Of a stretch of 64,000 nt of DNA, positions 1 to 64,000 are shown piece after piece. Below the pieces are notes generated by a model, which was not told the origin of the DNA, searched no databases, and saw nothing but the letters and a program-made list of their open reading frames with translations. Every line of letters begins with the position of its first letter. Position 1 is the stretch's first letter. This DNA is from Zanthoxylum bungeanum (Eukaryota; Streptophyta; Magnoliopsida; Sapindales; Rutaceae): positions 227,245 through 291,244 of the forward strand of contig SKCR01018435.1 in NCBI GenBank assembly GCA_019454045.1, given 5' to 3'. The position numbers and the translations under genes are program-made.

Positions 1-560
1 CGGTACGCGACACATTGACATGATTAATAAATATGTCAATTTCATATTTGACATGATTAAGACACAGACAATGACATGATTACCCAATTAATATGATTGC
101 ACGATTAATAAACGTGGCGTAAAATGGGATGATTATATCTTAAACATGTAACAATTACATAAATATTATTTGTGCCATAAATATATAAACATGTTTGAGG
201 TGATATAATGGGAATGATCGTTGTTCGAGAACAAAACAATAAGACTTCAGTTAAGGGTTTCGCTATCGCTCTTCGCTTCGATCTCTTCGACTGAACCTGA
301 AGGAGACTTCAATCATTCAACTTTAGCTTCTGAAGGAATCATGTCACTTGGAATTCCGTAAAGTGAATCTTCTCTTTCAGAACCTGGCCTTGGTAGAACT
401 TGTCTCGTCATCATGTTCGAGAATTTCGAAAGAAGAACTGAGAGTGATTGACCTCTCACTCACGGCACACATGCTATATGTGTGATGCCGACACCTAAGA
501 GACTTTGACTCCCCCTTCGATAAGCTGTCTTTCTAAGTAGAAGCATATTAACATCAAAGC
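1..560. other. Unassigned AT-rich sequence
   Basis: No coding frame with a recognisable domain, RNA gene or element terminus was found. The first 200 bases repeat short motifs such as ACATGATTA. The rest is unique-looking sequence with no clear repeat structure. Confidence 0.5.
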
Positions 561-612
561 TCGGCCCGGTCGGGGTCGGGCTCGGGCTCGGGCTTGGTCC
601 GGGTCCGATTTT
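561..612. repeat. GC-rich degenerate hexamer repeat (CGGGCT-like)
   Basis: A short run of degenerate CGGGCT/CGGGTC units stands out sharply from the AT-rich surroundings. Such runs also occur near hAT-type termini, but no terminal inverted repeat or target duplication was found here, so I call it simple repeat only. Confidence 0.6.
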
Positions 613-840
613 TTAATTATAAAAAATTATAAACCCCTCGTGCGCACCCCCCTTACATTTTACAATAACACCCTTGCTCATTTTGACCAATGACTTTCTC
701 TCTCTCTTTTAAAAATTTAATTGTTCGATTTAAATAAATGTCTTTTTTTTTTCTTGTTTTAATTTTTAAATGACAACAATACTCCTATTCCTTTAAATTA
801 ATTACTTTTTTGATTTGATTATTTTATTTCCTTATTTTAC

Positions 841-860
841 TTTTTAACTTAATTGTTTTA
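841..860. repeat. SINE target-site duplication, left copy
   Basis: Twenty bases here (TTTTTAACTTAATTGTTTTA) are identical to 1009-1028 on the far side of the SINE. Confidence 0.85.
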
Positions 861-1008
861 CTTTTTTTCTTGGAACACCGGGAAACCCCACGTCATTCAA
901 TTGATGCGTGGGTAAACCGGTGCTGTCCCAGGCTCTTACAATGGTGCTACCCAGGATTTGAACCTGGGACCTTGCAAACCGCTGGGCTGCGACCCTTGAG
1001 GACTTTAT
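861..1008 (-). mobile_element. tRNA-derived SINE, apparently full length
   Basis: Read on the minus strand, the element carries a box A-like motif (AGCCCAGCGG) and a perfect box B (GGTTCAAATCC), the internal RNA polymerase III promoter of tRNA-derived SINEs. It ends in a short A-rich tail (plus-strand T-run at about 862-871). It is bracketed by a perfect duplication of about 20 bases at 841-860 and 1009-1028, the length expected for target-primed reverse transcription by LINE machinery. Downstream of box B there is no acceptor-stem pairing, so it is not a working tRNA gene. The family resembles plant Au-type SINEs, but I cannot confirm the subfamily. Confidence 0.8.
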
Positions 1009-1028
1009 TTTTTAACTTAATTGTTTTA

Positions 1029-2284
1029 TTTCCTTATAATAGAAAATGTTCTCTTTTATATTAGCAAAATATATTTTATGTTGCCTCCAAAGTCTCCTAT
1101 TGACACACTTGATGATATACTCATATTTTAGCTTCGTACGATAAATGTTTCCACCACCACATTAGGAAGGATGGTACAGAATAATGAGAGTGTAAGCTAA
1201 CATGGACAAAAGTGGAGGTCAATTTTCATTTACATAAATAGTGTTAAATAAATTAATAAATAGTCAAAAGAAAATTAAATAAATAAAGAAAAATAAAATA
1301 AATAGCAACAAATAAAAAAAATATTAGGAAACTTTTCTATCATATATAAGTAGTGTTAAATAAATTAATGAAGAATCAAAAGAAAATTAAATAAATACAA
1401 AATAAATAACAACAAATAAAAAATACATAAGATTTATTAAACAAATAAAAGAGAATAAATATATAAAGACTATTAAATAAGTATAAGAGAAAAAAATATG
1501 AATATAAAAATATGAATTAATAAAATAAAAATAATAAATTAATTAATTAACAAAATATATATGTATACTAGTATATATAATTTTGAGGAGGGGGTAAAGA
1601 AGTAAACTTAAGGGAGATGAACGGAGGAGGGCGCTGCCGCAGTCATGCCCACCTAATTTCTATAATCTTGTATATTTATGTTTTACAGCATAAATGCTAA
1701 CACAAAATCACGTACGACTTTCAAATATCGTCTCTCTTTTCCTTTTGATGCATGAGGTTTTGATGTTAATGTTGGTATTGTCTATAATTACAATAAATAT
1801 TGAACGAGGTTTTTCAAGAATTAATATTTTGAAGATAGATTTATACAATCGGATTGAGTGATTAATTTTTAAATGATTATCTTGTATGTTTTGTAGAAAA
1901 AAACTATTTGCAATTATCACCAATAATTATTTCTATTCTATATAAATAATCTCAAAAAAAAATATATATATATATACACCCAATCAATTAAAATCCTGGA
2001 TCCGCCATATGCAGCCTAAGCTAATCATTACAACACTAATACATTTCAAGCAATGAGATCAAGTTTTACCCAAATAAAAAAGACATCCAAAAGAACGGAA
2101 CAATATTATTGAATTTTCGTTTGATTTTTTTTTTTTTTTGGTTAAATAATTTTTTATATTTAATGAAAAGTTTTTCATCCAAGGATCTATAATATGCTCC
2201 CGTGAGTTCTATGAGTATCTCTATCTTAAATCATAATAGATTTCACTTAAATTTAGGCACTAAAATAGCTCAAAATATAGTCGA
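1029..2284. other. AT-rich non-coding stretch
   Basis: Very AT-rich with A-runs and TAAATA/AAATAAA-type low complexity between about 1240 and 1560. The short open frame on the minus strand at 1708-1923 has no recognisable domain. I see no gene here. Confidence 0.5.
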
Positions 2285-2530
2285 CAGGACTAAATGAATG
2301 TCCATGAGTGTTGTCTTTGGTTGACTGGATCAGATGGAGATCCAAGACGTGTTCAGTCGACTGGACTTGATAAAGGATCAGGAAGTGTTCAGTCGATTGA
2401 AGTCGATGAAGGACCACGAGATATATATTCAGTCGATTGGACTAAATGAATGTCCTTGAGCCTTTTCTTCAGTCAATTGGACCAGACGAAGGTCTAAGAC
2501 CCTTAGTCGATTGGATTATGTGAAACGTCT
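2285..2530. repeat. Degenerate tandem repeat around CAGTCGATTGGAC
   Basis: The motif CAGTCGAYTGGACT, followed by a variable ATGAAGGTCC-like segment, recurs about six times at irregular spacing of 40-60 bases (for example near 2355, 2390, 2430, 2472, 2505). The units have diverged in sequence and length, which suggests an old tandem array. No protein is supported on either strand. The following 440 bases up to 2974 hold nothing recognisable. Confidence 0.55.
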
Positions 2531-4536
2531 TCAGCTGATGAAGTCGATGAGTCCTTAAAGTGTTAATGCAACACAGCCGTTGGTTTACTTGATGTGACCA
2601 GGTGAGAGCTGAAGTGCTAGTATGGCGGGAAAGGATTTTCACGTGATTCGAGTCAACCCAAGGGTGACACATGGGAGAGGGAAACTCTTTATTGACTTTA
2701 AAATTTCCAGGTTTGTGGGGCATTGAGGAAAGCTCTCTATCTGGGTAACTTTTTTGTTCCTTCCTTGTTTATATTCATGTTCTTGCTATTCTTCGTAGAA
2801 TAGGTTTGTTTGATACGTGGGGGTAGAGAATTGTATGTTGAATTGTGTTTGTGGATTAGGGTAGCTTCAACCTATTTGAGGGAGGAATCCTTTAGTGCAA
2901 TATGTTTTTGAGTATTCCCCAAGATGTTAGATGGAAGGGAGTCTAAGTCGGATATTGGAGGTTTTGGCGGCTGGTGTAACACCCCGTCAGAGGCAGGAGA
3001 TAGGATTGACTTATCTCCATAAGTCTCTAAATTTACAAAAAAAAATCTGGCATGCTGTATCCTAAAACAAGACAACTTGGATCTCAGTCCAGCATCAAAA
3101 CGGATATGAAATTAACATCATATATCAAAATGGACCTCATGTCCACACCAACATATCAAAATCATCACCTAAGGGCTCCGTGCTCATATCATATATCAAC
3201 ACTCAAGGGCTCTGTGCCCACAACATCATAAACAATCAAAATATTTAATTAATACAAACGATGTGCTCAGCATGACAAACAAAATAATAAATCAAATATT
3301 CTAATCTTCTAAAACTTCTCTCATGACACTTGCAAGAGTGACTGCCACTTGGGTGATCCAGGTCTTAAGCATGGCTTCAAAGTTGAAATGGTTGACTCAT
3401 CTGGTAGCCAACCTGAAAAACTAACAAACTGGTTTGGTGTGAGTTATAAAACTCAGTAAGTAACCATGCTAGTATTATAACAAATAAGTCAAATCTAAAC
3501 TTCAAACAAACAAATCAAACATATCAGTAGTTTATCAGTATTACTAAATTATTACAAGTTCAGATTTTATTAACTTGTTATTATCCTTTATCCTTAACCC
3601 ATGTCAAGCTTTCATATTTACATATCTATATATGCGCTAATCTAATAACTAACATCCAAAGCATACAAATCAAAGCATGGATAGTACATCGTTTAATATC
3701 AAATACACTTGAATCACATGAAACATGAAGTCATACATATATATTTTTATCACAATTATCCATCTTTGAAATATGATTAAATCGACAACTTATACAAATT
3801 ATCTTCTATTCGGATACAACTATCTTCAATACCAAAACAAACTTACTTTAACTCTTAACAAATTTTCTTCAATACCAAAAATCTTATGATAACTTAACAT
3901 TCGTATCTCTTTCACAATATACGTATATACAATACAAACTTAGCATATATATATTTTATACAAACTTAGCATCTTATGGTCACACCGGTTTACATGTCAT
4001 TCTTTCATTCCATGCACACATACACCATCCATACATATCACATGATCTATCATACATACACATATACTCAAGCATCACAACAGTCAAGGCATCCAGGAAC
4101 ACACAATCAAGACAACACATACATATGAGCTAGCTCACATATACAATGCTCGTATGGGACTCAATACATATTTTAGAATAGGTATAAAATGAATGTCGTC
4201 CGAACAGATTTCCTAACTAGCTCGGCTACTACTCCACGGAATCATCAACCAATGAAACATACACACATGCATACATATCATGTGTCATAAGCTCATTACA
4301 CGATTTCTCATACACAGGCATATACATGACAAACATTGTTTAATCATTCAAAATCGTCATACACATACGTTTATATATATAATATACATATGAATATACT
4401 TATTAATTCGAATTTTGATACCATGACCTTTACAATCATCACATTCTTTACTTATCAATCAACATTCACCATTCATATACGTAATCAATCAGTCACGAAC
4501 TTCCATCACTCGGAAAAGACTTAGCCTATACCAGCT

Positions 4537-6612
4537 TGACCGGCGTAATCACACGCGTATAACGCAAGCACACGTATCGTTCAAGTAGTATAAAAAGTAT
4601 CGATCCCACGAGGACTTAATACATAATTTATTAATTATATGAGGTCAAATGATTACTAGTATCTAACATGTTGATTGATTGATTTGAAATGTGGATGATT
4701 TTAAACTTAAAAAAATATGTAAATAAAATTGCTCAAAATTAAATTAAATGAAATTCAATATTAAGAAACTATTCAGGGTTGTGAATCTTTCCAATATCTT
4801 TTAAAAGATGGAGTGGTTATTTCATGTTTGTGTAATATATCGGTTTACTAACCTGGAACACGAAATTATTCAAAAGCCTCTGTCGATGGTCAGATGCAAA
4901 TACCCAGTATAACCCAATTGAACCATATGTCTATGTCAACCAAATTATATGGATTCATTAAGGTTAAGTTCCAATTGTGGTTACCCCCGCCCGACAGGTA
5001 TATGTCTATCATGTAAGGAAATCTATTAAAGGGTTATCTATCTTCAAGGAAGATCGTGGGCTATTAAGTCTAAGACTGAAACCTAAAATTCATTTGTCAA
5101 GTTTATTTTAGATTTACCAGATCAATCTTATTAGTGGCCAGTTAACAAGAAACATTAAGTTTAAGACTTAATAAGTAAACCTTTAAATTACCAAAACTAT
5201 AAAATAACTCCTTATAAACCGGTGATATTGGAATTCATCACAACCCCAGATAACTAACTTAGTTAAGACACATAACTAGGGCTAGTAAAAACTTAAAAAT
5301 AAAAGACATAAAGTAAAATGCTGAAAAGTAAATGCGGTAAAGTAAAATGCTGAAAAGTAAAATTACAATAAAATAAAATGATAGGGGTTAAAAGATCTAC
5401 TTTTACCACTACTATTTTAGATATCTCCCTTAATATAATATATTAACTTGTGATAACATTACCAACTAGCCATATAGGCGGTAACCTGATTAAGTCAAAT
5501 TAAGTCCGACCTGTCATAAAGGCGGTATCAATATTTGTCCATAAACCAGCTATATAGGCGGTAAATTACCAACCGACCAACCAGGTGGTATCATTACTTA
5601 GTCAAATTAAAACCAGTTTATAATTGATTACCAACCGACCAATATAGTGGTATCCTTGTTAAGTCAAATTTTAAGTAGTGAATATATTATAATTAAGGGA
5701 GATTAATCTAAATAGCAGTAATAAAAGATTTACCTTTCACCCTAGCAGGGGGAAGTTACCTCCTCATGTTGAATAATAAAAAATGAAAAGTAAAGAAAGT
5801 AAATTATTATTACAGAAAGTAATTAAAATTAATTAAAAAACTGAAATTAAAATAAACTAGATATATTTACATCAGAGAATTCAGAGAGGAAGGTACATCT
5901 GAAACTGAAATCTCGAGCTGAATTTATAGTCGTCGATAGGCTCTCCGCGTCGCGACGCGCAAGGATCACGCATCGCGACGCGATATGTGTCACGCTCTGA
6001 TTGGTTCCGCCGAGATTCTTATCCGATGACGTTGCATTTTGGATGATTAATTCAATAATTGAGCTGATGTGGCAGTGATGTGGCAATGAAGTGGCGACAC
6101 GTGGTGATAACAATTGTCGGCACCGTAGGATTATGACACGTGGCGCGCTATGATTGGCTGATGATGATGTGGCGGTGACGTGGCAAAGTTGACTCGGTCT
6201 TCTGCTGATATGGTGATGACGTGGCTGACACGTGGGGTGACACGTGGTGATGGTGATTGTCGGCACCATAGGATGATGACACGTGGCACGACGCACGTTA
6301 GCAGATGGGCTGTGATATTGACACGTGGCACGACGTACGTTACCAAAGTCAAACTTCTTAGATTTAGACACGTGTCCCCGGCGCATGTTAGCATGGAACG
6401 ACGCACGTTAGGCGGCGCGACGCGCCAAAAGATGATTTTGCCCTTTTTTCTATTTTTCACTGTTTTGTCCCCAAATCACCTCTAGAATGTCCTGAAACTT
6501 TATTTATCTCCAAAATAACACAAAACACATCAAAATATTCACAAAACTCAAGAATCTATTCAAAATATTAGGTCAAATGAGTGGGAAATAGTGATACATT
6601 TACCACTCATCA
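4537..6612 (-). mobile_element. Solo LTR of Athila-like family A
   Basis: Minus-strand LTR beginning TGATGAGTGG and ending CGCCGGTCA, 2,076 bases long, flanked by a perfect 5-bp duplication CAGCT (4532-4536 and 6613-6617). It matches the LTRs at 46622, 54490 and 34386 throughout. No internal sequence remains, so it most likely arose by recombination between two LTRs. Its U3 holds a run of CACGTG motifs and one exact CCAAT-N9-CCACG element (6139-6157, reverse orientation), as in its relatives. Open frames of about 100-180 residues inside it are by-products of the GC-rich U3 and are not genes. Confidence 0.92.
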
Positions 6613-6987
6613 CAGCTCAACCTCTATACCGCTAAATCGTATACATTAATCAATAACAGACTTATCCCAATGACGTCATAACTTATTCTCTTTACCGTTA
6701 TATACTCAAATTGTCTATAGTTTATCATCATATATATATTCAAGTTCATGTACCAATGATTATTCATATACTTGTTCATTCACGTATACATAGGCATACT
6801 ATTACATATTCATACACTCACATGCATCAATAAATATCAACATCATTAAACAGTTCCCTTCATATCAAAGCAATAACGAGAGTGTAGACTTGTGACGGTC
6901 GACTATCTCAAATATACACGATCTTGAAGTCTTTTTCTCAAATCCATCTTTAACTATCCTAAACCTTTTAAATCATCTACATATATA

Positions 6988-7031
6988 TACACAAACACGC
7001 ACACACACACACACACACATATATATATAAA
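6988..7031. repeat. (AC)n/(AT)n microsatellite
   Basis: Uninterrupted AC dinucleotides followed by AT dinucleotides inside the LTR-like sequence. Confidence 0.9.
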
Positions 7032-7904
7032 GCACGAAAAGAACGATTCGAGAACGCATAGCATGGGTTACTTACCTGGCTTTGCGAGTGCTCCAAGACT
7101 TAGAAAAATCGGTCAAAATAATACCATCAGAAACATGACTTATGGAGTTCTCGACTGCACTACGATAAAATCCCGAATCTTTTTTGAACAACCAAATCAA
7201 GATTGTTTTCAATACTTTCAGTTTTAGTAATATTAAAATATCATTATAAACTAACCTAAGTCATCAGTTAACTTAAATTCTTGGTTTACATATTTTTGGA
7301 AAATCTTCAGAAAAAGTTTCTGTAAATGCTACGGAATAGTCTCGAACCCTCCAAACCTACCCGGATTTATCCAAATATGTCCATAATATGATAAATAACT
7401 CATAAATATCATCAAAACCAAAACACATCTTTATACGACCCACTTTTACTGAATACTTGCATATTCTATCGAATCGATCAAACTCGTTCCGTTTTCACTC
7501 GGATTCTACTGAATGCTCATATTCAATATACTAATACTCAAATAATTAAATTTATATCAATACTCTACTCTACGAAGCTACTGGATACATCCATACTTTT
7601 AACTATAAACTTGAAATTAGCGGATTTTTATTGGGAGGTCTTACCGAGATTTTGAGGCCATATACGGACTCCAAAGGATCCCACAAACGCGCTGGAATCG
7701 AGGGAATTCTGATTGAAGCTATTGTTCATTATAGGTCACTATTCATCCAAATCTTATTCTCTTGATTCGTGCGAAACCAAGCGTCATTCCGTAAAATCAA
7801 CACCGCAACCTTGTAGTACTCTTTGAGAGTTTCGATTTGATTGGTAGCTCGGGCCGTGAAATGAAGTGACGAGCCGGGATACCCACAACTCACATGTTTT
7901 TTCC

Positions 7905-8330
7905 TCCTTTCTAGTATTTGACGGTGATCCCGAGCTGTCGTCGTCTGATAAGTTGAAGACTATCATCGCACATATTCTTCCAGACAAATGCTTTCACTTC
8001 AGAGTCTCTTACTCGTGCATATGCTTCTACCTTGATCCATTTAGTGAAGTAATTTGTCATTGTTAAGAATAATACTCTTTGCCATATGGCTGTTGGGAGC
8101 TTTCCTACTATGTCCATTCCCTACTTCATGAAAGGTCATAGTGCGATGATAGTCTTCAACTTTTCAGGCGACGAGTGGGAGACTTGGACTAACCTTTGGC
8201 ATTTGTCGTCACATTAAGCGTAAGCGTCGAGTTAGCTTGCATAGTGGGCTAATAGTACCCTATCTTGATGGCTCGATTAGCTAGGCTTCTTCCTCCAGAG
8301 TGATTGATGCACTCGTTTTCATGTAATTCA
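7905..8330 (-). pseudogene. Integrase fragment, Ty3/gypsy Tat-like
   Basis: Minus-strand translation shows the stretch that opens the gypsy integrase catalytic core: a CQR-like segment, then MDIVGKLPTA (near 8117), TNYFTKWIKVEAYA, and VKAFVWKN. This includes the first catalytic Asp of the D,D-35-E triad. The frame runs into a stop before the second and third catalytic residues. A 35-base inverted duplication lies across the segment. It belongs with the RNase H and RT pieces at higher coordinates, in the expected minus-strand order RT, RNase H, integrase. Confidence 0.75.
7934..8180. repeat. Inverted repeat within the Tat-like integrase
   Basis: About 35 bases around AAGTTGAAGACTATCATCGCA at 7934-7971 reappear in reverse complement at about 8143-8178, with three mismatches and roughly 170 bases between the arms. 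The right arm encodes part of the integrase N-terminal region in the normal direction. The left arm is therefore an inverted copy at the broken downstream end. Confidence 0.7.
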
Positions 8331-8861
8331 GTCAATACCAATCAGACCTCGCTCGGTGAAAGGTACTTCACATAGGGCCCTAAGTAGGATAAATCAGTAA
8401 TTGCCCTTGTTGCATAGTGAATCTGGCTACTTGTCGCTGGATTCTCTCGGTTGTATTCTTGTTATATGGAAGGATTCCTTGTGATAGATAGTTGATTAGC
8501 AATGTCACTCTTTTTTCGGATGGATTTTATAAGGTTCTTACTTTTTGGGTTTCATGTTGGGACTCTTTTTCCAAGTGGCGGGCGACTACAAGTAGACTAC
8601 TGTAATTGTTGTTGGTTGGTCCCCTTGAGGGTCGAGCCCAAGGTAGCAAGGGCATCTACATGGACATTCTCAGTCTTGGGGACCTTTGAGATGCTGAAGT
8701 CTTCGAATCTTGATTAGAGCGCTTTTACTTTAGAGAGGTAGGAGGCCATTTGAGCCTTTCTAGTTTGGTAGTTGGTTGACGACCAAATGTGATTACAACT
8801 GGACTTCAATCTTCTTTACTCCACGTCTCAGTTCCAAGGTCATCCATGTAATCATTGCTTC

Positions 8862-9180
8862 TTACTCGACCTCATTATTGGTAGTCTTGAAGCCGCACTT
8901 GATGGTCTGGTAAAGTATGTCTCCATCTGAGGATGTAAATATGAGTCTCAGCCCACATTTTCTTCGGTTGGTTGATTCGTCTACCAAAAGTTTCCACAAT
9001 CTAGTCGACTGGATATTAAGGCAGTTACACTCTTTCTCAGCATATGGCTGGAGTGTTGGACAAAAATCTGCTATGATGTTTGCTAGGGCTTGGGACTTGA
9101 TTGCTGTCTGTGGCTCATATTTCACATCATACTCGCTCAGATCGACAGACCACTCGGTCATCATTTCAAAGAGCTCTAGT
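8862..9180 (-). pseudogene. RNase H region, Ty3/gypsy Tat-like
   Basis: The minus-strand frame contains MTEWSVDLSEYDVKYEPQ, then WKLLVDESTNRRKCGLRLIF and a TNNEVE motif. This is the boundary from the gypsy RNase H into the second, archaeal-like RNase H that characterises the Tat lineage. VDES replaces the usual VDGS and the frame closes just after TNNEVE, so the domain is incomplete. Stops and frame changes separate it from its neighbours. Confidence 0.75.
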
Positions 9181-9359
9181 TTGTAGAGGATTCTCCTTAA
9201 TAGGTAGGAAGTGAAAACTGTGACTCGATGGGCCTGGAAGTAATGGCGTTACTTTCGAGTAGATATGACCAAAGCTAGGGCAAGCTTTTTCATCAGATAG
9301 TATCTGGTCTAGACATTCAATAGTATTTTTCTTACGTAGTAGACTGGAACTTTCTTTCC

Positions 9360-9740
9360 TTATTCTTCTCGGACCACCACTCCACTAACAATATTTTCGG
9401 AGACCCCAAGGTAGATGAAGAGTTTTTCCCCATCTATTAGTTTTGAGAGAAACGGTGGAGTCGTTAATTGTATTTTGAGATTTTCGAGTACCTCTTCGCA
9501 TGCTTCAGTCCAGTTGACCTTTTTAGATTTCCTCAATGTTTTTAAGAATAGAAAGGTCTTGTCTGTTGACTTAAAGATGAACTTATTCAAGGCTGCTAAT
9601 CTTCTAATCTGTCGCATTAGATCATTGATACTAGTTGGGGATGGTGCATGAATCACTTTCCTAATGCAACAAAACCACATTAGGCACTCGAGATCGGCAT
9701 TGAAAATTTTATCTACCCTTCCCTTTGCTTAGCCGAATGT
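9360..9740 (-). pseudogene. Reverse transcriptase C-terminal fragment, Ty3/gypsy Tat-like
   Basis: Minus-strand residues include SPTSINDLMRQIRRLAALNKF, FLKTLRKSKKVNWTEACEEV and LTTPPFLSKL, then FIYLGVSENIVSGVVVREE. This is the RT thumb/connection of Tat-like elements leading into RNase H. The catalytic YVDD part is missing upstream of 9740. It is decayed and cannot encode an active enzyme. Confidence 0.8.
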
Positions 9741-10250
9741 GACCAGCTCCTTCACTGAAATTTTGCTTATGTTTTTAGCAAGATTTCAACCCCAGAACAG
9801 TACCCAAATAGCCCCCGAACAACGACTTAAATCTAAACTGTTTTGGACCCTAATATGTGCCCATCACATCACTGAAACAGTCCCTGATTTGTGTGTATTC
9901 CAATATTATTTTAGTTCTGATTTTTCATTCAAAAGAGCCCACAATAGTCTTAAAACACCCTTAATGTTTCCCAATTTTATGGACAAGAAACAAAATCAAA
10001 CCGAGCCCCATTACACAAGATTTATTGTTCACTCTTCAAGATATGCATTTTGGACTAGGTTCTGTTTCGAATTTAGGAAATTGATCAACACGAAAGTTGT
10101 AGGTCTTGATCTAATATTTTAAACATTATAAGGATAAAAAATATCAGATGTCGTATGAAATCAGTACATCCAAATAACTAAAATTTGGTTGTGACTCAGT
10201 TAAGCTAAAAAAAGGCCTATGATGAGTTACTGTTCTGGACATGCCGTGAC
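9741..10250. other. Unassigned sequence between two elements
   Basis: No domain, terminus or duplication was recognised. The open frame at 9739-10122 shows no homology I know. A phrase like CACGAAAGTTGTAGGTC is typical of chromovirus LTRs, so this could be LTR debris. Confidence 0.4.
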
Positions 10251-11087
10251 TGACCGGAGTTGACCAACGTAATTACACGTGTATAACGTAAGTGCACATA
10301 TCGTTCAAGTAGTATAAAAAGTAACGATCCCACGAGGACTTAATACCTAAGCTCTTAATTTATGAAGCCAAATTTTTACAAGTATCCAATAGATTGGTTG
10401 TTTTATTGGATGGTGACTTTAAACTTAAAACAAGTAAATAAAATATTGCGAAAGTGAATTAAAGGAAAATTCAATATTATAAAACTATCTAGGGTTGTGA
10501 ATCCTTCCAGAATCTTTTAAAGATGAAGTAGTTATCTCATGTTTGTGTAATATATTGATTTACTAACCTGGAACACGAAATTATGCAAAAGCCTCTGTCG
10601 ATGGTCAGATGCAAATACCCGGTGTAACCCAATTAATCAAATGTCTATGTCAACCAAATTACCTGAATTCATTAAGATTAAGTTCCAATTGTGGCTACCT
10701 CCGCCCGACAGGTATATGTCTATCCTATAAGAAAATCTATTAAAGGGTTATCTATCCTCAAGGAAGATCGTGGGCTATTAAGTCTAAGGCTGAAACCTAA
10801 AATTCCTTTATCAAGTTTATTTTAAATTTACCAGATCAATCTTATTAATGGCCAATTAACAAGAAACATTAAGCTTAAGACTTAATAAATAAACCTTTAT
10901 ATTACCTAAACTATAAAATAACCTCTTATAAAATGGTGATATTGGAATTCATCACAACCCCAGATAACAGACTTAGTTACGAAACATATCTAAGACTAAT
11001 AAAAGCTTAAATAAAATAAAAAACATAAATTAAATGCTGGAAATTAAATAAAGTAAATGCTGGAAATTAAATAAAGTAAATTCTGGA
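10251..11087 (-). mobile_element. Truncated family A LTR (R/U5 end only)
   Basis: The sequence follows the solo LTR at 4537 closely from its terminal TGACC... through the tRNA-distal half, then stops abruptly at about 11083. There it joins copia C LTR sequence. Three copies of a unit like AAATGCTGGAAATTAAATAAAG mark the join. The remaining LTR half, including the promoter, is absent. No left target duplication can be tested. Confidence 0.8.
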
Positions 11088-12302
11088 GAATTGGGTAGGC
11101 ACGGTGCTTTGCTAGAAGCCAACCATGTCTTGTAAATCGGTAAGCACGTGGTACGAGGTACGCACGTATTCGGATAATCCGATGACCGTATTTACTGCCA
11201 ACATATCCATGGATCTCTTGGGTCACTTCCCAAAGATTCACCGATGACAGTTGATTCGAATTAGAATTAATCTGGGATTAATTAAGAGAGAATTAATCTG
11301 GGATTAATTAAGAGAGAGAAAATTAATCTATGATTAATTGAGGTATTATTTACTCTGGGATTAAATGTGTTCGAAAGAGAGAGAACGCGATTAATTTGGA
11401 ATTAATCGATAGAATAAATTTAATAGTTAAATTTGATTTTTCTATTTAATTTATTCGTATGAGCTAAAATTAATATATCAGATATATTAATATGAATTGG
11501 GTTTCGTTACGAAATTAAAGTTGGACTTTAATACGAATGAATGAATTAATTTAGAATTAATTCGTAAACGACGTTCGTAATATATTTGCGAGGCATCGTT
11601 ATTTAATTAAATTAGATTTAATTATTTAGCGACGAGAATTCGTTTAATCGGATTAAACGGATCCGAGCCGCGTCAAATGTTCGTAGAGACATTTGAATTT
11701 TGAATTCAAATGTGGGGCCCACTTTAAATGTGGTAGTTAGGAGAGTGGTTGGCATTTATGCCATACCATCCACTTTCCAACCACCTTGGAATGGTTTTGG
11801 CAAAACCATTTACCCAACCACCTTGTTTAGGTGAAAAGGGTAAATTGGCTTTTACCAAAACTCTTCTCTCTCTCTCATTTTGTGTATGCTTCACACAAAA
11901 CACACTTGGAACAAAATGGAAACCCTAATATCCTCCAAAATGGGCGTGAATATGGTCTCCCTTCTCTTTGATTTTGTGGCAAAATCAAGTTAGCTAGCAC
12001 TTCAAGGAATCAACAAAGGTGATAGGGAAACAACTCAAAGCTTGGAATCAACATTGAAGGTTGGATCTTGGAGATCACTTCTCACAACTCAAAGCTTGGA
12101 ATCAACATTGAAGGTTGGATCTTGGAGATCACTTCTCACAACTCAAAGCTTGGAATCAACAAAGGAAGCATCTTTGAGATATTCTTCTCAAAATTTTAAA
12201 AGCTCAAATCCATTCAATGTAAGTAATTCCGCAACTTATTTTGAATTTATGAATATGTTTTCATGCTTATTAGATCATTGGCATGTTCTAGGAACTCTAA
12301 CA
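11081..12302 (+). repeat. Copia C 5' LTR, 5'-truncated
   Basis: Corresponds to the last ~1.2 kb of the 3' LTR at 18280-20314 and ends in CTAACA just before the primer-binding site. The start with TGTTGG is missing. It carries an extra copy of a 54-base unit relative to the 3' LTR. Confidence 0.88.
12036..12165 (+). repeat. 54-bp tandem duplication in copia C 5' LTR
   Basis: The unit beginning CTCAAAGCTTGGAATCAACA and ending CACTTCTCACAA occurs twice in full plus a partial third. The 3' LTR has one full copy plus the partial (20098-20175). The open frame here (repeated ESTLKVGSWRSLLTTQS) is only this repeat translated. Confidence 0.85.
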
Positions 12303-12303
12303 A

Positions 12304-12323
12304 TGGTATTAAGAGCCAATTTT
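12304..12323 (+). other. Primer-binding site of copia C (initiator tRNA-Met)
   Basis: TGGTATTAAGAGCC lies one base after the 5' LTR end and resembles the TGGTATCAGAGC consensus complementary to initiator tRNA-Met used by plant copia elements. Two substitutions separate it from the consensus. Confidence 0.75.
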
Positions 12324-13924
12324 AAGCATGAAAATTTTAGGGTTCTTGATTCTAAAATTTGGGGCTTTTGTGTTTTGAGCATGATTTCTTCAAATTGATG
12401 CTTTGAGCATGCTTAGATTATGTTAACTTAGAGTTGTGCATGATTAGATTTGAGAAAAATTTATTGGATCAAAATTTTAAATTCCCCTTAGTGTGGCCGA
12501 AATTACAGTGCAGTCCACTACAGTTTTTTGATTTTTTGTAACATGAAATGATGTGTTTAAATGCATGTTTAAATGTTGATTGTTGGTTTGATTGGATTGG
12601 AATCAAAGTCAATAAAGTTTATGTTAAAATCAAAGAGCATGTTGAGCATGAAATGATGTGTTTTGGATTCAATTTTGTGTTGAGCATGAAATGATGAATT
12701 TTGGCTTCAATTTGTGTTAAGCATAAATTGATGGATTAAGCATGATTAATTAAGTTAATTGGTATTTTGGAAATATTGAGTTTAATTAATTAATCATGGC
12801 TAATACACTTTAATTAAAGTAATTGTGATATTTGGAATATTATAATTATGTTAATAAGCCTTTAATTATGAATTGGGCTAAAAGTGTGTATTTGGGCTTA
12901 ATGGGCTTGGTTTGACTAAGTTTGGTTTTGGACTTTTGGATTGGATCCAATTGGGCCCAAAACCAATTTCATAAAGTCCAAATATATCACTTGACCCATT
13001 AAAGAATTTAATTGGGCCTAATGGGCCTAAATTGATTTGTTGGCAATAAGGTGATTCCTATTGGGCCTTGGCATTTTGGGTTTGATTCATTATGGCCAAA
13101 GCCCATGCCCTAAGAATCAATTAAAAGCCCATGCCCTAAGAATCAATTAAAAGCCCATTGGACTTTAATTGAAATGACATTGGATGTTATTGGGCCTTTG
13201 AGACCCATTAAGATTGGATTCGGAATCCAAGTCTTTAAGGCTTATAAGTAGGTGTAAATATTTAATTTGGAATTAGTATTGAATACAAATAAATTGGATT
13301 TAAAGTTGTAGTTCGATATAATTCAAGAATACGTACTTTAAGTATTTATTCTTAAACGAGTTGGACTCGTGCAAATCAAATCGTTATTTGAACATTGGAT
13401 GATCATTAATTCAAAGATTAATTAATTGGATTAGATTGATTGAATAACATGATTTGTATGAATACATGAATGTGTTGTATGAATAATGTATATCGGATGG
13501 ATATTAGAAGGGCGAGGGCAATTTTGGAAATTGTAATAAATTTAGAATTTATTTAAATTGGACCTGCGTGTCCAGCCTTTTATCTCTTTATTCTTTGTAT
13601 TTCTCTTCTCACCAATTCCCCTCAATGTAAATGAGGTTTCTTTATTGTATTAAGTAATTGGGTAGAAGTTAGAATAGTTCTAGCCGGGGAGAGGAAAGCG
13701 AGTGATTTGTTCTAGGAATAATTTGTGACATATCCATCCGCATATCATTATTAATTTATTTATCGCACCTTATTATGCTTTTAGAATGCATGCTTAAGGG
13801 TGTATGATGAGACATAATCAAAGATAATAAATTGGTTGCCAATTTACGCGAAAAACCCTCAAAATATATTAAGCGTTTTTCCTTCCGTTGAGTGATTCTT
13901 ACTCAAGATCCAAAGTTGGCATTG

Positions 13925-14315
13925 GTTTGTTGGCCAAAGTCAAGACCTTTGTCACTTGCGGATGTGTTTGAATCATGAAGGCTTTGTTCCATATCGGTGT
14001 CTTGTCCAAGTTGTGATTTGTTGGCCAAAGTCAAGATCACTTCTTGTCCATCGACATTGATTACGAAGCTTTCCATGTCAATTGGTTCCGCTTAATTAGG
14101 ATCATTAAGTTTGTTGTGCCAAATCCAAGGCTTAGTTGATTCAGAGGAAAACTGTTAGGTAATATATTCGATATATTGGCATATATAAGATATATGTTTC
14201 GGACTTGGATGTCCACCTACTGGATCTAGGAATTGGATGAGATCTAATTGATCTTAGAGATCTACCTAGTTAAGTATCATACAATTTGTTGGCCAAAGTC
14301 AAGATTGTGTGTTAT
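13925..14315 (+). repeat. Dispersed repeats of TTGTTGGCCAAAGTCAAGA
   Basis: The 19-base phrase is present essentially unchanged near 13930, 14020 and 14289, with a degenerate fourth copy near 14112, at irregular intervals. Flanks differ, so this is not a simple tandem array. Confidence 0.7.
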
Positions 14316-14539
14316 TTAACGGGATCCTAGCCCACTAGGAAACTAGGTTTCCCGAGTACTCAACAGAGGGTTAGAGGCTCGCCGAAAAATAGTGGGAGGT
14401 GAGAATTAAATTTGCAATATTCGTTAATTACTTGCCATACGCGCTCAATCAAATATCATTCGTCAAATATATATTATTTATTAGTTGGACTAATATTTAA
14501 TTGTTGTTTTAATAAACAGTTGGACTGTATTCAAACTAC

Positions 14540-14760
14540 TTCATTTATAGTTGATTATATAATTGGATTATAGTAATCAATATATTTGAATTTTACCGAT
14601 AATTTATAGTTGATTATATAATTGGATTATAGTAATCAATATATATTTGATTTTAACCAATAAAAGTATACTTGATTATATAGTTGGACTATAGTAATCA
14701 TTATATTAAATAGTACATGAAATCATTGATTAAATAGATGGACTATTAGAATCAAGATAA
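14540..14760 (+). repeat. AT-rich tandem repeat, about 65-70 bp unit
   Basis: The phrase TTGATTATATAATTGGATTATAGTAATCA recurs three times with a fourth diverged copy. Each unit contains an inverted pairing of GATTAT...ATAATC, so the transcript could fold into successive stem-loops. Confidence 0.75.
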
Positions 14761-14889
14761 ATTGAAAGATTAGTGTTTAAAACATAATCCTAGTGAAAAT
14801 GTGTTTAAACGACTTTAATTTTCAAATTGGGAATAAATTTCAGGATAGTCCTGAAAACTAAGAAGTTACTTTATTTGATAAAATAACAT

Positions 14890-15420
14890 ATTAGGCCTAA
14901 GCCCAGAGTTAAGCAAATAGTAGAGCATGATCTTTGGAAGATTCATGTGATGATAACATTAGTGCTTGATCCATTATACTTGTCAAAATGACTCCTTAAT
15001 TTCCTATTCAGAACTAAGGATTAGATCCTTAAAGTATGATGAAGAAATTGAAGGATCATCATAGATCTATTCTTAGATCTTAGAAGTATTAAATTTCAAT
15101 TAATAACTCTTGGAGAGTTAATGGCTATTCTCAATGAGATAAAGCCAAAGTTTGCAATAAGGCAAGTAGTGCAAGGCGCACCTTACTTCGATATTTTAGA
15201 AACGCAAGGCTTGGCCAAAGGCTTCTGGGATATAGAAAAGGGCAAAGGCAAAATCATTACTGTCTTCTAGGAAAATAAAAGACATATCCCAAGATGTCTG
15301 CTTAAACTGTTGCAAATGGGATCACTGAAGCGTGACTGCCGTATGGACAAAGCAGACATGAAGGAATTGAAGACGAGCAAGGCTTTGACTTCAAATATGT
15401 TTGTCATAAATATGTTCACT
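14890..15420 (+). pseudogene. Copia C gag remnant
   Basis: Broken frames just upstream of the protease/integrase remnants. Near 15295-15345 the sequence reads like a decayed CCHC knuckle, with a KRDC motif in one frame and Cys residues in another. Several stops and frame changes make it non-functional. Confidence 0.5.
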
Positions 15421-15499
15421 ACTAGTATTAAAATTGGATTTTAAAATACTAAGTGTGATACATAAATATGCATTGATGTGCAGAATCTGCTATGAGCAG

Positions 15500-16450
15500 G
15501 ATACTGACTTCAATTGAGATTAATCTGCGAATCGGAAACGGGACGAAAGTCATTGTTTTACCGTAGATACCAAAGTTTAGGAACTACCCTTCAGGTGTGT
15601 ACTTAAATTAGGAAACTATTATAATGTAACTAGTTTGACTAGAAACATCATCTCCATATCAGGGTTTAACCCGTTGCGGGTATACCTTTATATTCTAGAA
15701 CACTAAAGTGTTTTATTTTATAAAGATGATATTGAGATAAACACATTAGATGTGAGTAACAGTATTTATATTTTGAATATAAATAAATCTCAAACATATA
15801 TATGACGAACAAATAGCTCAAACTGATTTGATCAGATAAGACTTATTTGTGGCAGTGTTATCTGGGACACATTAAACAAGACTCGTATATCCACACTTTT
15901 GAAGAGTGGATACTAGGACGGATTTGATTCCATTTAAATGATGTCTACGAATCTAGTTTATTAGGTAAAATACCTAAAATACCTTTTACTTGGTAAAAGT
16001 GTAAGTGCCATCAATCTGTTAGCCCTCGTTCATAGTGACGAAAGTGGGGCCATGTCTAGCCAAGCTAAATGTGGAAATGAATGTTTTGTGACCTTTACGG
16101 ATGTGGCATCGCGTTATGGTTGTGTCTCTTATGAAATACAAATCGGAAACTTTTAGAGTTTCGACACGAAATAGACAAACAGATCGGCTAAAGTATTAAA
16201 ACCATCACAGTAAGACCGAGATGGAAAATACTTAAGCAATAAGTTTCTCAAGTACTTGAAAGAGTATAATATTCTTTCAATGAGGACTCCTCCTGGAACA
16301 CGTCAATTTGACGGTGTGTCCAAACGGAGAAACCGAATTTTGTTAGACAGGATAAGGTTAATCATGAGTCGCTCTGAGCTACCATTTTCCTTCAAAGGGA
16401 TAAGCATTAACAGTGCAATACTTATTTTGAATAAGGTTCCATGAAAATCT
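15500..16450 (+). pseudogene. Copia C protease / pre-integrase / integrase remnant
   Basis: In order: a protease-like IGNGTKV segment (15530-15560), a GAG-pre-integrase-like LGHIKQD...FEEW...LLGKIPK..FTW region (15850-15990), and the integrase tail at 16256-16444 with RTPPGTRQFDGVSKRRNR and LILNKVP. The latter corresponds to TPPGTPQ.NGVSERRNRT in intact elements, so the catalytic Glu of the ERRNRT motif is replaced by Lys. Many stops interrupt the rest. Confidence 0.75.
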
Positions 16451-16849
16451 GTTAGACAGAATTTCATATTAGATATGAACATGAAAGAAACTGGGTTTTC
16501 TCACTCCTAAAGATTTGGGAATGTTGGGCATACGTTTGGATGATACCAAACTAGAACCCAAATCGGATAAGTGCCTAAATTGTATGTTATCTTAGGGAAA
16601 ACAAAGTATAGTACTTATACATCTCACATGAGAACAATGTAATTGTTGCTCGCCATGCGTTTTTCCTAAGAGGAATACCTATATGCAGTGGTAAGTGGGA
16701 GGATAGTAAAACTCGATGAAAATCGGAGTAATACTGTTCAAGGCACCTAGTCCTTAATGGAACACAAACAGTTCATCAATGATGAAACTGTACCACAATC
16801 TTCAAATACACAAGAACCGCGTTAGTCGGAGAGAGTCAGAAAACAACCT

Positions 16850-17640
16850 GGGAGGTATGAGTTTCTGATCTCACCTCATAAAGATGTCAATCTTATTGAG
16901 GAAGACGAACTGACTACATATGAGGAAGTGATACAAGGTATCGACTCCCCATTATGGCAAAGTGCCATGAAGTCCGAAATGGATTCCATGTATACCAACT
17001 ATGTTTAGAGACTAGTTGTTGTACCGCAAGACATTGTGCCTATTGGTACTATATAAGTCTTCAAGGAAGACATACGTGGATGGCAGCATACCAACGTATT
17101 AAGCTAGGCTTGTAGCGAAAAGGTATCGTTATCAACATTGTGTCGATTACAACGAAACCTTTTACATGTTGCCATGGATAAATCCATTTGGATAATGCTT
17201 GCTGATGCTGCATGTTTCATTCATGAAATATGGCAGCTGAACGTCAAAATCACTTTCCTTAAATGAAAACCTTTTTGGAGGATGTTTATAACATCCTGAC
17301 GGTTTTGTCGTACCAAAACTAGCAAACAAGATTTGCAGGTTATTCGATTCATGTTTGGATTGAAGCAAGCATTAGGTTCTTGGAATTATCGTTTTGATGT
17401 AATCATAATGGTTTATGATTTAATTCAAAACGAGAAATGATTCTTGTGTATATAAGGAGGTTAGTGGGAGCGCACTGACAATGATGTCCTAAATAATGAT
17501 GATATGTCATTTCTTGGAAATGATATTCCCATATTACAATCGGTGAAAGCTTGGCTTTCATTAAAATTCTCCGTAGAATTCTTGGGAGTAACAACCTTTA
17601 TTCTAGGAATAAAGATCTACTGAGTTGGATCTAAGAGTTG
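16850..17640 (+). pseudogene. Copia C reverse transcriptase remnant
   Basis: Fragments in shifting frames match the copia RT order: a VDYNETF-like stretch (17145-17165), DVKITFL (17245-17265), FGLKQALGSWNYRFD (17355-17400), an FLGNDI..LQSVKAWL segment (17510-17560) and TTFILGIKIY (17590-17615). The YVDD active site is not preserved. Confidence 0.7.
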
Positions 17641-18262
17641 TTAACACTCTCTGAGAACTCGTACATCGAAAAATATACGTGACCTGGTGTCTCATACGCT
17701 TTGAGCATATGGAGTCACAAACAGGTCAATCCAAGTGATAGTCATTGGATTGATATTAAGAACATCCGTTAGTATCTTAGAGAACTAAGGATGATGTCTT
17801 AAACTATGGAGAATGAGAACTTGAAGTGACCGGGATCACTACTGCAAGTTTCCTAACCGATAACAATAACGGTACTATACAGTTTGAATAACGGAACAAT
17901 GAGCTAGAAATCTTCCAAGCAAGATACTGTTGCCAAATAAACAATAAATGCGGGTTATTGTTGCGGCTGAGACAGCAATAGAAGCCATTTGGGTCGATAA
18001 TAAATCTAATAAGATTAGATATAGTTTTGTTAGAAGCTGAGCTAGGCGTCAGCACAGACTAAAGAATTAATGGTCTCATCAACGATCCAGATATATACTT
18101 CGACTATTCATCTGATTTGTTCGGATCATACATCGTGGCGATGTGATGATCGTATAAATCGCATCAGATGATAATCATGCAAATCCGCTGACGAAAGCCT
18201 TTCCTCAGCAGTTTGAGCGAACCGTACATAGTTCGGGTGTATGACATTCAAGTGACTGGCTA
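17640..18262 (+). pseudogene. Copia C RNase H remnant
   Basis: Includes a tandem of SHWIDIKNI..LREL-like decay, an ETAIEAIWVDNKSNKI segment (17965-18010) and the terminal TKAFPQQFERTVHSSGV (18195-18240). This corresponds to the LTK.LP..F..H...MG end of copia RNase H. It is followed directly by the polypurine tract. Stops occur throughout. Confidence 0.65.
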
Positions 18263-18268
18263 TAGGCC

Positions 18269-18279
18269 AAGTGGGAGAT
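18269..18279 (+). other. Polypurine tract of copia C
   Basis: AAGTGGGAGAT immediately precedes the 3' LTR start TGTTGG, the usual arrangement in plant copia elements. Confidence 0.8.
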
Positions 18280-20314
18280 TGTTGGACAATTATGACCCAT
18301 AGCGTCACTATTTTTACAGATCATGGTGTTGTTGTACAAATTAACTATGTGACAAAGGAAATTACTCTTTTATCATTTGTGATTAGATCACCATAGATGT
18401 ATAAATATAGAAGGTCCATATGATTAGTTCCTGGATTGAGATGATATGAGACAGTATCAATCCACGAAGGTTTAATCATTAAATATCCCTAGTCGTAGTA
18501 TTATCGAGATTGGACATCGATAATGCGGAATAGACTAGTATTACACTTGTGCGCTTTGTGAGGGCATAACGACATAGTTCTCATATATTTGGGTATTGGA
18601 TACTTATGCAAGTGTAATAGGAGGTTGTGTTTTACCGATGGTACGGAAAACAGCTTCGCTCTGGATAGACCCCTCGGAATTCCATTGGTAGTATGATTAT
18701 GTGTCTATGGAAGTCCGAAATCAGGGTAGGTGTATTTGGTCTTAACCTGAGACTTGCACCGCTAATACTTGCGACAATCAATATGCTTTGGTTTTGGTCG
18801 TCCAGGGCTTTAACCGGTTCTGTGTACGCCTCTGCTGGGTATATTGAGAATCGTAGTGTATTGGGTGTGATGTCAAGACGGAAGTATCATTCCAGTCATA
18901 GTGGAGATGATGTCACGTAGGATATGGAACTAGTGCTCTTTAGTACTGCAGTCATCGAGATGATATGACTAGGTCATGTTCATCCGATTATAGAGACTAG
19001 TTACCAGACATCCGACATGTGCTTCGTATGGGGCAGACACATTCCAGCCCCAGGCCTAGCACGTGACATCCGATACTGGATAGTAATACGTAATACTACG
19101 TATACTACGCCTGACATAGATTATATATTCCAGTAAGAATATTTCTGGAGAATTGGGTAGGCACGGTGCTTTGCTAGAAGCCAACCATGTCTTGTAAATC
19201 GGTAAGCACGTGGTATGAGGTACGCACGTATTCGGATAATCCGATGACCGTATTTACTGCCAACATATCCAGGGATCTCTTGGGTCGCTTCCCAAAGATT
19301 CACCGATGACAGTTGATTCGAATTAGAATTAATCTGAGATTAATTAAGAGAGATAATTAATCTGTGATTAATTAAGAGAGCGAAAATTAATCTAGGATTA
19401 ATTGAGGTATTATTTAATCTGGGATTAAATGTGTTCGGAAGAGAGATAATGCGATTAATTTGGAATTAATCGGTAGAATAAATTTAATAGTTAAATTTGA
19501 TTTTTCTATTTAATTTATTCGTATGGGCTAAAATTAATATATTGGATATATTAATATGAATTGGGTTTCGTTACGAAATTAAAGTCAGACTTTAATACGA
19601 ATGAATGAATTAATTTAGAATTAATTCGTAAATGACGTTCGTAATATATTTGCGAGGCATCGTTATTTAATTAAATTAGATTTAATTATTTAGCGACGAG
19701 AATTCGTTTAATCGGATTAAACGGATCCGAGCCGCGTCAAATGTTCGTAGAGACATTTGAATTTTGAATTCAAATGTGGGGCCCACTTTAAATGTGGTAG
19801 TTGGGAGAGTGGTTGGCATTTATGCCATACCATCCACTTTCCAACCACCTTGGAATGGTTTTGGCAAAACCATTTACCCAACCACCTTGTTTAGGTGAAA
19901 AGGGTAAATTGGCTTTTACCAAAACTCTTCTCTCTCTCTCATTTTGTGTATGTTTCACACAAAACACACTTGGAACAAAATGGAAACCCTAATATCCTCC
20001 AAAATGGGCGTGAATATGGTCTCCCTCCTCTCTTTGATTTTGTGGCAAAATCAAGTTAGCTAGCACTTCAAGGAATCAACAAAGGTGATAGGGAAACAAC
20101 TCAAAGCTTGGAATCAACATTGAAGGTTGGATCTTGGAGATCACTTCTCACAACTCAAAGCTTGGAATCAACAAAGGAAGCATCTTTGAGATCTTCTTCT
20201 CAAAATTTTAAAAGCTCAAATCCATTCAATGTAAGTAATTCCGCAATTTATTTTGAATTTATGAACATGTTTTCATGCTTATTAGATCCTTGGCATGTTC
20301 TAGGAACACTAACA
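18280..20314 (+). repeat. Copia C 3' LTR
   Basis: Full-length LTR of 2,035 bases, starting TGTTGGACAATTATG and ending CACTAACA. Its last 1.2 kb matches 11081-12302. Confidence 0.85.
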
Positions 20315-20652
20315 TCATTTTTAAAGCAAAACTTTGATTTACAAGCTGTATTTTGGTTAAGATTGAATGTCATGTTTGTGATTTTCTTCATCTAGAGCTA
20401 GGATTTAATATTCTCTCATGGTTTTGAGTCTATATAAAAGATGTTATTTGAATAAGTGAATTACTGAGAATTGTCTGCTAGAAGTTTGGTTTGAGGCACT
20501 TGCCCAGACCCCCGAGTTTCCTATTTCTCTTAGGGTTTTTGGAAGGTTGCTATTATTTCTGTTTGCACATAAGTGATTCTTGAATTAAATTTTCTATTTT
20601 ATTTAGAGTTTAAAGCCAATTTACTTGTTTTGTTATCATTATCTTGAATCAG

Positions 20653-20737
20653 ATGCAAATCTTATGAGAAAGCAAAGAAGAAATTGACAATAATTGAGGC
20701 TCCCAATATCCTTACGATTGCGATAAAGAGATTTCAG
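20653..20737 (+). pseudogene. UBP16-like ubiquitin hydrolase fragment, exon 1
   Basis: Translates as CKSYEKAKKKLTIIEAPNIL followed by TIAIKRFQ. This matches the part of the plant UBP16/17/18/19-type deubiquitinase catalytic domain (USP, peptidase C19) just before the His box. A splice acceptor (CAG at 20650-20652) precedes it and a GT donor follows, so exon-intron structure is preserved. It was therefore taken up as genomic DNA and not as a processed transcript. Confidence 0.8.
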
Positions 20738-20811
20738 GTACTTTTTCAATCGAGCGTGATAGTTTACATTGTGCTGTTAACAGTTCTCATTAATTTTCTT
20801 CATCATGCAGT

Positions 20812-20956
20812 TGGGTAAATTTGGAAAGCTTAATAAATCCATTAAGTTCCTAAAAATACTGGACTTGGCACCATATATGACTGGGACAAGTGATAAGCTG
20901 CCTATATACAGACTTTATGGAGTTGTGGTCCACTTGGATATCATGAATGCTGCCTA
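20812..20956 (+). pseudogene. UBP16-like ubiquitin hydrolase fragment, exon 2
   Basis: After a 74-base intron with GT...AG borders the protein continues GKFGKLNKSIKF, LDLAPYMTGTSDKLP, YRLYGVVVHLDIMNAA. Intact family members continue into the catalytic GHYVCYV His box. Here the frame departs after MNAAY, so the active-site His is lost. The surrounding CACTA subterminal sequence suggests transposon capture. The sequence from 20957 to 21420 holds no further recognisable exon. Confidence 0.8.
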
Positions 20957-21423
20957 TTATTTCACTTGCATGGTCTTGGCTCATATTTTGTATAATTGAC
21001 TTTATTTGCGTCATTTTCTCTCTTATATTAGGTATTATCAAGTCTTGAGATTTCAAGTGCTCAACCAACTGGTAAACTGCAACCAACAGTCACTGTGCAC
21101 AATAAGAGCGACTTCCTTCAGTCCCCTATAGATATTACAAATGAGAAGCTAGTTCATTCAATGAATAGTTTCGTTGACTTTCACCATATGTTCAAAGTCT
21201 TTTTTGTAGTTTGGATATATAATGTAAATTTAGATATAAGATGAAATCAATAACTTTGATTTTTGAATTGTAACTAATTGATCATTCTTGTAAATATAAA
21301 TATTTTATTTACATATGTTAATGTATATGATCATTAAATTAATGTATTAAAATTTATGTTTTGGATCATTTTATAATATATGGTGTATTAAAAATTTGAA
21401 AATTATTTATTTGATCAGATTGC

Positions 21424-21456
21424 ACTTTTAGTGGCGAAACTTTCGCCACTAAAAGT
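21424..21456. repeat. Perfect 16-bp inverted repeat in CACTA subterminal region
   Basis: ACTTTTAGTGGCGAAA, one spacer base, then its exact reverse complement. Further partial copies follow up to 21575. Confidence 0.9.
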
Positions 21457-21590
21457 CTATTTTTTCCGCCACTGAAGGTCTTTTTTTTTAATGGTGAAAT
21501 TAATTTCGCCACTAATAGTTTTAGTGGCGAAAAAATAGCTTTTAGTGGCGAAAATTTTCACCGCTAAAAGTCATTTTTGTTGTAGTGTTA

Positions 21591-22711
21591 TGATATAAAT
21601 CACAATTCTTTGATCATTGGGTTTGGGCAATCAAACATGCCATAGCTTATGCTAGTCCATGTGGACACCCAATCTTTGCCACTAAGTTATAAGACCATGC
21701 CTAAGGGTCGTTGCGTCTTATGACTCAGAAAAGTCAAACCATTGTCAATAGTATGATTTAGGGACAAATTGGTATTGGTCAGTCTGGTAAAGCCTAGTCT
21801 TGCCAATACGGTTTAAGCCCTTTGGGTCTATACTTTACAATGTGAGGTAAATTTTAGACTTAAATTATTATTGAGGATTTTAACAAGTTTAAGTGAATAA
21901 CTGTCAAATGGATTCCTCAATTGAAAATTCCCCAGAGGGAGGGTGGAGCGAACTCTCTTAAATACCCTTACCTCTTAGGCTCTTATTACCTTGGTGACAG
22001 GAATAAACAATAGATCCTCCAAATTAGTCCAACACTTTAAATATGCTTTAAGGTAAGCCTTGAGTAAATGATTATTTAGATTTCTTCACAGCTTTTCCTT
22101 TTGGTTATAAAAAGGTAGTGAGTGAAGGAAGACACCAAATCATTATCTAACTCTAGTAATACCTTTAGTTAAATTAACTTTAGTTGGGAAAGTTTTATTT
22201 ACGCTTTGGTCCCACCCCACTTGTATCTTTTATAATGTCTTTTATTATAAACAAGTGATTTATATTTATTAGCCTTAAAGGTAATAAATCTCTAAGTTCA
22301 TCATGGAATAATTACTTAGCTAAGGGATAAGCAATACACTATCTATTTCCTTAGAAAGTCTCTAGATGCTTGCACCCTAAAATAATCATGCCAATTCTAA
22401 TCATACATAGAATCATCAATCATATGAGTTTTAATATGTTGGAATTATTTTAGGCATTAAATAACTTTGATTAATATTTAAATATGATATTGCATTTTAT
22501 TTTATTCAAATAAATATACTATTCACATTTTTTTACAGATGTGTGAACTTTAAATGCAATTTCACAATTCAAATCTTAACCAAATCATGCACAACTTGTG
22601 CCTAAAAGTAAGTTCAGGGTGTTAGCTTTCCAACGAGCTTTTACACACCCAATTTAGAGTTCAAATGAGAGAGAACTAATCAAAACAAAAACGGCGCGCT
22701 GATACCACTAT
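21591..22711 (-). mobile_element. Copia-type internal leader, minus strand
   Basis: Directly follows (on the minus strand) the primer-binding site at 22693-22707, TGGTATCAGCGCGCC, which matches TGGTATCAGAGC. No gag or pol can be recognised before the CACTA end at 21587 cuts the element, so only LTR and leader survive. Confidence 0.6.
22693..22707 (-). other. Primer-binding site (initiator tRNA-Met) of the minus-strand copia
   Basis: On the minus strand the sequence is TGGTATCAGCGCGCC, four bases past the LTR end. Confidence 0.7.
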
Positions 22712-24658
22712 TGGGAAGCGGTCGCGAGTGCACAACATAAAATTAAAAATTATGATGCTGCTATCCTTTTTCCCAAGACCCATTTGTTTTGATTATTCTA
22801 CAAGCCTAGGCATGTTACTATATATTCTAAGCATAAAAACTCATAAAACATGCAAGGAACATAAACTTAAACATGCTAATTATCATAAGAACTCTCATTA
22901 AAAATAAATAAGGAAGAAGACTTACTTGAACCGAAGACTCCTCCAGTCTTCCCTCCAATCTACAAGTTTTTCTCGAACTCAGCAAGCTCTTCCACGTTCC
23001 AAAGAGCTACCCAAGTGTGTGGCCTCCAAAGGTGCACACACCAAAGCCAAAACTCAACGGTAAGACTACGCCTTGAGTGCATGGGTATTTTGCCCTTGGT
23101 GCTAGCCTAGGCAAATACCTCAAAACTTTTAACTTGAGATTCCTCTAGTCAATTAGACTTAAGGATCCTCAAAATCAGTGGCTTACTCTTAAACTTTAGA
23201 GTTGCTCACTTATATAAACCCAAGATGTGAAAGGTTTTTGGTGTAAAAATTTGTAAGGAATTCTTTGGGTTTATATAGGTGCTTCAAAGACAACAAAATT
23301 AATTAAGAATCCGATGTGGGATAAATGATAATTCAATCTTAGCCATTGGATCTTAATATAGTGGTTTAATGAGATTATAAAACCCTAATAAGAGTTTGGG
23401 CCGAATTGGAATTCAAAACAAATAATAAAAAAATAAAATAAAATAAAATAAACGCAGATTTATTTATTTTCTTATTCATTTTTCCAATTCCCAAAGTGCC
23501 TCTATCGTCATTCACCAATCCCTAAGCCACTTTAGAACCTCATAAATGATCTGTTCAATAATTAAACACATTGAACCATTTATGAACAATTCCTACAGCA
23601 ATCATATATGCTGTTAAATTTGTACTGTGCACTGTTAACCATTGATTTCGACTTTGTTGTGTGTGACCTTTTGGGTTCCCCTCAAGTTGGACATGAAATG
23701 AATCATGATAATTTAATCGAACATAAGTTATCATCCGATCAGATGGTCGTTCGATTTCAATGACCAAGGTTGACATCTAGCAACATGCCAAGGCCCCCAA
23801 ATGAGAAGGAAAGATATATACCCATTATGTATGCGATTTACATATGATACGGTCCCTCGTCACACTGTATCCCCACCGTTTGACCTAGGGTATGGAAAGT
23901 GCCTACCCATATAGTCAAATGTATGATGTTGATAGTGTCATGAATCGTGCTAACCCAAGAATCTCACATGATTCTTCCGATGCGGCCACAGTCTCAAGAA
24001 CTGATCACACATATCAACCCGCGAACTGGAATACTACTCTTATAAGAAAATATTATCCGAGAGAGTGGCGATTCTCTGTTGTATCCTTACAAACTTCATG
24101 TGTTTCAACAAATGACCCAATCATACCCTTATGACCGGATCTTTTGAACCGGGGAAGGAGAATATCAAAGTCATTTGATCCACACATAAGATTGTAAAGA
24201 CCTCAAGTCTAAGGACTAGTCATACAATCGATACATGAAATTTCTCACAGACACATGGGATAAACACTCCATGTGAAAACTTTCGGTGGTCAGTTCGATG
24301 GACACAAGCAACTCATGCATCCATGTGATACAACAAGCGGATGGATCTCCGCTAGTAGCCTATGAGATCGGAAACCCCACTTAAGGGCAGATCATATCAT
24401 CATGCTAGTCTCTCCGCTTTGTGAACGCCCAGATTATTCAAAAAACTATGACTAGAAACGTTTGAGAGTAATGATTCTCATAAGGCGTGGAAGCCATCAT
24501 CTTATTACTCCAAGGGCTTTATTACAGTGTTTGATGATTCATATTATTTATGTAAGACACGTATAATAAAGATTGCCATTTTATTAATTAATGAAAATAT
24601 TGCGAATACATGTACATATAGCCCATCCACAAGTTGGGTATAGGGCATATCCCTAACA
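22712..24658 (-). repeat. 5' LTR of a copia-type element, minus strand
   Basis: On the minus strand it begins TGTTAGGGATATGCCC, a recognisable copia LTR start, and ends at TTCCCA next to the primer-binding site. Length is about 1.95 kb. No second LTR is in the window and the 3' part of the element is gone. Short open frames inside it are not genes. Confidence 0.7.
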
Positions 24659-24944
24659 CAACCATATTATAGGTTCTCATATCACAGTACAGTTATGCAT
24701 ATAGTAGATGATTTTTGTTATGCTTCATGATTCAGGTTTGTCGTAGCTCACCTATTTATTTAATTATATGGCAATGTGATACTTTATGTTCTTAAGTTCA
24801 CTCACTAAGTCGTTCTTTCTACTTATTCTTTTCAGTTTCAGTTTTGTAGACATTTAAGGTAAGCATGCGAAGGACGATCTTGAAGGACGATTGAAACCAG
24901 CTGTTGTACTCATTAAGGTAGTTGTCATGGTCTACACGTGTTAG
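24659..24944. other. Unassigned, LTR-like flank of the hAT element
   Basis: The stretch with TTCACTCACTAAGT followed by TTTTCAGTTTCAGTTTTGTAG resembles the R/U5 of gypsy chromovirus LTRs. It continues after the hAT element (25750-26127). No ends could be fixed. Confidence 0.35.
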
Positions 24945-25741
24945 TAGGGGTGGGCGCGGTTCGGTTTGGTTCGGTTTTTGCTAAAAACCGAACCAAACCA
25001 TATTTTACGGTTCGGATTTTTTACCTCTCAAACCAAACCATTAAATAACGGTTTGGTTCGGATTGAAAAATTTTTAAACCAGCGGTTTACGGATTGGTTC
25101 GGTTCGGTTTACGGATTATTATATTTAAAACAAATTTTCATTCACTTAAGTGAAAAAAAAAAAAAAAAACTAGTCTATCCAACAAATAGTATGAAGTGAT
25201 AGGATGTAAGATGTGACTTCAGGGAACACATGCACTCCATAAATGATTTTAAAATGCGGCACAATTAATTCTTGTATTTTTTAAAAATTACATTGAATAA
25301 TGATGCTACCATAGTACAATCATTCTAATTAAGAGACAAATACAACACCTTACTTTTAAGAATAATGATGTTACTATAAAACAAAAAATTTAAAAATAAA
25401 AGTATTAACAAATAAATTGAAGAAAAAAATATTAACAAATAAATATATTAACAAAAAATTTAAGAATAAAAGTATTAACATATTAATAAAAAGAATACAT
25501 ATAATAAAATTAAAAGAAAAATACAAATTTTTTTATAAAAATATATAATTTTTTAATTATAACGGTTCGGTTCGGTTTAACAGGTGCGGTTCGGATTAGC
25601 TCCCGAACCGAACCGTAAACCGTTTGGGGTGGTCCAATCCGAACCGCAAACCGAACCGTTGGAAAAAAAACTGTAAATTCGGTCCGGTTTGATTCGGTTT
25701 ACGGTTTGGTTCGATTCGGTCGGTTTTTTTGCCCACCCCTA
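24945..25741. mobile_element. Non-autonomous hAT element with 8-bp target duplication
   Basis: Terminal inverted repeats TAGGGGTGGGC and GCCCACCCCTA enclose 797 bases. A perfect 8-bp duplication CGTGTTAG flanks it (24937-24944 and 25742-25749), the hallmark of hAT transposition. Both ends carry dense GGTTCGGTTT/AAACCGAACC subterminal repeats in opposite orientation, so the whole element could form a large hairpin. The middle is AT-rich and no transposase is encoded. Confidence 0.93.
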
Positions 25742-25749
25742 CGTGTTAG

Positions 25750-26127
25750 GATATTCAATTAAGCCATGTGGTCATAGTTTATGAATATATAATTCATGTT
25801 ATATTTAATGTGCAGCAGTTAGTTCATGTGTAATTTAGTTTCAGAAATGTATGTTTTTAGTAAGTATGTATGTATGTGACATGTATGCATAATAATAGGA
25901 CTGTTAGGTTTAGTTCATGATTAGTCATGATTAGATAAGCAAGTTAGGCCATATTAGTTTAGTTTAAGATTTGCATGTTACAACCGATTCATGAATAGTA
26001 TAATGTAACACCACGGTTACTACGACATGATACCAACAAGCATTTTTTATGTTCATGATGTATTATTTAACATAAAATCATGCATGAATGTGTTTCTGAT
26101 TACGAAAAATATTTTTCGGAGTCCGGC
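25750..26127. other. Unassigned, probable LTR debris
   Basis: Continues the sequence interrupted by the hAT element. A TGTAACACCACGG phrase near 26003 resembles a chromovirus LTR edge. No coding sequence. Confidence 0.35.
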
Positions 26128-26132
26128 GAAAT

Positions 26133-27522
26133 TATTGTGATATTTTATAGCGTACCACAAATGTACGGTGTCAAGTTTTAGTATAAATGAGTTTAGAGTG
26201 TCGAACCCACAGGGATTGCGTTAACTCCCACTAAGTACTACAATTGATAATCCTAACTTTATTTAGACGATAATTAACAAAGATTTATTTAAATAAATAA
26301 AATATAAAAAGAATAAAATAAGAGGAACTGATACAATAGAGATTCTAGATCCTGATTTCACCTAACTATCGCCTATGTATTTGTCATGTCAATTAATATT
26401 TGTTCAGTTATATTGTTTATAAGTCAAGACTCTGAAAATATCCACTCCCTCTCTCGAGTGCCGAGTGAAAATATCATCAACTACACACTTCGATATCTCT
26501 ATAAAAATCTAGTAGTTAACAACTCATTACGCTTTGTGATTATATGTTAACGACTTCAAAGAAACTACAGATTCTCTCGAACTCTATAAAATCCTAGGTC
26601 TTATTCTCTAGATCCATTCAAAATTCCCTCTCTCGAGTGATAGATTTCAAACATGTATCATCATATTTATGGCCGGCAAACACAAAGCGTTAAACTCAAA
26701 AGAATATAAATAAATTAATAAAACTTCATAACAAAATTGACAATTAAAATAAAGGTTCAAGCATCAGTTACATCATTCTCCACAATTAAGGAGTTTCGTT
26801 CATGATAATAGATAAAAACAATAAGAACAAGGTCATGAATCTAATGGAAATCATTAGAGTCCTAAGAAAGAAATAAGATGATAAAACCTGAATTGAATCT
26901 CTTTTTCTTTGGACGTCACCGCCTTAATCTCCTCTTTTTGCTCTTCAATCCTCCTCATTGGATCTCTAAAAATATGTGTTTCTGTGTTTTGTGCTGTGTA
27001 TTAGCCTCCCACTTAGTCTTGGATGGACTAATGTATTTATAGTAAAGCCTCGGAGTCATTGGGTATCTTAAAAACCCTAACTTTGTGTTTCTGGAATGCG
27101 TGTCTCTCACGCAGCGTCGCGGCGCCTGGGCAATTGGTACCGCGGTGCCAGACCTTCGGGATTTAGTATGATGCATAGTTTGCATGAGGGCGCCGCGGTG
27201 CCAAGACTTGGGTGCCGCGGCGCCAAACCTTTGGCCTTTTGGTTGGAGCTTGTATCTGCCTGCTGGCGCAGTGGCCTGGACTTGGGCACCGCGGCGCCAG
27301 TGATAATTCTTTCACTGATAATGCGTTTCGCGTTCTACGCTCCCGTGCGCGTCCGATGCTTCCGAAAGTTCCCAAAACACTTGTATTTACTCCATTATTG
27401 ATGTTTTAATGCTTCCTACAAATAAGACATAAAAGAAACTAAAAGTACATTAAATGACTCGAAACATAACAAAATAATAAGTTAAGAATGCCATAATAAG
27501 TGAGTATAAACCACACTTATCA
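26133..27522 (-). repeat. Element D 3' LTR (minus strand)
   Basis: 1,390 bases, closely matching 30367-31754. The outer end reads TATTG where the other copy has TGTTG, one substitution. A GC-rich block at 27105-27300 repeats GCCGCGGCGCC-like palindromes and stands out from the AT-rich flanks. Open frames on both strands there are shadows of this block. Confidence 0.9.
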
Positions 27523-27540
27523 AACGCCCTCAAACTTAAG
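27523..27540 (-). other. Polypurine tract of element D
   Basis: On the minus strand AAGTTTGAGGGCG directly precedes the 3' LTR start TGATAAGTG. A TTTTGCT...AGCAAAA hairpin (27542-27562) sits immediately upstream. Confidence 0.8.
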
Positions 27541-27562
27541 GTTTTGCTAGTCTCAAGCAAAA

Positions 27563-29150
27563 GAAAAAATAAAAACTAAATTCACATAAACAAATAAAAA
27601 TAACTAAATTAACTAAGCCAATTTTGTAGGAGTCACGATTGCATTTAGCGTATGCAACAAGCCTTTAAACCCCCTAGGTTGCCCTAGTGGATGAGTTATA
27701 GTCTCGTGAGGGCTTACAGTGACGACACCCACAAACGTCATTCACACACTTGCAATCATGCGAAAATATAATAATAGCAAACAAAATAGTCCTGATAGTT
27801 ATGCATAATATTTTCCTCAAAGAAAGCTTATAAATGAAATTAGAGAACCTTCAAAATACGCAATTGCGACTCAAATCTAAGTTCCTGAATAATTCATCTA
27901 AGCTAGACTCACTGTGTGTGTATGTGTAAAGGTTCATTCACAGCTTGATTCCTAAGTAAGCCAACTTAATGATTTTGTTTAAAAATTGAGATCGATGGGT
28001 CAAACCAACCTAGATTTCTCAAGTATGCTCTGTAATTGCTTTATTTTGTGCTCAGCATGGTATGATTTTTCTTTTCTTTTTCTTGTCTCTTTTTGCACTT
28101 TTTTTTTGAACTTTTTCTTTTCTTTTTTTTTTTTTTCAACTCACCTACCCTTTAAGGTAGCATTTCTCCTCATGGTGGTCCTAATACTCGCCCATGGGTA
28201 GCTTCACGCTTATCGGTTATAGGTGGTTTATTTTCTTTCTTTAGAGACTTTTTTTTCTTTTATTTCTATCTATACCATACATCATAACACTAGCAAATCA
28301 AGATAGATATCTAAGCAAATGGTCATTCATCGACATGCAATTTCTTCAACTAGTCACTTTGTTAACTACTTAAGTTCGTACTGCTAAAAATCTGTTATTA
28401 AGTGCTTACGAGTCTAACATAGATCGACTACTCAAGGCATCAGATAAAAGTAAATTAGGCACTTATCGTTTCTAAAATTTCACTCATAAACAAACAAAAT
28501 TCATCATATGATTTATGTTTTACTATCAAAGACTAAAAACAAGAAATTTATATATATATAAATAACAAGTAAACAACATGCACACACCCTCAAACTTAAA
28601 ACTTGCATTTTCCTCAATGTAAGATAAAAATAAAGAACAAGAGTGAGGAACAACACTACCATGCATGGAGTTGATCAGACTCCTGCTGGTCAGAATTTGG
28701 TTGCGCGGGCTTTGTGTGTTTCGTGTTATTTGCATAAATAGCATGAAAAATGAATAATAAACAATAGCAAACAATAACAATCAAAATTAAAAATAAAATA
28801 AAAACAAATAAATGCAAGGGTTGCCTCCCCGGTAGCGCTAAGTTAAACGTCTTCATCCAGACGCAACCACCCAAATGGTGGTCATGGTAGCTTCTTCTTT
28901 TGTATCCACAAGCTGCTTTGACATGAAACAGTTAGCTTGGAGGCTGTGGCAGTTTATCCAAATACCCATTTACTGCTGCTTGGTCATGGAGGAAGTAATC
29001 TGCCCAATCTGTGTTTCTAAGGACTTTATTGTTGCCCTGATATTTTCCATGTGTGTCTCAATATTGTCTAGCCTTGACTCATTCTTCTCAAACCTCGCTG
29101 ACATATTATAAACAAACGTGCTCATGAAATCTTCTAAGGAAGACTTCTGC
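27563..29150 (-). other. Element D 3' non-coding region
   Basis: No protein recognised. The part at 27620-27730 is the reverse complement of the region just upstream of the 3' LTR in elements A1 and A2 (TTTAAAGGCTTGTTGCATA...). A second hairpin plus polypurine-like run lies at 28588-28619. Long T-runs around 28065-28138 are purine-rich on the coding strand. Confidence 0.65.
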
Positions 29151-30095
29151 TAAGCTCTTTGATAGTCAAAGCCCGATGAAGGTTGCAAGGCATTCTCTGT
29201 ATTAGCATATGACAAGTTTGGATGATAGCGATTAGGCACATATTGGACTTGCTCAAAGATTGGGTTTCCTTCCAATAACATCCTATTGTAGCTGTCGCTC
29301 ATTAAATATATGGTACTCGTGGATTTTTCAGGGCTGCTACTTGAGTAGATAAGGTGGAAATCTGAGCTGTAAGTGCCACAAGAGGGTCCACTTCAAATAT
29401 TCCAGCCACTTTGGTCGTCGTAGCACGTTCACTTGGCCTTTGAAAATGGTTAATGGCCATTTCTTCTAAGAGATTATAGGCGTCCTCAGCTGATTTCTTG
29501 AATAGAGCTCCTTCAGCTGCTACATCAACCACAGTCTAATTCGAACCATTCAGCCCATTATAGAACAACTGAATTTGGACCCAGTCTGCATAATCATGTT
29601 GTGGGCATCTTCGTAGTATATCCTTAAAGCACTCTCATGCATCATATAGAGTCTCAGTCTCCAGCTGTTTAAATATACTAATTTCTGTCCTCAGCTGAGC
29701 TGATTTAGCTGGTGGAAAGAACCTCTCAAGAAATTTTGTGGCCATATCTTGCCATGTCATGATACTCCCCGTTTGCATTGATTGAAGCCAATCCCACGCT
29801 TTATCCCGTAAAGAGAATGAGAATAAGCGTAGCCTGATGGCCTCTTTACTCACGCCATTCATCTTTATAGTATCTGCGATCCCCAGGAACATCCTTAAAT
29901 GCAAGTTGGGATCTTCTACAGCTGAACCCCAAACTGATTCCTTTGTACCATGTTGATCAATGCAGGTTTTAGCTCGAAATTATTGGCGTTGATTGGTTGA
30001 TGGGCAATCCCATAATAGGTATCATCGATGATTGGCTTGAAGTGATCTCTGATTGCCACCTGACGTGGGTTGTTTTCTCTGTTTTCAGCTGCCAT
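29150..30095 (-). pseudogene. Element D gag, broken
   Basis: The minus strand begins near 30095 with MAAENRENNPRQVAI and continues in shifting frames. It matches the Athila-type retrotransposon gag: MFLGIADTIKMNG (29890), IRLRLFSFSLRDKAWDWL, SIMTWQDMATKFLERFFPP, then GALFKKSAEDAYNLLEEMA and a C-terminal TAQISTLSTQVAALK coiled-coil-like segment. Stops and at least two frame changes make it non-functional. Canonical order and spacing are preserved, so decay followed insertion. Confidence 0.8.
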
Positions 30096-30342
30096 TGCTT
30101 CTTGTTCAATTTTCCTTTCTTTTCTTAGTCTCCTCGATGTTCTTTCTATTTTAGGATCAAACAGGAGCGAGTCGAGACTTGTGGATTTTCACATTCACTG
30201 AAGCACCAAAAGAAAAAGAAAAAAAAATCAATAAACCAAATAAAATAAATACAAAACAAAAATAAACTAAAAATAAAAGATAAAAATCTAAATTAAAGCT
30301 AAGATTACTTGGTAGTAATATTAATGTGAATTAAACAAACAA

Positions 30343-30360
30343 TCTCTGGCAACAGCACCA
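30343..30360 (-). other. Primer-binding site of element D (tRNA-Asp)
   Basis: Minus strand TGGTGCTGTTGCCAGAGA, six bases past the LTR end. It differs at a few positions from TGGCGCCGTTGCCGGGGA in element A1 and has the same spacing. Confidence 0.8.
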
Positions 30361-30366
30361 AAAACT

Positions 30367-31754
30367 TGTTGTGATATTTTAGAGTGTACCGCAAATGTAC
30401 GGTGTCAAGTTTTAGTATAAATGAGTTTAGAGTGTCGAACCCACATGGATTGAGTTAACTCGCACTAAGTACTACAATTGATAATCCTAACTTTATTTAG
30501 ACGATAATTAACAAAGATTTATTTAAATAAATAAAATAATAAAATAATAAAATATGAGGAACTAATACGATAGAGATTCTAGATCATGATTTCACCTAAT
30601 TTTCGCCTATGTATTTGTCATGTTAATTAATCCTTGTTCAGTTATATTGTTTATAAGTCAAGACTCCGAAATTATCCACTCCCTCTCTTGAGTGCCGAGT
30701 GAAAGTATCATTAACTACAGACTTTGATATCTCTATAAAAATCTAGTAGTTAACAACTCATTACGCTTTGTGATTCTATGTTAACGAATTCAAAGAAACT
30801 ACAGATTCTCTCGAACTCTATAAAATCATAGGTCATATTCTCTAGATCCATTCAAAATCCCCTCTCTCGAGTGATAGATTTCAAACATGTATCATCATAT
30901 TTGTGTCCAGCAAACACAAAGCATTAAACTCAAAAGAATATAAATAAATTAATAAAACTTCATAACAAAATTGACAATTAAAATAAAGGTTCAAGCATCA
31001 GTTACATCATTCTCCATAATTAAGGAGTTTAGTTCATGACAATAGATAAAAACAATAAGAACAAGGTCATGAATCTAATGGAAATCATTAGAGTTCTAAG
31101 AAAGAAATAAGATGATAAAATCTGAATTGAATCTCTTCTTCTCGGACTTCACCGCCTTCGTCTCATCTGGTCTCTTCAATCCTCCTCCTTGGATCTATAA
31201 AAATATGTGTTTCTGTGTTTTGTGTTGTGTATTAGCCCCCCCCTTTAGTCTTGGATGGACTAATGTATTTATAGTAAAGCCTTGGAGTCATTGGGTATCT
31301 TAAAAACCCTAACTTTGTGTTTCTGGAACGCATGTCTCTCCCACAGTGCCGCGGCGCCTGGTCAATTGGCGTCGCGGCGCCAGAGCTTTGGGATTTAGTA
31401 TGACGCGTGATTTGCATGAGGGCGTCATGGCATTAGGACTTGGCGCTGCGGCGCCAAACCTTCGGCCTTTTGGCTGGAGCTCGTATCTGCTTGCTTGCGC
31501 TGTGGCGCCTGAACTTGGGTGCCGTGGCGCCAGTGATAATTCCTTCACTGATAATGTGTTTCGCGTTCTATGCTCCCGTGCGCGTCCGATGCTTCTGAAA
31601 GTTCCCAAAACACTCGTATTTACTCCATTATTGATGTTTTAATGCTTCCTATAAATAAGACATAAAAGAACTAAAAGTACATTAAATGACTCGAAATATA
31701 ACAAAATAATAAGTTAAGAATGCCATAATAAGTGGGTATAAACCACACTTATCG
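30367..31754 (-). repeat. Element D 5' LTR (minus strand)
   Basis: 1,388 bases, nearly identical to 26133-27522, including the GC-rich palindromic block (31340-31545). Its outer end reads TTATCG where TTATCA is expected, a single substitution. Confidence 0.9.
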
Positions 31755-31759
31755 GAAAT

Positions 31760-32250
31760 CTTTGCTATTACGGCGCATATTTGATTTTTCAGTTACTTTT
31801 GATTAGCCTTCGATATTTTAGCCGTAACTTTGGTTACCGATGCCTGATTTCAGTAATCCTTATATGGCCGAAAAGATAAGACAAAAGTCTACAACTTTCA
31901 TGTTGAACATATTTCCAAAGATGGAATAGAATCTAGTAAAAATTAATATTTTCTCACTATTACTTTTCAATACGATTTTTGTCTCATATTTTGAAATGTG
32001 ACAATTGTGAATTATTATTTAATATTAAAATCCTATCACATATTATTTAAACTGCCCCTGTAAACCATCTTCTCCCACCCTCTCATTCATGACATTTTTA
32101 GAAAAGTTTACAGATAAATTTTGCTCTCTCTCTCTCACAATTTCAAGCAAGTTTCAAGGGGAATTTTGGGCTTCTTCAAGCTCTATCTAAGCAAAGTAAG
32201 TCTCTTATTTTACTCCTTTATTTTTTTTTGAAATCCCTGTAAGAAATTCT

Positions 32251-32253
<3 letters not shown>
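31760..32253. other. Unassigned LTR-like sequence
   Basis: Continues the target sequence interrupted by element D. Pyrimidine-rich tracts and no coding potential; probably part of an old gypsy LTR. Confidence 0.35.

Positions 32254-32291
<38 letters not shown>
32254..32291. repeat. (TA)n microsatellite
   Basis: Nineteen uninterrupted TA units. Confidence 0.95.
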
Positions 32292-32293
<2 letters not shown>

Positions 32294-32588
32294 AGAGATA
32301 TGTCTCTTAGAAGTGTCTTATGGGAAAGGCACAAAGGTGAAGGGACATATCCTCTAAATTAAGAGGATGCACCACTAGGCCTTAAAGGCTTTAAGAAAGG
32401 GTATAACACTTAGGAGGGTTATACCATAAATCAAAGGAAACCCTCAAAGTCACCCTTCCATGCCTATAAAAATGAGGCCCTTGGCTTTATTTTCCTGCAT
32501 TCTTTTACATCATTTACAATCCAAAAACATAAGTCTAGAGTTGAGAGTTTCCTTCATTTTCCTTGTTCAAGTTCTTGTTAAAGGAGTG
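32292..32588 (+). other. Probable promoter end of copia B 5' LTR
   Basis: A TATA-like CTATAAAAATGAG (about 32464) followed by a short transcribed-leader texture (TTACATCATTTACAATCC). After element A2 the sequence resumes (36489) with ACCGAGGCGGGGCTAATAAT and TAAGGATAGAGGCAAC, phrases typical of copia U5. The LTR start was not located. Assignment to copia B, whose gag begins at 37768, is inferred from position. Confidence 0.4.
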
Positions 32589-32820
32589 TGATGAGTGGTA
32601 AATCTATCACTATTTCCCACTCATTTAATCTAATATTTTGTATAGTTTCTTGAGTTTTGAGAATATTTTAATGTGTTTTGTGTTATTTTGTAGATAAATA
32701 AAGTTTCAGGACACTCTGGAGTTGATTTGGGCCAAAACAGTGAAAATTGGAAGAAAATGGCATTTTGGTAATTTTCTACGTCGCGACGCCAAGACCTTCA
32801 GTGTCGCAACGTCTAACGTC
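32589..32820 (+). repeat. Element A2 5' LTR fragment
   Basis: Matches the first ~230 bases of the 3' LTR at 34386, up to the GCGTCGCGACG repeats, then stops. Confidence 0.88.
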
Positions 32821-33048
32821 TTCCGCACAGCAGCAACAACAACTACCTCAGCCACCACCAGGATCATCAAGGCCTCGCACTATTTCTCAGGAAGTTCGTC
32901 GTTTGGGATCTCGTGTGGATTATATGCTTCAATATAACAGAGCAATCGGCCATGCACTACAACAAATGGCAAATGATTTGCACATTACTGTTCCAGAGTT
33001 CCCTGACCCTCCATCTGACGACAGCGATGAGGAGGAGGCTGATGATTA
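32821..33048 (+). pseudogene. C-terminal remnant of element A2's last ORF
   Basis: Encodes a Q/P-rich start (QQQQQLPQPPPG), then ISQEVRRLGSRVDYML, NRAIGHALQQMANDL, and an acidic end SDDSDEEEADD before TAA. The texture matches the tail of the plant transposon protein that Athila/Tat-like elements carry between pol and the 3' LTR. It lies at exactly the place where A1 has its LOG-like ORF: both end shortly before a hairpin and a GGTTTGGGGG run. By chance the upstream LTR fragment is open in the same frame, giving a 100-residue chimeric frame from 32747. Confidence 0.7.
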
Positions 33049-33094
33049 AAAACTCAGGTACTATTGTTCCCTTATTTTGATTATGTTTTGTAAC

Positions 33095-33130
33095 GCATTG
33101 GGGACAATGCTAAGTTTAGGTTTGGGGGTA
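33095..33130 (+). other. Internal hairpin plus polypurine-like run (A2)
   Basis: GCATTG-GGGA-CAATGC can form a six-pair stem with a four-base loop, followed 7 bases later by AGGTTTGGGGGTA, nearly the same as the true polypurine tract at 34372. Confidence 0.75.
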
Positions 33131-33601
33131 TGGGTCTATTTTTAAATTTTTTCAAAAATTCTGTTAAACTTTTTCATGTGTTTGATTTCAGTAATTTTAT
33201 TTTTCGTAATTTACATTGTTGTGTGTTGTTAAAATCGAAAAAAAAAATATGTGTGTCTGATGATTTAATTGTTTGTTTAGCTAAAAAGTTTTAGGAAAAG
33301 ATAAATGCTAATTTCACTTTTATCCCTAATTTGAATTTCTTATCTAGGTCAGACTCGTGCGCACTTTTAACAATAGTCTTGTAAGTAGTTAGATAATAAA
33401 GAATTAAGAAAAGTGACTAGTTAAAATAATCAGTGGTTAATGAATGACCGTTTGCTTGAGTTTCTGTTTCTGTCTGCAATTATTATGTGCGGTATGTAAA
33501 AAAAAAAAACTAAACCAAGCAAGTACTTAGTAACCGAGCATCTTGCCTCAGTAAGCAGTGATAGTTCGCGTCAAATGGGAAAGCTTGTGTTAGTTTTTAA
33601 A

Positions 33602-33845
33602 CATCCGAGATCCGGGTGATTAAGTCCATAGGGGTGTTTTAACACCTAGTGCCCTAAAACCAACTGGTTTGGGAGTCACTGGCCCAAAGCTCGTTACATG
33701 GATTGAAGATGCTGCAAAAATATATATATCTCAAGTCTGAGTAATTAAGTCCGTAGGGGTGTCTTAACACCTGGTGCCCTAAAGCCAACTGGTTTGGGAG
33801 TCACCGACCCAACACTCGCTACATAGACGGAAGGTATTGTATATA
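33602..33845 (+). repeat. Two direct ~120-bp repeats in A2 3' region
   Basis: Units at about 33602-33727 and 33728-33845 share the core ACTGGTTTGGGAGTCAC and the phrase GGGGTGTYTTAACACCT. A1 has the same pair at 53702-53945. Confidence 0.85.
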
Positions 33846-34346
33846 AATAAAAAATAGAGAAAAATCAAAGAAAAAATCAGAAAAATGAGAAAAATTATTC
33901 CATTGCTACAAAAATGTGTGAATCTGATAGAACTTTAGGACAAAAATATTACTCTCTTATCAACTGCATTTATGACTGTTGTGGGCAAAAATAAGTTGTT
34001 TAATATTTTGTTGGCTATGTATATGAAAATGGTAAAAATAATCGGAGAATTTACTTATTCAGTAATTTAGAATAAAACAAACAACTAGTAACTTGGAGTA
34101 GAAGTTTCACCTGATTAGTCACTAACATCTTTATTCTCTTTTCGCTTCTCTTTTTGCTTTTGTGTGCATTAGTTTTACTACCTTTTTACTTTTGTAAAAT
34201 GTTTGTGGGTATCATTGCTGTAAACCCTCACGAGACTACAACTCATCCACTAGGGACACCTAGGGGTTTAAAGGCTTGTTGCATATGCTAAATACAACCG
34301 TGATCCCTACGAAAGTGGCTTAGTTAAATTTTATTATGTTATTTTA

Positions 34347-34385
34347 TTTTGCTCAAGGACTAGCAAAATGTTAGGTTTGGGGGTG
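34347..34385 (+). other. Hairpin and polypurine tract of A2
   Basis: TTTTGCT (34347-34353) pairs with AGCAAAA (34362-34368). The polypurine tract AGGTTTGGGGGTG follows and abuts the 3' LTR. Confidence 0.8.
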
Positions 34386-36483
34386 TGATGAGTGGTAAAT
34401 CTATCACTATTTCCCACTCATTTAACCTAATATTTTATATAGTTTCTTTTAGTTTTGAGAATATTTTGATGTGTTTTGTGTTATTTTGTAGAAAAATAAA
34501 GTTTCAGGACACTCTGGAGGTGATTTGGGCCAAAACAGTGACAATTGGAAGAAAATGGCATTTTGGTAATTTTCTGCGTCGCGACGCCAAGACCTTCAGC
34601 GTCGCGACGTCTAACATGCGTCGAACAGTGCTAACGTGCGCCGGGTCCACAAGTCAGAATATGAGAAAAGTTTGACTTTGCTAACGTGCAATATGCCACG
34701 TGTCACCATCACAACCGATCTACTAACATGCGTCGTGCCACGTGTCATCATCCTACGATGCCGACAGTCGCCATCGCCACGTGTCGCCACGTGTCACTCC
34801 ACGTCATTGCCACGTCATTATCCACATCACCAGGTTGATCGAGTCAAACTGGCACGTCATCGCCACGTCATCATCAACCAATCACAGCGTGCCACGTGTC
34901 GTAATTATATGGTACCGACAGTCACTTTGCCACGTCATCGCCACGTCGCCGCCATGTCAGCATCAATCATTGAGTCTCTAATCCTTATCTGAAATGTGGC
35001 GGATAAGAATCTCATCGACCAATCAGAAGCCGCCACGTGTCATAATAATTGAAGCCCAACCACTTTGCCACATGTCACCTTATCATCTTATCCAGAATCT
35101 GTAAACAGACGAACCAGAGCGTGCCACGTTGACAGAAGTTGGCGTAGCGACGCCAAGACCTTCAGCGTCGCGACGCCCAGAGACTACCAGGGCCTATAAA
35201 TTCAGCTCGAAATTTCAGTTTTAGAGGTATCACTCTCTCTCATCTCTTTGATGTAAAGAGAGAGTTTCTCTCTCTAGTTTCTTTTAGTTTTTAGTTTTTT
35301 TTTTTTAGTTTTTAGCTTTGTAAATAATTTTAATTACGTTTTGTTAATATAGTAATTTACTTTTTTTACTTTTTACAGTTTTTACTATTCACTACGAGAA
35401 GGTAACTTCCCCAGCTATGGTGAAAGGTAATTCTTTTACTATTACTATTTAGATTAATCTCCCTTAAAAATAATATATTCACTATTTAAAATATTGACTT
35501 AAAAAGGATACCGCCAGATTGGTCGGTTGGTAATTCATTTTAATCTGGTTCAAACCTGACTAATAAAGGATACCGCTAGATTGGTCGGTTGGTAATATTA
35601 TCACAAGTTTATATATTATTTTATGGGAGATATCTAAAATAGTAAATAGTAAAAGTAATTCCTTTTACCTTAGCATTTTATTTTATTTTATTTTACTTTT
35701 CAGCTTTTACTTTATGTCTTTTACTTTTAAGTTTTTACTAGCCCTAGTTATATGTTAGTTATCTGGGGTTGTGATGAATTCTAATATCACCGGTTTATAA
35801 GGGGTTATTTTATAGTTTGGGTAATTTAAAGGTTTACTTATTAAGTCTTAAACTTAATGCTTCTTGTTGTCTGATCACCAATAAGATTGATCTGGTAAAT
35901 CTAAAATGAACTAGACATAGGGATTTTAGGTTTCAGCCTTAGACTAATAGCCCACGATCTTCCATGAGGATAAATAACCCTTTAATAGATTTCCTTACAG
36001 GATAGACATATACCTGTCGGGCGGGGGTAGCCATAATTGGAACTTAAACTTAATGAATCCAGATAATTTGGTTGACATAGACATATGGTTCAATTGGGTT
36101 AAACTGGGTATTTGCGTCTGACCATCGACAGAGGCTTTTGCATAATTCGTGTTCCAGGTTAGTAAACTGATTTATTACAAAAACATAAAATAATCACTTC
36201 ATCTTTTAAAAGATATTAGAATGATTCACAACCCTAGATCTTTGTGTCTTTTTTATTTTCCTTAGTATTTTCTTTTGTCTTTTTATTTATATTTATTTAG
36301 CAATTCTACAATCAATCAAATCAATCAAGTAATCATTCTCTTCTCCCTCAATTAGATATTTGTAAATAAATAGATTCAACAATTAATAACAACAGTAGGA
36401 ATTAAGTCCTCGTGGGATCGATATTTTTATACTACTTGAACGATACGTGCGCTTGCGTTATACGTGTGTGTTTACGCCGGTCA
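34386..36483 (+). repeat. Element A2 3' LTR
   Basis: 2,098 bases, TG...CA ends, same family as 46622, 54490 and 4537. The U3 carries CACGTG and CCACGTCA motifs and two exact CCAAT-N9-CCACG elements (34878-34896 and 35019-35037). A TATA-like CTATAAATTC follows near 35193. Confidence 0.92.
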
Positions 36484-36488
36484 GAGTG

Positions 36489-37767
36489 CCCCTTCTACAA
36501 GAAACATCAAATAATCATGGGAGAACATTAGCCACAAGACATATGTAAATCACCGAGGCGGGGCTAATAATTTCTTAAGGATAGAGGCAACTCAACTTAG
36601 ATTCAATTTTCAGTAATATTCAACCTTTTTCCGAGTTTTCTTTAAGTCTTATGGTTTATATTCTGGTTTGGTATGTTAGTGATAAATTTGCATGTTAAAC
36701 TTGTTTCATAACACATATATTACAACAATCTTAAGAACTTATTACTTTCTATGTGTTGTTAACTTTGAATTTTACATGTTTTAATTATCTTATTCCTGGA
36801 AAATGTGTTATGTGCATGAAAAATATGCATGGACATTCGAACACCCGACGAATGCATTGGGAAAAATCTTGTATTTCATATTTTTGTTTCAATACGTATT
36901 CAAACGCAACTCAAACACCAGTCTTTTGGAAAAGAACGTTCGACCGCGTCTACAAAGGCAACTCGAACGCAATTCCTCTGAAAAGTATCATTCGAACGCG
37001 TCTTCAAATGCTGCATGAACGTGAACTAACTGGAAAATTTTGTTCAAACATCTGAACGAACGTGACACTAACGCAAGTTACTCTTGGAATTTTTAGATTT
37101 AAAAATTAATAACATAGACTCAGATTAATCTATATTATAGTATGATATGCACGTTATAAATATGAAATTGGCATTATAGAAAATATAGTAAAATTAACTT
37201 AGTAAAATCATATATTGAATACTATAAACTTGGTAGTATAGGTTTAAGTTAATATTAGGTTGTTCAATTATCACAAGCATACATCTAGTCAATAGTGTGA
37301 TATTTGAAAATTATTGATTGATTATTTGTTGTATACTTGGTTGAGAATTAAAAGTGTAATTATACACAAGTAATTACATCCAAACTTGATTGGATTATAT
37401 ATTTACATACATATATACACATATATTTGAAATATTATTGTACTTGTAAATTGAAGTGTGACACTGAGATTGAACGTCTAAGATATTATATTGAGAAATT
37501 GATTAAAGGAATTCTATCAACAAGGCGATATGTGGGCATGGATTTAACTGGTTACACCTGGCCCCCTCGTTCTCTGGGAATTTTTCTTTATTCACTTATC
37601 ATAAGAAACATTAGTCATAAATTCAAGGACTTGTGTTATTTGATACTACTGTCTAAGATAACAACAAATGGACTCTTAGTGAAACACTTAAATAAGATCA
37701 TACGTTTGATCGTTGTGTGATTTGTCTTTTGTAGACTTATTTATTACTGTTACTTTTCCAGTTATAC
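36489..37767 (+). other. Probable copia B U5 and leader
   Basis: No protein domain. Contains CCGAGGCGGGGCTAATAA (36557) and, at 36835-37080, an odd run of TTCGAACGC-like phrases. It ends at a likely gag start (ATG at 37768). I could not identify a convincing primer-binding site. Confidence 0.4.
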
Positions 37768-38056
37768 ATGACTAGCGAAAATATCACAGTACCGGTCGCT
37801 CATGGAGATAATCCAGATACGTTTGGTGGAGCAAACTTCAAATAGTGGTAGAGAAAAATATTATTATACCTGACAACACTACAGTTGGCTAAGTATCTCA
37901 AAGATCCTCTGTGTCATATGGAGGGAGAAACGAAAAAATCCTAGCAACTGCGAGAAGAGGCATGGTCATCAGACGACATCTTGTGTAAGAACTACCTCTT
38001 AAGAGGACTTGACAATACCATGTACAATGTGTACCAAGACATGACTTTTACAAAGA
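37768..38056 (+). pseudogene. Copia B gag, N-terminal part
   Basis: Plus strand reads MTSENITVPVAHGDNPDTFG, then broken frames with LLRGLDNTMYNVYQDMTFTK. This matches the start of a Tork-type copia gag (UBN2-like). The frame breaks at 38056 because copia A is inserted there. It resumes at 60025 with LYEYLEKKYKTEDVG, so the two halves fit each other. Stops in this half (after GGANFK and after ETKKS) mean it was also decaying. Confidence 0.85.
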
Positions 38057-40289
38057 TGTTAGGGCGGATGTGGAACCCCTAGGGTCGGATCGAAGTCCCG
38101 TGCAATAGAAGTGGGCCTAACCCATGAATATTAGAAATTGGTGTAATTTTAAAATATTTAATGAAATAATATATTACATTATGAGTGTTTAGGAAAAATT
38201 TCGGGGTGAATCGGAGTTCGAAAGCTCAAAAATGAAGAAAAACAAGTTTAAGTGTGCGCAGAGCGTGACACGAGTGCTATAGTACGTGCACGCACTGCAC
38301 GCTATAGTGCGCCGCCCACTGTGCGTGCACTTTGCGCATATCATCAACTTTTTTTTCTTTAATTTCATTTCAACCTTCAGCTCTCTTTCTATAGCGCTGA
38401 ATGAGTTAGGGTATTTTATCCTAATATCTTACAATCTTCCCTAAACACTTCAAAAACACCCAAAATTAATTTTTAACATCAAAACCAATTAATTAGCCTA
38501 ATTTCAACATAAAGTTATGTTATTATGTATCTAATACACAATTCATTAATGAAAAATATAGCTTTTGGAGAAGATCAAACTTACCTAGCAAGGTTGATTC
38601 AAAGATCCAATCTATTTCTCATTGTAGAAATATTGTGGAGAAAATCCAAAGTTAACAAGCTTGACTCCAAGATCCTATCTTGATTCCAATGCTAGCAAGC
38701 TTCACTCCAAGATCCAATCTTGATTTCTCCTAATTGAAATGTTGTAGAGATCTCACAAAGCTTCTATAAACACCTATCTAACTTACGCTAATTTCTATAA
38801 TTCTTGCTTGTATTTAGCTTTCTCAAGCTTAATTAAAACCTTCCTAAAGCTTGCTATTTGTAGCAAAACTTAGGACTTTCTAATTAATAAAAATTATAAT
38901 CAACTTTTAGGTGAGGTTAATCTAATTTGTCCGAATATATATAATTAGGTGTGACTAATCTCTATTGTCTACCACTTTGATTTAATCCAATTAAATCAAG
39001 AAAATGATTAGGAAATGGATTAGTTCAATGTTTGCCACTTTGATTTAATCCAATTAAATCAATCCAAAATCACATATTATTACATACTTACAATTATCAT
39101 AATATCCTCAAATGGTAGAGATAATTATGATTTTACAATTAAGACACTGTCTAATTATTGAATTAATCTAATTAATCCAATTAGGTCAAAGTAAATAATC
39201 AATGTTATCCAATAACACTTGATTATCTTAGTTGATAATTATAATATCGAATATTATCTTTTATCAAAATTAATCGGCCACCCAAGTGTTTAACGAGTAC
39301 ACTTCATATTAGGACTCTCTAAGTTCAGACACGTTCGTCATATAAGCCTAGCTAATATGTTCTCAATTCAGCCACATTCGAATTCACGAAGAACACGAAC
39401 AACCTTTTTGAACTATACAAGTCGAGGTTATCACATATGTTTAACAATCCCTCGCCCTAGGCTATCTAAGTTGTGCTTAGGAAACATAGACACCGTCAAG
39501 TTTCCGAGGGGCACATCTCATGTCGAAATCCACGATTCTTCATAACTGATGTGATCAACCCTAGGTGATCAAATTTGGCCAAAGATTTAAGAATCGTGAC
39601 TTTACTCACATGGAAACCTAAACCCTTTATGGTACACATACGGGCCGACGGATCCTATTGTGCTTCGCACTTGATTACTGAGTGTATCGGTGCACACCCA
39701 ACGAACATCTAGAGGCCAGACCATGAAAGGTTTCTGACATACATGGTATCAAAGTGTGGAGAATCTCACACAAAATCAATGATACCATATAATCAAAGGA
39801 TTATATATGCTACTCAACTCGAGGAAATTCATATTGACGGTGGTGGTACTTCTAACTATTAGGAATCACATGTGAGTCATTCAGTATTCGGTCCAACCAA
39901 TACCCACACTTCTATACGAGTTTCTAAAACTCTTGGTACATCGGGTTAAAGCTATTGGAACTCCAATTCCAATATACGACATGTTCTAGTCTTCTAAGTT
40001 TAGGAATTCGACTGTATTCTAAAACCAACGACTAGGAATATATATATATATACACAATTTAAGAATAATTTACAATAGTAATACTTATTCTAATATCGGA
40101 CCACCTAGTGTCCCGTATTACTACAGGACTATTCTAAGGTCGATGTCATTCTTAGCATATCTATGCATCAATCTAATACGCATAATGACAATATCATTAA
40201 TAATGAATGAAATGAAAATATAGTTATTTTATTAATAAATAATAAAATGTACAATTTGGATTGGCACTCCAACAACCAACTCTACCAAA
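38057..40289 (-). repeat. Copia A 3' LTR
   Basis: 2,233 bases. Plus-strand edges are TGTTAGGGCGG and an altered CTACCAAA (CTCCAACA in the sister copies). Homologous throughout to 41179-43568 and 57297-60024. Confidence 0.88.
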
Positions 40290-40303
40290 CTCCCACTTGC
40301 TTA
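40290..40303 (-). other. Polypurine tract of copia A
   Basis: Minus strand GCAAGTGGGAG abuts the 3' LTR. Confidence 0.75.
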
Positions 40304-41178
40304 GTGCCAATTTGGATGGTACCGCGGTCTCATCTGGTCCACATGTTTATCGAATAACTTAGGAGGTAAGGACTGTGTAAGCTGGTTTGCTATGTTGTCT
40401 AGTCCTTGAACCTTCAAGACCACTTTTTCTTTTCGTTCAATAATCTCTCGAATTACGTGGTATTTCATTTCCACGTGTTTAGACTTGGAATGCGCTCTCG
40501 GATCCTTAGCCTGTGCAATGGATCCACTATTATCACAGTATAATAGAATCGAATCTGTAATACTAGGCATAACGCCAAGTTCTGTGATAAAATTTCTAAT
40601 CTATACAGCTTCTTTAGCAGCTTCTGAATCCGTTATAAATTCCGGTTTAGTGGTGGAATCAACTGTTTAGCCTTGCTTTGAACATCGCTAACTAACCGCA
40701 CCATCATTAAGGGCAAATACATAACCTGATGTAGATTTTATATCATATGGATCTCCCTGGAAGTCGGAGTCTATATACCCTTAACTTGTACTCATTTTCT
40801 CCATATATCAGAAACTTATCCCTAGTACCCTTAAGATATTTTAAGATATGTTTCACGACTGTCCAATGATCATTATCTGGATCAGATTGATATCGGCTAG
40901 TCACACTGATGCCGAAATTGATGTCAGGTCTTGTACGTAGAATATCATACATTGTGTTTTCATTACAAGAAGCATATGGCAAGTTAGAAATTCTAATTCT
41001 CTATTCCTCCGTCTGAGGTGTCATTTTCTTCGAAAGATGTATGTTGTATCGGAAAGGTACATTTGCTGCCTTACAGTTGGGAAAACCATACATTTCTAAC
41101 ATCTTATCTATGTACGTCGATTGGGACAATCCTATAAGCTTCTAATCTCTATCTCCGTAGAGCCTTATACCTAGTATA
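40301..41178 (-). pseudogene. Copia A RT end and RNase H
   Basis: Minus strand shows a broken ILGIRLYGDRD start, then TRPDINFGISVTSRYQSDPD with HWTVVKHILKYLKGTRD (RT/RNase H connection). The RNase H end follows: ITDSILLYCDNSGSIAQAKD, RAHSKSKHVEMKYHVIREII, and LTQSLPPKLFDKHVDQM. The CDNSGSIAQA motif carries a catalytic Asp. Stops and frame changes fall between the pieces. It is separated from the rest of RT only by the inserted solo LTR. Confidence 0.88.
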
Positions 41179-43568
41179 TGTTAGGGCAGTTGTGGAACCC
41201 CTAGGGTCGGATCGGTGCCCCAAGCAGCAGAATTGAATCTAACATGTGGATATAAAGTATGGGTGTAATTTTAAATTTTTAATGAAATACTATATTCCAT
41301 TACGAGTGTATAAGAAAAAACCGGGGCTGAATCGGAGTCCGGAAACTCAAGAACGAGAGAAATTAAAATCAGAACGTGTAGCGCATATGTGTGCAATGTG
41401 CGCACACTGCGCGCTGAAGCTGACATTTTTTTATTTGTATTTCAAAAAATGTTTTCTTCCAACTCTCCCTAAACACTTCTAAAACACCTGAAATTAATTT
41501 TTAACATCAAAATCATCAACACATGTTAGAATCCCACAATCAAGTTTTTAAAAATATAAAATAGTTTTACAAAAACATAAATTTATTCTAAATACATACT
41601 TGCATAATTTTTGAATCCAAAATACAAATCAAATTAGAATCCCACAATGAAGTGACTCTTGAACAATTCTAGGTCACCCAAAGGTGGTCAAGTAATTCTA
41701 GAATGGTAGTCTTAGTTCTAAGCTATCTAGAGTTCCAAACTCTAATTTATGTCTAGGTCTAACATAAACATTTTGACCCAATTATAAGCATATTGTGTTT
41801 ATACTTCCAAAGCATCCTAACACAATTAATTAGCCCAATTTCAACATTATACATCTAATACATAATTCAACATTATATGTCACACTAATGAAAAATATAA
41901 CTTTTGGAGAATATCAAACTTACCTAGCAAGGTTGATTCAAAGATCCAATCTACTTCTCCTTCTTGAAATATTTGGAGAACTTTCAAGGATTAGCAAGCT
42001 TGACTCCAAGATCCAATCTTGATTCCAATGCTAGCAAGGTTCACCCCAAGATCCAATCTTGATTTCTCATAGATTAAATGTTGTAGAGACCTCACAAACC
42101 TTCTCTAAACACTTCTCTAACTTAGGCTAATTTCTCTAATTCTTGTTTGTATTTAGCTTTCTCAAGCTTTTGTTTTTCTTAATTAAAACATTCCTAGAGC
42201 TTGCTATTTATAGCAAAATTTAGGTAATTTTTAATAATAAAAGTTGTAATTAACTTTTAGGTGGGCTTAATCTAATTTGTCTAAATATGTATAATTAGGT
42301 TTGATTAATCTTCATTGTCTACCACTTTGATTTAATCCAATTAAATCAAGACAAGGATTAGGAAATAGATTAGTTCATTGTTTGCCACTTTGATTTAATC
42401 TAATAAAATCAAGTCAAAACCACATATTATTGCATACTTACAATTACCATAATATCATCAAATGGTAGAGATAATTATGATTTTATAATTAAGCCCTTGT
42501 GTAATTATTGAATTAATCTAATTAATCCAATTAGGTCAAAGTAAATAATCAATGTTATCCGATAACACTTGATTAGCTTAGTTGATAATTATAATATCGA
42601 ATATTATATTTTATCAAAATTAATCGACTACCTAAGTGCTCAATGAGTACATTTCATATTGGGACTCTCTAAGTTCAAACACATTGGTCATATAAGCCTA
42701 GCTAATATGTACGCAATTTGGCCACCTCCGAATTCACGAAGCACACGAATGACTTTTCTGAACTATACAAGTCGAGGTCATCACATATGTTTAACAATCC
42801 CTCCATCATAGGCTATCTGAGTTGTACTTAGGAAACATAGAATACACCGTCAAGTTTCCGAGGCGCACATCTCAAGTCGACATGTTCACGATTCTTCATA
42901 ATTGATGCGATCCACCTTAGGTGATCAACTTTGGCCAAATATTTAAGAATAGTGACTTTACTCACATGGATACCTAAACCCCTTATGGTACACATACGAG
43001 CTGACGGATCCTATCTTGCTTCGCACTTGAATATTGAATGCATTGGTCCACACCCAACGAACATCTAAAGCCAGACCATGAAAGGTTTCTGACATACATG
43101 GCATCAAAGTGTGGAGGATCCCACACAAAATCAATGTTATCATATAGTCAAATGATTACATATCCTACTCGACTCGAGGAGATTCCTATTGAAGGTGGTG
43201 TGTACTTCCAACTATTAGGAATCACATGTGAGTCATTTAGTATTCGGTCCAACCAATACATACATGTCTATACGAGTTTCCAAAACTCATGGTACATCGG
43301 GTTAAACCATTAGAACTCTAATTCCAATATACAACATTTTCTAGTCTTCTAGGTTATAGTAATAATTATCATAATGTCAAACCACGTAGTGTCCAGTATT
43401 ACTACAAGACTATTCTAAGGTCGATGTCATTCTTAGCATATTTATACATCAATTTAATATGCCTAATGACAATACCATTAATAAGGTATGAAATGAAAAT
43501 GTATTTATTTTATTAATAAATAATAAAATGTATAATTCGGATTGGCACTCCAAGCACCAACTCCAACA
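41179..43568 (-). mobile_element. Solo LTR of the copia A family inside copia A RT
   Basis: 2,390 bases with TGTTAGGGC and CCAACA edges and a perfect 5-bp duplication GTATA (41174-41178 and 43569-43573). It splits the RT gene after KDMGEAFYI. It is in the same orientation as its host element. No internal sequence remains, so it probably collapsed by LTR-LTR recombination. Confidence 0.92.
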
Positions 43569-44351
43569 GTATATAGAAAGCTTCACCCATATCTTTCATG
43601 GAGAAGTTCTTGCAAAGGTAGGCTTTCACACTTTGCATCATACCTATATCATTCCCAATGATAAGGATGTCATCTACATACAAGACTAAGAAAACTATCA
43701 TGCCCCCACTCACTTTCTTATAAACACATGGTTCTTCCTCATTCTTGATGAATCCAGATAATTTAATTATCTCATCAAAATGATGATTCCAGCTTCGGGG
43801 TGCCTGTTTAAGTCCATAAATATACTTTTGGAGCTTACAAACCAAGTTTGAAGTCTCACTGGATACGAAACCCTCTGGTTGTTCCATATAGATATCATCC
43901 TTAAGGAATCCATTTAGGAAAATGATTTTCACATCCATATGTCATATCTCATAGTCCTGATATGCAGCAATGGCTAAAAGAATCATAATGGATTTTAGCA
44001 TGGCTACTGGTGAAAAAGTTTCCTCATAGGCAATCTAAGGACGTTGAGTGTAACATTTTGCTACCATTCGGGCCTTAAAGGTTTCCACATTTCCATCAGG
44101 CACTCGCTTCTTTTTGTAAACCCATTTACATCATATAGGTTTAACTCCTTCTTGAATTCAACTAAGTCCCAGACTTGATTGTCATGCATAAAATCCATCT
44201 CGGATTTCATGGCTTTCTGCCATTTTCCCGAATCGATATCCAATATCACTTCCTTATAAGCAGTTAGATCTGTTTCCTCCAAGAGAAAAATATTAAGGCT
44301 CGCATCAGATGTTAAAAACAATCTCTCATGAGGCTTTGATATTCTATTCAA
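43569..44351 (-). pseudogene. Copia A reverse transcriptase
   Basis: Minus strand: an N-terminal piece with KWQKAMKSEMDFMHDNQVWDLV (44225-44160), then MDVKIIFLNGFLKDDIYMEQ, YGLKQAPRSWNHHFDE, and FLVLYVDDILIIGNDIGMM, which includes the YVDD catalytic motif (about 43680). The frame ends at the inserted solo LTR. A stretch between about 44060 and 43938 is out of frame. Confidence 0.88.
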
Positions 44352-44381
44352 CTTACGTAGAACTTGGGTTGTATATCCTTC

Positions 44382-45311
44382 TCATAATTGTATCTCTGGT
44401 TCCATCTCAGGTTCCTTAATGTTGAGATCAAACTCATCAAGTTCAATCTCTCGACAATTCCCATTTTCTCTCAAAAAATACATTTCAAGAAAAGTGGCAA
44501 AACGAACAACAAATATATTTCGTTGCTCGGAATCATAGAATTGATATCCCATGGAATTATCAGGATATCCAACGAACCCACATTTATACCCCTTGGGTGC
44601 TAGTTTATCCCGTTGTGTAACTCTATTATATGCAAGACAACCTAATATCTTTAAATACCTAAGACTTGAATTTCTACCGAACCATATCTGATAGGGGGTC
44701 GTAGAAACAACTTTCGATTGAACTCTATTAAGTATGTAGATAGTAGTAAGTAAAGAATAACCCCAAAGATAATAAGGAAGATCTATATAGCTCATCATTG
44801 TTCGCAACATATCCAATAAAGTATGATTTCTATGCTCAGACACACCATTGTGTTGAGGTGTTCTCGGTGGGCTATATTGGGCAAGAATTCAATTCTCCCT
44901 TAAATAATTTCCGAATTCTTCACTTATGTATTCACCGTCTCTATCGGATCTAAGACATTTGATGAATTTATTGGGTTTTTTTTTACTTCGTTTAGGAATA
45001 TTTTGAACTTGTCAAATATTTCTGATTTATGTCATCAAATAGACATATCCATATCTAGACTTATCATCCGTGCAAGTCAAGAAGTATGTTGAACCATCAT
45101 GAGTGGCATGATTTAATGGACCACACTCATCCCTGTGTATTAGCTCCAATAAATCTCCAGCACGATGTCTAAGACCAAGAAATTGGGCCTTTGTCATCTT
45201 CCCTTGGATGCATGACTCACAAATCGGATAAATATATAAGCTAAGATTTTCAATCAAACCATCATTTACCAATTTGGATAGACGTCTAGCACCTATTATG
45301 CCTAATCTCAT
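44382..45311 (-). pseudogene. Copia A pre-integrase and integrase
   Basis: Minus strand, in order: RLSKLVNDGLIENL and PICESCIQGKMTKA (CxxC of the pre-integrase zinc finger), HRDECGPLNHA (first catalytic Asp), DDKSRYGYVYLM. After a decayed stretch come SEHRNHTLLDMLRTMM and ILNRVQSKVV, where intact copies have ERRNRTLL. The catalytic Glu context is changed by point mutations. The C-terminal end reads GYKCGFVGYPDNSMGYQFYD. Confidence 0.88.
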
Positions 45312-45688
45312 ATGTCATAATCCAGTATTATTTAATTCAAATTTCCTACTTGTATTTTCCTCTACATTAAAGACAACTCTTTATGTTTATCCTTAATCAT
45401 TTGTTTGATAAGTAACATATCCATATCCTTAATGTTTATTTTATATCCCTCTTTATCTAATATTGGCAGTGATATTATTTGTTTGATAAGTAAGAGTACA
45501 TAATAACAATCTTGTAAATTTAATTTACAACCATTGAGGAGATCTAAAACAACTGTTCCTATGACTTTAACATCCAAAGTCTCACTATTGCCAACTATAA
45601 GCTAGATTTACTTTTGATTCAGCCTTTTTTTTACCCTCATTACCTGCAGGGAGTTGCAAATATGAGTAGGATTTCCAGTGTCTAACAC

Positions 45689-46572
45689 TCATCTACTATT
45701 TTCATCTAAGGCTAATGAGATGTTAATAATTGGAAAAATACAAAGCGTATCTAAGGGTCCTGCTTTTCCTATCAGCTCTGGATAGTCCTTCTTCCAGTGT
45801 CTAGACTTCTTGTAATATAGATATTGATCATGAGCTATTTGTGATTTTGTGTCTTTGTGCTTCTTTGAGTTCTTCTTTACAATCTTCTTCTTCGCCATCT
45901 TTATTTTCTTTGACTTCTCAGAAGTCTTTAAAGAGTCAGCTCTACCATGGAGGTATAATATGAGGTTTTCTTTCCTCAAATCATGTTCCGTCGTGCATAG
46001 CATGTTATGAAGTTCTTCGTAGCTAGCTCGCATCGAGTGCGTATGGAAGTTTAATACAAAGCCAGCATAAGAACTAGGCAAAGAAGAAAGAATCAAATTA
46101 CGGCCCAGTCGTTCATCAATCAAATTGCCATGTCGTTCCAAGTATCGAATCTAGTCGATCATATTCAAAATATGAATGCTGACAGCTCCTCCATTCTTGA
46201 GTTTAGTACGAAATAATTCCTTAGACCTTTGATAAAGTTTGATCTCTTGATTTGCCTCAAACAACTCATTGAGTGTTCGTATGATGCTCCAAGCATCCGG
46301 TACTTAATATACTATCTCAGCAAATCTGGAACCATCGATCCCAAAATGTAGGATTTCAACTTAAGGTTATCATCCTTCCATCTATTAAAAGTTTCTCGCT
46401 CTTCTGGAGTGGAGTCAGGAAAGATTTCAACAGACAGTGGATTGACAGTGACATAAGTCAACTGTTCAAACTCCAAGACAATGCGTATGTTCATTTCCTA
46501 TTAGAAATAGTTCTCGGCTCCTTTTAGTTTATTGGTATCCAAAAGTCTCATCAATGGATTAGCGGCAACCAT
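45689..46572 (-). pseudogene. Copia A gag
   Basis: Starts MVAANPLMRLLDTNKLKG (46572) with two consecutive stops after ENYF, then MNIRIVLEFEQLTYV and a second long frame with RHGNLIDERLGRNLILSSLP and SYEELHNMLCTTEHDL. The zinc knuckle at about 45830-45785 reads YLYYKKSRHWKKDYPE. The His is kept, but each position where CCHC knuckles have Cys (CxxCxxxxHxxxxC) is Tyr. It cannot bind zinc. Confidence 0.85.
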
Positions 46573-46616
46573 CTACAAGACAATATTTTAAATAGTAGTA
46601 GAACAATTTACTCCAG

Positions 46617-46621
46617 CCTCA
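46617..46621. repeat. Target-site duplication of element A1 (CCTCA)
   Basis: CCTCA at 46617-46621 matches 56553-56557 exactly on the other side of the element. Confidence 0.9.
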
Positions 46622-46970
46622 TGATGAGTGGTAAATCTATCACTATTTCCCACTCATTTAGCCTAATATTTTGTTAGTTTCTTGAGTTTTGTGAATATTT
46701 TTATGTGTTTTGTGTTATTTTGTAGATAAATAAAGTTTCAGGATATTCTGGAGGTGATTTGGGCCAAAACAGTGAAAATTGGACGAAAAGGGCATTTTGG
46801 TAAATTCTCGCGTCGCGACGCCAAGACCTTCAGCGTCGCGACGCCTAACGTGCGCCAAATAGTGCTAACGTGCGCCGGGTCCCAAATCAGAATCTGAGAA
46901 AAGTTTGACTTTGCTAATGTGCACCGTGCCACATATCACCATCACAACCGATCTGCTAACATGCGACGTG

Positions 46971-47316
46971 CCACGTGTCAGCATCCTACGGTGCCGACAG
47001 TCATCATCGCCACGTGTTCCACGTGTCACTCCACGTCATTGCCACGTCATCAGCCACATCACCAGGTTGACCAAGTCAAACTGCCACCTCATTGCCACGT
47101 CATCATCAGCCAATCAGGAAGTGCCACGTGTCGCAATCCTACGGTGCCGACAGTCTCTTTCCCACGTATCGCCACATCACCGCCACGTCACAGCCACGTC
47201 AGCATCAATCATTGAGTATCTAATCCTTATCTGACACGTGGCGGATAAGAATCTCATCGACCAATGAGAAGCCGCCACGTGTCACAATTATTGAAGCCCA
47301 ACCACCTCGTCACGTG
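46971..47316 (+). promoter_or_regulatory. G-box and ERSE cluster in A1 5' LTR
   Basis: Seven CACGTG motifs (starts near 46972, 47011, 47020, 47125, 47235, 47276, 47311) lie within 350 bases, with five CCACGTCA motifs between them. Two sites have exactly CCAAT, nine bases, CCACG: 47110-47128 and 47261-47279. CACGTG and CCACGTCA are ACGT-core sites for plant bZIP/bHLH factors. CCAAT-N9-CCACG is the ER-stress response element bound by NF-Y with bZIP28-type factors. A TATA box follows about 120 bases downstream, so this is where U3 enhancers should be. Confidence 0.75.
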
Positions 47317-47435
47317 TCACCTTATCAGCTTATCCAGAATCTACAAACAGACGAACTAGAGCGTGCCACATCGACAAAAGCTGGCGTAGCGATGCCAAAG
47401 GCCCTGGCGTCGCGACGCTGGAAGCCTACCGAGGC

Positions 47436-47445
47436 CTATAAATAG
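47436..47445 (+). promoter_or_regulatory. TATA box of A1 5' LTR
   Basis: CTATAAATAG, a canonical plant TATA box, just downstream of the G-box/ERSE cluster. The 3' LTR has the same sequence at 55237-55246. Transcription would be expected to begin about 30 bases later, which sets the U3/R border. Confidence 0.8.
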
Positions 47446-48791
47446 AGCTTCAAATTTCAGTTTTAGATGTACCACTCTCTCTCATCTCTTTAATGTAAAG
47501 AGAGAGTTTCTCTCTCTACTTTCTTTTAATTTTTAGTTTTTTTAGTTTTTTTTAGTTTTGTAATTAATTTTAATTACGTTTTGTAATAATAGTAATTTAA
47601 TTTTTAATTTTACTTTTTACAGTTTTTACTATTCACCATGAGGAGGTAACTTCCCCAGCTAGGGTGAAAGGTAATTCTTTTACTATTACTATTTAGATTA
47701 ATCTCCCTTAAAAATAATATATTACTATTTAACCTGACTAAAAAGGATACCGCCAGATTGGTCGGTTGGTAATTAAACTTTCTTACCGCCTATATGGCAG
47801 GTTCATGGACAAATCTTTTTACCAATTTAAGCCTTAATGGCTGGTTGGACTTAATTTGACTTAATCAGGATACCGCCTATATGGCTGGTTGGTAATGTTA
47901 TCACAAGTTTATATATTATATTATGGGAGATATCTAAATTAGTAGTAGTAAAAGTAATTCCTTTTACCTTAGCATTTTATTTTATTGTAATTTACTTTTC
48001 AGTATTTTACTTTATGTCTTTTATTTTCAAGTTTTTACTAGCCCTAGTTATGTGTTGTAACTAAATTAGTTATCTGGGGTTGTGATGACTTTTAATATCA
48101 CCGTTTTATAAGGGGTTAGATTATAGCTTGGGTAATATAAAGATTTATTTATTGAGTCTTAATCTTAATGCTTTTTCATTAACTGGCCATTAATAAAATT
48201 GAACTGGGAAACTTAAAATGAACTAGACATAGGGATTTTAAGTTTAAGACCTTAGACTCAATAGCCCACGATCTTCCTTGAGGATAGATAACCCTTTAAT
48301 AGATTTCTTACAGGATAGTAATATACCTGTCGGGCGGGGGTAGCCATAATTGGAACTTAAACTTAATGAATCCATATAATTTGGTTGACATAGACATAAA
48401 GTTCAATTGGGTTAAACTGGGTATTTGTGTCTGACCATCGACAGAGGCTTACACATAATTTAGTGTTCCAGGTTAATAAATCAATATATTACCCAACTTT
48501 AATATAACCACTTCATCTTTAAAATGATATTGGAAGAAATCACAACCCTAGATAGTTTTTAATATTGAATTTTCTTAAAACCTATTTTCGACAATTTTAT
48601 TTACTTGCTTTTAAATTTAGAATCGTCACCATTTCAAATCAATCAATCAACCTTTGTTAGATACTAGTAATCATTTGACCTCATAAAATTAATAGATTAG
48701 ATATTAAGTCCTCGTGGGATCGATATTTTTATACTACTTGAACGATACGTGCGCTTGCGTTATACGTGTGTGTTTACGCCGGTCAAGTTTT

Positions 48792-48809
48792 TGGCGCCGT
48801 TGCCGGGGA
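48792..48809 (+). other. Primer-binding site of A1 (tRNA-Asp)
   Basis: TGGCGCCGTTGCCGGGGA, six bases after the LTR, is complementary to the 3' end of plant tRNA-Asp, as expected for Athila-type elements. Confidence 0.9.
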
Positions 48810-48915
48810 CTTATTTATCTTTTACTATTAGTTTAGGGGTTAGATACGTTACTTGTATCTAATTTCTTTTTACTTATTTTTTTTTTTCTTGTGTTTCAGG
48901 TCTCTCAGAAACTTC

Positions 48916-50985
48916 ATGAGACGAACTAGAAGCTTTGAACTCCGACCGCTTGACCCTTGGGAAATTGAAAGAACCATCAGACAGTTGAGAAGGGAAAGGC
49001 GAGAAGGCCAAGAAGCTTTAGTCAACATGGAACCTGAACCTTTGATCGTTGCACCACCAATTCCCATTCGAGACATAACCATTCCGATGGTTGATAGACT
49101 CATTTCCTATATTGTACTTCCTCCATTACCAGCAAATGCGTGTGACATCAAAACATGCATTCAGATGATTCAGCACTCAGTTCAGTTCAGGGGGAATGCA
49201 ACTGAAGATCCTAATGCCCACATCAGTAACTTCCTGGAAGTTTGCGGCACTTTTAATTACAACCGAGAAGTGGAAGAAGCAATGAGATTGCGAGTTTTTC
49301 CATATTCCCTAAAGGACATAGCTAAAGCTTGGCTACATTCACTACCAGCAGGTTCTATCACAACTTGGAACACTTTAGCCACCAAATTTCTTGCAAAGTA
49401 CTTTCCACCAGCCAGAACCGGAAAGCTGAGGAATGACATCACATCCTTTGTACAACAAGATTCAGAATCCCTCTGCGAAGCTTGGGAAAGGTATAAAGAT
49501 TTACTCCGGAAATGTCCTCACCATGAGATTCCAAAATGGCTTCAAGTCCAAACATTCTATAATGGACTTTCTGGAATAATGAGAACCACAATCGATGCTG
49601 CTGCTGGAGGAGCCTTGATGGCAAAAGGAGAAGATCAAGCCTGAGACCTAATCGAAGAAATGGCCAACAAAAATTCCTTATGGCCAACGGAAATGAGCAT
49701 GATCCAAAGAATTACAGGAATTTATGAAAGTGGAGCCAATACAGCAGTGAACGCCAAGCTAGATCAGATATGCAAATTTATGGAGACTCTTACCACTAGA
49801 TCCACAAGTTCACCATATGGAGGATCACCATAGTCGAACCAACTTGAAGAAACGGTGAATTTTGTCAACAATTTCAACAGACAGTGGAACAATCCATATT
49901 CCAACACCTACAACCCAGGGTGGAGGAATCATCCCAATTTTTCATGGAGCAATAATTCAGGCCAACAGCAGAACTATCCACCACATGAATTCCAAAACAA
50001 AAGCCAGGAGCAGGTAAATGAACCAGGAATAACAGAAGTGTTGACCCACTTGAAAAAGATAGAAGCAAAACACGACTCTCAAGCAGCAAGATATGATGCT
50101 ATGTTTCAATCCCAAGCAGCATTAATTCAAAGTCAATCAGCTTCCATTAAAGCACTGGAGAATCAAATTGGACAACTGGCAAATGCTCAGAGTTACAGAC
50201 CGCCAGGTACCCTTCCTAGCAACACAGAGCCAAATCCAAGGAACATGGGGAATGAGCAATGTCATGCCATCATGTTAAAAAGCGGTACTGAAATCAACAA
50301 AGATGTTGGAGCCAAAACAGCTGCTGAGGAAGTTCCAAAAGAAACAAAGCAACAGATGGAGGAAAAAGAAGCAAAGGAAAAAGAACAGATCATTCCACCT
50401 CCACCTTTTCCTCAACGTCTTCAGAAGAACAAATTGGACAAGCAGTTTTCTCGGTTCCTGGAGATCTTCAAAAAGCTGCATATCAACATTCCATTTGCAG
50501 AAGCGTTGGAACAAATGCCCACCTATGCCAAATTCATGAAAGACATTCTTTCACGAAAACGGAGATTGGGAGATTATGAGACAGTAGCATTGATAGAAGA
50601 ATGCAGTGCCATCATTCAGAGGAAACTTCCCCCGAAGTTGAAAGATCCTGGCAGTTTCACTGTTTCTTGCGTCATAGGAGAACATAACTTTGGTAAGGCT
50701 TTGTGTGGTTTAGGAGCGAGTGTTAACTTGATGCCTTTTTCTATTTTCAGGAAATTAAAGATTGGAGAAACAATGCCAACTTCAGTCTCACTGCAACTTG
50801 CTGATAGAACGCTCGTATTTCCAAGAGGCGTAGTTGAGGATGTGCTGGTCAAGGTTGACAAATTCATTTTCCCAGCAGATTTTATTGTCCTTGATATGGA
50901 GGAAGACGCAGACGTGCCAATCATCCTGGGAGACCATTCTTGGCTACAGGTCGAACCATTATTGATGTACAAAAAAAGAGATTAA
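48916..50985 (+). pseudogene. Element A1 gag-protease
   Basis: One frame from the ATG at 48916 (MRRTRSFELRPLDPW) runs to 50985 with two internal stops, TGA at 49642 and TAG at 49831. The gag part has AMRLRVFPYSLKDIAKAWL, SITTWNTLATKFLAKYFPP and YKDLLRKCPHHEIP. After the stops come an Asn/Pro-rich linker, a coiled coil (LIQSQSASIKALENQIGQLA) and PPPPFPQRLQ before the aspartic protease at about 50690-50935. The protease motif reads ALCGLGASVNLMP where family members have ALCDLGAS, so the catalytic Asp is Gly. A one-base deletion near 50930 shifts the ILGRPFLATGR segment out of frame. An acceptor-like TTTCAG lies just upstream of the start. Confidence 0.88.
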
Positions 50986-51383
50986 CCATGAGGGTACATG
51001 ACCAAGAAGTAACATTCAATGTTTTAAAGGCCATGAATTTCCCAGATGATGAAATGAAGGAGGAATGTTTCAAACTCGATGTGATACACAGTACCATTCA
51101 GAACTCCAATGCAATGCAAAGTTCTACTGACAAACTTAAAACATGTCAATTGCCTGTGGAGCCTAAAGATAAAGCGTCTTTTGTACTGAAGGAGCCAATT
51201 CTTGCACTACAAGCAACAAAAGAGAAAAAGTTCCACCAGCTCAACGAATTGGAGGAATTTCACAATCAGCCTTTTGATGATGCCAAATTGTACAAAGAAA
51301 AGGGCAAGAAAAGACATGATGAGAAGTTAGTGCGCATACAACTGGAACCAGGGCAGAATGTACTGTTAAACAAATCAAGGTGA
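50940..51383 (+). pseudogene. Protease end fused to integrase C-terminus (A1)
   Basis: After the frameshift the protease tail continues (ATGRTIIDVQKKRLTMRVHD) with ~75 residues of linker. At about 51200-51240 it changes directly to QLNELEEFHNQPFDDAKLY and WHD-like KKRHDEKLVRIQLEPGQNVLL. This is the integrase region just after the catalytic core of Athila-like elements. About 1,000 residues of RT, RNase H and integrase core normally found between are missing. The join is in frame, consistent with an ancestral deletion that stayed readable. Confidence 0.8.
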
Positions 51384-51577
51384 AATTCTTCCCATGGAAG
51401 CCAAAATCACGGTGGTCAGGTCCATTTGTGATCACCAAAGTTTTACCAAATAGAGCCGTTGAGATACATGATCCTGACGCTAACAAAACTTTCAAGGTTA
51501 AAAAACGTGTCAAGCACTACTGGGGAGAATCATTTGAGCGACAAAAAGAAAGTGTTACACTTTCAGATCCAGCTTAA
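51380..51577 (+). pseudogene. Integrase C-terminal domain (A1)
   Basis: Continues one frame over: KFFPWKPKSRWSGPFVITKV, AVEIHDPDANKTFKVKKRVK, HYWGESFE. This is the GPF/Y-type C-terminal domain of gypsy integrase. It is followed by GGGAGGCAACCC (51629), a landmark after pol in Athila-like elements. Confidence 0.85.
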
Positions 51578-51697
51578 CGTTCAAGAAGTCAAGTCTGGCT
51601 GACGACTTTAAACTTAGCGCTAGCAGGGAGGCAACCCATGCAATTTGTGTATATATTGTGATTTGGTGTGTTTTATTTTTTTGTGTTTAATTTTTGC

Positions 51698-51699
51698 AG
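51698..51699 (+). other. Candidate splice acceptor before the accessory ORFs
   Basis: A long T-rich tract ends in TTTTTGCAG, 16 bases before the ATG at 51716. Env-like ORFs of Athila elements are thought to be made from spliced transcripts, so this is a plausible acceptor. The donor was not located. Confidence 0.4.
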
Positions 51700-51715
51700 G
51701 TTTAGTCATATCAAG

Positions 51716-52015
51716 ATGGAAGATGCTCTCGCAAATCTTCACAAGCAATTTCCTTCTCTCCCTAAAAAATCTCTGATGAAAGTTTACAAAGCTCGCTTAG
51801 AACGGATGAGATTATTGATGATCAAAGGTATTCCTACTGACATTCGTTGGTTAATTGAAGCACGGGTTCGATTGGCAGGTGAGTCTTCTGACTCTTTTAT
51901 TTCACATATGTCTGGTTTAGGAAAGAGCATATATGCTAAAAAGAGAAGAGCCAAAAGAATGTGTGTTTGTTATAAATGTGCTCGCATATTTTGTAATACT
52001 CGTTGTCGTTCTTAG
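51716..52015 (+). CDS. Accessory ORF 1: basic, cysteine-rich 99-residue protein
   Basis: Starts MEDALANLHKQFPSLPKKSL. The middle is helical and basic (KARLERMRLLMIKGIP). The end combines a basic cluster KKRRAKR with a Cys pattern C-x-C-x2-C-x4-C-x3-C (MCVCYKCARIFCNTRC). The arrangement, a basic run directly followed by a Cys cluster, resembles the small nucleic-acid-binding proteins of some plant flexuous RNA viruses (Betaflexiviridae), but the resemblance is at motif level only. It lies in the env-like position of the element. I do not recognise it as any standard Athila protein. Function unknown. Confidence 0.5.
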   Translation: MEDALANLHKQFPSLPKKSLMKVYKARLERMRLLMIKGIPTDIRWLIEARVRLAGESSDSFISHMSGLGKSIYAKKRRAKRMCVCYKCARIFCNTRCRS

Positions 52016-52017
52016 GA

Positions 52018-52263
52018 ATGGTGTCCGATAACCGCGAAGATAAGATTAACTTCATTAGGGATGGCTTGAGTAAGGAGTCTTTGGATGACATATCTAAAAC
52101 TCTTGAGACGCATCCCAGTGGATGTGTGTATCATGAAATTCGCATGTTATATGCACAATTCCAAAAGGAAAGACAACTGTTAAGTCTCGGGAATCTGACT
52201 CAAAAAGACCCTGTTTGCCAATTTATAAGAAAATTGGATGGGAAGCTTGTCCCTGACGCATAG
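52018..52263 (+). CDS. Accessory ORF 2: 81-residue protein, unknown
   Basis: ATG lies two bases after the stop of accessory ORF 1 (TAGGAATG), in another frame. The protein is hydrophilic: MVSDNREDKINFIRDGLSKE, then HEIRMLYAQFQKERQLLSLG and a C-terminal FIRKLDGKLVPDA. No domain recognised. The tight stop-start spacing could reflect reinitiation, or a frameshift that split one longer protein. Confidence 0.4.
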   Translation: MVSDNREDKINFIRDGLSKESLDDISKTLETHPSGCVYHEIRMLYAQFQKERQLLSLGNLTQKDPVCQFIRKLDGKLVPDA

Positions 52264-52522
52264 ACGTCAATCAAGCCGTTACTTTTCTTGTAAATATTAT
52301 ATCTCTTTGTCTTTTCTTAATAATTGTGATTTGTTTTGTTGTTTTCTTTTTATTTTCTCCGACAGAATCCAGACCTTTTTGACTATCACGATATTAATTC
52401 GCTACTAATCGTCCTCTGGAAGATACTTGTGCTATTTTTACTCACCCTTTTCAGGTACTATAAATTCAGCCCGTCATTGCACTTTTGAAGGCATCCAGAG
52501 TTGAAAAAGAAATACATAAAAA
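52264..52522 (+). other. Spacer before the LOG-like ORF
   Basis: T-rich with two acceptor-like sites (CCGACAG near 52366, TTTTCAG near 52456). Sequence after the second looks like a transcript leader (GAAATACATAAAAAATGG), possibly the 5' UTR of the captured mRNA. Confidence 0.45.
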
Positions 52523-53176
52523 ATGGAAGCCACTTCAAGAAGACGAGTTGAGAACATCTGTGTGTTTTGCGGTAGTAGTGTTGGTACTAAACCACAATAC
52601 GTAGAAGCAGCACAGGAATTGGGTCGAGTCTTAGCTGCAAGGAATATGCACTTAATATATGGCGGAGGTAATCTCTGACTTATGGGGATCGTTTCAAAGG
52701 CTGTACAGGAGGGAGGCAGTCATGTTTTGGGAATCATCCCAAAACCCTTGGCAGAGGCAAATCTTATTGGATCATCAAACGGAGAGGAACTAATCGTGCC
52801 AGGTATGTCTGAACGACTGGTAGAAATGATTAACCGTGCTTATGCTTTTATCGCTTTGCCAGGTGGCTTGGGTACATTGGAGGAAATTTTTATAGTTCTA
52901 TCTTGGGCGAACCTGAACATACACCAGAAACCCTTGGACTGTTTAAACGTTGATGGATTTTATGATTTTCTTTGTGTGTTTCTTGATGATGCTCGGAGAA
53001 ATGGGTTCGTGTCAAAACCTATGAAAGAACTCCTCTTCACTGCCAGAACTGCTCCGGATCTAATAGACCAACTCATAGCCTATGAACCACAAGTTGACCC
53101 TATCCTTTCAAAGATAAATTGGTCCGAGGACGATCGTGGTAAGAGGCGTCGAATTAATCTGGATCTTAACCTTTAA
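52523..53176 (+). pseudogene. LOG-like cytokinin riboside 5'-monophosphate phosphoribohydrolase
   Basis: A 217-codon frame with a single nonsense codon (TGA, codon 52, 52676-52678). LOG enzymes release active cytokinin bases from their riboside monophosphates in the cytosol. Seen here: VCVFCGSS-type start (ICVFCGSSVGT, residues 12-22), YGGG (46-49), PGMSERLVEM with Arg98, the family signature PGGLGTLEE (113-121), and LNVDGFYDFLC. The TGA sits where LOG proteins have the Gly of GGGSVGLMG, one base change from GGA. The Lys usually following Arg98 is Leu. The frame has no introns, although plant LOG genes have several, so a processed transcript was captured. The C-terminus, RGKRRRINLDLNL, joins a basic cluster to an LxLxL EAR-type motif, unusual for this family as far as I know. 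In A2 this position holds a different ORF. Confidence 0.9.
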
Positions 53177-53235
53177 TTTCCTGTAGATTTCAGCTAACCA
53201 GGTACGACCTTCTTAACTCTCCTTTTACTGTTTAA

Positions 53236-53274
53236 GACATTGGGGACAATGTCTCATTTAGGTTTGGGGGAGGG
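53236..53274 (+). other. Internal hairpin plus polypurine-like run (A1)
   Basis: GACATTG-GGGA-CAATGTC forms a perfect seven-pair stem with a four-base loop. AGGTTTGGGGGAGGG follows 6 bases later and matches the true polypurine tract in its first 11 bases. It lies 60 bases after the LOG-like stop. Confidence 0.78.
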
Positions 53275-54450
53275 AATTAGTTGATCAGTACCTTTTTTTT
53301 AGTTTGTGTGTTATTTTTATTTTTAGTCCAAAATTTTTCGAAAAATACAAAAAAAAAATTGAAAATTTTCAAAAATTACAAAAATATTTTGGTTTTTTTA
53401 TTTGACTAAAAAGTGAAATTGGTAAGAGATAGCTGAGTAAGGAGTTTCCACTCCTGAGACGTATCTCAAACCTATTTCGAAACAAGTTAATTTTTGTTTA
53501 TTTCATTTTGAATTATTTAATTTGTGAATTCTCCTTAAAACGGACTAAAATGGATCTTCATATGCTCAGTTGACATATTATCAACATATATAGTAACATA
53601 CGGACATGAGCTAAAATTGAAAAGTTTGTAATATTCAGTGCTCTAGTTTAATTGGAGGAAACATCTCAAAAACAATGGAGAAAAAAAAAAAAAAAAAAAA
53701 CGTCTGAGATCCGAGTTATTAAGTCTGTAAGGGTGTTTTAACACCTAGTGCCCTAAAACCAACTGGTTTGGGAGTCACTGGCCCAAAGCTCGTTACATGG
53801 ATCGAAGATGCTGCAAAAATATATATATCTGAAGTCTGAGTAATTAAGTCCGTAGGGGTGTCTTAACACCTGGTGCCCTAAAGCCAACTGGTTTGGGAGT
53901 CACCGACCCAACACTCGCTACATAGACGGAAGATATTGTATATAAATAAAAAATAGAGAAAAATCAAAGAAAAAAATCAGAAAAATGAGAAAAATTATTC
54001 CATTGCTACAAAAATGTGTGAAATCTGATAGAACTTTAGGACAAAAATATTACTCTCTTATCAACTGCATTTATGACTGTTGTGGGCAAAAATAAGTTGT
54101 TTAATATTTTGTTGGCTATGTATATGAAAAATGGTAAAAATAATCGGAGAATTTACTTATTCAGTAATTTAGAATAAAACAAAACAACTAGTAACTTGGA
54201 GTAGAAGTTTCACCTGATTAGTCACTAACATCTTTATTCTCTTTTCGCTTGTCTTTTTGCTTTTGTGTGCATTAGTTTTACTACCTTTTTACTTTTGTAA
54301 AATGTTTGTGGGTATCATTGCTGTAAACCCTCACGAGACTACAACTCGTCCACTAGGGACACCTAGGGGTTTAAAGGCTTGTTGCATACGCTAAATGCAA
54401 CCGTGATCCCTACGAAAGTGGCTTAGTTAATTTATTTATGTTATTTTATG
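53275..54450 (+). repeat. A1 3' non-coding region with two direct ~120-bp repeats
   Basis: Units at about 53702-53825 and 53826-53945 share ACTGGTTTGGGAGTCAC and TTAACACCT. From 53702 the region is nearly identical to A2 (33602 onward). Before that, 53275-53700 is specific to A1. No protein recognised. Confidence 0.8.
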
Positions 54451-54489
54451 TTTTGCTCGAGGACTAGCAAAATGTTAGGTTTGGGGGTG
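54451..54489 (+). other. Hairpin and polypurine tract of A1
   Basis: TTTTGCT (54451-54457) pairs with AGCAAAA (54466-54472), then AGGTTTGGGGGTG abuts the 3' LTR. Confidence 0.82.
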
Positions 54490-56552
54490 TGATGAGTGGT
54501 AAATCTATCACTATTTCCCACTCATTTAACCTAATATTTTGTATAGTTTCTTGAGTTTTGTGAATATTTTGATGTGTTTTGTGTTATTTTGTAGATAAAT
54601 AAAGTTTCAGGACATTCTGGAGGTGATTTGGGCCAAAACAGTGAAAATTGGACGAAAAGGGCATTTTGGTAAATTCTCGCGTCGAGACGCCTAACGTGCG
54701 CCAAACAGTGCTAACGTGCGCCGGGTCCCAAATCAAAATCTGAGAAAAGTTTGACTTTGCTAACGTGCGTCGTGCCACGTGTCACCATCACAGCCGATCT
54801 GCTAACATGCGACGTGCCATGTGTCAGCATCCTATGGTGCCGACAGTCATCATCGCCACGTGTGCCACGTGTCACTCCACGTCATTGCCACGTCATCAGC
54901 CACATCACCAGGTTGACCAAGTCAAACTGCCACCTCATTGCCACATCATCATCAGCCAATCAGGAAGTGCCACGTGTCGCAATCCTACGGTGCCGACAGT
55001 TTCTTTCCCACGTGTCGCCACGTCACCGCCACGTCACAGCCACGCCAGCATCAATCATTGAGTATCTAATCCTTATCTGACACGTGGCGGATAAGAATCT
55101 CATCGACCAATCAGAAGCCGCCATGTGTCACAATTATTGAAGTCCAACCACCTCGCCATGTGTCACCTTATCAGCTTATCCAGAATCTAGCGACGCCAAA
55201 GGCCCTGGCGTCGCGACGCTGGAAGCCTACCGAGGCCTATAAATAGAGCTTCAAATTTCAGTTTTTGATGTACCACTCTCTCTCATCTCTTTGATGTAAA
55301 GAGAGAGTTTTTCTCTCTACTTTCTTTTAATTTTTAGTTTTTTTAGTTTTTTAGTTTTGTAATTAATTTTAATTACGTTTTGTAATAATAGTAATTTAAT
55401 TTTACTTTTTACAGTTTTTACTATTCACCATGAGGAGGTAACTTCCCCAGCTAGGGTGAAAGGTAATTCTTTTACTATTACTATTTAGATTAATCTCCCT
55501 TAAAAATAATATATTCACTATTTAAACCTGACTAATAAAGGATACCGCCAGATTGGTCGGTTTGGGAATTAAACTTTCTTACCGCCTTAATGGCTGGTTG
55601 GACTTAATTTGACTTAATCAGGATACCGCCTATATGGCTGGTTGGTAATGTTATCACAAGTTATATATTATATTATGGGAGATATCTAAATTAGTAGTAG
55701 TAAAAGTAATTCCTTTTACCTTAGCATTTTATTTTATTGTAATTTACTTTTCAGTATTTACTTTACCGTATTTTTACTTTATGTCTTTTATTTTCAAGTT
55801 TTTACTAGCCCTAGTTATGTGTTGTAACTAAATTAGTTATCTGGGGTTGTGATGACTTTTAATATCACCGTTTTATAAGGGGTTAGATTATAGCTTGGGT
55901 AATATAAAGATTTATTTATTGAGTCTTAATCTTAATGCTTTTTCATTAACTGGCCATTAATAAAATTGAACTGGGAAACTTAAAATGAACTAGACATAGA
56001 GATTTTAAGTTTAAGACCTTAGACTCAATAGCCCACGATCTTCATTGAGGATAAATAACCCTTTAATAGATTTCCTTACAGGATAGGAATATACCTGTCG
56101 GGCGGGGGTAGCCATAATTGGAACTTAAACTTAATGAATCCATATAATTTGGTTGACATAGACATAAAGTTCAATTGGGTTAAACTGGGTATTTGTGTCT
56201 GACCATCGACAGAGGCTTACACATAATTTAGTGTTCCAGGTTAATAAATCAATATATTACCCAACTTTAATATAACCACTTCATCTTTAAAATGATATTG
56301 GAAGAAATCACAACCCTAGATATTTTTTTAATATTGAATTTTCTTAAAACCTATTTTCGACAATTTTATTTACTTGCTTTTAAATTTAGAATCGTCACCA
56401 TTTCAAATCAATCAATCAACCTGTTAGATACTAGTAATCATTTGACCTCATAAAATTAATAGATTAGATATTAAGTCCTCGTGGGATCGATATTTTTATA
56501 CTACTTGAACGATACGTGCGCTTGCGTTATACGTGTGTGTTTACGCCTGTCA
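54490..56552 (+). repeat. Element A1 3' LTR
   Basis: 2,063 bases, matching the 5' LTR. Differences visible by eye: one GCGTCGCGACGC unit with its 17-base spacer is missing near 54680, ~45 bases are missing near 55188, and several substitutions. One ERSE is intact (54956-54974); the second has CCATG for CCACG (55107-55125). Confidence 0.92.
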
Positions 56553-56557
56553 CCTCA

Positions 56558-57280
56558 CAATAATAACACTAATTGATTATGGAATTTTAAAATATATTAG
56601 TGTCATCCCACTACTTTACGTAATTTCGTAATCTCCCTTAACGGAAAAATAGAAATTTGACTATCAAAAATTTCATAGCGGGAAGTGGATCCCATGACAT
56701 TTACTCCAGCCTCACAGTAATGACGATATTGGCCTTTATAAACTCCTTAGGTAGACCTCCAAGGTCAATCACTTCATGTGACTCTTAGTTTGGTCCTGAA
56801 CCGTTTCTTATCCTCACACTAATGACGATATTGGATTAAGATGTGTTCTAGGTGTATACTTGTCAATGTGCACTAATGAGCTTCATATGTACACCTCACA
56901 CTAATGACGATATTGGGTGACTGCGTTAACTCACATCGCTACATCTAATGTTTTACCGGAGTAACCTAAGTTCCGAGCACTTATACTCTCACACTAATTA
57001 CGATCTTGGATATAAGTAGTAAGAACTCATTCATCTCTGTATTGACAAGACAGACCTTCTAATAATGCTCCAACATAACTAATATTATTACTTAAAATAA
57101 AGGAATTACCTAATCATGGGAGATTTATGACAATCAAGTCACTAATTTTATTACGTCAAAATTTTAATTTAAAACATACTTTACATATCCAATATGTCTT
57201 ATGCATAATTAAATTAAAATATAGAGGCATACATTCAAATACATATCTAACATGCAACAGGTGTTGTGTGGTTAAGTCTT
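56558..57280 (-). other. Copia A leader with spaced repeats
   Basis: Non-coding leader between the primer-binding site and gag, interrupted by A1. The plus-strand phrase CTCACACTAATGACGATATTGG recurs near 56712, 56813, 56886 and (diverged) 56989, each starting CCTCAC or CTCAC. The A1 insertion site CCTCA is a further, diverged copy of the same phrase. Confidence 0.7.
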
Positions 57281-57293
57281 GCTACTGATACCA
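57281..57293 (-). other. Primer-binding site of copia A (initiator tRNA-Met)
   Basis: Minus strand TGGTATCAGTAGC, three bases past the 5' LTR end. Confidence 0.8.
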
Positions 57294-59460
57294 ATCTGTT
57301 ATGGCGGATGTAGAACCCCAAGGGTCGGATCGGAGCCCCGCGTAACGGAAGTGGCTCTAACCAATGGATATCAAGTATGAGTGTAATTGTAAAATATTTA
57401 ATAAAATACTATATTCCATTACAAGTGTATAGGAAAATATCGGAGTTGAATCGGAGTTCGGAAGCTCAAAAACGAAGAAAAACATATTTGAGTACGCGCA
57501 GTGCGCATATCATCAAATTTTATTTTATTTTATTTTATTTTATTTTAATTTCATTTCAACCTTTAGCTCTCTTTCCAGAGAGCTGAATGAATTATGGTAT
57601 TTTACCCTAATTTCTTCTGATTTTTCCTAAACACTTCAAAAACACCCAAAATTAATTTTTAACATCAAAACCAACATCAGCACATGTTATATAATAAAAA
57701 TTAAGTTTTTCAAAATATCAAATATTTTTACAAAAATATTATCGGCATACGTCACTCTGTCTAGTCACTCATTGCCCGACTCATCGGTATTATCTGTTGT
57801 TTATTCTAAATACGCACTTGCGTAAATTTTGAATCCAAAACACAAACCAAATTAGAATCCCACAATGAAATGACTCATGAACAATTCTAGGTCACCCAAA
57901 GGTGGTTAAGTAATTCTAAAATGGTAGCCTTAGCTCCAAGCTATTATCTAGAGTTCCAAACTCTAATTTTATGTTTATGTCTAACATAAATATTTTGACT
58001 CGCATATTATGTTTATAATTCCAAAGCATCCTAATAAAATTAATTAGGCTAACTTCAACATCAAGATATATTATTATATATCTAATACATAATTCATCAA
58101 TGAAAAACATCGCTTTTGGAGAAGATCAATTTACCTAGCAAGGTTGATTTAAAGATCCAATATACTTCTCCTTGTAGAAATATTGTGGAGAAAATCCAAA
58201 ATTAGAAAGCTTGACTCTAAGATCCAATCTTTATTCCAATTCTAGCAAGCTTCACTCCAAGATCCAATCTTGATTTCTCCTAATTGAAGTGTAGTAGAGA
58301 TCTCACAAAGCTTCTCTAAACACTTCTCTAACTTAGGCTAATTTATCTAATTCTTGCTTGTATTTAGCTTTCTCAAGCTTAATTAAAACCTTCCTAGAGC
58401 TTGCTATTTATAGCAAAATTTAGGTAATTTTTAATTAATAAAAGTTGTAATTAACTTTTAGGTGGGCTTAATCTAATTTGTCTAAATATGTATAATTAGG
58501 TGTGACTAATCTCCATTGTCTACCACTTTGATTTAATCTAATTAAATCAAGACAAGGATTAGGAAATGGATTAGTTCAATGTTTGCCACTTTGATTTAAT
58601 CTAATAAAATCAAGCCAAAACCACATATTATTGCATACTTACAATTACCATAATAGCCTCAAATGGTAGAGATACTAATGATTTTACAATTAAGCCCTTG
58701 TGTAATTATTGAATTAATCTAATTAATTCAATTAGGTCAAAGTAAATAATAAATGTTATCCAATAACACTTGATTATCTTAGTTGATAATTATAATATCA
58801 AATATTATATTTTATCAAAATTAATCGGCTACCCAAGTGCTCAACGAGTACACTTCATATTAGGACTCTCTAAGTTCAGACATATTCGTCATATAAGCCT
58901 AGCTAATATGTACGCAATTCGGCCACCTCCGAATTTGCAAAGAACACGAATGACCTTTTTGAACTATACAAGTCGAGGTCATCACATATGTTTAACAATC
59001 CCTCCATCGTCGGCTATCCGAGTTGTGCTTAGGAAACATAGAATACACCGTCAAGTTTTCGAGCCGCACATCTCATGTCAAAATGTCCACGATTCTTCAT
59101 AATTGATGTGATCCACCCTAGGTGATCGACTTTGGCGAAAGCTTTAAGAATCGTGACTTTACTCACATGGATACCTAAACCCCTTATGGTACACATATGG
59201 GCCGATAGATCCTATCTTGCTTCGCACTTGATTACTGAGTGCATCGATCCATACCCAACGAACATCTAGAGGCCAGACCATGAAAGGTTTCTGACTTACA
59301 TGGCATCAAAGTGTGGAGAATCACACACAAAATCAATAGTATACTATAGTCAAAGGATTACATAAGCTACTCGACTCGAGGAGATTCCTATTGAGGTGAT
59401 TTGTACTTCCAACTATTAGGAATACCAATGAATCATTCAGTATTCGGTCCAACCAATACC

Positions 59461-59632
59461 TAGAAGCGGTGCTAGAGCATCTTGGTTCGAGTCCGAGTGG
59501 CGGCATAGCATCTTCAAAAAGATATACAAAAAGTGCTCTAAGGAATTTTATTTATGATTTCCATTCTGTAGATTTGAGGTATTCTCGCTTTTGTTTATGA
59601 TCTTTTCAACTTTAGAGAATATATTAATGCAT
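59461..59632 (+). mobile_element. SINE-like insertion in copia A 5' LTR
   Basis: Absent from the two sister LTRs at the matching place (compare 39900 and 43260). Contains GGTTCGAGTCC, a perfect pol III box B, within GCTAGAGCATCTTGGTTCGA, like the T-arm half of a tRNA. A clear box A, A-tail and target duplication were not found, so it may be a truncated or unusual SINE. Confidence 0.5.
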
Positions 59633-59756
59633 ATATACGAGTTTCCAAAACTCATGGTACATCTGGTTAAACCATTAGAACTCGAATTCCAATATACGAC
59701 ATGTGTTAGTCTTCTAGGTTTTAGGAATTTGACCGTATTCCAAAACCAACGACTAG

Positions 59757-59758
<2 letters not shown>

Positions 59759-59788
<30 letters not shown>
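59759..59788. repeat. (TA)n microsatellite
   Basis: AT dinucleotide run within the copia A 5' LTR; a shorter run is at the matching place in the 3' LTR (about 40040). Confidence 0.9.
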
Positions 59789-59794
<6 letters not shown>

Positions 59795-60024
59795 TTTAAG
59801 AATAATTTACAATAGTAATACATATTCTAATGTGGGACCACCTAGTGTCCAGTATTACTACAAGACTATTCTAAGGTCGATGTCATTCTTAGCATATCTA
59901 TACATCAATCTAATATGGATAATGACAATACCTTTAATAAGGTATGAAATGAAAATGTAGTTATTTTATTAATAAATAATAAAATGTACAATTCAGATTG
60001 GCACTCCAAGCACCAACTCCAACA

Positions 60025-60560
60025 GAAGATTCTCTATGAATATCTCGAGAAGAAATACAAAACAGAGGATGTCGGATAGAAATTTGTCATGGGTAGGTTC
60101 ATAGACTACAAGATGGTAGATTCAAGGATGGTAATGTCTCAGTTGGGTGAACTACAATTGATCATTCATGAAATATTAGACGAAGGAATGAAACTTTGTG
60201 AGACGTTTCAAGTTGCTACAATTATTGAAAAAATTACCTCAGTCATGGAAGGACTTCATGAGCTATCTGAAACACAAAAAGAAGCAGATGAGTTTTGAAG
60301 ACCTTGGAGTTTGATTAAGGATCGAAGAGGACAACAGGAAGTCCGAGAAGGCTAACTACAAGACTATGGAGTCTAAGGCCAATATTGTCGAGGGTGGAGA
60401 GGGTAACAAAAAGAAAAAAATAATGGAGCCGATTCTTCCAAAGCAAACAAGAAGTTCAAGGGAAAATGCTACATCTGTGGGAAAAATGGTCACATGGCAA
60501 AGGACTGCAGAAACAAGAAGTTTTAGGACAAGGAAAAAAAAGAAAAAATGAGGCCCATGT
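60025..60560 (+). pseudogene. Copia B gag, C-terminal part
   Basis: Resumes the gag split at 38056: LYEYLEKKYKTEDVG, a stop, then MGRFIDYKMVDSRMVMSQLG, LQLIIHEILDEGMKLCETFQ. In another frame at about 60450-60510 lies an intact CCHC knuckle, CYICGKNGHMAKDC. Several stops and frame changes. The order and spacing match a Tork-type copia gag. Confidence 0.85.
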
Positions 60561-60597
60561 TACTAAGGATGAGTAGCTAACAGATGAGATCTCAGTT

Positions 60598-60957
60598 ATG
60601 AACCTCTCAGCAGTTATACCAGAAGCCAACTTGGTTGTGAATCCGAGAGAATGGTGGATAGCCACTGGGGCTACTCGCCATATATGTGTATATAGTAAAA
60701 TGTTTTCCTCATATCAGAATATCGATGGTGGCCATCATCAAACTATGGGAAACTCGTCAACCTTAAGAGTGGTTGGACAAGGCACAGTGGTTTTGAAGAT
60801 GACATCCAGGAATGAGCTTACATTGAAGAATATTTTGCATGTTCCTGATATTCGAAAGAACTTGGTATCAGATTCACTCTTTAGCAAGAATGATTTTAAG
60901 CTTGTATTTGTTTCTGACAAGTTTGTACTGACCAAAAATGATGTTTATGTAGGAAAA
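60598..60957 (+). pseudogene. Copia B protease
   Basis: Contains NPREWWIATGATRHICVYSK, where copia proteases have WWIDSGATRH. The catalytic Asp is Ala and Ser is Thr, so it is inactive. MGNSSTLRVVGQGTVVLK and LTLKNILHVPDIRKNLVS follow, as expected up to the pre-integrase. Confidence 0.85.
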
Positions 60958-60993
60958 TGATACCTCATTGAGGGTCTTTTCAAGTTCAATGTA

Positions 60994-61740
60994 ATGATTG
61001 TCAATCGACACAGTGCTAATAGTAAAACTACCTCTTCTACCTATATTATTGAGTCACAAAATATATGGCATGGTAGGTTAGTGTATGTTAATTATGATAC
61101 AAAACATAAATTAATTAACATGGACCTCATACCTAAATTTACAATTGATAACCAACATAAATGTGAAGCATGTGTTGAAGCTAAAATGAATATAGCATCA
61201 TTTCATTCCATAGAATGAAGTTATGAACCCTTGGAACTTATACACACCGATGTGTGTGATATGAATTTTATGCAAACAAGAGGCAGTAAAAAATACTTTG
61301 TCACTTTTATCGATGATAGCACAAGATTCTATTATGTGCATTTACTGAGGAGCAAAGATGAAGCTATTGAGAGCTTTATACACTATAAGAATGAAGTTGA
61401 AAATCAACTTGACAAGAAAATCAAAAGAATCATGAGTGATATGGGTGAATGTGTGTCACCATTCGGTGAACACTGTTCCAATCATGGAATTATTCACGAA
61501 ACTATTGCTCCTTATTCACCTCAACAAAACAGGATTGCGGAACATAAAAACCGAACGTTGAAAGAAATGATGAATGTCATGTTGACAAGCTCTGGTTTAC
61601 CCTATAACTTGTAGGGGGAAGCCTTGATTTCCGCCAACTACATTCTGAACAAGCTACCTCACAAAAGACTGGACAAGACACTATATGAATTATGGAAAGG
61701 TGATGCACCTTCCAACAAATATCTAAAAGTGTAGGGGTGT
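60994..61740 (+). pseudogene. Copia B pre-integrase and integrase
   Basis: IWHGRLVYVNYDTKHKLIN and CEACVEAKMN (zinc finger), a stop, then LIHTDVCDMN with the first catalytic Asp, KYFVTFIDDSTRFYYVHLL, IMSDMGEC with the second, and PYSPQQNRIAEHKNRTLKE with the Glu. Stops at 61216 and 61612 interrupt it, and the end decays by 61740. Confidence 0.87.
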
Positions 61741-62345
61741 CTCGCAAAACTAATGGTTCCTAAACCTAAAAAGGTGAGAATATGACTAAAATCTGTTGAT
61801 TGTATATTCAAAAGATATGCTCACAACAGTAGTGCGTATCGATTCTTGGTACATAAGTCTGAAATTCTTGACATCAATCCAAATATGATAATTGAGTCAA
61901 GGAATGCGACATTCTTTGAAGAGACATTTCCTTGTAAAGAAAATCAAGGAACGGAGCCTCTCAAAAGAACTATTGATACTACTATAGGTAGTGATCAAGT
62001 TAACCAAGAATCGATCAACATGAAAATATTGAGGAAAATGAAGCTAGTCATAGCAAAAGAACAAGAACGTATAAGTCATTTGGACCTGATTTTCTGACAT
62101 ACCTATTAGAAAATGAGCCTCAAAGCTATAAAGAATCAATGTCTTCTTCGGAGGCACCTTTTTGGAAAGAGGCTATCAATAGTGAGATTGATTCTATTCT
62201 TCAAAATCATACTTGGGAGTTGGTTGATATTCCTCCAGGTTGTAAGCCACCGGGCTACAAATTGATTTTCAAATGGAAAATGAAACTGAATGGATCAATA
62301 GACAAGTACAAGACTAGACTTGTCATAAGAGGTTATAGATAAAAA
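61740..62345 (+). pseudogene. Copia B integrase tail and RT N-terminus
   Basis: Broken frames with YAHNSSAYRFLVHKSEILDI, then WKEAINSEIDSILQNHTWEL, GCKPPGYKLIFKWKMKLNGS, DKYKTRLVIRGYR. The last is followed by TAA where intact copies have Gln. Confidence 0.85.
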
Positions 62346-62932
62346 GAAGGCATTGACTACTTTGATACCTATTCACCAATGACTCGTATCACATCAATAA
62401 GAATGCTCATAGCCATAGCAACTGTATTTGGTCTTGAAATAGATCAAATAGATGTGAAGATGAAATTCTTAAATGGTGAATTGGATAAAGAAATTTACAT
62501 GGAACAACCAGAGGGTTTCAATGTTCCTAGACAAGAACAGAAGGTGTGCAAACTTGTAAAATCCTTATACAGATTAAGACAAGCACCTGAACAATGGCAC
62601 GTCATTGTGGGTTTAAAATCAATGAGTGTGATAAGTGTGTATACACTAAATCAACTTAAAAATGATATGTCATTGTGTGTCTCCACGTAGACGATATGTT
62701 GATAATTGGTAGTAATCATAAGATGATTCAGTCTACCAAGAAAGTATTGACTGGCAAATTTTATATGAAAGATTTAGGAGTAGTTGATGTGATCTTAGGA
62801 ATTAAGATTTCCAGAACTTCAGAGGGGTACATATTATCTCAGATTCATTATGTTGAGAAGATACTTGAGAAATATAATAAAAGAGATCTAAATATTGCTA
62901 GAACTCTTGTGGACCTAACTCTTCATTTATAA
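62346..62932 (+). pseudogene. Copia B reverse transcriptase
   Basis: EGIDYFDTYSPMTRITSIRM, LEIDQIDVKMKFLNGELDKE, YMEQPEGF, a shortened QAPEQWH region with a frame change at about 62670, then LHVDDMLIIGSNHKMIQSTK. The active-site motif is HVDD here (YVDD usually). DVILGIKISRTSEGYILSQ follows. Confidence 0.88.
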
Positions 62933-63560
62933 AAGAATACTGGCTCAAGCGTATCTCAATTAGAGTATTCGAGAATCATTGAAAGTCTGATGTATCTCAT
63001 AAATTGCACACGATCAGATATCGCTCAAGTTGTAAACAGGCTTAGTAGATATATAAGTAATCCAGGACATAACCACTGGAAAGTCATAGTAAAAATTTTG
63101 AGGTATCTGAGAGAAACTTCAAAATATGGTCTGCATTATATAAGATATCATATTGTTCTACATAGATACAGTCGATTCTAAATCTGTGGATTTATTTTCA
63201 CACTTCGTGGTGTAGTCGTGTCATGGAAATCCTTGAGGCAAAAATGTATTGCCCGGTCTACTATGGAATCAGAGTTCATAGCATTAGACAAAGCATCAGA
63301 AGAAGCTGAATGGCTTCAAAATTTCTTAGAGGATATTCCAAATTGGGCAAAACCATTGCCAACTATAAGTATACATTGTGATAGTCAATCGGCTATTGGA
63401 AGAGCTCGAAATACAAAGTATAATGGTAAGTCTCGACATATATGTCGAAGATATAATACCGTAAGGTAAGTGCTCTCAAGCGGCATAATTTCAATAGATT
63501 ATGTCAAATCAAATGAAAACCTAGTGGATTCACATACTAAAGGTTTACCTTGAGAGCAAG
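62933..63560 (+). pseudogene. Copia B RNase H
   Basis: [40 protein letters not shown], then [20 protein letters not shown] with [19 protein letters not shown], and [20 protein letters not shown]. It ends in decayed frames with VKSNENLVDSHTKGLP near 63500-63550, the usual copia end. The sequence beyond 63560 is the 3' non-coding part; the 3' LTR is outside the window. Confidence 0.85.
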
Positions 63561-64000
63561 TTGAGAAGTCAACAAAGGGAATGGATTTGAAGCTTATAAA
63601 TTAAGAATTGTCATTGTGGAAACCCAACCTAGCTAACTGGAGATCCCAAGATCTAGGTTCAAAATGGACAAGTGACACTTTGTGCAATTCAAAATAAGCA
63701 CTGTAGAGTTCTATACTCTAACTCATTCCTATAGTGACGCAGAATGTTGTATGTTAACGTAAGGATAAGCTCAGGCTTCTAATGATCACTATAGGAGAAG
63801 ATTCCTAATAGGGGTAAAGGCATATTACCTCTTTATAGTAGATCACCTATTTTAAGTAAGAAGTGAGGCCGCTTTCACGGGGATTTTGAAGGCTGGATTT
63901 TCTAAAGTACTTGATGAATCTAGGACCGATGTCATGGACAAATCGAACACAACCGTAGAACTAGAAATGGTCGAAGTAAAGCTGTGTGATGGCTATTGTC
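63560..64000 (+). other. Copia B 3' non-coding region
   Basis: No coding sequence. GAAACCCAACCTAGCTAACTGGAG and GGTTCAATGGGC-like phrases are typical of Tork-type 3' ends. No polypurine tract or LTR start is seen before the window ends. Confidence 0.5.

Follow-up and report, generated by a model that had tools for sequence, protein, structure and literature searches.

It is still unsettled why plant LTR elements retain additional genes, and the question is raised in concrete form by an element in the genome of Zanthoxylum bungeanum that encloses an open reading frame (ORF) of the LONELY GUY (LOG) family. The window, by which we mean the whole stretch of 64,000 nucleotides that was analyzed, holds this frame close to the 3′ end of the element. 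Was the gene dropped into the element late, has it been amplified as a chance passenger, or does the element lineage itself maintain it? Comparisons of sequences from many copies and many species lead us to regard LOG as very probably a selected accessory gene of an old Athila-like Ty3/gypsy lineage, and the pattern suggests that the element may use this selected gene to influence host cells.

Architecture of the window element

The features of the element, with the basis of each assignment in parentheses, are as follows:

46617..46621, no strand, left target-site duplication CCTCA (sequence)
46622..48785, + strand, 5′ LTR (direct repeats, LTR ends)
48792..48809, + strand, primer-binding site TGGCGCCGTTGCCGGGGA (sequence)
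48916..49644, + strand, gag (PF03732), broken in the window copy (Pfam, E=1.6e-23)
50640..50985, + strand, protease region (homologous stretch in copy L049, protease matches below cut-off)
51240..51577, + strand, presumed integrase C-terminal end (spacing to the protease region in other copies)
51716..52260, + strand, NABP-like ORF, frameshifted in the window copy (182 aa in intact copies)
52365..52454, + strand, two acceptor-like sites upstream of LOG, ending at 52365 and 52454 (ad hoc score)
52523..53176, + strand, LOG-like ORF (217 codons, one in-frame TGA; C-terminus GKRRRINLDLNL)
53690..53939, + strand, direct repeat of 2 x 125 bp, 80% alike, in the 3′ tail (repeat search)
54478..54489, + strand, polypurine tract (sequence)
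54490..56552, + strand, 3′ LTR (direct repeats, LTR ends)
56553..56557, no strand, right target-site duplication CCTCA (sequence)

The gag domain, LTRs, 5-bp duplication, primer-binding site, and polypurine tract are Athila (Ty3/gypsy) traits that are common to other LTR elements as well; the primer-binding site itself we take to resemble that of Athila. The L049 stretch homologous to the protease region scores 17.2 bits against a cut-off of 24.3 and 14.8 against 20.3. The segment at 51240..51577 is presumably the integrase C-terminal end, as judged by its likeness, and the Pfam scan returned no match for it. The initial annotation had placed LOG between the integrase C-terminus and the polypurine tract, inside LTRs flanked by CCTCA; the LTRs, the duplication, and the polypurine tract stand, while the NABP-like ORF intervenes and the integrase segment is a presumed one.

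The LOG frame is intronless and broken by a single TGA at codon 52. Its translation contains ICVFCGSS, YGGG, Arg98, and PGGLGTLEE, the part after the stop matches PF03641 (Lysine_decarbox, Pfam) at E=5.7e-33 (114.3 bits vs. a cut-off of 27), and the closest PDB match is Arabidopsis At2g37210 (2a33, E=3e-39), all of which upholds the original description of LOG hallmarks over 217 codons with one nonsense change. The domain scores 122.7 bits against the same cut-off of 27 in an intact copy, L009, which shares with the window both the PGGxGTxxE motif and Arg98, presumably the functional motifs of the LOG cytokinin-activating family.

Other members of the element family lie nearby in the window. 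A second element consists of an LTR fragment (32589–32819), a tail (33599–34385), and an LTR (34386–36483); no LOG match was found within 32589–36483, making it a LOG-less family copy. LTR fragments of the same family occupy 4537–6612 and 10261–11049 on the reverse strand.

LOG-carrying elements in the genome

Further copies were sought in the window's own assembly (3.96 Gb in 51,709 contigs), where search candidates are word matches as opposed to copies and the scored sets were picked by score. The LOG DNA query yielded 1738 first-look candidates, and 40 of 40 scored matches, window included, cover LOG positions 1–654 at 96–100%. A canonical LOG piece used as query produced 52,187 candidates, with 150 scored matches that are intronless, span the full piece length, and are 48–52% identical; a further protein search gave 150 scored intronless matches at 56–60% over the piece length. 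Both sets were taken to be element LOG, a minority of the matches having been read individually. Copies free of the TGA do exist: in the search with the canonical piece, 148 of the 150 scored matches have no stop in the matched part. The pattern PGGYGT gave five matches, and all five proved on reading to be element-type copies. In all, 20 long copies (at most 10 kb each), 19 shorter ones, and a few from other searches were read.

The elements can be partitioned into two types that carry LOG at the same 3′ place. Type A (the window, L013, L015, L017, and others) comprises gag, protease, the presumed integrase end, the NABP-like ORF, and LOG. In the window, L013, L015, L017, and L049, the protease region and the presumed integrase end lie merely ~255–265 bp apart, which leaves no space for reverse transcriptase, RNase H, and the integrase core. 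Neither reverse transcriptase nor integrase core was found between the two in these five copies or in L050, and in L049 a 452-codon open frame spans both the protease region and the integrase end. Because the absence of reverse transcriptase is common to L013, L015, L017, L049, and L050, it represents the structure of the type and not decay alone. The earlier description of a wrecked gag-pol thus applies to the broken window copy, while the missing reverse transcriptase belongs to its type.

Type B (L009, L010, L014, L020, L023, L027, and others) has ~1.8–2.0 kb from the 5′ LTR to LOG, and no gag or pol domain was found in it. This stretch holds an ORF—408 codons at 4354–5577 on the + strand of L020, 442 codons at 4423–5748 on the − strand of L023—in neither case with a Pfam domain above cut-off; the 442-codon ORF weakly resembles the C-terminal part of type A gag (E=4e-7). 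Across the family, many copies have an extra sense ORF between gag-pol and the 3′ LTR. Both outer LTR ends were located in two of the 20 long copies, L009 and L018. The type B element L009 is flanked by its own CTAAT duplication, with LTRs that differ at 82/2136 sites; the two 5-mers flanking L018 differ in the automatic reading.

The DNA around LOG is shared along with the gene. The 160 bp upstream of it are 0.59–0.96 identical to the window in 12 of the 14 copies with the start found, and LOG is present in all three copies fetched by NABP similarity (L049–L051). The proposed search for further elements with LOG at the same place therefore uncovered many, of two types, and the shared position, the homologous flanks, and the separate CTAAT duplication of L009 identify LOG as element cargo, as first proposed. 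A later independent retrocopy into the element is ruled out, since LOG and its flanks are common to other copies; incidental reading showed no second duplication bordering LOG itself.

Several individual copies merit description. L020 and L024 are type B elements 98.5% identical over ~7.8 kb, with different bases directly before the 5′ LTR, and are likely young sibling insertions. Among the loci compared in this respect (L009–L051), there is one allele-like duplicate pair, L021/L022 (99.9% over 10 kb). Older retro-LOG copies show ~80% (L057) and 62–64% (L058) identity to L009, and L053 has an NABP piece followed by LOG, the order seen in type A.

Purifying selection on the LOG gene

Variants in 43 distinct LOG copies, which remained of 44 after removal of a duplicate, were classed against a real copy instead of a consensus. 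Single-copy variants comprise 121 replacement and 48 silent changes, as opposed to 14 and 39 among variants present in at least three copies (Fisher p=6.6e-9; odds ratio 0.142, 95% interval 0.071–0.286); two-copy variants, 21 replacement and 14 silent, stayed outside the test. Transversions alone point in the same direction (6/8 shared vs. 59/21 private), and the replacements common to at least three copies are mostly conservative. The difference recurs within type A (n=15; singletons 59/35, shared 7/16, p=0.0089) and type B (n=25; 67/38 and 10/22, p=0.002), the remaining three copies being in neither type. Any alleles that escaped notice would make the shared variants look more neutral. In the protease–integrase stretch, for which just six copies were compared, private and shared variants do not differ (p=0.6).

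As shared changes are mostly silent and private ones look neutral, the amplifying lineage has kept LOG under purifying selection. We read these counts as probable neutral decay after insertion combined with purifying selection in the amplifying lineage, pol-less carriers included, and the past selection on the cargo that the initial annotation had raised is borne out by them. Alternatively, LOG could be a passenger that multiplied by chance after a single capture, its frames still open solely owing to a recent burst. The window LTRs diverge at merely 36 of 2040 aligned sites (1.8%), and many LOG frames are open (18/43 intact; 6/15 in type A, 11/25 in type B), as such a burst predicts. This account is contradicted, however, by the shared and private counts given above and by relatives in four eudicot orders that keep the clade and mostly its tail (described below), and we consider it highly improbable.

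A second accessory ORF in type A elements

The NABP-like ORF encodes 182 residues when intact and is open in 9 of 14 copies. In L017 its product exceeds the Pfam cut-offs of two viral profiles, Viral_NABP (30.6 bits vs. 23) and Carla_C4 (29.9 vs. 20.9). It shares a basic cluster and a C4 finger with the carlavirus cysteine-rich nucleic-acid-binding proteins (PF01623, PF05515), from which it differs in having long parts beyond the match and a function that is predicted. Homologues number 374 among 603 candidates, from sources that include Xanthoceras, Populus, Acer, and Rhamnella. Across 14 copies, singletons are 50 replacement and 15 silent, compared to 48 and 49 for variants in at least two copies (p=5.5e-4) and 37 and 38 for those in at least three (p=9.1e-4). 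The ORF is thus under selection as well, with a constraint weaker than that on LOG.

As an alternative to kinship, the basic stretch and C4 finger may have converged in a protein unrelated to those of carlaviruses, an explanation that we hold to be the less likely of the two yet a serious one. The profile similarity covers ~45–85 residues at modest scores, five family members scanned gave both cut-offs in three (L017, P0121, P0137), one in P0167, and neither in P0144, and the fold model is poor (pLDDT 59). Against convergence stand the two profiles above cut-off in L017 and the PF01623 assignment that all of the best 120 listed homologues bear in the database. According to PMC12172455, the cysteine-rich proteins of carlaviruses suppress silencing, and the one from chrysanthemum virus B acts as a transcription factor that brings about hyperplasia.

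Searches of viral contigs gave no LOG or NABP match apart from one LOG-family piece, 35% identical, on contig IMGVR_UViG_3300024581_001484 (L052), and comparison of NABP with phage records gave no match. Two JGI entries, the LOG homologue P0118 and the NABP homologue P0142, each lie on a 4511-base contig, possibly one and the same.

Age and probable origin of the cargo gene

With the intact L009 LOG as query, 7746 proteins at E<=0.001 were retrieved among 8000 scored candidates. The best 120 of these are 49–91% identical to L009; 70 have exactly 217 residues and 92 have 205–221. Their sources include Populus (Malpighiales), Xanthoceras (Sapindales), Reevesia (Malvales), Paulownia (Lamiales), and Diplodiscus, all known here as protein sequences and not by element context. 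A tree of 33 retro-LOG rows (two from the genome itself and 31 drawn from the best 120 relatives), 25 canonical plant rows, and two bacterial rows places the retro-LOG rows in one group (99/96) and the canonical rows, with LOG3 and LOG8, in another (99/95). The canonical rows are mainly the nearest relatives of LOG3, so a closer canonical source for the cargo may exist.

The retro-LOG proteins also have a distinctive C-terminus. A basic cluster followed by LxLxL within the last 12 residues occurs in 88 of the best 120 relatives, compared to 0 of 120 canonical proteins, and some of the 32 relatives that lack it are fragments. The leucine columns are near constant and the intervening columns vary. 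LxLxL is given as an EAR repression motif in PMC9956375; by motif, the tail would be NLS- plus EAR-like, both motifs being short. Taken together, the separate eudicot clade, the distinctive tail, and the second selected ORF make the capture look old, to judge from these sequences.

A host LOG piece from the same genome, L061, the one such piece read, provides a direct comparison. It has introns at PG^GYG, at KPV^GLI, and after KLE, and its exons share 85% identity (89/105) with an Arabidopsis LOG3-type protein, compared to 45% (47/104) with the cargo. At none of these positions does the cargo have an intron, in keeping with the capture of a processed transcript that intron absence had first indicated, though not with a recent capture from the L061 gene. 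Arabidopsis LOG3 and LOG8 (2a33, 1ydh) share the fold family and the PGGxGTxxE core with the cargo, which differs from LOG3-type proteins in being ~44–52% identical to them, intronless, extended by the basic-LxLxL tail, and housed in LTR elements. Given this level of identity, the tree with its four eudicot orders, and the L061 comparison, recent capture from a host LOG, which the initial annotation had entertained, is not supported.

Selection might instead have acted on domesticated host genes, a host locus supplying the element copies through conversion, and the Populus database entries of relatives are indeed annotated as LOGL10 genes. The divergence of the intron-bearing L061 from the cargo and the selection visible within types A and B separately argue against this scenario, to which we assign a very small probability, if slightly more than to a mere passenger. 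The Xanthoceras gene models P0008, P0017, and P0032 have two LOG-like units per predicted protein and are perhaps element copies annotated as host genes. The host-LOG pattern WAQLGIHDKP matches the genome 20 times (one match read), in about six types with 1–5 copies each. The assembly may thus contain several haplotypes or reflect polyploidy, and some of the element places may be alleles too.

Enzyme or effector

If the LOG protein is selected, for which activity is it kept? Residues 4–203 align with the solved LOG3 structure 2a33 (E=8.8e-61), and the AlphaFold2 model of the L009 protein has a pLDDT of 87.5 and a pTM of 0.85, with residues 204–217, the tail, below 50 and disordered. All 39 aligned rows retain PGG, G117, E120, and E121, and 38 retain T118. 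Arg98, which we take to be the catalytic residue, is present in 34 and replaced by Q or C in the other five; K99 of canonical LOGs is substituted in 34.

Cytokinin activation is, on this evidence, about an even prospect as the selected function of the cargo. The fold could alternatively serve a non-enzymatic job, as a nuclear nucleotide-binding or TOPLESS-recruiting effector with an EAR-like tail, in keeping with the five losses of R98, the frequent replacement of K99, and the retention of the tail in most listed relatives. The invariant PGG, G117, E120, and E121, the 34 rows that retain R98, and a core modelled with high confidence weigh against such a role, which strikes us as rather unlikely.

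Proposed expression from the LTR

In the window's internal region, 386 AG sites were scored for a pyrimidine tract by an ad hoc score, the sites having first been noticed by eye. The top four lie directly upstream of gag (CAG ending at 48899), LOG (the two sites listed above), and the NABP-like ORF (CAG ending at 51699), the fourth tied with a site in the protease region. In four of the five type B copies, the third-highest score belongs to a site ~70 nt ahead of LOG; L013 and L014 have no LOG site among their top eight scores. In view of the ad hoc score, the choice by eye, and the absence from L013 and L014, spliced subgenomic mRNAs are what we infer for these elements.

Proposed mechanism and relation to known systems

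The explanation that we favor, with somewhat better than even confidence in the whole, combines an old selected LOG, expression from the LTR, cytokinin activation, and a push on host cells. A processed plant LOG transcript would have been captured once, long ago, and LOG would be expressed from LTR transcripts, probably as a spliced subgenomic mRNA. The protein would convert cytokinin-riboside monophosphates to active bases, and its disordered NLS- and EAR-like tail may direct it into the nucleus and perhaps bring it to a corepressor. The cytokinin output could then bias host cells toward division and a meristem-like state, to the benefit of transposition and inheritance. In type A, the NABP-like ORF may act alongside LOG as a nuclear zinc-finger or silencing-suppressor factor.

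A bolder proposal, which we advance as speculation more apt to fail than to hold, is that two genes carried by a retrotransposon lineage of eudicots form a host-reprogramming cassette. One would encode a cytokinin-activating enzyme that works in the nucleus and has a corepressor-type tail, the other a zinc-finger protein of viral type, and the hormone gene would be selected even in derivatives that lack a recognizable capsid or polymerase gene. Such a cassette would be a plant analogue of oncogene-bearing retroviruses. Maize Bs1 is a low-copy element without reverse transcriptase that carries a cellular gene; the present family resembles it in bearing a cellular gene in elements lacking reverse transcriptase, and differs in its high copy number and selected cargo.

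No LOG example was known to the initial annotation, but an earlier one is in print: PMC9289625 reports a YgdH (LONELY GUY) domain in LTR retrotransposon consensuses from two species of Citrus and, once the filter is relaxed, from Populus trichocarpa, in line with Steinbauerova 2011 as cited there. Those, too, are LOG-family domains inside plant gypsy elements, detected as a domain match in a screen; here we add copy-level selection, the basic/EAR-like tail, the NABP-like ORF, and pol-less carriers. The same paper describes Phalaenopsis gypsy elements that have an ORF for an AlkB m6A demethylase, likewise a host-like enzyme fixed as an accessory ORF; that enzyme is a different one and its activity was assayed there, whereas LOG activity here is predicted from sequence. 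In the literature searched, which included few subscription papers, we found no study of LOG selection, the LOG tail, or a carlavirus-like ORF in LTR elements, and "cytokinin" and "lysine decarboxylase" have 0 mentions in the main text of PMC7264820, PMC11963269, and PMC11728184. A LOG domain in gypsy elements is thus already published, and the selection, the tail, the second ORF, and the pol-less carriers were not met in that literature.

Implications

Since the copies themselves record selection on a gene whose biochemistry is known, the benefit to the element becomes testable, through cytokinin output, cell division, and inheritance. Relatives of the cargo are named as host genes in databases, as with Populus LOGL10, and counts of LOG genes may consequently be inflated. 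If the tail works, these elements would couple a hormone enzyme to transcriptional repression.
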